A DNA stretch of 38,606 nt from Clostridia bacterium (GTDB lineage Bacteria; Bacillota; Clostridia; Christensenellales; Aristaeellaceae): contig JAFUZM010000331.1 in NCBI GenBank assembly GCA_017476605.1, positions 1 through 38,606 of the forward strand. Direction: 5' to 3'. This document shows, one piece after another, positions 1-38,606 of the stretch; positions within the stretch are counted from its first letter, which is position 1; every line of letters begins with the position of its first letter. Below the pieces are notes generated by a model, which was not told the origin of the DNA, made no database searches, and saw only the letters and a list, made by a program, of their open reading frames with translations. The position numbers and the translations under genes are program-made.

Positions 1-994
1 TGTTGTAGATGCTGACACCGTTGACGGTTGCCTCACCCTGGGTCGCCTTGCGGAGACCGGTCAGGATCTCCACCAGCTCGGTCTGACCATTGCCGTCAAT
101 GCCCGCAATGCCGACGATTTCACCAGCATGGACATCAAGGTTGAGACCCTTCAGAATTTCGACGCCACGGTAGTCGACGCCGTGGAGATTTTCAACATGC
201 AGGACAACGGGGCCAGGGGTCATCTGTGGTTTGTCCACCGTGAAGGTGACCTTGCGCCCGACCATCATGCTGGCCAGGTCGTTTTCATCGACGGTATCCA
301 CATCCACCGTGTCAATGTACTTTCCGGCACGGATGATGGTGCAGAAATCCGCAGACTCCTTGATTTCCTTCAGCTTATGTGTGATGAGGATGATGCTCTT
401 TCCATCTCTCGTCAGGTTGTGAATGATTTCAATGAGCTCAACGATTTCCTGAGGTGTCAGGGAAGAAGTGGGCTCATCCAGAATCAGAATGTCGGCACCA
501 CGATACAGCGCCTTTAAGATTTCAACGCGCTGCTGCATGCCCACCGAGATATCCTCAATCTTGGCATCCGGATCAATGGCCAGACCATAGCGCTCGGAGA
601 TCTCAACCACGTTCTTCCGGGCGGTTGTCATATCAAGCGCAATGCCTTTCTGTGGCTCCATGCCCAGGACGATGTTCTCGGTAACGGTAAACGGCTGGAC
701 CAGCATAAAGTGCTGATGAACCATGCCGATGCCGGCATCAATGGCATCTCTGGGGGTATTCATCACGATTTTTTTCCCGTTGACCAGGATGTCGCCGGAG
801 GTGGGCTTCAGCAGGCCGTACAGCTGATTCATCAGCGTCGATTTTCCGGCTCCGTTTTCACCCAGGATAGCATGAATTTCACCTTTGTGGACGGTGAGGT
901 TTATGCCGTCATTTGCGACAAAATCGCCAAACCGCTTGACGATATTCCGCATCTCAATGACGGGCGTATTCATGTCCACATATTGCTTAGACAA
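1..994 (-). CDS. BMP-type nucleoside/sugar ABC transporter, ATP-binding protein (3' end off window)
   Basis: This cytoplasmic ATPase would power import by a BMP-type (YufO/NupO/RbsA-like) transporter with two fused nucleotide-binding domains. The first domain shows Walker A GENGAGKST (K51), Q-loop VHQHFM, a signature ISVGMQQR and Walker B ILILDEPTSSL followed by the H-loop ITHK. A second domain begins near residue 260 and has the degenerate P-loop GIDGNGQTE that is usual in this family. About 331 codons are present and the gene runs off the left edge. The start is taken as TTG at 994 because a GGGGGA ribosome site lies six bases upstream; the in-frame ATG at 973 has none. It has its own promoter (1067-1095). 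The BMP binding protein that usually heads such operons is 2.6 kb upstream, separated by yjjIW. Permease genes are expected to the left but are not visible. Confidence 0.93.
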   Translation of the reverse strand, partial: MSKQYVDMNTPVIEMRNIVKRFGDFVANDGINLTVHKGEIHAILGENGAGKSTLMNQLYGLLKPTSGDILVNGKKIVMNTPRDAIDAGIGMVHQHFMLVQPFTVTENIVLGMEPQKGIALDMTTARKNVVEISERYGLAIDPDAKIEDISVGMQQRVEILKALYRGADILILDEPTSSLTPQEIVELIEIIHNLTRDGKSIILITHKLKEIKESADFCTIIRAGKYIDTVDVDTVDENDLASMMVGRKVTFTVDKPQMTPGPVVLHVENLHGVDYRGVEILKGLNLDVHAGEIVGIAGIDGNGQTELVEILTGLRKATQGEATVNGVSIYN

Positions 995-1066
995 GAAATC
1001 TCCCCCTTTGTGCAGTCAGACAGATGAATGACCGATTCAATAGATAACGTGAAATACTCTTTGCAT

Positions 1067-1095
1067 ATTCTAATCTATTTGCCCAAATTGGTCAA
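1067..1095 (-). promoter_or_regulatory. sigma-A-type promoter of the ABC ATPase gene
   Basis: On the minus strand a -35 TTGACC (1090-1095) is followed after 17 bp by a -10 TAGAAT (1067-1072). It would start transcription near 1060, about 65 bases before the TTG start codon. Its presence argues that the ATPase gene is transcribed independently of the BMP gene. Confidence 0.6.
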
Positions 1096-1113
1096 TGATT
1101 TTGAAACTGCGAT

Positions 1114-1143
1114 TTGACAAGCAAATATAAAATAGGATACAAT
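1114..1143 (+). promoter_or_regulatory. sigma-A-type promoter of yjjI-yjjW
   Basis: A perfect -35 TTGACA (1114-1119) lies 18 bp before TACAAT (1138-1143). Transcription would start near 1150 and leave a leader of about 75 bases that contains the small palindrome TTCCATGTGGAA. The two divergent promoters in this gap lie back to back. Confidence 0.6.
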
Positions 1144-1224
1144 GACGAAACCTAAGGAAGACCCATTCCATGTGGAAACAATGGAATATCACCATATGCG
1201 TTTACTGTAAAGGAGGAAGCGACA

Positions 1225-2742
1225 GTGTCAGCTGCACTGAACATCATCAAGGACCCGACACTTACGTATCGGCAGGAGGTGCTTGCCCTTGCTCGGCTTG
1301 GAGAAAGCACGGATGATACCCTGCGTTATTCGGATGAATACTATGAGGCAAAGAGAAAGGGAGCACTATGTGACCTGAATGAGGGCTGTATGCCATATCG
1401 TCCGCGCTATATCTGCCCGGATTACGAGCTCCTGTTTGAGAAGGGATGCAAATTCCTTGAGCTGGATCCGCCAAAGGATCTGCTTGAGGCAGTCAATGTT
1501 CTTGAAATCTTCTATTGCCATGTCCCGTCGATCACCGCATACCCGGTTTATCTTGGCGACCTTGACAAGCTGCTTGAGCCCTTTGTTCTTCGCGAGGAGA
1601 GGGACTATGCCAAGAAGGTTTTGCGGCTGTTCCTGAGAAACATCGATAAGGTTCAGACGGATTCCTTTGTACATGCAGATATCGGTCCCGAGGACTCCGT
1701 GACCGGACGGATTCTGCTTGAGCTTACCGAGGAGATGCAGCTGGCTGTGCCGAATCTTACCCTTCGGTATGATCCGGAGAAGACCAGCGATGACTTTGCA
1801 CTTGCGTGTGTACGCTGTATGCTGAAAACGGCGAAGCCCAGCTTTGCCAATCACCGGATGTTTGTCAGTGAGTGGGGGGAGAGGTATGCAATTGCCTCCT
1901 GCTATAACGGCCTTTCCATTGCCGGCGGCGGATTTACTCTTCCCAGAATGCGCCTTTATGAATGTGCACTGGATGCCAAGAGTCCTGAGGATTTTCTTGA
2001 GCGTGAGCTGCCGCGTCATATTGATCTGCAGCTTGAGTACATGGATAAGCGCGTCAAATTTATCGTAGAGGAATCCTCCTTCTTCAAGACCAACTTCCTT
2101 GTGACCGAGGGCTTTGTGCGGCAGGAGAATTTCACGGGCATGTTTGGCGTCGTCGGTCTTGCTGAATGCTGCAATTATCTGCTGGGCATCACGGATAAGA
2201 AGAAGGGATTCGGCATGAATCCCGAGGCAACGGCATTGGGCATCCGGATCATGGATGCCATCAAGGCACGTGTCGATGCGCATGTGGCTCCCTATTGTGA
2301 TGCCTATGACCATCGGTATCGTCTGCATGCGCAGGTCGGTATTGATACGGATGGCATGGATGATTCCCCAGGAACGCGCATTCCCATTGGCGTTGAGCCG
2401 ACTATGCTTGAGCAGCTTGAGGTCAATGAGCAGTTCCATCCGTATTTCCCGACGGGAACAGGTGATATCTTCAAGTTTGAGGAAACCTATCTCAAGACAC
2501 CTGAGGCCATTTTGCCAATCATCAAGGGATCCCTTGCAAAGGGTCTCCGGTATTTTTCCGGCTACCTTGAGAACAATGATGTCGTTCGCGTGACCGGATA
2601 TCTCGTTAAGAAGAGCGAGATTGAAAAGCTGAGACAGAACAAGCAGTCTCTGAATCAGGTAACCGTATTCGGCAAAGGCGCACAGGACGGCGGTCACGCG
2701 CTGGATCGCCGGGTGCAGCATCATGAAGAGAGCGCCCGTTAA
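1225..2742 (+). CDS. yjjI: YjjI-family glycyl-radical enzyme
   Basis: This is a 505-residue glycyl-radical enzyme of the YjjI family (E. coli YjjI has about the same length). The C-terminal radical loop is visible as VVRVTGY, with the radical-bearing glycine at G458, followed by a short tail rich in charged residues. A conserved-looking SCYNGL segment carries C226, a candidate for the thiyl-radical cysteine, but that assignment is inference. The substrate of the family is not known to me. The start is GTG at 1225, eight bases after AGGAGG. The 3' end overlaps the activase gene yjjW by 20 bases, so the two are translationally coupled. The enzyme should be inactivated by oxygen, which fits an anaerobic host. 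It sits between two genes of a nucleoside-type transporter. Confidence 0.88.
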   Translation: MSAALNIIKDPTLTYRQEVLALARLGESTDDTLRYSDEYYEAKRKGALCDLNEGCMPYRPRYICPDYELLFEKGCKFLELDPPKDLLEAVNVLEIFYCHVPSITAYPVYLGDLDKLLEPFVLREERDYAKKVLRLFLRNIDKVQTDSFVHADIGPEDSVTGRILLELTEEMQLAVPNLTLRYDPEKTSDDFALACVRCMLKTAKPSFANHRMFVSEWGERYAIASCYNGLSIAGGGFTLPRMRLYECALDAKSPEDFLERELPRHIDLQLEYMDKRVKFIVEESSFFKTNFLVTEGFVRQENFTGMFGVVGLAECCNYLLGITDKKKGFGMNPEATALGIRIMDAIKARVDAHVAPYCDAYDHRYRLHAQVGIDTDGMDDSPGTRIPIGVEPTMLEQLEVNEQFHPYFPTGTGDIFKFEETYLKTPEAILPIIKGSLAKGLRYFSGYLENNDVVRVTGYLVKKSEIEKLRQNKQSLNQVTVFGKGAQDGGHALDRRVQHHEESAR

Positions 2743-3562
2743 TCGCATTATACCGTTTTCCAATGTGGATGGTCCGGGAAACCGGACCTCCATTTTCTTT
2801 CAGGGCTGTACGTTTCACTGCTTGTTCTGTCATAACCCTGAAACCATTCATCTGTGCAACAATTGCGGAAAGTGCGTTGGGACATGTCCCGTCTCTGCAC
2901 TTTCCATGGAAGACGGGAAAGTGATCTGGGATATGAATCGATGTGTCACCTGTGATGCCTGCATCAAGACCTGCGAAAACTTTGCTTCTCCCCGCGTGCG
3001 ATGGATGAGCGTTCCCGAGGTAATGGGGGAGATAAGGCGGACAGCACCCTATATTGGCGGCATCACAACCTCAGGCGGCGAATGTACCATTTATCATGAG
3101 TTCCTGACAGAGCTCTATGCGGAGGTACAAAAGCTCGGCCTGACGGCTCTCATTGATTCAAACGGTTCACTGGACTTCAGCCGGCATCCGGAGCTGCTGG
3201 CGGTTGCGGATGGGGTCATGCTGGACGTTAAGGCGGTCACGCCTGAGTGGAATGACTATCTGATTTCGCATTCCCGGGATCTTGTGCTCAAAAATCTTGA
3301 CTATTTACTGGCAGCGGGGAAGCTGCAGGAAGTCAGGACCATCATTTTCCCGGACCGGGAGGAGGAAAATGCGGCAACCGTCCGGTATGTCGCCGAGCAT
3401 ATCAAGGATAAATGCCCATACAAAATCATTCGGTACCGGCCCTTTGGCGTGCGCGAACATGAACAGGACATCCTGGGTCATATGACGACGGAGGAGGAAG
3501 AGGCCGAACGGTTTGCTAACTTGGCAAGAAACCTGGGTGCCACCCGTGCCTTTGTGGTATGA
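2723..3562 (+). CDS. yjjW: YjjW-family glycyl-radical enzyme activase (radical SAM)
   Basis: This 279-residue protein would install the glycyl radical on YjjI. The radical-SAM cluster motif CxxxCxxC is at C29/C33/C36. It is followed by two ferredoxin-like [4Fe-4S] motifs, C45-C48-C51-C55 and C74-C77-C80-C84, as in other GRE activases with an inserted ferredoxin domain. The SAM-binding motif TTSGGE is at 115-120. The ATG at 2723 lies inside the end of yjjI, typical of a coupled pair; no strong separate ribosome site is visible. A bidirectional terminator follows directly. Identification as an activase is secure; the YjjW name rests on the YjjI partner and the domain layout. Confidence 0.9.
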   Translation: MKRAPVNRIIPFSNVDGPGNRTSIFFQGCTFHCLFCHNPETIHLCNNCGKCVGTCPVSALSMEDGKVIWDMNRCVTCDACIKTCENFASPRVRWMSVPEVMGEIRRTAPYIGGITTSGGECTIYHEFLTELYAEVQKLGLTALIDSNGSLDFSRHPELLAVADGVMLDVKAVTPEWNDYLISHSRDLVLKNLDYLLAAGKLQEVRTIIFPDREEENAATVRYVAEHIKDKCPYKIIRYRPFGVREHEQDILGHMTTEEEEAERFANLARNLGATRAFVV

Positions 3563-3563
3563 A

Positions 3564-3593
3564 AAAAAGCTGTTGCGGATGCAACAGCTTTTT
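3564..3593. terminator. bidirectional terminator between yjjW and the BMP gene
   Basis: The stem AAAAAGCTGTTGC (3564-3576) pairs with GCAACAGCTTTTT (3581-3593) across a GGAT loop. The A-run and T-run on either side give a U-tract in both directions, as expected between convergent genes. Confidence 0.9.
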
Positions 3594-3608
3594 TGATTGA
3601 AGCGTGAA

Positions 3609-4604
3609 TTAGTCGTCCAGAGTGAATGCAGGAACTGCATCGACCGTTGTCGGAACGGACTTCTCACCGGCGATGATGGCAGCCTTGGCAGCCTCAACAG
3701 TCTCAAGGACTTCAGCCGGGATGTGATCACGGGTCGGAGCCAGGTCGACGCCGCCGTTGGAGAGATCATAGAGGTGGACGCCCGGGGTGAACTCGCCAGC
3801 CTTAACAGCCTTGGAGATGTCCTGGGAAGCCGTGTCTACGCGCTTCATAGCGGAGGTGATGACGTGATCCGGATCGTTGACGGACTGGTCGGTATCAACA
3901 CCGATTGCCCAGATGCCTTCTTCGCCGCAGGCATTGATAACACCGAGTCCGGTGCCGCCAGCTGCATGATAGATGACGTCTGCGCCCTTGGTGATCATGT
4001 CCTTGGCTGCGGTAGCGCCGCCGGCGATGTCACCAAAGTTGTTGGCATTGTACTGAAGAACGGTTGCGTCCGGGCAAGCCTCAAGAACACCGGTGATATA
4101 GCCGATGCCGAAGAGGTTCATGGAATCGGAAACCATGCCCTGAACATAACCAACGGTCTTGCTCTGGGTGACGGAACCGGCAACGAGTCCTACGAGGTAG
4201 GAGGCCTGCTCCTGAGCGAACATCAGGCAAGCAACGTTCGGAAGATCAATGCTGGAGTCATCGATGATGGCGAACAGCTGGTCCGGGTTGTCCTCTGCAG
4301 CTTCCTTGGTAGCGTCTGCCAGCATGTAGCCAACGCAGATGATCAGATCATAATCCTCATCAATGAAGGTGTTGATGTTGGTCTGATAGTCAGCATCGGT
4401 TTTGCTCTCGAGGTAGTTGACTTCAAAGTCAGGATCCTCAGCAGCCAGAGCCTGAAGGCCTTCCCAAGAGGTCTGGTTGAATGACTTGTCATTGACGCCG
4501 CCAACGTCGGTAACCATACCGATCTTGTAGGTGTCAGCAAGTGCGGGGATCGTCAGAGCCAGTGCAAGACAAAGTACCAGTGCAAAAGAGAGTAACTTTT
4601 TCAT
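3609..4604 (-). CDS. BMP-family ABC transporter substrate-binding protein
   Basis: This is a secreted PBP1-type binding protein of the BMP/Med family (331 residues), which in other bacteria binds purine nucleosides or related ligands and delivers them to an ABC importer. Family features are KIGMVTDVGGVNDKSFNQ near the mature N-terminus (residues 27-44) and a central GxGVI-type stretch. The start ATG at 4604 is six bases after GGAGGA. The signal peptide is MKKLL...IPALA with AxA cleavage before D24; no lipobox cysteine follows, although most Gram-positive members are lipoproteins. A -35/-10 pair lies at 4660-4689 and the gene ends at a bidirectional terminator, so it appears to be monocistronic. 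The probable cognate ATPase is at 1-994. Confidence 0.92.
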   Translation of the reverse strand: MKKLLSFALVLCLALALTIPALADTYKIGMVTDVGGVNDKSFNQTSWEGLQALAAEDPDFEVNYLESKTDADYQTNINTFIDEDYDLIICVGYMLADATKEAAEDNPDQLFAIIDDSSIDLPNVACLMFAQEQASYLVGLVAGSVTQSKTVGYVQGMVSDSMNLFGIGYITGVLEACPDATVLQYNANNFGDIAGGATAAKDMITKGADVIYHAAGGTGLGVINACGEEGIWAIGVDTDQSVNDPDHVITSAMKRVDTASQDISKAVKAGEFTPGVHLYDLSNGGVDLAPTRDHIPAEVLETVEAAKAAIIAGEKSVPTTVDAVPAFTLDD

Positions 4605-4659
4605 GACAATTCCTCCAAAAAAATTTTTTAGACACATTTCTGCATCTAATTGCGGGAAT

Positions 4660-4689
4660 ATGATAACACGATTTGTTTGCCATAATCAA
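4660..4689 (-). promoter_or_regulatory. promoter of the BMP gene
   Basis: On the minus strand TTGATT (4684-4689) is followed after 18 bp by TATCAT (4660-4665). Transcription would begin near 4653 and give a leader of about 50 bases before the start codon at 4604. Confidence 0.5.
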
Positions 4690-4766
4690 GGGGAGGCGAA
4701 CAAATTTTTCGGAATCCGTAATGATTGGCGCGAAACGCAGGGATGTGCGCTATGGAAGCAAAACTC

Positions 4767-5003
4767 CTATTCCGTGGTCCCGACGATACCGGATTCCTTT
4801 TCCGCAATCCAGTCATTCAGGAAGGCGAGCACTTCCTCCTGCTTAAGCCCATGAACCGCAGCAGCTTCCTCAAGTGTTTCCATCTCAGAAGAGGGACAGC
4901 TGACGCATCCAAGTCCGCAGCCGATGAGTGCATATACAGAGGACGGGTACCGTCTTAGGATGTCACCCATCGTCATATCCTTTGTCACAAGCGGTTTGCT
5001 CAT
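4767..5003 (-). CDS. DUF1858 domain protein
   Basis: This 78-residue cytoplasmic protein matches the DUF1858 family, small redox-type domains often found alone or fused to hybrid-cluster and other iron-sulfur proteins in anaerobes. The family pattern is seen as TMGDILRRYP (11-20), then CGLGCVSCPSS with C29, C33 and C36, then a helical LEEAAAVHGL segment. The start ATG at 5003 lies ten bases after AAGGAGA; an ATG at 5013 is out of frame. The gene is preceded by its own promoter (5044-5072) and is transcribed towards the BMP gene. Its precise function is unknown. Confidence 0.88.
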   Translation of the reverse strand: MSKPLVTKDMTMGDILRRYPSSVYALIGCGLGCVSCPSSEMETLEEAAAVHGLKQEEVLAFLNDWIAEKESGIVGTTE

Positions 5004-5043
5004 TGGTTTGCATCTCCTTTTTTCTCTCAAAGTGTTCCATGGT

Positions 5044-5072
5044 ATCGTATCATACGAGTCACAAAAGAGCAA
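5044..5072 (-). promoter_or_regulatory. promoter of the DUF1858 gene
   Basis: On the minus strand TTGCTC (5067-5072) is 17 bp from TACGAT (5044-5049), about 40 bases upstream of the start codon. Confidence 0.45.
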
Positions 5073-5134
5073 GATGAACAAAAGCCCCCGAAATGAGCAC
5101 AGATGGGAAATTTCGGCTGGAGGTGTTGCAATTT

Positions 5135-5163
5135 TTGAACTTCCCGCTGAAATGTGCTATCCT
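5135..5163 (+). promoter_or_regulatory. promoter of the small gene at 5230
   Basis: TTGAAC (5135-5140) and TATCCT (5158-5163) are separated by 17 bp. The predicted transcript starts near 5170, 60 bases before the start codon. Confidence 0.4.
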
Positions 5164-5229
5164 TAAGTACAATAAGTGGTGTATCCATTTGGACTGGAAT
5201 GGGCCTTTTGAATGGAGGCGTTATCGGGT

Positions 5230-5466
5230 ATGACAGAGGGATTGAGAAATTTTGCAACACAGTACAACTATGCGATTAATGATCCGGACTTAATCCGACG
5301 CTACAGGATGATTGAGGATGGCAAGCGTGATATTGCAACAAAAGTGTCAGTAGCAGAGCGAAATGCCCACCTCAATGATGCAAAACGGATGAAAGCGGAT
5401 GGAATGGATCCAAAGTTAATCACAAAGTACACAGGTATTTCAGAAACGGAAATCAAAAAGCTTTGA
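5230..5466 (+). CDS. small protein resembling the C-terminal tail of Rpn/PD-(D/E)XK transposase-family proteins
   Basis: This encodes a 78-residue, highly charged helical protein. The ATG at 5230 is preferred because GGAGG lies 11 bases upstream; an in-frame ATG at 5212 overlaps that site and lacks its own. The last 40 residues (VSVAERNAHLNDAKRMKADG, then an ITKYTGISETEIKKL tail) have the pattern of a charged helix followed by a G-x-D-x-x-x-I-x-x-x-T-G-[IL]-S-x-x-E-I-x-x-L module seen at the C-terminus of Rpn-type recombination-promoting nucleases. No nuclease domain is present here, so it may be a remnant or an independent small DNA-binding-like protein. A promoter and a terminator flank it, which favours expression. 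Confidence 0.6.
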   Translation: MTEGLRNFATQYNYAINDPDLIRRYRMIEDGKRDIATKVSVAERNAHLNDAKRMKADGMDPKLITKYTGISETEIKKL

Positions 5467-5566
5467 GAAATCCGAATCTGATTTTTACCATCCAATCCCC
5501 ATCCCCTGTGTAGGTGTAATGTGATTCCAAAGGAAAGGACAAATTTTAGACAGTCCCGACTTGGAA

Positions 5567-5606
5567 AGCAAGGGAACTGAGTTAATCTCGAATCCCTTGC
5601 TTTTTT
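5567..5606 (+). terminator. Rho-independent terminator with an alternative upstream hairpin
   Basis: AGCAAGGGA (5567-5575) pairs with TCCCTTGCT (5593-5601), followed by T5. The upstream strand can instead pair with CCCGACTTG (5555-5563) to form a competing hairpin around a GAAAG loop. The remainder of the gene-free stretch 5467-5830 holds this structure and the promoter of the next gene; nothing else was recognised. Confidence 0.75.
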
Positions 5607-5705
5607 GTTGCCGAGAAAACGAGCGGACATTGAGTCTATTACAGAAACCACAGTGTTTTCCTAAATGCGGTTTTGATAGAAAATTGTTAAGAAACATCGC
5701 ATTTC

Positions 5706-5734
5706 TTGACATGAATGTATTTCTGTGCTATCTT
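5706..5734 (+). promoter_or_regulatory. promoter of the SGNH-like gene
   Basis: A consensus TTGACA (5706-5711) is followed after 17 bp by TATCTT (5729-5734). The leader would be about 90 bases long. Confidence 0.6.
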
Positions 5735-5830
5735 TCCTTTGTCTGAAATTTTTGAGGTACGAAAAGAACCTGCTTTCAGGAAATCGGTGCTTTTCAGAAA
5801 AAGCAGTCAAGAAAACAGAAATGTACAGTG

Positions 5831-6874
5831 ATGAAAATGACAGCAGATACGACAAAGCGATGGTGTGCTTTTGTGGGGCTCGGAACCCTGATTCTGTTCC
5901 TGGCCCTGATCCTCCTTGTATTCCTGGTGGATCCCTATGAGATTTATCACAGAGCTTTTTTCTATATTCCACCATACAAAAGTACCACGCAGAGCTACAG
6001 CAATGCCGGCGTGGCCAAATCCTTCTCCTATGACAGCGTGATCATCGGAACCTCCGAAACCGAAAACTGCAAACCCAGTGTATATGAAAAGGCACTGGGC
6101 GGATCCTTTGTAAAGCTGTGCATGAACGGCGGGACAGCCAGAGATCATGCAAAAATGATGGAGATGGCGTTTCGGACCCATACGATTAAACGGGTTGTGT
6201 ATGGCGTCGATCTTTTTTCCTTTGTTCTTTACTATACCAATCAGAAGATGAAGACGCCGGATTACCTCTATGATGCCAACCTGCCTAATGATGTCCAGTA
6301 CCTTTTGAACCGTGACGTGCTGATCACGGAGATCCCGGAGGCACTTCGGCACCCTGGCAGGGAGGAGGATGCGGCGCAGCGGGACCGGATGTACGCATGG
6401 GATCCGCCGGAGATGCCGGATCCTCAAAGCCTCCGAGTATCATTGCCTGACCCATTACCGGAGCAGCAGGCGGTGGATTACGTCCTCATTGATATGAATC
6501 TTTCCTATAATCTGATCCCGTTTCTCGAGGCAAATCCCGACACGCAGTTTGATCTGTTTTTCCCGCCATACTCCCTGTCCTACTGGCGGGATCGCGCAAA
6601 TCATGGATATCTTGAGGAGGACATGGCGTTTCGGAATCGGATCATGGAAGCCGTGCTTTCTTATAAGAATGTGCATCTGTACGATTTTGCCATCTGCGAG
6701 GAATGGATTACGGATTATTCCCTCTATTATGATCTCAGACACTACCTGTCCAGGGTGAACGACCAAATGGCAACCAAAATTGCGAGCAGTGAGTATCTGG
6801 TGTCGACGCCAGAGGAGGGAAGAATGAATACGGAAAAACTTAAAAATCTGGTTTTGGATCGGACAATTCCCTGA
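5831..6874 (+). CDS. membrane-anchored SGNH-hydrolase-like protein
   Basis: This 347-residue protein begins with one transmembrane segment (about residues 10-33, ending in VDPYEIY) and an extracytoplasmic domain. The SGNH/GDSL pattern is visible: block I IIGTSETEN with S75, a GG pair near 100-101, and a C-terminal DLRH with D301 and H304 that would complete the catalytic residues. Similar proteins occur in Clostridia next to cell-surface polysaccharide genes, where SGNH enzymes add or remove acyl groups; the substrate here is unknown. The start is ambiguous: GTG 5828, ATG 5831 and ATG 5837 are in frame and no clear ribosome site is present; ATG 5831 is chosen. It has its own promoter and no obvious operon partner. 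Confidence 0.75.
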   Translation: MKMTADTTKRWCAFVGLGTLILFLALILLVFLVDPYEIYHRAFFYIPPYKSTTQSYSNAGVAKSFSYDSVIIGTSETENCKPSVYEKALGGSFVKLCMNGGTARDHAKMMEMAFRTHTIKRVVYGVDLFSFVLYYTNQKMKTPDYLYDANLPNDVQYLLNRDVLITEIPEALRHPGREEDAAQRDRMYAWDPPEMPDPQSLRVSLPDPLPEQQAVDYVLIDMNLSYNLIPFLEANPDTQFDLFFPPYSLSYWRDRANHGYLEEDMAFRNRIMEAVLSYKNVHLYDFAICEEWITDYSLYYDLRHYLSRVNDQMATKIASSEYLVSTPEEGRMNTEKLKNLVLDRTIP

Positions 6875-6967
6875 AAAAACAGGACAGAAATGATGAAAAT
6901 GGGCTCGGATACATGCGCGTTTGTATTTTCCACAAAAAGAAGGGCGTTATTTTGTAGCAAGTTTGTG

Positions 6968-6996
6968 TTGATTTACAAAGGATTCCTCTGTATAAT
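6968..6996 (+). promoter_or_regulatory. promoter of recQ
   Basis: TTGATT (6968-6973) and a perfect TATAAT (6991-6996) have the ideal 17-bp spacing. Transcription would start near 7003, leaving a leader of only about 27 bases. Confidence 0.7.
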
Positions 6997-7029
6997 GAAT
7001 TGATTTCGCAAAGAAGGGAAGAAGAAATA

Positions 7030-8874
7030 ATGCCGACGATGGCTCAAGCCGAGCATACGCTGAACAGTGTCTTTGGATATCCGGAGTTCAGGGAAGGACA
7101 AAAGGAATCTGTTGAGGCGCTGGTCGAGGGCAATGATGTTCTGTCCATTATGCCAACCGGCGCAGGAAAGTCGCTTTGCTATCAGATTCCGGCTGTGATT
7201 GCAGAGGGAATTACGCTTGTGATCTCTCCGCTCATCTCACTGATGAAAGATCAGGTGAACGTACTCCTCCAATATGGGGTTGAGGCGACGTTCATCAACA
7301 GCACACTTACTCCAAAACAACAGATCGCGGAGATTGAGAGCGCAAAGCAGGGAAAGTTCAAGATCATCTATATTGCGCCGGAGCGTCTCACGACGGAAGC
7401 ATTTTCAGAGTTTGCAACCCATGCAGATATTTCCTATATTATTGTCGATGAGGCGCACTGCGTCAGTCAGTGGGGACAGGACTTTAGGCCTGCGTACCTG
7501 AACATTGCACCATTTATCCGGTCACTCAAGCATCGTCCGGTGGTCGGTGCATTCACCGCCACAGCGACCATTGCGGTTCAGAAGGACATTGCACGTCTTC
7601 TAGAATTGCAGAACCCCAAAACTGTGCTGACCGGGTTTGACCGCCCGAATCTCTATTTTGAGGTGATTCGTCCAACGGACCGCGATTCCGTCCTCCTGTC
7701 CTATGTCTTGAAACGCAAGGGACAAAGCGGCATCGTTTACTGCGTCACCCGCCGGGCCGTTGAGGAGACGACGGAAATGCTGAAAGCAAACGGCATTGAG
7801 GTCGCCAGGTATCACGCAGGACTCTCGGATGAGGAACGCTCACAGGCACAGGAGGATTTCCTGCAGGATAAGGTTCCTGTCATTGTTGCAACCAATGCCT
7901 TTGGCATGGGCATTGACAAATCCAATGTGCAGTTTGTTATTCACTATCAGATGCCAAAGGATCTTGAAAGCTATTATCAGGAAGCCGGACGTGCAGGACG
8001 GGACGGTGAGCCGGCAGAGTGCTGCCTTTTATATATGAAGCAGGACATCCCGCTGGCCAACTATCTGATCGAGCATTCCCTGGATAATGCGTTTCTGGAT
8101 CCGGAAACCGCGAGCAATGTCCGCAAGCAGGCGGAGGACCGTCTGCAGCAGATGGTCGTTTATGCGACCGGCCGGGGATGCCTCCGTAATCGGATCCTTT
8201 CCTATTTCGGTGAGGCGACCACCTCCGTGTACTGCGGCAACTGCTCTGCATGCCTTGCACAAAAGGGCGAGCAGGATGTGACAAGAGAAGCAGGACTGAT
8301 TGTCTCTCTGGTCATGTCACTGAACGGGAAATACGACCGTACCATGGTGACGCATATTCTCTGCGGGAAGCAGAACCAGCGGATGATTGACGAAAAGCTC
8401 AATGAACATAATTCCTTTGGCGCACTTGCCGCCATGGGTGAGGGCAATATTTACGCCATCATAGATGAACTTGTGGGCAGCGAGGTGCTCAATCTGACCG
8501 ACGAGGAACATCCCTGCCTTGTCGCCGGGCACTATGCCAAGGACGTGCTGACCGGGGATTATCCGGTACGGATTCCTCTGGATCGTGGCGGACACCAGGT
8601 GGTGATTCCCAAGCATAAGGAACCGGAAAACGAGGACCTGTTCCGTCTTCTGTCAAAGCTTCGCCTGGCGATTGCAAGAGAACAGCGTGTTCCGCCCTTT
8701 GTCATCTTCTCTAACAGCACCCTTCGGGACATGGCAAAGCGTATCCCGAGAAACCGCGGGGAAATGCTCCGTGTCAACGGCGTTGGTGAAAACAAGATGA
8801 ACCGGTATGGCGATACCTTCCTTACGACCATTGCGTTTTACGCAAAAATGAAGGGACTGGACGCCAAAGCCTGA
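7030..8874 (+). CDS. recQ: ATP-dependent DNA helicase RecQ
   Basis: A complete 614-residue RecQ helicase, which unwinds DNA 3'-5' in recombination and repair. Walker A TGAGKS (K47), DEAH box D140-H143 followed by the aromatic-rich loop CVSQWGQDFRP, and motif VI QEAGRAGRDG are all intact. The RQC zinc site is formed by C384, C402, C405 and C408; a winged-helix region follows, and an HRDC domain occupies roughly residues 530-605. ATG 7030 is chosen because AAGGGAAG lies just upstream and the promoter at 6968-6996 leaves too little room for the in-frame TTG at 7000. The next gene starts 32 bases downstream on the same strand, so read-through into the membrane-protein pair is likely. Confidence 0.97.
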   Translation: MPTMAQAEHTLNSVFGYPEFREGQKESVEALVEGNDVLSIMPTGAGKSLCYQIPAVIAEGITLVISPLISLMKDQVNVLLQYGVEATFINSTLTPKQQIAEIESAKQGKFKIIYIAPERLTTEAFSEFATHADISYIIVDEAHCVSQWGQDFRPAYLNIAPFIRSLKHRPVVGAFTATATIAVQKDIARLLELQNPKTVLTGFDRPNLYFEVIRPTDRDSVLLSYVLKRKGQSGIVYCVTRRAVEETTEMLKANGIEVARYHAGLSDEERSQAQEDFLQDKVPVIVATNAFGMGIDKSNVQFVIHYQMPKDLESYYQEAGRAGRDGEPAECCLLYMKQDIPLANYLIEHSLDNAFLDPETASNVRKQAEDRLQQMVVYATGRGCLRNRILSYFGEATTSVYCGNCSACLAQKGEQDVTREAGLIVSLVMSLNGKYDRTMVTHILCGKQNQRMIDEKLNEHNSFGALAAMGEGNIYAIIDELVGSEVLNLTDEEHPCLVAGHYAKDVLTGDYPVRIPLDRGGHQVVIPKHKEPENEDLFRLLSKLRLAIAREQRVPPFVIFSNSTLRDMAKRIPRNRGEMLRVNGVGENKMNRYGDTFLTTIAFYAKMKGLDAKA

Positions 8875-8906
8875 AACCTCTAAAAATTCATAAAGGAGAT
8901 CAGATC

Positions 8907-10295
8907 ATGCAAAGGAAACGCGGAGTTTTACTGCTGTTTCTTGCGGCAGTGTTTCTGGTCTCTTTTTGTTCTCAGAGCTCCCCACTGTATCCTCTGAACA
9001 TCTGGGATGATGCAAACTGCCTGCTTACGGTTGGCAGAGCGATGAAATCCGGAGCAGTACTCTATCGGGATATCTATGAGCAGAAAGGACCGACACTCTA
9101 TCTCATCCATATGCTGGCTGCCTGCATTCAGGACAGCAGCTTTTTTGGGGTCTATCTGTTTGAAATTCTGGCCCTTTTTCTGGATCTTCTGCTTGCATTC
9201 CGGATCCTTTATGATCGGAGGAGCGAGGTGTATTCTCTGTTTGGTGCGATCCTGTTTGGTGCGCTTGTTGTGAGCTCTGCCACGTTTTCAAGAGGGGACA
9301 GTGCGGAGGAATTCTGCCTGCCATGCATCATGGGATTGCTGTATCTCGGAGAAAAGACAGGGGAAAAGAAAACTGTGCCCATCTGGATGGGCATCCTCTC
9401 CGGGATCATCGGGACAATCAAATACACCATGCTGGCCATTCCCCTCGGCCTTTGTGTCTATCGTATCACGTTAAATCACAGAAGGCCCAGGCGGCTGGTT
9501 CGATTTTTTCTGTGGTTTCTCCTGGGAATGCTTTTGCCCTTTCTCGCCTGGGGGATCTACTTTGCAGCGAATGGCGCGCTCATGGATGCCTATAAAGCGT
9601 ATATTTTCAACAACATCTTCCTCTACGCAGGGGAACGCACGGATCTTCTTGAGCTTCTCAGCATCCTGAAGCGAAACCTGCCCTGGATTTGGCTTCTTGG
9701 AATCAGTGCTTACCGGATTTTTGTCGACCGCGTTGCATACGACCATTCTTTGTACCTGCAGTTTCTTGTCCTGATCTTTGGCGGCAGGATGTGGCCCTAT
9801 ACTTGGCTGGCCCTGATGCCGTTCCTTGTCTTTGGCATTGACTGGCTTCTGAGCTTTATTGACGGGAAACGCCTGCTGTGGCTGCCCGGCATGGCGGCAG
9901 CCATGGCGCTTGCAGCCATCTTGACGCCCAATGCCTTTTTGCGTGGACAGCCACGAGAGGAGCTTGCGCAAAGTCAGATTGCAGCGTACATCCCGGCAGA
10001 CGCGTCCTTCCTCCAGTACAGTCATCTGGATGACGGCGTATACCTTCTTTCGGGAACATTGCCTGAGGAAAAGTACTTTGTGCGTCTGAATGTTCAAAGC
10101 CAGGAAATGCTGGATGCCATGGATTTTGCACTTACCATCGGAAAACCGGAGTATGTGCTGATCACCTGGCGCATGCTTCCGGAACAGTTTGATCGCTATG
10201 AGCTCATTGCCTATGCAACGGGATATGATGATCTCAATCGGAAAAACAAGGACTTTTTCCTTTACAGGAGAAGTGCCCCTCTGCAAGAGGATTGA
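8907..10295 (+). CDS. GT-C-fold membrane glycosyltransferase-like protein (family 39 type)
   Basis: This 462-residue multispanning membrane protein has about ten hydrophobic segments and then a soluble C-terminal tail from about residue 345. The N-terminal loop contains WDDANCLLTVG and, after it, RDIYEQKGPTLYLIH, matching the acidic first loop and G-P-x-x-Y signature of GT-C (PMT/ArnT-like) enzymes that transfer sugars from polyprenyl-phosphate donors outside the membrane. The acceptor is unknown. The start ATG at 8907 is eight bases after AAGGAG. It lies between recQ and eutH with gaps of 32 and 6 bases, indicating co-transcription, although the three functions are not obviously related. Confidence 0.75.
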   Translation: MQRKRGVLLLFLAAVFLVSFCSQSSPLYPLNIWDDANCLLTVGRAMKSGAVLYRDIYEQKGPTLYLIHMLAACIQDSSFFGVYLFEILALFLDLLLAFRILYDRRSEVYSLFGAILFGALVVSSATFSRGDSAEEFCLPCIMGLLYLGEKTGEKKTVPIWMGILSGIIGTIKYTMLAIPLGLCVYRITLNHRRPRRLVRFFLWFLLGMLLPFLAWGIYFAANGALMDAYKAYIFNNIFLYAGERTDLLELLSILKRNLPWIWLLGISAYRIFVDRVAYDHSLYLQFLVLIFGGRMWPYTWLALMPFLVFGIDWLLSFIDGKRLLWLPGMAAAMALAAILTPNAFLRGQPREELAQSQIAAYIPADASFLQYSHLDDGVYLLSGTLPEEKYFVRLNVQSQEMLDAMDFALTIGKPEYVLITWRMLPEQFDRYELIAYATGYDDLNRKNKDFFLYRRSAPLQED

Positions 10296-10301
10296 CAGGA
10301 T

Positions 10302-11396
10302 ATGAATCAGATTTTAATGTGCTTGATGGCCTTTGGCGCGATTTGCGGCGGTCTTGATTATCTGATCGGGAACCGCTTTCATCTGGGAGAACGGTTTGAG
10401 GAAGGATTTAAGCTTCTGGGTCCCCTGGCCATATCCATGGCAGGAATCATGTGCCTGGTGCCGGCACTCTCCGGTCTACTTTCAACGGTGATCGCGCCGG
10501 TTTGCAGAGTTCTTCACGTGGATCCGGGGATTCTTGGCGGTATTCTGGCGATTGACATGGGTGGATACCAGCTGTCACTATCGCTTGCCTCATCACCTCA
10601 GGTGGGACGCTTTGCAGGCATCTTTATTGCGGCGACCTTTGGCTGTACCGCCGTCTTTACCATTCCGGCGGGGATGACGCTCCTTCCTGAAAATGCCAGG
10701 GGCGACTTTGCTGCCGGAATCCTGTATGGCATGATCTCCCTTCCGGTCTCCCTGCTGATCGGGGGACTGATGTGCGGACTTTCGTTTCTTGAAACGGTTG
10801 CGGTCAGCCTGCCGATTCTCATTTTAGCCCTGTTGTTGTCCATAGGGATGATGAGAAGCCCTGAAAAAATGGTCCGCGGATTTTCCAGACTGGCTGTGGG
10901 CATTCAGAAGGCCTCCATCCTTGGCCTGATCCTTGGTGCAGTGCATTATTTAACCGGCTTTTCAATCCTTCCAGAGATGATGCCCCTTACGGAGGCCATG
11001 CAGGTGGTCTGTTCAATTGCCATTGTCATGCTGGGCAGTCTTCCTCTGGCTGCGCTCCTCCAGAAGCTTTTAAGAAGACCGATCGACTGGTTTGGAAAGC
11101 GGGAAGGGCTGAATGGTTCCGGAACCACAGGACTCATGATTGGGATCATCAGCGTGACGCCTGCGCTTGGCATGTTCGGAGGGATGAACAGACGCAGCAG
11201 GATTATCAATGCGGCAGCTCTTGTCTGTGGAGCCTCCGCACTGGCGGCGCACTTTGGCTTTACAATGGCCGTTGAACCGGATCTGGGTAGTCCACTCTTA
11301 ATCAGCAAATTTGCCGGCATGTTCGTGGGCATTTGCATCGCCATGGTTGCCACCCGCAACCTCAAAGGTGCTTCGGAGCAGGATATCGCTTCTTGA
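10302..11396 (+). CDS. eutH: EutH-like ethanolamine transporter
   Basis: This 364-residue membrane protein matches EutH, the ethanolamine permease of the eut pathway. It has about ten transmembrane segments and the family-like stretches GGLDYLIGNRFHLGERFEEG at residues 16-35, a GGILAIDMGGYQLS motif near 80-93, and the C-terminal segment with MFGGMNRRSRIINAA. Length is slightly below the roughly 370-410 residues usual for the family. No other eut gene (ammonia lyase, microcompartment shell) is in the window, so it may serve uptake of ethanolamine or a related amine for another purpose. The gene starts 6 bases after the GT-C gene, behind a weak AGGAT site. Confidence 0.85.
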   Translation: MNQILMCLMAFGAICGGLDYLIGNRFHLGERFEEGFKLLGPLAISMAGIMCLVPALSGLLSTVIAPVCRVLHVDPGILGGILAIDMGGYQLSLSLASSPQVGRFAGIFIAATFGCTAVFTIPAGMTLLPENARGDFAAGILYGMISLPVSLLIGGLMCGLSFLETVAVSLPILILALLLSIGMMRSPEKMVRGFSRLAVGIQKASILGLILGAVHYLTGFSILPEMMPLTEAMQVVCSIAIVMLGSLPLAALLQKLLRRPIDWFGKREGLNGSGTTGLMIGIISVTPALGMFGGMNRRSRIINAAALVCGASALAAHFGFTMAVEPDLGSPLLISKFAGMFVGICIAMVATRNLKGASEQDIAS

Positions 11397-11466
11397 GCTT
11401 AAATACAGGACGCCGTGGCCATTGTGGGCGATCTAAGCCTGCATACCCGAAAGAAGAAATGTAAGT

Positions 11467-11501
11467 GGCTATCTGCAGACACAGTCAGTCTGCAGACAGC
11501 C
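11467..11501. other. strong hairpin downstream of eutH
   Basis: TCTGCAGAC (11472-11480) pairs with GTCTGCAGA (11488-11496) around ACAGTCA, extended by GGCT/AGCC (11467-11470 and 11498-11501) across one mismatch. No T-run follows on either strand, so it is not a standard terminator; it could stabilise the 3' end of the eutH message. The rest of the gap 11397-11654 holds the promoter and leader of the next gene. Confidence 0.5.
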
Positions 11502-11542
11502 ATGTTCTGCGTATGCGCAAATAAAAAAGTTCAGTGGGATGA

Positions 11543-11571
11543 TTGCAGATGATTTGTGGTTCTGCTAGAAT
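11543..11571 (+). promoter_or_regulatory. promoter of the Na/Pi cotransporter gene
   Basis: TTGCAG (11543-11548) is 17 bp from TAGAAT (11566-11571). No pho-box-like repeat was recognised upstream. Confidence 0.5.
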
Positions 11572-11582
11572 ACGCAATGTTT

Positions 11583-11612
11583 GAAACAGGGAAGCATGTT
11601 GCTGCCTGTTTC
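11583..11612 (+). other. 5' leader stem-loop before the Na/Pi cotransporter gene
   Basis: GAAACAGG (11583-11590) pairs with CCTGTTTC (11605-11612), with an inner AGCA/TGCT stem. The hairpin would sit a few bases from the 5' end of the transcript. It also lies inside a 19-codon ORF (11577-11636) whose ATG coincides with the predicted transcription start. Confidence 0.45.
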
Positions 11613-11654
11613 TGGATTCACAAACGCTTCAAGTGATTGAAAGGGTTTAACTGA

Positions 11655-13496
11655 ATGGACATATTTTCACTGATTTCGCTATTTGGCGGCCTTGCGATGT
11701 TCCTCTATGGAATGCGCATGATGGGGGATGGGCTCAAGGAAAGCTCTTCCGGGGCGCTTAAGAAATGGATTAGCAAGGTCACGGACAAGGCTTGGAAAGC
11801 CTTTTTCGTGGGACTGATCATGACGGCCGTCATCCAGTCCTCTACGGCAACGATTGTCATTACCTCAGGCCTGGTTGGCGCCGGAATCATCACACTGCAT
11901 CAGAGCCTTGGCATCATCATCGGTGCCAATGTCGGTACGACGGTAACCGGACAGATCATCCGTTTACTTGATCTCAATACCTCTGGTGCTTCCTTTTTGC
12001 AGCTGTTTAAGCCATCTACACTGGCGCCTCTTGCGCTGATCATCGGCATCATCCTGCTCATGGGCATGAAGTTTAAGGGATCGGATGAGGCGGCACGGAT
12101 TGCCATTGGCTTTGGTATCCTGTTTTCCGGTCTTCTCAATATGACGGAGGCCGTCAGTGCACTGACCAAAACCGGAATCATCGAATCTCTGTTTGCCAAT
12201 CTGGATGGAAATCCGGTTCTTGGCTATCTGATTGGTGCAGGTGTCGCCTTTGTCCTTCAGAGCTCCTCTGCGACCATCGGTATTCTGCAGGCCTTTTCCA
12301 CAAGCGGCCGGCTGGTGTTCAGCGGCATTTATGCGGTCCTGGTAGGCATTTACCTTGGTGACTGTGTGACCACCGCGATTGTCTGCAATATCGGCGCCAA
12401 GCCGGAGGCAAAACGGGTTGGAATCGTCAACATCCTGTTTAATCTTAGTGAAACCGTCCTCATCCTTATTGGCGTCAATCTGCTCCACAGCTTGGGATTC
12501 CTGGATGGCCTGTGGAACCGGGTGGTCTTTTCCGGCGATATTGCCAATACCAACACGGTGTTCAACCTGAGCTGCGCCATCCTCATGTTCCCGATGCTTG
12601 GCGTATATGAGAAGATCAGCGGCATGCTCGTGAAGAGCGATGAAACAAAGAAGACCGGTCTGCAGCTTGCAAAGCAGGTGGAGGAACTCAATCCGGTGTT
12701 CCTGAAAACCCCAGCGCTCGCGCTCAGCAGCTGCTACGACGTTCTCAATGTCATGCTGGAAAAAGCCGGGACGAATGTGAATGCGGCTTTTGATACCGTT
12801 AAAAAGTTCGACGCAAAAACCATCGAAGCGGTGCGCACACGGGAGGAGGAGATTGACCAGCTGGCCGATCAGACGAGCAATTATCTCGTCCAGATTTCAG
12901 CGCATGCGACGCAGGACAGCCATGTGGCGCTTATGAATTACTACTTCTCCCTGCTCTCGGAGTTTGAACGGATGGGGGACCATGCGATGAACATCGCCGA
13001 GTATGCGGAGGAGATGCATGGGGAAAAGATCGTCTTTTCCGAGATGGCGATCCATGAACTTAACGTCCTCCAGTCTCTCATTGATTCTGTCATCCATCTG
13101 GCAAGGGCAACATTTGAAAAACGTGATGCGCAAATGGCCAGACATATTGAGCCACTTGAGGAAGTAGTGGATGATATGGTCAGCGAGCTCAAGCATAAAC
13201 ATCTGGACCGCCTGATGCGCCAGGAATGCTCGGTGCTTGCCGGTACAGAGTTCTTGAACATGCTCTCCGACATTGAACGCATTTCGGATATCTGTTCAAA
13301 TGTCGGCGTTGAGACCATTGCACTTGCGGAGCCTGAGCTGAAACATCGGATTCATGACTATGTTGCACAGATTCATTCCGGCTCAGATCCTGTTTTCAAC
13401 CAGGAGTATAAGGCGGCATATGACCAGTATTTCGCAATGCTTGAGAATAACAAAAAAGATTCAATAGAAGAAGAGGAGAAAGAGAAAAATGTTTGA
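11655..13496 (+). CDS. Na+/phosphate cotransporter family protein with C-terminal PhoU domain
   Basis: This 613-residue protein has two inverted Na/Pi-cotransporter repeats, each with the diagnostic QSS(T/S) motif: VIQSSTATIVITSG (about residues 57-70) and LQSSSATIGILQAFS (about 201-215). From about residue 340 it carries a helical PhoU-like domain with the ExERMGDHAMNIAEYAEE and DIERISDICSNV signatures. Such fusions mediate low-affinity phosphate uptake or efflux coupled to sodium. The start ATG at 11655 follows AAAGGG. Its last eight bases overlap the start of a small acidic gene, so the two are coupled. A terminator closes the pair. Confidence 0.93.
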   Translation: MDIFSLISLFGGLAMFLYGMRMMGDGLKESSSGALKKWISKVTDKAWKAFFVGLIMTAVIQSSTATIVITSGLVGAGIITLHQSLGIIIGANVGTTVTGQIIRLLDLNTSGASFLQLFKPSTLAPLALIIGIILLMGMKFKGSDEAARIAIGFGILFSGLLNMTEAVSALTKTGIIESLFANLDGNPVLGYLIGAGVAFVLQSSSATIGILQAFSTSGRLVFSGIYAVLVGIYLGDCVTTAIVCNIGAKPEAKRVGIVNILFNLSETVLILIGVNLLHSLGFLDGLWNRVVFSGDIANTNTVFNLSCAILMFPMLGVYEKISGMLVKSDETKKTGLQLAKQVEELNPVFLKTPALALSSCYDVLNVMLEKAGTNVNAAFDTVKKFDAKTIEAVRTREEEIDQLADQTSNYLVQISAHATQDSHVALMNYYFSLLSEFERMGDHAMNIAEYAEEMHGEKIVFSEMAIHELNVLQSLIDSVIHLARATFEKRDAQMARHIEPLEEVVDDMVSELKHKHLDRLMRQECSVLAGTEFLNMLSDIERISDICSNVGVETIALAEPELKHRIHDYVAQIHSGSDPVFNQEYKAAYDQYFAMLENNKKDSIEEEEKEKNV

Positions 13497-13788
13497 TGAG
13501 ACGGAATTCATGAATATGATGGATGAAACAACGGAGCTTTTTCTAAAGAACAAGGGATTTGATATATCGACTATGGAAGGACTGAACGCAGCGGAGCATT
13601 ATCTCAAAACCACAGATCCGCTCATCAGTGCATTCTACAGCGATATGCCGGATTACTTAGGCGGGATTGATCCTAACGATGAGGACACCATGCATGAGGC
13701 CATGGAAGAAATGGAGATGGACCGTTTCATGGCAGAGATGCGTGTCGGAATGATGCTCGAGTACATCGCAAGGAAAAAGGCAAACTAA
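13489..13788 (+). CDS. small acidic protein of unknown function coupled to the Na/Pi cotransporter
   Basis: This 99-residue soluble protein is rich in methionine, aspartate and glutamate and appears helical; no family was recognised. ATG 13489 overlaps the end of the cotransporter gene by eight bases and is preceded by GAGGAG, so it is very likely translated. A run of MHEAMEEMEMDRFMAEM (residues about 65-81) gives an amphipathic acidic helix. The coupling suggests that it regulates or accompanies the transporter, but this is inference only. A Rho-independent terminator lies 25 bases after the stop. Confidence 0.75.
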   Translation: MFDETEFMNMMDETTELFLKNKGFDISTMEGLNAAEHYLKTTDPLISAFYSDMPDYLGGIDPNDEDTMHEAMEEMEMDRFMAEMRVGMMLEYIARKKAN

Positions 13789-13812
13789 GAAGGCTAATAT
13801 CTGTCACACGGA

Positions 13813-13834
13813 GGAGCCCATGGGCTCCTTTTTT
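13813..13834 (+). terminator. terminator of the Na/Pi cotransporter operon
   Basis: GGAGCC (13813-13818) pairs with GGCTCC (13823-13828) around CATG, followed by T6. Confidence 0.9.
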
Positions 13835-13859
13835 ATGGAGCTCGAATTTGACTTTCTTT

Positions 13860-13891
13860 GATATTTGTCTGTTTACTCTTTGACAAATATC
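13860..13891. repeat. perfect 10-bp inverted repeat
   Basis: GATATTTGTC (13860-13869) and GACAAATATC (13882-13891) form an exact inverted repeat with a 12-base centre. It sits between two terminator-like hairpins in the gene-free stretch 13789-14128, where no coding sequence was recognised. It could be an operator or an RNA stem; there is no further evidence. Confidence 0.5.
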
Positions 13892-13952
13892 CTGTTGTCT
13901 TATCACGAGGCACATGTCCTGATCCAACCGGTCATTGCCCCGGGAAATGAGA

Positions 13953-13985
13953 AAAGGATGCTGCAGAGAACAGCATCCTTTTTCG
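13953..13985. terminator. second terminator-like hairpin, probably serving the minus-strand esterase
   Basis: AAAGGATGCTG (13953-13963) pairs with CAGCATCCTTT (13971-13981). A T5 run follows on the plus strand and a T4 run follows on the minus strand. It lies about 145 bases beyond the end of the esterase gene, so it may act in both directions or end a short plus-strand RNA. Confidence 0.6.
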
Positions 13986-14128
13986 CTTAAGAAAGATCTT
14001 GGTTTCTTGCAAGGAATACAGGGGCAGGACGGTGATCTTCCTGCTTTTTGGTGTATGGCTGGTGCTTCAAGCAAAGCTTGGGTCGGTGTTCAAGATCAGA
14101 ATCAGAATCCGGCCCATAAACGCAAAGG

Positions 14129-14947
14129 TCAGTGAATCTCCTCGGAGGCGATCCGGGTGACATCCTCGGTGGGAAGCCAGTTGCGGATCAGAAATTTCAG
14201 CTCCTTATCCCAGAAATCCCAGTCATGCCGTCCTTCGCTTGTCATGAACGTATGAGGAACACCCAGTGCCGTCAGTTCATGATCGAATTTCTGATTGTCG
14301 GCAAGAAGGAAATCCTGTTCGCCACAGGAAAGATAGATCTCCGGAATGTTGACGTTGCGGTCAAGGAGCTGACGGACCAGCCAGATAGGGTTGAGATCGG
14401 AATTGAGAAGATCCGGCTCCCTGAAGATGGCTTTCATGTACTCATCCGATGTGGGACCGCTCCGCTTGCCGTTTACATAGCTGTCCAGAATGAGGCCATT
14501 GGAAAGTCCGCAGATGATGCCAAATGTTTCCGGATAGAGAAGTCCGGTACGCAGTGCACCATAACCGCCCATGGAGAAGCCACCAATATAGGTATCCTCT
14601 CGTTTTGCAGAAAGCGGGAACATCTGCCGGGTAAGGGTTACCAGCTCCTTGCCTACATAGGTGGAAAAGTTGTTGTAATAGTGGGGATGGTCAATATAGA
14701 ATCCGTTTTCACCATCCGGCATGATGACGCAAAGGTTCTTTTCCTCTGCGTAGCGAACGACGTTGCTGTTTGTCAGCCAGCTGTTTGCGTTTCCGTAAAT
14801 ACCGTGGAGCAGATAGAGCGTTTTAAAGGGTTTTCCCTGACGATCCGGCCAGGATTCATGCGCGTCTTTATCCACGGGCAGGACGACGTTGATTCTCACG
14901 CGACGTTGAAGAGCATTGGATTTAAAATCAGCTTGGATAAGGGCCAT
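14129..14947 (-). CDS. esterase D-family alpha/beta hydrolase
   Basis: This 272-residue cytoplasmic protein belongs to the putative-esterase group (tributyrin esterase/S-formylglutathione hydrolase-like). The oxyanion segment LYLLHGIYGN is near residues 44-53, the nucleophile elbow GGFSMGGYG gives S125, and the acid and base are probably D212 (SCGEQDFLL) and H241 (GRHDWDFW). No signal peptide is visible. The start ATG at 14947 is six bases after GGAGGT; the upstream in-frame ATG at 14992 has no such site. It is separated by a terminator from the carbohydrate-binding-protein gene upstream. The substrate is unknown; small acyl esters, for example acetylated sugars, are plausible. Confidence 0.88.
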   Translation of the reverse strand: MALIQADFKSNALQRRVRINVVLPVDKDAHESWPDRQGKPFKTLYLLHGIYGNANSWLTNSNVVRYAEEKNLCVIMPDGENGFYIDHPHYYNNFSTYVGKELVTLTRQMFPLSAKREDTYIGGFSMGGYGALRTGLLYPETFGIICGLSNGLILDSYVNGKRSGPTSDEYMKAIFREPDLLNSDLNPIWLVRQLLDRNVNIPEIYLSCGEQDFLLADNQKFDHELTALGVPHTFMTSEGRHDWDFWDKELKFLIRNWLPTEDVTRIASEEIH

Positions 14948-15042
14948 AGTGCTACCTCCATTTTTAGATCTCTTTAAAATTGCTGGAAGCATTATAGCAA
15001 ATCATCATCGGACAATCAATGCACAGACTTCGGCTCACACAT

Positions 15043-15067
15043 AAAAAACCTCCGCAAGTTGCGGAGG
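15043..15067 (-). terminator. terminator of the VTC/DUF4956/Cthe_2159 operon
   Basis: On the minus strand CCTCCGCAA and TTGCGGAGG (15049-15067) form a strong stem followed by T6 (15043-15048). Confidence 0.85.
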
Positions 15068-15110
15068 ATATGTAAACACGTCACATGGCCATTGTGAACG
15101 TGGAAATCGG

Positions 15111-16910
15111 TTATTCGCTCAAGGACGTTGTTTCGGTATCTTCTGAGGGAACATTTTCCGGAAAATTGCCAGCATAGGGTATTCCATCGGCCGGGAAGTC
15201 CGGGGGAGTTTCGCCAAAATCAAATGGAGGGACGTTCCCAGGGGCATCATCCGGCTGGAATCTGCGTCCAAAGGACGGATCGCCTCGATTGCCGCGGAAG
15301 TTTCCGAAAGAGAATCCGGGCGTTGCCTCTGTGGAGGCGACAAGATCTGCTGTATTTCCACCTGACGTGATGGTATAGGTTTCGCCGCTTTCGAAGGAAT
15401 CACTGTACAGGACAAGCATACTGGATGTTCCGGGGAGCACACAGGAAATGACCTCGTTTCCGGCTGAATCGGTGACGGTAAGGGTGTCTCTTACAGAGAG
15501 GGAGACCATGCCGCCTGCGACTGTCGTACTGGTTACGCCCTGCGCCATGTCTGATGTGCCTGCTGCAATGACGGTACCTCCTGTGAGTGTAAAGGATCCA
15601 TCATAGTCAAGGGCAAAATTGCCACCGGTTTGAGAACCACGGATGATGACGGTTCCATCGCTCATGGTGAGGTCCCCATTAACGTCGATTCCATCTCCCT
15701 CCGAGATGACCGTAATGGTTCCCCCTGAAATGGTCATTGTACCGGTGGAGGTTGACTCAAAGCCGAATCTGCCTGGACCAAATCCGGGGAAGGAATCCGG
15801 ATTACTTGTATCGTTGTTTTCTTCAGTATCGGTTTCACCACCGGCGGCATTGATACCATCATCATGGGCGATAACGGAAATGGATCCGCCACTGATCTGA
15901 ATCTCAGCGGCTTCAATACCCTCATAGGAATATGGGATGGTGACAAAGCCATCTGAAATTACGAGTGTCTCATCTGCATGCAGGGCATCATCACCGGTGG
16001 TCAGGGAATGCGTCCCTCCGGAAATCGTGATGGACGTATCGCTGTGAACAGCGTCTCCGGTGCTGTCAATGGTGATGCTTCCGGCAGAAATCACAATGCT
16101 CCCGGCTGCCTTGATACCCATCTGACTGCTGCTCTCTTCCTCGTCTGTTGAAACTGTCGTGTTCATGGGACCAAAGCCAAAGGCCTCTGTCGGAAACTCG
16201 ACGGTTTCGGCGCCGCTGCCGGCGGTAATTGTGATGATTCCGCCGCAGATGGAGATGGAACCAAGGGGATCTTCCTCTCTATTGGTCGATTTGATACCGT
16301 CCCCGTTTTCTGTATGGACGGAAATGGAGCCACTTCCGATGGCCACAAGCTCTTTTCCGACAAGACCGTCATCCGTTGCTGAGACGGTAAGGGTACCGGA
16401 AACAATGCGAAGCTTTCCGCGACAGTTGATGCCATCTTTGTAGTCACCGCTCACGCTGAGGGAGCCGTTTCCGTTGATGGTGAGATCGGAATCCGCATAA
16501 ATCGCTGCCTTGCTTTTCTTTTCTGTGGGTTCGGCAGTTCCCTGAGAAAGTGTGTTTTCCGTTCCCTCGCAAAGGGTAAGAATGACCTTGGAGGCACCCT
16601 TGATATTCAGAGCAGGGCCGGAGGTATTTGTGATTTTGACACCATTTAACAGCAGGGTAATCTCCTCATCATCCTTGAGGTCAATCGTAAGTGAACCATC
16701 TTGTATGGTTCCGCTGAGCAGATAAATGCCCGGTGTTGAAATAGTCATGCTTTCGTTGTCAAGCACAATGGATTCTGCATCGGATACTTCCCGGATGCTG
16801 AGATCCATCAGGGAAAACAGGGATTCTTCCTGCTCAGCAAAAGCAGAAAACGGGTGAGTCATAAGAGACAGTACAAGCAGAAATGCGCATATGATATTCA
16901 TCTTTTTCAT
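15111..16910 (-). CDS. secreted carbohydrate-binding protein, Cthe_2159 family
   Basis: This 599-residue secreted protein has a type I signal peptide (cleavage after SAFA, residue 25). The body is a long series of short repeats of the type ISGGTITIxSxGDGI, typical of a right-handed beta-helix, and matches the Cthe_2159 family whose founding member binds polygalacturonate and cellulose. The C-terminal 80 residues are proline/glycine/phenylalanine-rich and low in complexity. ATG 16910 is seven bases after AAAAGGAG; the upstream open frame to 17063 overlaps the next gene and is rejected. It is the last gene of a three-gene minus-strand operon with DUF4956 and VTC-domain genes, a combination known from many Clostridia, often with CotH. 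Confidence 0.87.
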   Translation of the reverse strand: MKKMNIICAFLLVLSLMTHPFSAFAEQEESLFSLMDLSIREVSDAESIVLDNESMTISTPGIYLLSGTIQDGSLTIDLKDDEEITLLLNGVKITNTSGPALNIKGASKVILTLCEGTENTLSQGTAEPTEKKSKAAIYADSDLTINGNGSLSVSGDYKDGINCRGKLRIVSGTLTVSATDDGLVGKELVAIGSGSISVHTENGDGIKSTNREEDPLGSISICGGIITITAGSGAETVEFPTEAFGFGPMNTTVSTDEEESSSQMGIKAAGSIVISAGSITIDSTGDAVHSDTSITISGGTHSLTTGDDALHADETLVISDGFVTIPYSYEGIEAAEIQISGGSISVIAHDDGINAAGGETDTEENNDTSNPDSFPGFGPGRFGFESTSTGTMTISGGTITVISEGDGIDVNGDLTMSDGTVIIRGSQTGGNFALDYDGSFTLTGGTVIAAGTSDMAQGVTSTTVAGGMVSLSVRDTLTVTDSAGNEVISCVLPGTSSMLVLYSDSFESGETYTITSGGNTADLVASTEATPGFSFGNFRGNRGDPSFGRRFQPDDAPGNVPPFDFGETPPDFPADGIPYAGNFPENVPSEDTETTSLSE

Positions 16911-16989
16911 AGGAAATCTCCTTTTAGGCACAGGGCAGAATGCTGGCGTTCTGCCTATAATCATGACACGCTTGCCAGCTTGGAATGTA

Positions 16990-17658
16990 TCATAGCGTTT
17001 CATGATTGGATGGGGTATGGGAGAGAGAGACGGTGAGGTTGCCGTTGCGGCAGCGAATTTCATCCAGAAATTCCTTTTCCTTCGTCGGGTCGCGAAGCTT
17101 CACCTCGTAACTCAGGTCGAACATGCTGCCCATGTTAGTACTTTTCACGCTTTCATAACGATGCGTGCTCGTATATTTTGAGAAAAGGTCATCAAACAGT
17201 GTGGTGTACTCGAGATCCTCGGGAATGGTGATGCGAAGATGCAGGGGCTGAAGGCGATCCGGCATCGGAACCTTTGAGAAGAGGAGCAGGAGGGCACAGG
17301 TCAGGATCGTGACGACAAAAGCGTACCCGGTATAGGCCATTCCGGTTGCAAGCCCGACAGCCATTGCGAGGAAAACCAGAGTAATGTCCCTGGCATTTCC
17401 CTGTGCCGAGCGGAATCGAATGAGAGAAAAGGAGCCAAGCACAGCGACGCCGGTACCGATATTCCCGTTGACCATGAGAATGACGACCTGGATGATCATG
17501 GGAAGGACAATAAGGGAAATGGCAAAGTTGCGGGAACAGTTGCCGCTGAGTACAGCGGTCACGGCAATAATCAGGCCGCAGACGGCGGCTGAGAGCATAA
17601 GGAGGATGGCAGTAGACGGTGTCATTCCCTCGGCAAGATTAAACAATGCTGTGAACAT
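16990..17658 (-). CDS. DUF4956 membrane protein
   Basis: This 222-residue protein has about four transmembrane segments in the first 135 residues, including a conserved-looking GNIGTGVAVLGSFSLIRFRS loop, followed by a soluble alpha/beta tail. It matches DUF4956, whose genes regularly accompany VTC-type polyphosphate polymerase domains. The start ATG at 17658 follows GGAG by ten bases; the longer frame to 17703 overlaps the preceding gene. The gap to the VTC gene is 34 bases and to the Cthe_2159 gene about 80 bases. A role as membrane partner of the VTC protein is inferred from context. Confidence 0.88.
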   Translation of the reverse strand: MFTALFNLAEGMTPSTAILLMLSAAVCGLIIAVTAVLSGNCSRNFAISLIVLPMIIQVVILMVNGNIGTGVAVLGSFSLIRFRSAQGNARDITLVFLAMAVGLATGMAYTGYAFVVTILTCALLLLFSKVPMPDRLQPLHLRITIPEDLEYTTLFDDLFSKYTSTHRYESVKSTNMGSMFDLSYEVKLRDPTKEKEFLDEIRCRNGNLTVSLSHTPSNHETL

Positions 17659-17692
17659 ATGAAGCAGCTCCTTTCGTGTATCAGTGATTCCT

Positions 17693-18421
17693 TTATACGG
17701 CAAGGGACATGGAACCGTCTGTTGTCATGATTTTCTGATACGCCTCGCCAACCTTGGAAAAGCTGATTGGCCGAATATGCAGTGCACTCATGGCATGAAG
17801 CAGAGGGAGGGGAAGAGCACGTGCGGTTTTAAGCTCCATCAGGCAGGTGCCCGGTGCTGTGAGAGGTTCACCATAGTCCCCGTGGCAAAGATCAAGATCC
17901 GTATCGCGATACCGGAGATTCCGATCAATGGTGATTCTGAGACTGTTTGGACTGGGGGTGATCTCGGCATAGGACACGCGGTCATAGCTGATCATGATGG
18001 ATGGACGAAGTTCGTATCGCTTCACCATCCAGTCGATTTCCTTCATAATCTGTCCATGGTTGCAAGGCGGAATGCCATGAAGCAGATAATCCATTGCCTC
18101 GGAGGCTGTCAGGGAAATCCGCCGCTTGTAGACAATTCCACCGGTCTTCTTCTTGATTTCAAGAAAGACGGTATCCTCACGTCCGGGCGTTCCATAGCTG
18201 CGGAGACGTAACTTTTCCTTGTAATCCGGTTTGGAGATGGAACGGCGAACGAGAAGGTGATCCTCCGTATCCATGTAGATACTGCAGTTCGTACTGGTCG
18301 GATAAAGATCCGGTTGCATGAAAGAATCAAGAACGGGCCTGAGCAGCTGCATCTGCTCCGTGTTCATGATGTATTTCTTTTCAAACCGCTCGAAATTGGC
18401 GATGTACTGTGTACCTGTCAT
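17693..18421 (-). CDS. VTC-domain (polyphosphate polymerase-like) protein
   Basis: This 242-residue protein matches the VTC domain, the triphosphate-tunnel fold that in yeast Vtc4 makes polyphosphate. The tunnel-lining charged residues are recognisable in FEKKY (13-17), SIYMDTED, KEKLRLRSYG, FLEIKKK, YKRRIS, SYDRVSYAE, TIDRNLRYR and LMELKTA. No membrane segment is present, so membrane attachment would come from the DUF4956 partner. ATG 18421 follows GGAG by 11 bases; the reading frame stays open upstream to 18748, but that part does not resemble the family. It heads the three-gene operon. Whether bacterial members of this type make polyphosphate or modify the cell surface is uncertain. Confidence 0.87.
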   Translation of the reverse strand: MTGTQYIANFERFEKKYIMNTEQMQLLRPVLDSFMQPDLYPTSTNCSIYMDTEDHLLVRRSISKPDYKEKLRLRSYGTPGREDTVFLEIKKKTGGIVYKRRISLTASEAMDYLLHGIPPCNHGQIMKEIDWMVKRYELRPSIMISYDRVSYAEITPSPNSLRITIDRNLRYRDTDLDLCHGDYGEPLTAPGTCLMELKTARALPLPLLHAMSALHIRPISFSKVGEAYQKIMTTDGSMSLAV

Positions 18422-18775
18422 AATGCATTCATCTCCGTTTCCACCGGAAAACGGAAGGAAGCCCAGGAGAACTCGCGTGGCGTTTTTCCGGATTGCGCAT
18501 AGTATATCGTCCAATTGTGCCAAAAATGTGAACAGAACGTGAAGGTTTGGTGTCAATTTTGAAAATGAAATGTGATTTTTGGTGAGAGATGGAAACAGAA
18601 ATGAACCTTTGAGGAGAAAAAAAGACGGGAACCCTTGATTTTTATCAACAAATCTCCGTCTGTATATGCTATAATGAATTTGGTGAAGTTGATAGAATTG
18701 TACGTGAATGCATGGAAGAGAGATACAATTCGTCTTCTTGTTTTGCATTCTTTTTATATGGAGGTCAGTGTGACA
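18422..18775. promoter_or_regulatory. divergent intergenic region, extended -10 promoter for the plus strand at 18667-18675
   Basis: This 354-base gap separates the VTC operon from the secreted-protein operon. On the plus strand an extended -10, TGCTATAAT (18667-18675), is clear while the -35 is poor. On the minus strand a TTGACA is present near 18553-18558, but no good -10 stands at proper spacing, so the VTC promoter is unassigned. No gene was seen in it. Confidence 0.45.
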
Positions 18776-20086
18776 ATGAAGAAATGGTTCCTGGTTCTTT
18801 TTCTGGCGCTGTTCTTTTCAATAGGCATCTTTTCGCCTGGAATGATGGAACAAAGCGAGACAGAGGTATATGCGCTTGAGCAGATCGGACTCAAGGTTTC
18901 TCTTCCGGCAGGATTCAGCGAATATAAAGAGAATGAATCAGGAGACATTCTTTATTACTTCTGGCGGGAATCTCCGCTGCATGTTGCCCAGTTCTTATCA
19001 ACAGAGTATCAGACACTGGATGAGGTAAAAGCGGCCTATGAGGGAATGGAAAGCCGCACACTCTGGGTAAATGGGATTGAGGGCCTGATCTATCTCTACG
19101 AATACGACGAGGATGGCCATACGGCACACGTCATGGACGCCTATCTTGCGCCTCAAAACGGAAGCATTGTCAATTATATGGAAGCATTCTTTGAAGAGGA
19201 GGATGTCTTTTCGTTTATTGAAAATATCAGCGGATTGCAGGCGAAGGAAGATGTCTCTGGGGATGCACTCCTGACGGAAGGATCGTCTGAACCTGTTAAG
19301 ACGCCCAGTACGACAGTGGTACCAAGCCTGACGGCAACGCCAGAGCCGACAAACACGCCAAGCGCGACATCAACACCTAATTCTACGAATACACCGAGAG
19401 TGACAAATACGCCATGCCCGACAAATACACCTCGACCAACAAATACACCGAGAGTGACCAACACGCCACGTCCGACCAATACACCGCGTCCGACGAATAC
19501 ACCGAGAGTGACGAACACGCCACGTCCGACCAATACACCGCGTCCGACGAATACACCGAGAGTGACGAACACGCCACGCCCGACCAATACACCTCGGCCA
19601 ACAAATACACCGAGAGTGACGAACACGCCACGCCCGACCAATACACCGCGGCCAACAAATACACCGAGAATGACGAACACGCCACGTCCGACAAATACAC
19701 CGAGGCCAACAAACACGCCGAGAGTGACCAACACGCCACGTCCGACAAATACTCCGAGGCCAACGAATACACCGAGAGTGACCAACACGCCACGTCCGAC
19801 AAACACACCACGACCAACCAATACACCGCAGGCGACAGCAGTTCCACTGCCGACGAATGCGACAGATGGAAGCAAGCGAGAGGTTGTGGGCAACATCCGG
19901 GTTCAGTGGGAACGAAGTGCATACATTCGCGAGAAGCCGGGAACGAACAGTGGACGATGCGGAATTGCGGAGGCAGGGCATGTCTATCCCGTCTTTTCAA
20001 TTGCAGAAAATGGCTGGTATGAGATTCAGATTGAGGATGGGACTGTGGGCTTTATCAGTCCAAAACTGGTGATGTTCCTCAAATAA
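18776..20086 (+). CDS. secreted repeat-linker protein with C-terminal SH3b domain
   Basis: This 436-residue exported protein has three parts: a signal sequence (about 1-33), an N-terminal alpha/beta domain (about 34-150) of unknown family, a threonine/proline linker of eight 18-residue repeats (208-351), and a bacterial SH3 domain (about 371-436, with YIREKPG and GWYEIQIEDGTVGFISPKLV). SH3b domains of this kind usually bind peptidoglycan or other wall material. The N-terminal domain is clearly homologous to that of the gene at 20649. ATG 18776 is chosen for the MKKWFL signal; a GTG at 18770 is closer to the GGAGG site and is also possible. It is the first gene of a likely plus-strand operon. 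Confidence 0.8.
   Translation: MKKWFLVLFLALFFSIGIFSPGMMEQSETEVYALEQIGLKVSLPAGFSEYKENESGDILYYFWRESPLHVAQFLSTEYQTLDEVKAAYEGMESRTLWVNGIEGLIYLYEYDEDGHTAHVMDAYLAPQNGSIVNYMEAFFEEEDVFSFIENISGLQAKEDVSGDALLTEGSSEPVKTPSTTVVPSLTATPEPTNTPSATSTPNSTNTPRVTNTPCPTNTPRPTNTPRVTNTPRPTNTPRPTNTPRVTNTPRPTNTPRPTNTPRVTNTPRPTNTPRPTNTPRVTNTPRPTNTPRPTNTPRMTNTPRPTNTPRPTNTPRVTNTPRPTNTPRPTNTPRVTNTPRPTNTPRPTNTPQATAVPLPTNATDGSKREVVGNIRVQWERSAYIREKPGTNSGRCGIAEAGHVYPVFSIAENGWYEIQIEDGTVGFISPKLVMFLK
19397..19828 (+). repeat. coding tandem repeat, 8 x 54 bp
   Basis: Eight head-to-tail 54-bp units encode RVTNTP-RPTNTP-RPTNTP (18 residues), each made of three 18-bp sub-repeats. Deviations at the protein level are CPTNTP in unit 1 and RMTNTP in unit 6. 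Third-codon positions vary between units (AAC/AAT, CCA/CCG/CCT). Less regular TNTP copies precede the array. Confidence 0.97.
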
Positions 20087-20142
20087 GAGTGTTAATTTGC
20101 TTCCTGCGGGAAGAGAATAAAAGAGGAGAATAGGAGATTGTT

Positions 20143-20604
20143 ATGAGAAAGGTTGCTTTGGTCGTACTGGTATTGATGATGGTTTCTTTTTCGGCATTGG
20201 CAGAGGACTATGTGGCGTTTACACCGGAACGTGTAAATTCCATGATGCTGACATCGGATCAATGGATGAGCAAGCTGGAAATGGAAGGCACATTGGCGGT
20301 TCTGCTCCTGATGGATGCCGAAAATGCAGGACTTCATGAGGATATGTGCATGCTTGAGGGATCGGTTTACGTGGCTGAGGCAGAGGATCATATGCTGGTC
20401 AGCGGATATGCAAAAGAGGAATCCATTGTCCTCATCTTCTATTCACCGGAGGAGAGGAGTGCCCTGTATTCTACTGTAGAGGGAAAAACAGCAGGAATCC
20501 TCGAGGGCTCTCTTAAAGATGCGTATAAGAAATATGACAAGATTGAGGACTATGTCATTCGTTTTGTTGAGGAGAATGTGGTCTCCCAGCTGAGCGGAGA
20601 CTGA
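20143..20604 (+). CDS. small secreted protein of unknown family
   Basis: This 153-residue protein has a type I signal peptide (MRKVALVVLVLMMVSFSALA, cleavage before E21) and a mature alpha/beta domain of about 130 residues. No family was recognised. ATG 20143 is six bases after AGGAG. It lies between two paralogous SH3b proteins with gaps of 56 and 44 bases, so it is probably co-expressed with them. The C-terminal part (AYKKYDKIEDYVIRFVEENV) appears helical. Confidence 0.75.
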   Translation: MRKVALVVLVLMMVSFSALAEDYVAFTPERVNSMMLTSDQWMSKLEMEGTLAVLLLMDAENAGLHEDMCMLEGSVYVAEAEDHMLVSGYAKEESIVLIFYSPEERSALYSTVEGKTAGILEGSLKDAYKKYDKIEDYVIRFVEENVVSQLSGD

Positions 20605-20648
20605 GAACAGCAACAGGAATGACCTTGGAACCATATGAGGAAAATATA

Positions 20649-21440
20649 ATGAAGAAAATCGCTTTGGCATTGATGATGCTCTGCATTTTGTTTGCAGGAG
20701 CAGTGGCGGAAAATGATGTGAAGACCTTTGCCTTTATCAGCAAGGAAGCCGGCGAGGGCGAAAGATTGCTCCTTACGGAGCTGAACCTGGAGCTTTTCTG
20801 CCCGGAGGGATTTAAGCGGAATACGGAACAGGAAAAGGGAGAAGTGCTTTATTGCTTTGAACAGGCAGATCCGGAGTACCATGTGCTCTTCCTCAAAACC
20901 GGGTATGCCTCGCTTGAGGAGGCGGTGACGGAGGAAGGAAAGCAATATGAGGGCATCCAGCCGATAAATGTCAAGGTTAATGGGATGGATGGTGCGGTAT
21001 TTGCGATTCAGGGAAACACAAATGGCGTGCTCATCTATGTTCTGGATGGATACCTGCAAAACAAAAGCGGTGACATCATCAATTACTATGAGTATGTCTT
21101 GCAGCAGGAAAATCTGGCTAAGATGCTTCCCAACGTGATGCCGGCATCCGAGGCGAGTCTGCAAAAGGCGGCAGATATTGCTGCCAAGGAACCGGAGCAG
21201 ACGGAAAGCGGGAGCGAAGAGACGGCTGAAGCCGGCATGCCAAAGCGGATTCGTGTCCATAAGGAGGGCAGCATCAATGTGAGAAAGGAACCGGATCCCA
21301 ATGGGGAGCGCGTCGGTGCAGCCGCTGCCAATAAGATCTATGATGTGATCTCCATGAAAAACGGATGGTATCTGATTGAAATTGAAACCGGAGCCACAGG
21401 ATATGTGAGCCCGAAGGTCGTCCGTGAACTGAGTGACTGA
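20649..21440 (+). CDS. secreted SH3b-domain protein, paralogue of the gene at 18776
   Basis: This 263-residue exported protein has a signal peptide (cleavage after AGAVA, about residue 20), an N-terminal domain (about 35-165) and a C-terminal SH3b domain (about 200-263, with SINVRKEPDPNGERVG and GWYLIEIETGATGYVSPKVV). The N-terminal domain aligns with that of the 18776 gene: shared positions include the PxGF motif, GxxLYxF, the VNGMDG/VNGIEG turn, the xVLDGYL/xVMDAYL strand and the xSGDIINYYE/xNGSIVNYME segment. The linker here is short and glutamate-rich instead of TNTP repeats. ATG 20649 is eight bases after GAGG. The GH3 gene follows after 25 bases. Confidence 0.8.
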   Translation: MKKIALALMMLCILFAGAVAENDVKTFAFISKEAGEGERLLLTELNLELFCPEGFKRNTEQEKGEVLYCFEQADPEYHVLFLKTGYASLEEAVTEEGKQYEGIQPINVKVNGMDGAVFAIQGNTNGVLIYVLDGYLQNKSGDIINYYEYVLQQENLAKMLPNVMPASEASLQKAADIAAKEPEQTESGSEETAEAGMPKRIRVHKEGSINVRKEPDPNGERVGAAAANKIYDVISMKNGWYLIEIETGATGYVSPKVVRELSD

Positions 21441-21465
21441 GAAAGATGACGGAAATGAGGATATG

Positions 21466-23553
21466 ATGAACAGGGAAAAAGCGAGAGAAAAGGCGGTAGC
21501 ACTCGTAGAACAAATGACCGTTGAAGAGGCAGCCTCACAGCTGAGTTACAGAGCACCGGCCATTGAGCGGCTGGGGATTCCATCATACAACTGGTGGAAT
21601 GAGGCGCTTCATGGCGTTGCCCGTGCAGGCATGGCGACCATGTTCCCGCAGGCCATTGGGATGGCGGCTACCTTTGATCCCCTCCTGGTTCAGGAACTGG
21701 GGGATATTGCGGCCACCGAGGGACGTGCAAAATATAATGCGGCGAAAGCGCATGGGGATACGGATATTTATAAGGGGCTGACGTTCTGGTCCCCCAACAT
21801 CAACATCTTTCGGGATCCCAGATGGGGACGTGGACAGGAGACGTTTGGTGAGGATCCCTATCTGACCGGTGAAATGGGATGTGCCTATGTAAAGGGCCTT
21901 CAGGGCGAGGGCGAGACGATGAAGGCGGCAGCGTGTGCCAAGCATTTTGCCGTTCACTCAGGCCCGGAGGATTTACGCCACGAGTTCAACGCAGAAGCGA
22001 CAAAGAAGGATATGGCGGAAACCTATCTTCCTGCCTTTGAACGGCTGGTTCGTGAGGCAAAGGTGGAGTCGGTCATGGGCGCATACAACAGGACGAATGG
22101 TGAACCCTGCTGCGCATCCAGGGAACTCATGGGACACCTGAGAGGAGAATGGGGATTCGAGGGTCACTTTGTCTCGGATTGCTGGGCCATTCGGGATTTC
22201 CATGAGGGACATCATGTGACCGATGGACCGGTGGAATCCGCAGCCATGGCACTGAATGCCGGCTGTGATCTCAATTGCGGATGTACCTATGAGAAGATCC
22301 TGGCAGCGGTTGAATGCGGGCTGATTGAGGAAAAGACGGTCCGGGAAAGCGCAATCCGCCTGTTTACCACCCGGTATATGCTGGGCATCATGGGTGAGGG
22401 CAGCGAGTTCGATGCGATTCCCTATACCGCAGTGGAATGCGAGGTGCATCTTGAAAAGGGAGAGCAGGCGGCCAGAGAGGGCTGCGTGCTGCTCAAAAAC
22501 AACGGGATGCTGCCGCTTAAGGCAGAATCGCTGAAGACACTTGGGGTAATCGGCCCCAATGCGGACAGCATCGCTTCTTTAATCGGAAATTATCACGGGA
22601 CGTCCTCTACCTATATCACGGTCCAGCGCGGTCTGCAGGATGCCCTGGCCGGGAAAGTACGCGTGCTTTGCTCGGAGGGATGCCACCTTTATAAGGATAA
22701 GCTCTCCAATCTTTCCTATGACCGGGATGATCGTCTTTCTGAGGCACTGACGGTGGCAGAAAACAGCGATGCCGTGGTGCTTGTGGTTGGCCTGGATGAG
22801 ACTCTGGAGGGCGAGCAGGGGGATACGAGCAATCCGTATGGGTCTGCGGATAAGAAGGATCTCTATTTGCCGGAATCCCAGAGAAGACTGATGGATGCCG
22901 TTCTTAAGGTCGGCAAGCCGACGGTCATCGTCCTTATGGCCGGAAGTGCGATTGATCTTGGTGAGGCAGGCGAAAAGGCGGATGCCATCCTCCTTTCCTG
23001 GTATCCGGGCGCCAGAGGCGGAAAAGCGGTGGCGCAGCTGCTCCTTGGCGAGTATTCGCCCTCCGGCAAACTGCCTGTGACGTTCTATCACAATACACAG
23101 CTTGAGGAGATGCCTGCATTTACCGATTACAGCATGAAGAACCGTACATATCGGTATTTTGGCGGAAAACCGCTTTATCCCTTTGGATATGGTCTTACCT
23201 ATGGAAAGGTTGAGATTACCGGGGCGGAGCTCCAGGGGGATAAGGTCCTTGTACACCTCAAAAATGACGGACAGACGACGGATGAAGTCGTTGAGGTTTA
23301 TGCGGAAAACAGGGGCAGTGAGCTGGCGCCGACGCATCCGAGACTGGTCGCCTTTGCACGCGCCAGTGTCCCTCAGAACGGGACGGCAGAGGTGCAGATT
23401 GCCATTGATCCGAAGCGATTGCAGGTCATAGACAGAAATGGCCAACCCAAAGAGGAAGGCAAGGTATTCCTGTATGTCGGTTTGGGACAGCCGGATGAGA
23501 GGACAGAGGAGCTGACAGGACAAAAGGTCATCTGTCTTGTGCTGAACGGATAA
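21466..23553 (+). CDS. glycoside hydrolase family 3 (beta-glucosidase/beta-xylosidase)
   Basis: This 695-residue enzyme has the GH3 layout: a TIM-barrel domain with YNWWNEALHGVAR, RDPRWGRGQETFGEDP and the nucleophile loop VSDCWAI (D238), then the alpha/beta sandwich with VGLDETLEGEQGD (candidate acid/base glutamates) and a C-terminal fibronectin-III-like domain starting at about residue 585. The DCWAI loop and the WNEALHG motif are closer to beta-xylosidase/arabinosidase-type members. No signal peptide, so it would act on imported oligosaccharides. The start ATG at 21466 is five bases after GAGG; the adjacent ATG 21463 and GTG 21433 are less well placed. It probably shares a transcript with the secreted-protein genes. 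Confidence 0.94.
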   Translation: MNREKAREKAVALVEQMTVEEAASQLSYRAPAIERLGIPSYNWWNEALHGVARAGMATMFPQAIGMAATFDPLLVQELGDIAATEGRAKYNAAKAHGDTDIYKGLTFWSPNINIFRDPRWGRGQETFGEDPYLTGEMGCAYVKGLQGEGETMKAAACAKHFAVHSGPEDLRHEFNAEATKKDMAETYLPAFERLVREAKVESVMGAYNRTNGEPCCASRELMGHLRGEWGFEGHFVSDCWAIRDFHEGHHVTDGPVESAAMALNAGCDLNCGCTYEKILAAVECGLIEEKTVRESAIRLFTTRYMLGIMGEGSEFDAIPYTAVECEVHLEKGEQAAREGCVLLKNNGMLPLKAESLKTLGVIGPNADSIASLIGNYHGTSSTYITVQRGLQDALAGKVRVLCSEGCHLYKDKLSNLSYDRDDRLSEALTVAENSDAVVLVVGLDETLEGEQGDTSNPYGSADKKDLYLPESQRRLMDAVLKVGKPTVIVLMAGSAIDLGEAGEKADAILLSWYPGARGGKAVAQLLLGEYSPSGKLPVTFYHNTQLEEMPAFTDYSMKNRTYRYFGGKPLYPFGYGLTYGKVEITGAELQGDKVLVHLKNDGQTTDEVVEVYAENRGSELAPTHPRLVAFARASVPQNGTAEVQIAIDPKRLQVIDRNGQPKEEGKVFLYVGLGQPDERTEELTGQKVICLVLNG

Positions 23554-23587
23554 GATACAGGTGGACAATGACGGGAAGGATTCAAAA

Positions 23588-23968
23588 ATGGACAGGACAG
23601 AACTGAAACCACTCGTGGATCGAATCAAGAAGGCACGAGATCTCATGCAGAAATCCATTGATGAGGAGATTCAGAAGCATGGTTCTGACATGATTGTTGC
23701 AAGGGAGGACCTTGAACACTGGATCTACGATCAGAGAGAGGACATCAAGCTTTATGATCGTGTCCTTGAGGTCCTTTGCAATGAGAATGCCCCAGGCAGG
23801 GAAAAGCGGGACGCCGTTCTGGATGAAGTGAGCCGCATGCTTGAGCGGAATCAAAGCGAATCCGGACGGATACGTCGTGAACGTGAGAAGGCGGAACGCA
23901 GACTCCTGGAGCTTGAGGGAGAGGCGGAACTGGCAGAGATGATTCTCACGCATCTCGCATCCGAGTAG
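23588..23968 (+). CDS. small charged coiled-coil-like protein upstream of the large helicase
   Basis: This 126-residue soluble protein is almost entirely helical and highly charged, with a heptad-like C-terminal half (residues about 75-125, rich in Arg/Glu with SGRIRREREKAERRLLELEG). No family was recognised. ATG 23588 is seven bases after GGGAAGGA. It lies 34 bases after the GH3 gene and 83 bases before the large helicase gene, with a weak hairpin in the second gap. It could belong with either neighbour. Confidence 0.7.
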   Translation: MDRTELKPLVDRIKKARDLMQKSIDEEIQKHGSDMIVAREDLEHWIYDQREDIKLYDRVLEVLCNENAPGREKRDAVLDEVSRMLERNQSESGRIRREREKAERRLLELEGEAELAEMILTHLASE

Positions 23969-23978
23969 AAATGAAAAT

Positions 23979-24010
23979 GGGCTGCCGCAGGCATGCAGCA
24001 GCCCTTCTTG
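23979..24010 (+). terminator. possible weak terminator/attenuating hairpin
   Basis: GGGCTGC (23979-23985) pairs with GCAGCCC (23998-24004), followed by the imperfect T-run TTCTT. It would partly separate the helicase gene from the upstream genes. Confidence 0.45.
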
Positions 24011-24051
24011 ATATTCTTTGAAGGCAAAGTCATGAGGCATTGGAGGCAAGT

Positions 24052-27000
24052 ATGGAGATTGGAAAAGCGGTTCATTACAGGCGCGGGAACACCCGTGACA
24101 ACTCGGCCATATGTTATATCAGCTGTCTTTCCAATGGACAAATGGTCAAATGGGGCAGGGAAAACATCGCTGCAGGAAGCGAACTGCTCAAGCTTTTCCC
24201 CGATGTCAACGGGCTGGTCGTTGCCTTTGACCTTGTGAACCTGGTTGGTTCAATGTCTGGCGCGAAAAATGTTCGACTGCTCAAAGAGGTCGATACCGAT
24301 ACGCTTATGGAACAGCTGAGCCCGGCCAGCAGGCGTTCACCGCTGGTGCAGCGCTTTTTGATGGACCGGACGCCATCCATACGGAAGTTTGATAAGATCT
24401 CGGACTGTTATCCGTATCTCATGGATCAACAGGTCTATCAGCAGTTTTTAAAACTGGCAGAGGATGGACAGCCCTTTGCAAGGAGCATGACAAAATGGAT
24501 TGAGGGTGCAGTAAAGCCTCAGCTTCCGGACAGCTTTTGGCAGGATATTGACTGGGCAAAGCAGCCTGTACAGGATGTCCGGGAGCTTGCGGTTGCGGCA
24601 GCGAAAAAGAACCTCGACATAACGTTTCTCTGCGTCCATTATCCTGACATCTGGCATGATCCGAAGTTCCTGAATGGCATTCCATACAGTACCTTTGAGG
24701 CGATGTTTTATGACCCGGAGTTTTCATTTTCACAAAAGGAATATGAATTTATCGCGTTAAATGCAGAATCGTTTGAGAAGGAGCAGCTTGTCACAAACAA
24801 TGTCCCGATGGAATGGCTGGTTGCGACTCCCGAGCTGTGCGAAAATCGTGGACTTCCCTGGATTTTTGATACACTTAAGGAAGAGATTGACTGGATAAAG
24901 ACCGATGAGGCGGAGGCGGCATCAATTCGCCCGTTTCTGTTAAATCTGCAGAAGTCGGGAATTCGTCGAATCGTTGATAAGATTGTGAGCCTGGCTGAGA
25001 GAAACTGGGTAAATGACAAGTCTCCTCTCTGGTCATGCTTTACTGAGGAAGTACAAAAGCGCATTGCCGCGGATTATGAACGGATGGGGTTCTCGACGGA
25101 GTCGAATTACAGGGAAGATCCGCGGCTTACGGAGTTCCTAGACAGCCCGTCCGGCGGCAATCTGCACCGAACCTTCAGCTTGCAGCAAAAGACAGCCATC
25201 CAGGCGATTCAGGGGGTGAACCTTCTGTTTGCTGTGCCTGGCAGTGGAAAGACCACCGTGCTTCTGACGCGAGCCGGGTATATGACCAGGATGCTGTCCA
25301 TTCCACCAGAAACCCATCTCATCATGACCTTTAACACGGCAGCAGCGAATGACATGAAAAAAAGGTATCACCAGATGTTCCCGGAGGAACAGGTGACTCC
25401 TGATTTCAGAACCATCCATTCCTTTTGTTATGCGGTCGTTGCTGCACTGGAGAAAAAGGGTCAGCGGTTTCCTATTTTGCTCAAAAGCCCGGAGGAGGAA
25501 AAGGAGGAAGGAAGGCAGAAGCGGCATATCCGTGAGGTGGCAAGCGCCATCCTGAAACAGCCGACGCCGGAGAAAATTGAACAGCTGTATCACGGTGTCC
25601 GGCAGCTGCGGAGCAAGCGGATGCGGATCGAAATGGCTGCGCGGATTCTGATTGAGCCTGGACTTACGCTTGCGGATGCTTTCGGGCAGTGGGAAAAGCG
25701 GGATATTTCGCAAAAAAACCTCATCCGAAATATCCTGGGCAAGATGCCATACGATGAGGAAGGGAACATTGATGTCGAAACTGTTCAGATGATGATTGGA
25801 TATATTAAGAATCGAATGCTCAAGGATGAAGATGTCCTTTCGCTTTCCTATCCGAGCATAAGTGGCCGAGAGTATCCGATTTGGCCAATCTTTAATCAGT
25901 ATCAAAAGCATCTTGAAACGTACAACCTCATGGATTTTGATGACATGCTTGCAAGGGCATATCAGGGGCTTTTGAAATATCCGGATGTGCTTGAGATGTT
26001 TCAGAACCGGTATCCCTATGTCAGTGTGGATGAGACGCAGGACACATCGCTTCTGCAGCATGAAATCATCCATGTCCTCACCAGCCGCCATGGGAATCTG
26101 TTTATGGTTGGCGATGACGACCAGAGCATCTATGCCTTCCGTGGCGCGGATCCGAAAGAAATGGTGGAATTCAGAAATCGCTATCCCACTGGCCGACAGC
26201 TGCTCATGCTGATGAACTATCGTAGCGATGAGCGGATTGTCAGGGTGGCAGATGCGTTCATCTCCGGAAACCGGAACCGCGTTGCAAAACGCCTTGAGGC
26301 AAACAGCAAAAAGCAGGGCTCGGTTTCCCTGCTCCTCTCTCCGGATATGAAGCGGCAGTATGAGTACATTGTAGAGTGTGCAGGGAAGGTTGCGGGCGAT
26401 CGAAATGGCGGAGACCTTGCGGTTCTGTTCCGGTGGAATCTGTCCGCATTACCGGTGATGGCGGCCCTCTATCTTAATGACGTTCCGTTTGTCTGCAGCA
26501 AGGAGCAGGAGAGTATCCGGGCGGTTTTTGCAAAGCAGGAGATCAAGAGAATCATCAACCTGATACGCTCTCTCAATGATCCCACAAATTTTGAGGCGTT
26601 TAAGGATTCCTGGTTTCTCTGGCTCAGAAATGTCCTGCAAAAGAAGGATCTTCCGGAGCTCGAACGGTTCTACACATCGGGTTCGTTTTCCTCGGTGGCA
26701 GAGGCGGCGATCTCCTTCCTCAAAGATCGGGGAAATGAGATTAAGCCGGCGAAGGAGGCTTTGGAGAAACTTTTAAAAATCCGGAAAATGTCTGCACTTG
26801 ATGCCATTGCCTTCATGTTGAATCAGAAGGAATATGGCCTGCTCACCGAGGAGGGAACGGACAGCATCAACAAGTGGATGCGTATCTACGCCATCATGAG
26901 CGTCGCCGAGATGTGTGGCGATCAGGATATCTTCCTTTCCTTCATAGACAGCATGCAGAAAGAGAAATGGCATGCATTCAACTCGCGAGTCCGGCTTTCG

Positions 27001-28227
27001 ACCATGCACAGTGCGAAAGGTGCGGAATTTGATCACGTGATCATCGTGGATGCGCTTGATGAGGTTACTCCGGGTCAGGATGAGCAGCATCCGCTGGATG
27101 AGGAAGAGGAGCGGCGTCTTTTCTATGTCGCCATGACAAGAGCGCGCCATGTCCTTGACATCATTTATGTGGACCTCATCCATGATCGCCCGCATGCACC
27201 GACGCGCTTCATTGCTGAAATTTTAAAGCATCCGGAATGGATCGAAACAAGAAGCCTTGGGCCGGTATCAAAAAGCCGGTGTGTTCTCTGTGAAAAGCCG
27301 ATTCTGGCCACCAGGGCAAACATATATGCCATCTACGAAAAAGCAGAGAAAAAGGAAAAGGTACGCTGGAACGAAAAGACAGCGACGTATCCGAGCTATA
27401 ATAAGGCACTGCTTTATCTGCACCGATCGTATGCAGACCAGAAAAAGCATATCCTCCTCCTTCCGGCGCATCTTCCTGCTGAGCTCAGCCAGCGGCTTCT
27501 GGCGATCACTGAGATTGAGGAGCTGGATGATACGTGGGTGGACATTCTGCGTCAGTTCCCGCTTGATATGTATAAAATCTGGGCACCGCTTACGGATCTG
27601 ATGAAAAACGATGCTCTTCCGGCCCCAAGTAAAGTGCGCGTTCTTGTACTCAATGCCGGAATCGGAGCGGTGTCCGGTGGAATCTGTCAGTTTTACTCCG
27701 AACTCGCCGGAGGGACGCCGAAAATGAACTTTTCTCTCGGACTCCATGCGATGATCAATATGGAAGCAGAGGAAATGGCTTATTCGGAAATTCACGACCT
27801 CCATTCGTACAAACAGGACAACTTTCTTCTTTTTGAGCATGAGCTGCATGATCTGTCTGATGCGGCGAGGGGAAAAGTGGTTTCCTCCGGAGATTATGAT
27901 CTCATTGTCCTGGACGGAGGAAATCTTACGCCGGAGGAAATGAAAGAGCTGTATCCGATTCGCTTTATCATCAACAACCTCCGGAATTACGGCTTCTATG
28001 TGGTCCTGTCCGGTGGCGGGAAAGAGACGCTGCAGAAAATCCTTCGGCAGACGATTGATATCGGTCAGACCAGCCTCTTTTTGGAATATCAGTCGGGAAA
28101 ACGGGCAAAGGTGGATCCGGGCGAGATTTCCGTCATGAAGCAGATGGAAAAAAGCGGATTCCTGCCGGAGCTTCCACCGCCCATGAACTATGGATACAGC
28201 ATCTTTCAAAAACGCAATCTCAAGTAA
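24052..28227 (+). CDS. large UvrD-like helicase with unknown N-terminal and Rossmann/methyltransferase-like C-terminal domains
   Basis: This is a 1391-residue protein. Residues about 375-1055 are a complete superfamily 1A (UvrD/PcrA-type) helicase: Q-motif TFSLQQKTAI, Walker A AVPGSGKTT (K400), motif Ia MTFNTAAANDMKKR, TIHSF, Walker B VDETQD (D660/E661), GDDDQSIYAFRG (687-698), MHSAKGAEFD (985-994) and FYVAMTRAR (1024-1032). The first 375 residues match nothing I recognise; the visible part is mainly helical. After the helicase comes a CVLC pair (C1077/C1080), then about 190 residues with VRVLVLNAGIG (from 1195), YDLIVLDGG (from 1282), a GFYVVLSGGG strand and a final NYGYSIFQKRN, the order of strands expected of a Rossmann methyltransferase with a degenerate SAM loop. 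ATG 24052 follows GGAGG by five bases. The MATE gene begins three bases after the stop. Confidence 0.88.
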   Translation: MEIGKAVHYRRGNTRDNSAICYISCLSNGQMVKWGRENIAAGSELLKLFPDVNGLVVAFDLVNLVGSMSGAKNVRLLKEVDTDTLMEQLSPASRRSPLVQRFLMDRTPSIRKFDKISDCYPYLMDQQVYQQFLKLAEDGQPFARSMTKWIEGAVKPQLPDSFWQDIDWAKQPVQDVRELAVAAAKKNLDITFLCVHYPDIWHDPKFLNGIPYSTFEAMFYDPEFSFSQKEYEFIALNAESFEKEQLVTNNVPMEWLVATPELCENRGLPWIFDTLKEEIDWIKTDEAEAASIRPFLLNLQKSGIRRIVDKIVSLAERNWVNDKSPLWSCFTEEVQKRIAADYERMGFSTESNYREDPRLTEFLDSPSGGNLHRTFSLQQKTAIQAIQGVNLLFAVPGSGKTTVLLTRAGYMTRMLSIPPETHLIMTFNTAAANDMKKRYHQMFPEEQVTPDFRTIHSFCYAVVAALEKKGQRFPILLKSPEEEKEEGRQKRHIREVASAILKQPTPEKIEQLYHGVRQLRSKRMRIEMAARILIEPGLTLADAFGQWEKRDISQKNLIRNILGKMPYDEEGNIDVETVQMMIGYIKNRMLKDEDVLSLSYPSISGREYPIWPIFNQYQKHLETYNLMDFDDMLARAYQGLLKYPDVLEMFQNRYPYVSVDETQDTSLLQHEIIHVLTSRHGNLFMVGDDDQSIYAFRGADPKEMVEFRNRYPTGRQLLMLMNYRSDERIVRVADAFISGNRNRVAKRLEANSKKQGSVSLLLSPDMKRQYEYIVECAGKVAGDRNGGDLAVLFRWNLSALPVMAALYLNDVPFVCSKEQESIRAVFAKQEIKRIINLIRSLNDPTNFEAFKDSWFLWLRNVLQKKDLPELERFYTSGSFSSVAEAAISFLKDRGNEIKPAKEALEKLLKIRKMSALDAIAFMLNQKEYGLLTEEGTDSINKWMRIYAIMSVAEMCGDQDIFLSFIDSMQKEKWHAFNSRVRLSTMHSAKGAEFDHVIIVDALDEVTPGQDEQHPLDEEEERRLFYVAMTRARHVLDIIYVDLIHDRPHAPTRFIAEILKHPEWIETRSLGPVSKSRCVLCEKPILATRANIYAIYEKAEKKEKVRWNEKTATYPSYNKALLYLHRSYADQKKHILLLPAHLPAELSQRLLAITEIEELDDTWVDILRQFPLDMYKIWAPLTDLMKNDALPAPSKVRVLVLNAGIGAVSGGICQFYSELAGGTPKMNFSLGLHAMINMEAEEMAYSEIHDLHSYKQDNFLLFEHELHDLSDAARGKVVSSGDYDLIVLDGGNLTPEEMKELYPIRFIINNLRNYGFYVVLSGGGKETLQKILRQTIDIGQTSLFLEYQSGKRAKVDPGEISVMKQMEKSGFLPELPPPMNYGYSIFQKRNLK

Positions 28228-28230
28228 GGA

Positions 28231-29604
28231 ATGAACAAGATCACGATGAATGTAGAGATCAATCGACACGATTTTTATGCGAGACTCATGAAACTGGCGT
28301 TTCCCATCATGGTTCAGAGCCTGATGCTCGCCGCCGTCGCTGCAGGGGATGCCCTGATGCTTGGACGAATTGCCCAAAGCGAGATGACGGCGGTCTCTCT
28401 GGCCTCTCAGATTCAGTTTGTCCAGAACATGTTCCTCATGGCCATTACCGGAGCCGGTGCGATTCTTGGCGCACAGTACTGGGGCAAAAATGACAGGCGG
28501 ACACTGCAGAATCTGTTTCATCTCATGCTGCGTTTCAGCTTTCTGGTATCGTTTCTGTTCTTTGCTGCCTGTGAGATGATCCCGCAGCTGCTGATGCGCA
28601 TCTTCACCCATGAGGAAGAGCTCATCCGGATCGGAAGCAGCTATCTCAGAATTGCCGGCTGGTCGTATCTTCTGACGGGCATTTCGCAGAGCTATCTGGC
28701 GGTAATGAAAGTGAGCGATCATGTCACGCCCAGTGCGGCGATCAGCTCAAGTGCAGTGGTCCTCAATATCCTGCTCAATGCGGTGTTCATTTTCGGCCTG
28801 ATCGGGCACCCAATGCAGGCAAGAGGCGCAGCACTGGCAACCACCATCGCCAGGATCATTGAACTGGCGCTCTGCATCGGAATCTCAAGGAAAGAGTCCT
28901 ATATCCGCCCGGATCTGGGACGCCTGTTTAAAGGTGAGCGGGGACTTGGCAGGGACTTTGCCCGGCAGTGCCTGCCGCTGCTTGGGGGAAGCCTCTTCTG
29001 GGGTGTTGGCTTTACCAGCTACACGGCCATCATGGGGCATATGGGCGCAGATGCGGCAGCAGCCAATTCCGTTTCTGCCGTCATCCGTGACCTCATCTGC
29101 TGCATGTGCAACGGAATCGGAAGTGCCGCCGGCATCATGGTGGGAAATGCTCTGGGCGCCGGGCGCCTTGAACTGGGGAAGGAATACGGCATTCGCCTCA
29201 GAAACCTTTCCTTTGTGATCGGGTTTGCGTCCATGCTGTTTGTTCTTGCACTGACGCCGCTGGCACTGAATATGGTGAAGCTGACGGAAACGGCCAGCCA
29301 GTACCTGAAGGGCATGATGATCATCATGTCGGTGTACATGATCGGGCGCTGCGTCAATACGGTGACGATCAACGGTGTTCTGGATGGCGGAGGAGATACG
29401 GTCTTTGACATGTACAGCCTTGCTGTCAGCATGTGGATGATTGCAATTCCTCTGGCCCTGCTGGGAGCATTTGTCTTTCATTGGCCAGTCCTGGTTGTCT
29501 ATTCATGTACATGCCTGGATGAGGTGGGAAAGATTCCCTGGGTAATGATTCGGTTCCGGAAATACAAATGGGTGCAGGATCTGACACGAAAAGAACCCGC
29601 CTGA
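28231..29604 (+). CDS. MATE-family efflux transporter
   Basis: This 457-residue membrane protein has 12 predicted segments in two MatE halves (about 15-220 and 240-440). Typical features are the N-terminal LAFPIMVQSLM, GAGAILGAQYWGKND in the first half and GIGSAAGIMVGNALGAG in the second. It would export cationic compounds or drugs in exchange for Na+ or H+. ATG 28231 is only three bases after the helicase stop, directly behind AAGGA, so translation probably relies on coupling; ATG 28246 is an alternative. A hairpin overlapping the last codons ends the operon. Confidence 0.93.
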   Translation: MNKITMNVEINRHDFYARLMKLAFPIMVQSLMLAAVAAGDALMLGRIAQSEMTAVSLASQIQFVQNMFLMAITGAGAILGAQYWGKNDRRTLQNLFHLMLRFSFLVSFLFFAACEMIPQLLMRIFTHEEELIRIGSSYLRIAGWSYLLTGISQSYLAVMKVSDHVTPSAAISSSAVVLNILLNAVFIFGLIGHPMQARGAALATTIARIIELALCIGISRKESYIRPDLGRLFKGERGLGRDFARQCLPLLGGSLFWGVGFTSYTAIMGHMGADAAAANSVSAVIRDLICCMCNGIGSAAGIMVGNALGAGRLELGKEYGIRLRNLSFVIGFASMLFVLALTPLALNMVKLTETASQYLKGMMIIMSVYMIGRCVNTVTINGVLDGGGDTVFDMYSLAVSMWMIAIPLALLGAFVFHWPVLVVYSCTCLDEVGKIPWVMIRFRKYKWVQDLTRKEPA

Positions 29605-29622
29605 ACATTGCTCAGGCGGGTT
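29594..29622. terminator. shared terminator hairpin between convergent genes
   Basis: AACCCGCCTGA (29594-29604) pairs exactly with TCAGGCGGGTT (29612-29622). The left arm is the end of the MATE coding sequence, including its stop, and the right arm touches the stop of the minus-strand gene. T-runs are short (TTCTTTT on the minus strand), so it is stronger as a stem than as a canonical terminator. Confidence 0.65.
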
Positions 29623-29806
29623 AAGAAAAAAACGAACCTCTCGATCCATCGTCATCACGATGTCGGGAGATTCGTTTGCGGTTATACACCTTTTTGTTAT
29701 CTATGACTTTGGATACCGGGGAAAACTCCCAGGTGGTACGGCGGCTTTTTGCCAGCTCCTGCCGTTGCTTTTTGCTCATCTTTTCCTTCGGGATAAACTT
29801 TGCCAT
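29621..29806 (-). CDS. conserved small basic protein
   Basis: This 61-residue, strongly basic protein starts MAKFIPKEKMSKKQRQELA and has a WEFSPVSKVIDNKKVYNRKR core. I recognise this as a conserved hypothetical protein found across many Clostridia, but no function is known to me; the composition suggests RNA or ribosome contact. ATG 29806 lies behind an AAGGATG site and is preceded by a promoter at 29852-29879. The longer open frame to 29902 is rejected because it has no ribosome site and would begin upstream of the promoter. Confidence 0.8.
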   Translation of the reverse strand: MAKFIPKEKMSKKQRQELAKSRRTTWEFSPVSKVIDNKKVYNRKRISRHRDDDGSRGSFFS

Positions 29807-29851
29807 ATGATCACATCCTTTCGATGGCAATGCACATCTGGAGACAAAAGC

Positions 29852-29879
29852 ATTATACCATAACCATCCGGCAAGGCAA
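29852..29879 (-). promoter_or_regulatory. promoter of the small basic protein gene
   Basis: On the minus strand TTGCCT (29874-29879) is 16 bp from a perfect TATAAT (29852-29857), giving a leader of about 40 bases. Confidence 0.55.
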
Positions 29880-29949
29880 GAGTAATTTTCAAAATTCCGC
29901 AAGATTCAGATGGAACTCCATCTCTGAAAACAGAATGAGGGGTAAGTAA

Positions 29950-30435
29950 ATGGGACACATTGTGGCCGCAGTGCCTGAGGATCGTCAGGCGATTTTGGCG
30001 CTTTATAAAACCCAGCTCGGACGGCCGTTCTGTCCATGGACAGAACAGTATCCGACAGAGGAAAACATCACGGATGATCTCGAACGGGATGCTTTGTTTG
30101 TGATGAAAAATGATGCAGGGGAAATCATTGCGGCGATTTCCGTAGACGATGATCCTGATGTGGATGCATTGCCACAATGGCATGCGGAGTGCACACCGGG
30201 CGGTGAGCTTGCGAGACTGGCTGTGATGCCCGAAATGCAGAACCAGGGAATCGCAAAACAGATGATCCTTTTCATGAAGGATGTCCTCAGCGAGCGGGGC
30301 TATAAGGGAGTGCACTTTCTTGTGAACAGTCAGAACACAAAAGCGCTGCGCAGCTATGCGCCTCTTGGCTTTCAAATTGTCGGGGAGTGCGATATGTACG
30401 ATCAGCATTTTCTCATGTATGAGACCGGTCTATAA
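29950..30435 (+). CDS. GNAT-family N-acetyltransferase
   Basis: This 161-residue protein has the GNAT fold. The acetyl-CoA binding motif is GELARLAVMPEMQNQGIAKQMI (about residues 87-108, with the Q-x-x-G-x-A pyrophosphate loop), followed by FLVNSQNTKALRSYAPLGFQIVGE, the usual N-x-x-A-x-x-x-Y-x-x-x-G-F element. The start ATG at 29950 follows GAGGGG. The substrate is unknown. It is followed after 31 bases by a MutT-like Nudix gene, so it may head a small operon. Confidence 0.9.
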   Translation: MGHIVAAVPEDRQAILALYKTQLGRPFCPWTEQYPTEENITDDLERDALFVMKNDAGEIIAAISVDDDPDVDALPQWHAECTPGGELARLAVMPEMQNQGIAKQMILFMKDVLSERGYKGVHFLVNSQNTKALRSYAPLGFQIVGECDMYDQHFLMYETGL

Positions 30436-30466
30436 TGTCGCAGCATCTGGAAAGAGGATATAGGCA

Positions 30467-30868
30467 GTGAAAACAGTAAACGTGGTCGCGGCGGTCATTC
30501 GGGATGGACAGCGCGTATTTGCCACCCAGAGGGGATACGGTCCATACAAGGATGGATGGGAATTTCCCGGAGGAAAGATTGAACCCGGGGAGAGCCCGGA
30601 GGCGGCCCTTGTGCGCGAGATCCGGGAAGAACTGGATACAGGAATTCGGGTAGAAGAGGAAATTGCAAAGATCGAATATGATTACGAGGAATTCCATCTC
30701 AGCATGCGATGCTTCTTTGCATCCATTGAGGAGGGAACCCTCACTCTGAGAGAGCATGAGGCAGCAAAATGGCTGTGCACTTCTGAACTTGACACCGTTT
30801 CCTGGCTTCCGGCGGATGCCGAGTTGATTGAAATACTGAAAAAGCGATTCCTTTCGGAGCAGGACTAA
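30467..30868 (+). CDS. MutT-like Nudix hydrolase
   Basis: This 133-residue protein is the size of MutT/8-oxo-dGTP diphosphatases. The Nudix box runs from G36 (GKIEPGESPEAALVREIREEL) with E42, R50, E51, E54 and E55 in place; the usual glycine after EEx is D57. The preceding WEFPGGK is typical of MutT-type members that clean oxidised nucleotides, though (deoxy)cytidine-type substrates are also possible. The start is GTG at 30467, behind AGAGGAT. The stop is separated from the next start by a single base. Confidence 0.9.
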   Translation: MKTVNVVAAVIRDGQRVFATQRGYGPYKDGWEFPGGKIEPGESPEAALVREIREELDTGIRVEEEIAKIEYDYEEFHLSMRCFFASIEEGTLTLREHEAAKWLCTSELDTVSWLPADAELIEILKKRFLSEQD

Positions 30869-30869
30869 A

Positions 30870-31634
30870 ATGTCGGATACGATCTTGTTAGCCTTGCTTT
30901 GCCTGTATCTGATGGTTGTGACCCTTTGGCGAATGCAGGGAACCGTTCAAAAGGTGCAGTGTGTCAAAGCCTTCCTTTGCAAGCTTGGCATGATCTTTCT
31001 GATCGGACTGTTTACATGGGACCTTCGGCTCCATGTGCTTGACAGACTGCCGTTTCCGGCAGTTGCACGTGCCATGGTATGGGCACTTTGTCTGGGTATG
31101 GCGATACTCTGCATCCAAATACTGAGGCATCTATGGGAGACGCCAGATGCGGCCCCCGACTGTCTCGCCGTTCTTGGAGCCGCCCTTCGGGAGGGAAAAC
31201 CCGGCGGAGATCTTGTAAAGCGTGTACGTGGTGCATCCGTCTATGCAGCGCTTCATCCGGGGATTCGGATTTTTGTTTCCGGAGGGAACAGAAGTCAGGA
31301 GATATCGGAGGCGGAGGTGATGCGGGATCTCCTCCGAGAGGAGGGCTGGAAAGGCCCTGTGATTCTTGAATGTCAGTCGAGGAACACCGGGGAAAACATG
31401 CGGTTCCTGAGGAAATTGATCCCAGCGGATACGCCAATATGTATCGTGACCAGTGACTATCATATGGCAAGAGCCCTGTGGCTGGCAAAGAGGGCAGGGT
31501 TTCGTTTTGCCACGGGGCTTTCTGTCAGGTCCTCAGTCCTGCTTTTTCCCGCCAATCTTCTGTGGGAAATGGTTGGTTATGTGGATGAATGGACAAAGAA
31601 AACGCGAACCAAAGAAACTGTGTATCCCGTGTAG
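30870..31634 (+). CDS. YdcF/SanA-family membrane protein (DUF218)
   Basis: This 254-residue protein has three transmembrane segments in the first 80 residues and then a DUF218 domain (about 92-235) with the family features AVLGAALREGKPGGDLVKR, IFVSGG, the E-A-x-x-M helix, E-x-x-S-x-N-T-x-E-N and the IVTSDYHMARA motif. Members include SanA, ElyC and YdcF, linked to envelope integrity or unknown small-molecule binding. ATG 30870 begins one base after the Nudix stop, so the two genes are coupled. The next gene begins 71 bases on. Confidence 0.88.
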   Translation: MSDTILLALLCLYLMVVTLWRMQGTVQKVQCVKAFLCKLGMIFLIGLFTWDLRLHVLDRLPFPAVARAMVWALCLGMAILCIQILRHLWETPDAAPDCLAVLGAALREGKPGGDLVKRVRGASVYAALHPGIRIFVSGGNRSQEISEAEVMRDLLREEGWKGPVILECQSRNTGENMRFLRKLIPADTPICIVTSDYHMARALWLAKRAGFRFATGLSVRSSVLLFPANLLWEMVGYVDEWTKKTRTKETVYPV

Positions 31635-31705
31635 CGTTGCGTCACCGAACCAGGCACAATGACGAAGCAATAAAAGCAAATGTACCAGTAGAGGGAAAGG
31701 ATAGG

Positions 31706-32542
31706 ATGAAAATCTATGTAGCAGCGCCACTCTTTAACGAGGGCGAGCGGAGTTTCAATGAACGGATTGACAAGATTTTGAGAGAAGCAGGACATGAAAC
31801 GTTTCTGCCTCAGAGAGAAGGCGGCTGTGTTGCTGATCTGCCGGAGTTCATTGAGGGAATGCCCAAACGGAAGTATCTGTTTCAGCTGGATTGCGCCCAC
31901 ATGGACTGGTGTGACGCTGTGCTGTTTGTCTTTGATGGACGTGTACCGGATGAGGGCGCATGCTTTGAACTGGGCTACTGCTATGCGAAAGGGAAAAGAT
32001 GCATCGGCTATAAGACGGATGCGCGGTCCTTTATTGATGGCTTTGACAATGTCATGCTCCATGGTGCCCCGGAAACGGTACTGTACAGTGAGGAGCAGCT
32101 TCGGGAATACTTTGAAAAGCTCCGGGAGAATCCGGATGTTCGCTGGGAGAAATCCTGTGGAGCCGTCGTATACAGAAAGACGGACATGGGACGGCAGTAC
32201 CTGATTGAGCATATGGCGCTCGGACATGCATCCATACCGAAAGGACATATCGAAGGGCGGGAAACGGAGGCTGAAACCGCTGCCAGGGAGATATGGGAGG
32301 AAACAGGACTGAGGGTTTCCATTGATGAATCCTTCCGTCATGTGGTTCGCTATTCGCCGTTTGAGGGGATCATGAAGGATGTGATCTTCTTTGTGGCGGA
32401 GGCAGCTGAAGGGAACATGATCAATCAGGAAAGCGAAGTTTCCTCTCTTGAATGGATGGGAAAAGAGGAGGCACTGAGGACGCTTACCTACGATACGGAT
32501 AAGGAAACTCTGGAGCTTGCAGATCAGTTCCTGGACAGATAA
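31706..32542 (+). CDS. nucleoside 2-deoxyribosyltransferase-Nudix hydrolase fusion
   Basis: This 278-residue protein has two complete enzyme domains. Residues 1-125 are a nucleoside 2-deoxyribosyltransferase: YVAAPLF (4-10), the loop VPDEGACFELGY with the probable nucleophile E88, and DNVM with N115, matching the Glu98 and Asn123 positions of the Lactobacillus enzyme. Residues about 146-278 are a Nudix domain with a perfect box from G180 (E186, R194, E195, E198, E199, G201), preceded by SCGAVVYR and IPKGH, the pattern of diadenosine-tetraphosphatase-like Nudix proteins. ATG 31706 lies just after AAAGGA; the open frame upstream overlaps the previous gene. The terminator hairpin of the opposite strand begins at its stop codon. 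Confidence 0.9.
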   Translation: MKIYVAAPLFNEGERSFNERIDKILREAGHETFLPQREGGCVADLPEFIEGMPKRKYLFQLDCAHMDWCDAVLFVFDGRVPDEGACFELGYCYAKGKRCIGYKTDARSFIDGFDNVMLHGAPETVLYSEEQLREYFEKLRENPDVRWEKSCGAVVYRKTDMGRQYLIEHMALGHASIPKGHIEGRETEAETAAREIWEETGLRVSIDESFRHVVRYSPFEGIMKDVIFFVAEAAEGNMINQESEVSSLEWMGKEEALRTLTYDTDKETLELADQFLDR

Positions 32543-32571
32543 AAACCGCTTTTCCCAAACAGGAAAAGCGG
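32541..32571 (-). terminator. terminator of the GntR/ABC operon
   Basis: On the minus strand CCGCTTTTCC and GGAAAAGCGG (32546-32571) form a ten-pair stem followed by T5 (32541-32545). It abuts the stop codon of the convergent fusion gene and offers no T-run in the plus direction. Confidence 0.85.
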
Positions 32572-32578
32572 CAGTGCA

Positions 32579-33319
32579 TCAGACACTCAGATGGTTCTCC
32601 ATGAGTACGGCAGTAATGATGTACATGACGATGGAGAAGAAAAGAGAAAAGACTCCCTGGACAAGGAAGAGGGTAATCTGCGTAAAATTGCTTCCTGGAA
32701 TAAGTGAAACGATTCTGTTCAGCAGGATGTTGATGAGAACAAAGAGAATGAAGGAAACGACAAGATTTGCTTTCTTCCCCTTCAGCAGGGAGGAGGAGAT
32801 CACATCCGCTAGGTAGGCACAGGTGATGATTCTCAGCCATCCTGAGATCAGGGAGAAGAGCAGGGCTGCCGCATTCTGGACGGTAAAAGTGAGGTCTTCA
32901 TTGATCGACTGCATTAAGCTGAGAAAGAGATCAATGATGCTTCTGTTGTACATGCTTAAAAGCAGATTGACATCAATGAGACCAAGAATGAAGAAAAAGG
33001 CACCGGCAAGCATCAGCGAAATGCCGCATTCCAGGACCTTGGCGCCCAGAATCTTAAAGCAGCTGTTGGGTGTCATGAGGAGCATGTATCCCTGCTTTGT
33101 ATTCATATCCTGATGCAGCATGATGACACTCAGAATACCCATGAGAGTGATACTTGTAACACCCAGCACAAAGAGCAGGGATGCGGTGATGGTGAACGTT
33201 TCCTCGGAGCGAATGGCGCATCCGATTAAAAAGGCAAGCTCAAGGACAAGCGTCAGGGCAACGATGATTCCCTTGGAGAAGAGCGACTTGCGCAGTTCGT
33301 ATTTTAACAGTTTTCCCAT
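32579..33319 (-). CDS. ABC transporter permease (ABC-2 type)
   Basis: This 246-residue protein has six hydrophobic segments and begins MGKLLKYELRKSLFSKG, the usual start of small ABC-2 permeases paired with YtrB-like ATPases. After the second segment comes an MLMTPNS-containing loop of the type seen in those permeases. Its ATG shares one base with the stop codon of the ATPase gene, showing tight coupling. The likely role is export of, or resistance to, peptides or cell-wall-active compounds, inferred from the GntR/YtrA-type operon layout. A terminator follows. Confidence 0.87.
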   Translation of the reverse strand: MGKLLKYELRKSLFSKGIIVALTLVLELAFLIGCAIRSEETFTITASLLFVLGVTSITLMGILSVIMLHQDMNTKQGYMLLMTPNSCFKILGAKVLECGISLMLAGAFFFILGLIDVNLLLSMYNRSIIDLFLSLMQSINEDLTFTVQNAAALLFSLISGWLRIITCAYLADVISSSLLKGKKANLVVSFILFVLINILLNRIVSLIPGSNFTQITLFLVQGVFSLFFSIVMYIITAVLMENHLSV

Positions 33320-34023
33320 TATTCTTTCGCCTCCACATGACCATAGATTTCGCGATAGCGATCTGCCATTGAGATTCCGTCTGTTTCGCGCATGGTTTCA
33401 AGATCCCGAACTTCGATCAGCCTGCCGTTATAGATGAAGACGGCCTGATCCGCAATGGCTTCCATTTCCTCAACCAGATGACTGGAGAGAAGGAGCAGAT
33501 TATCCGGTTTTGCAGCGAGAAGGATGCAGTTTCTGATTTCATCTCTTGCCAGCAGATCAATTCCGTTAAAGGGTTCATCCAGCATATAGACTTTGGCATC
33601 TCTTGAGAGGGTCAGTGCGATCTTCATTTTGGCAACCATACCGCTTGAGAGCGACGTGATTTTCTGCTTCTCCTCAAGATTCATTGAGGCAAGCATGTCA
33701 GAATAGTGGTTGTAGGAAAAATCCTCAAAGAAGTCTTCGTAATACCTGCCGGCATCACGAATGGTCATGTACGAATAGAAGTAAGGTTCTGTTGACATGT
33801 ATGCGATTTTTGCCCGGCTTGAAATATTGATTGGGGAATCCATGAACAGGACAGAGCCTGAGGTGGGCTTAATGAGTCCTGCAGCCATCTTCATCCATGT
33901 GGTCTTTCCGCTTCCGTTTGGTCCCAGCATCGCATAGATGTGACCTGCGTTAAGCGTCAGCGAAACATGGTCAACAGCTGTTTTGGAGCCGAAATTCTTT
34001 GTGAGTTCAATGCTTTTCAGCAT
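33319..34023 (-). CDS. ABC transporter ATP-binding protein (YtrB/BcrA-like)
   Basis: This 234-residue ATPase has Walker A GPNGSGKTT (about residues 34-42), a signature reduced to LSSGM in place of LSGGQ, Walker B VYMLDEPFNGID and the H-loop LLSSHLVEE. It would energise the neighbouring ABC-2 permease. ATG 34023 follows GGAGGA by about eight bases. It is the second gene of a GntR-ATPase-permease operon, 23 bases after the regulator, and is therefore expected to be repressed with it. Confidence 0.93.
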   Translation of the reverse strand: MLKSIELTKNFGSKTAVDHVSLTLNAGHIYAMLGPNGSGKTTWMKMAAGLIKPTSGSVLFMDSPINISSRAKIAYMSTEPYFYSYMTIRDAGRYYEDFFEDFSYNHYSDMLASMNLEEKQKITSLSSGMVAKMKIALTLSRDAKVYMLDEPFNGIDLLARDEIRNCILLAAKPDNLLLLSSHLVEEMEAIADQAVFIYNGRLIEVRDLETMRETDGISMADRYREIYGHVEAKE

Positions 34024-34046
34024 ATCGTGTTCCTCCTGTATGATTT

Positions 34047-34418
34047 TTAGCAGTCAACGCTGCTTTGGTTCACTCTGTTTTCAAGAATCTGAATGGCATC
34101 CTGTGCACTCATTCCGATTGCAGAGAGAGAGGTTAAAAACTGTTCAAGTGCATCCTTTGCCATGGAGGACCGCAATGCATCTATGAGTGCTGCATCCTCG
34201 GTGACATATGTTCCAAGACCGCGCTTTGTCTGGCAGATGCCCTGCCGTTCCAGCTCCTGATAAACACGGGCAGCCGTATTGGGATTGATCTTGTACTGAA
34301 GCGCCAGGTCACGTCCTCCAGGAAGCTTTGATCCTGGAGGGAGTTTGCCCGTGACGATTTCACTCTTGATGCGTTTTACAACCTGAGCCCAAATGGGACT
34401 CATGGAGTCAAAATCCAT
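34047..34418 (-). CDS. GntR-family repressor, YtrA subfamily
   Basis: This 123-residue regulator has an N-terminal winged helix (SPIWAQVVKRIKSEIVTGKL, then PGSKLPGGRDLALQYKINPNTAARVYQELE) and only a short helical tail, as in the YtrA subfamily, which lacks a large effector domain. ATG 34418 is behind AAAGGAGG; an upstream ATG at 34436 overlaps that site. It heads the operon with ABC genes, and a palindrome overlapping the operon promoter (34577-34600) is the obvious binding site. The signal is probably a cell-envelope antibiotic or stress in analogy to YtrA-type systems, which is inference. Confidence 0.93.
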   Translation of the reverse strand: MDFDSMSPIWAQVVKRIKSEIVTGKLPPGSKLPGGRDLALQYKINPNTAARVYQELERQGICQTKRGLGTYVTEDAALIDALRSSMAKDALEQFLTSLSAIGMSAQDAIQILENRVNQSSVDC

Positions 34419-34576
34419 GACAATTCCTCCTTTCATGGGATTCTCGGAAAAATACAGCGATCTTCACTCTTTTACATTGCCTTGTGCCGGACAGTCATCA
34501 AGCAATTGTCCATCTGAAAGGACAAGAATGCTGCGAAAACTGAGAATGACGAGATGTTCAAAAATGAAGGAGAATC

Positions 34577-34600
34577 GGTGTACTGCATGAATAGTACACC
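34577..34600. promoter_or_regulatory. probable operator of the GntR/YtrA repressor
   Basis: GGTGTACT (34577-34584) and AGTACACC (34593-34600) form a perfect inverted repeat around eight bases. It covers the whole -10 element of the minus-strand promoter, so bound repressor would block RNA polymerase. GTGTA/TACAC arms are of the kind described for YtrA-type regulators. Confidence 0.75.
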
Positions 34601-34619
34601 ACTGCACTAGAACTGTCAA
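34591..34619 (-). promoter_or_regulatory. promoter of the GntR/ABC operon
   Basis: On the minus strand a consensus TTGACA (34614-34619) is exactly 17 bp from TACTAT (34591-34596). Transcription would start near 34584, giving a leader of about 165 bases with no recognised gene; it holds only a small TTGTCC/GGACAA stem. Confidence 0.8.
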
Positions 34620-34723
34620 TCCCTTTTTTTGATTTTTTCTGATTTCTTTGCAGGATTTACCGCTTGACGATCAGGATTCCTGCTCATTTGCAAAAGAAAA
34701 GGCTGTGATCCTTTCCCTGTACC

Positions 34724-34753
34724 TTGACAAAGCCCCTATGTATCTTTTACAAT
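34724..34753 (+). promoter_or_regulatory. promoter upstream of the second GNAT gene
   Basis: TTGACA (34724-34729) is 18 bp from TACAAT (34748-34753). The leader would be about 210 bases; nothing else was recognised in the stretch 34620-34971. Confidence 0.5.
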
Positions 34754-34971
34754 CTCCTTACTTTTATAGGCCAATGTCAAAAATCAAAAAGGACGAGGCA
34801 TCCGAAAACTGCCGGACGGGAAACAATGGAAACAGCCATCTTTCATAGCATTTCTCTGATTGAATCCATTGAAAAGAGAATGTAGCAGTGCAGTTTTGGG
34901 CGTTAAGTCCATGGGCAGAAAAACATATGTCATTCATGCAGAAGTTGGATTTTGCAGTAAAGGAGACACTA

Positions 34972-35457
34972 ATGGAAGTTCGAAAGTATCAGGCCGATGA
35001 CATTCCGCAGATGATTGAAATATGGAATCAGGTCGTAGAGGATGGAGAAGCATTTCCTCAGGAAGAGAACCTCAATATTGAAACAGGTACAGAGTTTTTT
35101 GCACAGCAAACCTATACCGGGGTGGCTTCTGAGGATGGTCAGATCTATGGACTGTATATTCTTCATCCGAATAATATCGGCAGATGTGGGCACATTGGCA
35201 ATGCCAGCTATGCGGTCCTGAAAGAAAGCAGAGGCGAGCATATCGGTGAAAAACTGGTAAAGGACTGCATGATGAAAGCCGGACAGTTTGGATTTCGGCT
35301 CATTCAGTTCAATGCGGTTGTCGAATCCAATACGCATGCAAGGCATTTGTATGAACGCCTGGGATTTCAGCTTCTCGGGACGATTCCGGGAGGATTCCGA
35401 ATGAAAGATGGACATTATGAAAACATCTGTCTCTATTACTATGAGGTGCACGCATGA
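34972..35457 (+). CDS. GNAT-family N-acetyltransferase
   Basis: This 161-residue protein begins MEVRKYQADDIPQMIEIWNQVV, a common start of GNAT enzymes in Clostridia, and contains the AcCoA loop ESRGEHIGEKLVKD (R/G-x-x-G-x-G-like: RGEHIG) followed by NAVVESNTHARHLYERLGFQLLGTIPGGF. This arrangement resembles phosphinothricin/L-amino-acid acetyltransferase-like members, but the substrate is unknown. ATG 34972 follows AAGGAG. The open frame continues upstream to a GTG at 34888, but that part has no good ribosome site. It is monocistronic with a promoter (34724-34753) and a terminator right after the stop. Confidence 0.9.
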   Translation: MEVRKYQADDIPQMIEIWNQVVEDGEAFPQEENLNIETGTEFFAQQTYTGVASEDGQIYGLYILHPNNIGRCGHIGNASYAVLKESRGEHIGEKLVKDCMMKAGQFGFRLIQFNAVVESNTHARHLYERLGFQLLGTIPGGFRMKDGHYENICLYYYEVHA

Positions 35458-35458
35458 T

Positions 35459-35486
35459 CGCCCGGCCAGATCCGGGCGTTTTCTTT
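35459..35486 (+). terminator. terminator of the GNAT gene
   Basis: CGCCCGG (35459-35465) pairs with CCGGGCG (35472-35478), followed by TTTTCTTT. Confidence 0.85.
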
Positions 35487-35592
35487 ATTCTGCCGCGGAT
35501 GCTGCGGTGTGATATTGCTTTATGCCATTTCTGTAACGAACACTTTGAGTATGGAGGAAAATTTGGGGGTGTTCAGACAGAGAGAATCGGGG

Positions 35593-35598
35593 TATAAT
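35593..35598 (+). promoter_or_regulatory. -10 element of the mgtE promoter
   Basis: A perfect TATAAT lies about 200 bases upstream of mgtE; the -35 (TGTTCA at 35570-35575) is weak. A start near 35605 would give a leader of about 190 bases, which contains the short ORF and stems listed next. The gene-free stretch 35458-35794 holds nothing else recognised. Confidence 0.5.
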
Positions 35599-35633
35599 GG
35601 GTTTGCCCATGTAAAGTGATGAAATGAGAGGTG

Positions 35634-35708
35634 AGACAAGTGGACGGTCAGGACAGTACAGGTCATGAATGCACCGAGATACCACCGGATAAGCTTGTCT
35701 TATCTCGG
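35634..35708 (+). promoter_or_regulatory. mgtE leader with competing stems
   Basis: Three pairings share the same right-hand bases: AGACAAG (35634-35640) with CTTGTCT (35694-35700); GATAAG (35688-35693) with CTTATC (35699-35704); and CCGAGATA (35674-35681) with TATCTCGG (35701-35708). The first and third could coexist as a pseudoknot; the second excludes both. No M-box consensus is visible. Confidence 0.5.
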
Positions 35709-35726
35709 ATGTCACGGTTCAGATGA
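35640..35726 (+). CDS. short leader ORF upstream of mgtE (28 codons)
   Basis: A GTG at 35640 opens a 28-codon frame ending in TGA at 35724-35726. The GAGGTGA at 35628-35634 is a seven-base match to the anti-Shine-Dalgarno sequence at good distance, unusually strong for a chance ORF. The peptide has acidic residues early (D2, D5, E10, E13), then I-P-P-D at 14-17, and a basic end with several arginines. Codons 12-23 form the competing stems of the leader, so ribosome movement would decide which stem forms. It ends 69 bases before mgtE and is in another frame. No homologue is known to me; enterobacterial mgtL, a proline-rich leader peptide before a Mg2+ transporter, is an analogy only. Confidence 0.5.
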   Translation: MDGQDSTGHECTEIPPDKLVLSRMSRFR

Positions 35727-35794
35727 TCCTTGTATGCGGCCTATACCAATACGACAGTGGGCGTAACTGTTGAAAGATTGGGAGGGAATGCGAC

Positions 35795-37219
35795 GTGGAC
35801 GATAATGAAGAAAGGGTCGAACAAGAAGAGGAAGAAAAGATGGAGCGTCCGGATTACGCAGAAGAAATATCGCAGATGCTGTACAGTGATCTCGATCTTC
35901 GCGAAAAGAAGGAACGACTCGAAAACTATCATGCCAATGACATAGCGGATGTTCTTCCGCTTTTAACCAAGGAAAAACGTCTGAGGATGTACCGCATTCT
36001 TGGACCGGAAGCGGTTGCCGAGATCTTTGCTTATTTGGATGATCCCGCAGAGTACGTGGCTGAACTGGACGTAGAGAAGGCTGCGGACATCGTCGAAAGC
36101 ATGGACGCGGATGATGCCGTTGATTTCCTTGAGGATCTGGATACCGAGCAGCAGGACGCGATTCTTGCTCGAATGGATGAGGACAGCCGGCGCGATATTA
36201 ATCTGATTCAGTCCTATGATGAGGATGAAATCGGCAGCAAGATGACGACCAACTACATTGCCATTACAAGAGGGTTTTCCGTCAAGCAGGCAATGCGGGC
36301 ACTGGTCCGTCAGGCAGCTGAAAATGACAATTTGCAGACCATTTATGTTCTCAATCGGGATCAAACCTTTTATGGGGCGATTCCGCTCAAGGATCTCATC
36401 CGGGCGCGTGAATTCGATGACCTGGATGAGCTGATCACAACATCCTATCCCTATGTGTATGATTATGAAACGGTCAGCGAGTGCATAGAGGAACTGAAAG
36501 ATTACAGTGAGGACTCCATACCGGTTCTCAGCCGGGAGAAAAAACTGCTGGGTGTTATTACCAGCCAGGACCTCGTCGAGGTTGTCGATGAGGAAATGGG
36601 CGAGGATTATGTCAAACTGGCAGGTCTTACTGAAGAAGAGGATTTAAACGAACCGTTGCTGCAGAGCATGAAAAAGCGCATCACATGGCTGGCCATTCTT
36701 ATGGCACTCGGCCTTGTCGTCAGCTCGGTTGTTGCTGTTTTTGAACCGGTCATGTCTGCACTCACAATCCTGGTAGCGTTCCAGTCACTGGTTCTTGCGA
36801 TGGCCGGAAACTGCGGGACGCAGTCTTTGGCAGTGACCATCCGCGTTTTGTCGGATGAGGAACTGGCTGCATGGCAAAAAGTGAAACTGATCGTGAAAGA
36901 GGGAAGGGTCGGACTTTGCAATGGTCTCGTCCTTGGAGTACTGGCGGTGCTCTTCTGCGGTCTGTACATTCATTTTGGGAAACAGATGGCCTGGGGTAGT
37001 TCCTTCCAGATTTCCATGTGCATCGGAGCTGCGCTGGTACTGGCGATGTTCATCTCCGGTGTTAGCGGAACGGTGATTCCCATGTTTTTCAGCAGGATTC
37101 ATGTTGATCCTGCCGTGGCATCCGGTCCGCTGATAACAACAGTCAATGACCTTGTTGCCGTCATAAGCTATTATGGACTGGCGTGGGTGTTCCTGATTCA
37201 CTTCATGCATCTTGCGTAA
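35795..37219 (+). CDS. mgtE: magnesium transporter MgtE
   Basis: This 474-residue Mg2+ channel has the full layout: a superhelical N domain (about 20-130, acidic), a tandem CBS pair (about 140-265) that senses cytosolic Mg2+, a connecting helix and five membrane segments from about residue 285. Pore signatures are GNCGTQSLAVTIR (from G338) and ASGPLITTVNDLVAVISYYG (from A442), in which D452 fits the pore aspartate of the Thermus protein. The start is GTG at 35795, nine bases after GGAGG. A structured leader with a short ORF precedes it and a strong terminator follows. Confidence 0.95.
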   Translation: MDDNEERVEQEEEEKMERPDYAEEISQMLYSDLDLREKKERLENYHANDIADVLPLLTKEKRLRMYRILGPEAVAEIFAYLDDPAEYVAELDVEKAADIVESMDADDAVDFLEDLDTEQQDAILARMDEDSRRDINLIQSYDEDEIGSKMTTNYIAITRGFSVKQAMRALVRQAAENDNLQTIYVLNRDQTFYGAIPLKDLIRAREFDDLDELITTSYPYVYDYETVSECIEELKDYSEDSIPVLSREKKLLGVITSQDLVEVVDEEMGEDYVKLAGLTEEEDLNEPLLQSMKKRITWLAILMALGLVVSSVVAVFEPVMSALTILVAFQSLVLAMAGNCGTQSLAVTIRVLSDEELAAWQKVKLIVKEGRVGLCNGLVLGVLAVLFCGLYIHFGKQMAWGSSFQISMCIGAALVLAMFISGVSGTVIPMFFSRIHVDPAVASGPLITTVNDLVAVISYYGLAWVFLIHFMHLA

Positions 37220-37223
37220 TCTG

Positions 37224-37254
37224 ACCCGTCTTCATTTTTTTGAAGACGGGTTTT
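37224..37254 (+). terminator. terminator of mgtE
   Basis: ACCCGTCTTCA (37224-37234) pairs with TGAAGACGGGT (37241-37251) around T6, and the downstream arm runs into a T4 tract. Confidence 0.92.
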
Positions 37255-37292
37255 CTGCATTTCACATTTCAGCAATAAAATCTGAATGTCCA

Positions 37293-37321
37293 TTGCTTTT
37301 TAAAGTGCGGATGATTATAAT
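37293..37321 (+). promoter_or_regulatory. promoter of the AAA/DUF234 gene
   Basis: TTGCTT (37293-37298) is 17 bp from a perfect TATAAT (37316-37321). The predicted start, near 37328, falls on the first base of the palindrome described next. Confidence 0.6.
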
Positions 37322-37327
37322 GAATCT

Positions 37328-37374
37328 ACCGAAATTGATTTCGGTGAAACGTGTTTCGGCAAAATCGATTTCGA
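37328..37374. repeat. palindrome plus three TTTCG repeats at 15-bp spacing
   Basis: ACCGAAAT (37328-37335) and ATTTCGGT (37338-37345) form a perfect palindrome with a TG centre. TTTCGG recurs at 37339 and 37354 and as TTTCGA at 37369, exactly 15 bp apart. A second small palindrome, GAAACGTGTTTC, joins the first two copies. The position between promoter and start codon suggests an operator or a target of the downstream protein. Confidence 0.7.
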
Positions 37375-37394
37375 ATAAAAGGGAAGTGATCGTG

Positions 37395-38606
37395 ATGGTA
37401 CATTTCAGAGGCCGGACAAAGGAGCTAATGCTTCTTGATCGCAAGTTTGAGCAAAACGGCTTTGTTATGACCGTTCTATACGGCAGACGCAGGATAGGGA
37501 AAACCACGCTTATCAATAAGTTCATACATGAGCATGACTGCCGTCATATTTCCTTCACTGCTGTTGAGAGGGAAGAAAAGGAGCTGCTGTCCATGATGAC
37601 AGAGTCGGTCCTGATGGCGCTGTCTCCGGATATGGCCGGCAATATCCATTTTAACAGCTTCGAAAGTCTCTTTGATTTCGTTGGGACAAGGGCTCAGGAA
37701 GAGCGGATCATCTTTTTCATTGACGAATATCCCTATCTGGCAAAGCAGTGCTCATATATTCAGTCCGTTCTTCAGAAAGTGATTGATACCAAATGGGAAA
37801 ATGGCAATCTGTTCTTTATCATTTGCGGTTCTCTCGTCAGCTTCATGAAGGATGAAGTGCTTGCGGAATCAGCGCCACTGCATGGACGGAGCAACCTTGA
37901 GCTAAAACTTCGACCACTCAATTATCTTGAAACCGCAGAATTCCTTGATGGATATTCATTCGAAGAAAAAGCCATATGTTATGGTCTCACGGGTGGTGTG
38001 GCAAAATACATTGAGCAGTTTGACACACGGCTTAATCTTGAAGAGAATGTGATCAATCAGTTTTATTCCATTGGCGGATATTTTTCAGAGGAACAGGTAA
38101 AGACCGTTGTAACAAGCGATAAGCAAAACCCCGCTCTCTATAACAGCATCATCTCCGCCGTTGCAACGGGACATACAAAAAACGGAGAAATCGCCTCCTG
38201 CATTGGCGTGGATGAAGTGACATATCCTTTGAAGATATTGGTCAACGCTGAAATACTCGAGAAAAGGATAGCATCCGGCAAGCCATATTATGTTCTGAAT
38301 GACAGCATGCTGGAGTTTTGGTTTAGATATGTAAACAGAGCATCCAGCCTGATTAACGCAGGAAATGGAGAAGCATTCTATCACGCCTATGTGAAAGAAC
38401 ACCTGCATGATTTCATGGGAAAAGTGTTTGAAAAAATGGCAAAAACATATCTTTTTATCCATGTTGGACAGGGCGATGTTCCAGTAGTAACGGATATCAC
38501 AGAATATCAAAACATCATCCTGAACGATAAAAGAGAAAAGAAACAGATCGAGATCGACGTGCTGGGAAAAAATGATAAGGATATCCTGCTGGTTGGAGAA
38601 TGCAAA
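37395..38606 (+). CDS. AAA ATPase with C-terminal DUF234/PD-(D/E)XK region (3' end off window)
   Basis: The frame stays open for 404 codons to the right edge. The N-terminal part is an archaeal-type (PF01637-like) ATPase: FRGRTKEL, Walker A GRRRIGKTTL (K36), Walker B IIFFIDEYPYL (D110/E111), the ICGSLVSFM sensor strand and LRPLNYLETAEFL. A winged-helix region follows (about 235-310), and then a DUF234 domain: YVLNDSMLEFWFRYV, FEKMAK, and at the very end IEIDVLG...LLVGECK, the D...ExK arrangement of a PD-(D/E)XK nuclease. The start ATG at 37395 follows AAAGGGAAG. Cellular role of the family is unclear to me; the repeats before it suggest autoregulation. Confidence 0.9.
   Translation, partial: MVHFRGRTKELMLLDRKFEQNGFVMTVLYGRRRIGKTTLINKFIHEHDCRHISFTAVEREEKELLSMMTESVLMALSPDMAGNIHFNSFESLFDFVGTRAQEERIIFFIDEYPYLAKQCSYIQSVLQKVIDTKWENGNLFFIICGSLVSFMKDEVLAESAPLHGRSNLELKLRPLNYLETAEFLDGYSFEEKAICYGLTGGVAKYIEQFDTRLNLEENVINQFYSIGGYFSEEQVKTVVTSDKQNPALYNSIISAVATGHTKNGEIASCIGVDEVTYPLKILVNAEILEKRIASGKPYYVLNDSMLEFWFRYVNRASSLINAGNGEAFYHAYVKEHLHDFMGKVFEKMAKTYLFIHVGQGDVPVVTDITEYQNIILNDKREKKQIEIDVLGKNDKDILLVGECK

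Follow-up and report, generated by a model that had tools for sequence, protein, structure and literature searches.

The window, i.e. the whole stretch of 38,606 nucleotides analysed here, carried a Mg2+ transporter gene, mgtE, preceded by a leader containing a short open reading frame (ORF). The features located in this region were the following:

35593-35598, + strand: TATAAT, a likely -10 element, from which the transcript would be expected to start at about 35605.
35604-35610, + strand: TGCCCAT at the 5' end, able to base-pair with GTGGGCG (35757-35763), which lies in the loop of the hairpin over the mgtE ribosome site.
35628-35634, + strand: GAGGTGA, ribosome site of the leader ORF, read in the sequence and in the alignment of near leaders.
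35640-35726, + strand: leader ORF, VDGQDSTGHECTEIPPDKLVLSRMSRFR (start VDGQDSTGHECTEIPPDK...), 28 codons with a GTG start and a TGA stop.
35640-35669, + strand: codons 1-10 of the leader ORF (V-D-G-Q-D-S-T-G-H-E), its conserved part, with Ser encoded by AGT and acidic residues at codons 2 and 5.
35674-35708, + strand: hairpin within the later codons of the leader ORF, pairing CCGAGATA (35674-35681) with TATCTCGG (35701-35708) over 8 pairs.
35732-35794, + strand: hairpin found by folding (core 35736-35792), pairing part of the mgtE ribosome site GGGAGGG (35780-35786).
35795-37219, + strand: mgtE, with a GTG start and the MgtE_N, CBS and MgtE domains.

The mgtE product scored 294.8 bits against TIGR00400 (cut-off 232.75). 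The GTG-started 28-codon ORF and its GAGGTGA site, described in an earlier note on this DNA, were both present in the sequence. The TATAAT motif was seen by eye at about the same place in six related leaders (L011, L012, L016, L033, L036, L037) and was absent from the list of full sigma-70 sites given by the promoter search of the window. Upstream, an ORF ending at 35457, acetyltransferase-like as judged by eye, had directly behind it a G+C-rich hairpin with a T run (35459-35478), which is likely its terminator and separates it from the mgtE unit. Downstream of mgtE, an ORF remaining open to the window end (~37395-38606) appeared by eye to encode an ATPase-like product with a P-loop (GKTTL).

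Searching 41 genomes with the DNA of the window leader gave matches in six, one of them the source of the window itself, and an MgtE search gave a match in 25 of 29 same-genus genomes. Among the 15 close MgtE copies (at least 71% identity, including that of the window, with L038 taken by position), nine had a leader ORF, five had none of any kind (L009, L010, L013, L034, L038), and the leader of L035 was cut off. Seven of the nine leader ORFs shared the N-terminus GTGGACGGTCAGGACAGTAC (window, L011, L012, L016, L033, L036, L037), and L014 and L015 had an altered form, VDASDSTAHGLCA... The 23 nt from the start codon were identical in six of the seven near leaders, with one base different in L011, and the N-terminus, codons, ribosome site and -10 element were identical or nearly so in six relatives with MgtE identities between 71% and 80%. 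Start codon, frame and N-terminus were intact in the window and in the six nearest ORF-bearing leaders; frameshifts or start codon losses, named in the earlier note as counter-evidence, were seen in none of them. Leader ORFs were also found at 51-53% MgtE identity in L017 (MDGGSSSR...) and L018 (MDGSSRGR...). Among five same-order copies (52-56% identity), L039 had a similar ORF (VASDSLPS...), and none was found by the ORF rule in L040-L043. This survey covered copies down to 51% identity, beyond which lay the 14 distant same-genus copies L019-L032 (28-31% identity) and two further distant rows without locus. In four genomes (G003, G014, G015, G023), one mgtE copy had a leader ORF and the other had none (L010, L013, L034, L038), so that both copies may be controlled differently. 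The L037 leader lies on a second mgtE contig (G000:C369) inside the window's own assembly and, as this assembly has 7.6% contamination, may stem from a second species.

The distribution of the leader was further surveyed by scanning GTDB genomes with an MgtE alignment, and the best 80 loci listed, whose titles name Clostridia, were considered. Many Clostridia had, ahead of mgtE, a GAGGTGA-like ribosome site followed by a leader ORF with a related N-terminus, for which the consensus is [MV]-D-[SG]-x-D-[SG]-x-[GY]-R-S, with starts such as MDSCDSTGRSS, MDSCDGSYRRRGC, MDADSNYRSS and VDGYDSIGD behind GAGGTGA. The combination of ribosome site and N-terminal motif occurred 43 times within 54,976 bases of sequence preceding mgtE, at 42 of these best 80 listed loci, and the same ORF rule had no match in the 731,996 bases of other sequence from the same 80 loci used as control. 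By this fixed rule, 38 of the 80 loci had no ORF, among which L051, L060 and L117 carried variants missed by the rule; a short space before mgtE was common among the ORF-less loci, L101 having just 5 bases. In whole-genome scans, which avoid selection by mgtE, a strict DNA pattern of the N-terminus matched in 16 of 115 and in 10 of 299 genomes and another pattern matched once in 391 genomes of the class, the rarity of these matches being no measure of leader frequency as the patterns were strict and were built from mgtE leaders. The reversed patterns had no match in the same 115, 299 and 391 genomes. All 27 whole-genome matches stood before an MgtE ORF, at a distance of 97-325 nt from the open MgtE frame for 26 of them; as some came from the same or sister species as the 80 loci (L126 and L098 share one peptide), the two sets are partly dependent. 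No copies of the leader were found in a phage collection.

An M-box or another known riboswitch was rejected as the mgtE leader, as no covariance match was found at the leader. At gathering scores, no Rfam family was detected in the window, M-box (RF00380) included, and a search of 35440-35850 with E values up to 10 returned two chance-level matches, neither of them to a riboswitch; the statement of the earlier note that the conserved M-box core is not seen here thus withstood the covariance check. M-box searches also gave no match in the best 80 mgtE loci listed, in 29 same-genus genomes (candidates scored partly in six, including G000) and in six further genomes (candidates scored partly in two), with positive results for the B. 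subtilis and L. lactis controls. The 80 loci gave ten Rfam matches, to tRNA, T-box, TPP, fluoride, TwoAYGGAY and skipping-rope families, all of them at a distance from the leader ORFs. The TwoAYGGAY RNA matches at L107 (4941-5106) and L061 (5221-5359) lay on contig stretches shared with mgtE.

Leader peptides were compared after reducing the 80 leaders to 61 non-redundant ones by shared 12-mers. Early acidic residues, already noticed in the window, were the best conserved residues, with an acidic residue at codon 2 in 60 of the 61 peptides and at codon 4 or 5 in 56. Proline occurred within codons 2-10 in only five of the 61, and PP in three. The I-P-P-D run starting at codon 14 of the window peptide was therefore rejected as a pause site, this run not being conserved. 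Of the overall interpretation offered in the earlier note, the conserved leader ORF, the missing M-box and the resemblance in principle to mgtL were retained, and the pause at codons 14-17 was given up.

Codon choice within the conserved part was strongly biased. Counts were made on 46 distinct 5' ends from 54 ORFs, after removal of L044 and L046 (contigs same as L011 and L012) and of one spurious L094 ORF, which was also removed from the arm-to-ORF test described below. Within codons 2-10, serine was encoded by AGT in 86 of 92 cases (10.3 expected from the mgtE genes of the same loci) and arginine by CGA in 35 of 42 (3.4 expected), and several codons were used for Asp, Cys and Gly. From codon 12 to the end of the leader ORFs, AGT accounted for 9 of 75 Ser and CGA for 8 of 59 Arg codons; at the starts of 210 other ORFs, the corresponding counts were 14 of 73 and 4 of 85. 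The window and its close relatives retained AGT and had His or Tyr in place of Arg at codon 9. Because of its relatives, these codon counts and the upstream counts, the leader ORF of the window is more than a chance ORF.

In many leaders of the MDSCDS type, an intrinsic terminator was found between the ORF and mgtE, and the codons just 3' of the conserved part resembled the 3' arm of this terminator. Under a strict rule requiring 7 pairs in both helices and a T run behind, a terminator was present in 20 of the 61 leaders and absent from 41. Eight of these 20 had a matching 7-mer within the ORF (third segment), compared to 0.9 expected by shuffling of ORF segments, with a maximum of 6 in 100,000 simulations, and 12 had no third segment. 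In all eight, the third segment began at codon 12, 13 or 14. A subset of leaders (8 of 20) thus showed the attenuator feature of complementarity between ORF codons and a terminator's 5' arm. The paired words varied by leader (GCGATGG/CCATCGC, GCGGTGG/CCACCGT, CACGATG/CATCGTG, GCGGCAC/GTGCCGC), as would be expected from compensatory change. A three-segment energy test gave a combined P of 2.3e-7 over 59 leaders, 11 of which were below 0.05 singly, these P values being too small and independence overstated since the leaders are akin to one another. The energy and strict tests superseded a first terminator search and a simple arm-to-ORF test (10 of 29 leaders below 0.05, 7 below 0.01), which were noisy because the likely antiterminator had been taken for the terminator in some leaders. 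In L053, L056, L058 and L059, the 3' arm of the hairpin before a T-rich stretch, GACAGTCAGG, resembled by eye codons 5-8, GACAGTATAGG or GACAGTATGGG; L058 failed the terminator rule of the arm-to-ORF test. If codons 5-8 act as the antiterminator in this group, a halted ribosome would hide them, which would be easier to reconcile with drop-off than with a lasting stall.

The terminator/antiterminator geometry of the eight leaders would suit any stall, and the leader could accordingly be read as an attenuator responding to another signal, either slow decoding in general or the charging of Arg, Ser or Cys tRNAs, for which mgtE would be an odd target. The fixed AGT and CGA codons are in line with such a reading, as is the slow decoding of AGU and CGA in a bacterial his-leader assay, in which, according to the accessible part of PMC4046918, AGU, CGU and GGU showed high stalling and CGA was poorly read, with warnings about context. 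Against it, the gene behind the leader was mgtE in 27 of 27 whole-genome matches and never an amino acid gene, the best conserved residues were acidic, and no run of codons for a single amino acid, as found in classical attenuators of amino acid biosynthesis, was visible by eye. Control by another signal is therefore considered unlikely.

The fixed codons also raise the question of whether the conserved stretch (GAYAGU-N6-CGAAGU) is an RNA element, such as an aptamer or a protein-binding site, incidentally readable as codons, and the conserved AGU and CGA could alternatively reflect recognition of the RNA itself. AGT and CGA are indeed fixed at the nucleotide level, and near leaders share the 23-nt identity described above. 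However, the wobble bases of Asp, Cys and Gly varied, and in all 29 leaders detected regardless of frame the core shared the reading frame of the start, the start-to-core distance shifting by whole codons (12 nt in 23 leaders, 9 nt in four, 6 nt in one and 24 nt in one). This combination of free wobble positions and a maintained frame disfavours an untranslated DNA or RNA element. Start codon and ribosome site were also retained, and Rfam gave no match at the leader ORF, making an RNA element a rather improbable explanation. Overall, the leader ORF is conserved, of coding type and tied to mgtE in many Clostridia.

Its conserved start, stop and N-terminus would also be compatible with a gene for a small working protein acting on MgtE. 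Among small proteins, MgtS and MgtR act on MgtA or MgtC. Conservation in the mgtE leader was, however, confined to about ten residues, followed by a variable remainder in peptides of 21-49 codons (61 leaders, none shorter than 21), five peptides tried had no match in Pfam or NCBIfam, and the synonymous codon choice at the start was fixed, so that a working protein is very unlikely.

Concerning the leader of the window itself, the three pairings competing for 35694-35708 that the earlier note had pointed out were present, with 13 (35628-35640 with 35694-35706, in the minimum-energy fold), 8 (the later-codon hairpin) and 6 pairs (35688-35693 with 35699-35704, read from the sequence). The fold of the leader barely exceeded that of shuffled sequences (z = -1.52, with 11 of 200 shuffles as good), so that stability alone does not single out these stems. 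The 13-pair stem, which involves the leader's own ribosome site, was rejected, its second strand within the ORF codons not being conserved. The later-codon hairpin had positional counterparts, counted without a chance control, in five of six near relatives, of the CCACTT/AAGTGG type and CCGCTT/AAGCGG in L037.

The hairpin over the mgtE ribosome site, a feature unreported in the earlier note, had a like hairpin in seven of seven near leaders (in altered form in L016), with z values from -1.65 (window) to -4.4 and inner pairs CCAAT/ATTGG, CCAAAA/TTTTGG or CCAAAT/ATTTGG. In the window, three of the five GGAGG bases of this ribosome site were mostly paired. Complementarity of 6-7 nt between the 5' end and the hairpin loop was found in six of seven near leaders, not in L016 (counted without a chance control), and may point to a role for the TGCCCAT element. 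One fold paired 35656-35666 (codons 6-9) with 35723-35735, beside the mgtE hairpin; as both can coexist, this pairing hardly opposes the hairpin. Terminator searches found none between the leader ORF and mgtE in the window, and its nearest relatives showed no convincing one either, which, together with the conserved hairpin over the mgtE ribosome site, indicates that control is probably translational in this group.

The missing terminator, the three-segment test of the window leader (p = 0.85) and the modest hairpin z of just -1.65 could also mean that the ORF of the window copy is a relic and that its leader exerts no control, the mgtE hairpin being a fixed feature. The N-terminus, codons, ribosome site and -10 element kept (near-)identical in six relatives at 71-80% MgtE identity speak against such a relic, which is the least probable of these alternatives.

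Overall, the mgtE leader is probably a case of leader-peptide control of the MgtL kind, i.e. a translation-monitoring switch in which early elongation would fail at low Mg2+. A ribosome would start the short peptide and meet ten first codons that are hard to read, owing to the acidic residues encoded at positions 2 and 4-5, to AGU codons and, except in the window's own group, to CGA codons. With ample Mg2+, the ribosome would move on and cover the later codons, so that in the terminator leaders the terminator would form and mgtE would be off. With scarce Mg2+, early drop-off or an early stop would leave the later codons unoccupied; these would then pair with the terminator's 5' arm, allowing transcription of mgtE. 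For the window and the leaders nearest to it, control would probably act on translation through the mgtE ribosome-site hairpin, which reading of the leader ORF might either open or close. We infer that the ORF is translated, and that early drop-off serves as sensor and Mg2+ as signal. As two early acidic residues, the feature at which low Mg2+ favours drop-off in MgtL, are the best conserved part of the mgtE leader, Mg2+ is the best guess for its signal.

By its working principle, the leader is closest to mgtL, and it is new by sequence, host, transporter and expression platform. As described in the accessible parts of PMC11282234 and PMC11552253, low Mg2+ favours ribosome drop-off at the early acidic EPDP motif of MgtL, raising mgtA, and efficient reading of the mgtL and corL ORFs goes with low expression, as proposed here for the mgtE leader. 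Like mgtL of mgtA (Salmonella, E. coli) and corL of corA, the mgtE leader is a short ORF before a Mg2+ transporter gene and, as in MgtL, acidic residues stand at the very start of its peptide. Of the acidic residues and prolines with which MgtL begins, only the acidic ones are conserved in the mgtE leader, proline occurring within codons 2-10 in 5 of 61 peptides. The transporter (MgtE), the peptide and the phylum also differ, an intrinsic terminator or a ribosome-site hairpin takes the place of Rho, and AGU and CGA codons are conserved in the mgtE leader, unlike in mgtL and corL.

Other Mg2+-linked leaders offered looser parallels. The M-box (RF00380) of Bacillus mgtE/ykoK likewise sits in the mgtE leader of a Gram-positive bacterium, whereas an ORF stands in place of the M-box here, for which no match was found in the window, the 80 loci or the 29 same-genus genomes. 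The mycobacterial M-box with uORF2 (Rv1805A) shares a conserved small ORF in a Mg2+-linked leader; there, by the description in the accessible part of PMC12810186, the ORF is under M-box control and encodes a peptide specific to mycobacteria, with a conserved Pro at position 7 in most. The mgtE motif SRC-65-1 of Thioalkalivibrio is also an mgtE leader element, in which a stem carries the mgtE ribosome site at its base, but, by the description in the accessible part of PMC11109978, is a strong riboswitch candidate reported only from Thioalkalivibrio. A search of journal papers outside subscription titles and preprints found no published account of this mgtE leader peptide. No such leader appeared in the accessible text of PMC11109978, PMC11282234, PMC11552253, PMC3641672, PMC12810186 and PMC2965389, and the words magnesium and mgt were absent from that of the last.

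More tentatively, and at somewhat less than even confidence, Clostridia lacking the M-box may have evolved, independently of the enterobacteria, a ribosome-based Mg2+ sensor for mgtE, in which early Asp and synonymous AGU/CGA codons were selected so that early elongation fails at low Mg2+, the sensor peptide being wired to intrinsic terminators or to a ribosome-site hairpin depending on the lineage. If so, the ribosome-read peptide would serve as a Mg2+ gauge beyond enterobacteria, having arisen again in a distant phylum and with a different transporter, and would provide one explanation of mgtE regulation in those Clostridia where no M-box was found. The fixed slow codons would then be a natural case of visible selection on synonymous choice in a sensor, and the effect of Mg2+ on early elongation could be tested by codon swaps leaving the peptide unchanged.

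In addition, leaders of the MDSCDGSYRRRGC... group (L066, L067, L075, L098, L118 and others) had a second conserved stretch at codons 16-23, mostly KNDSDENH. In several of these leaders, the RNA of this stretch is able to pair with a segment further downstream.
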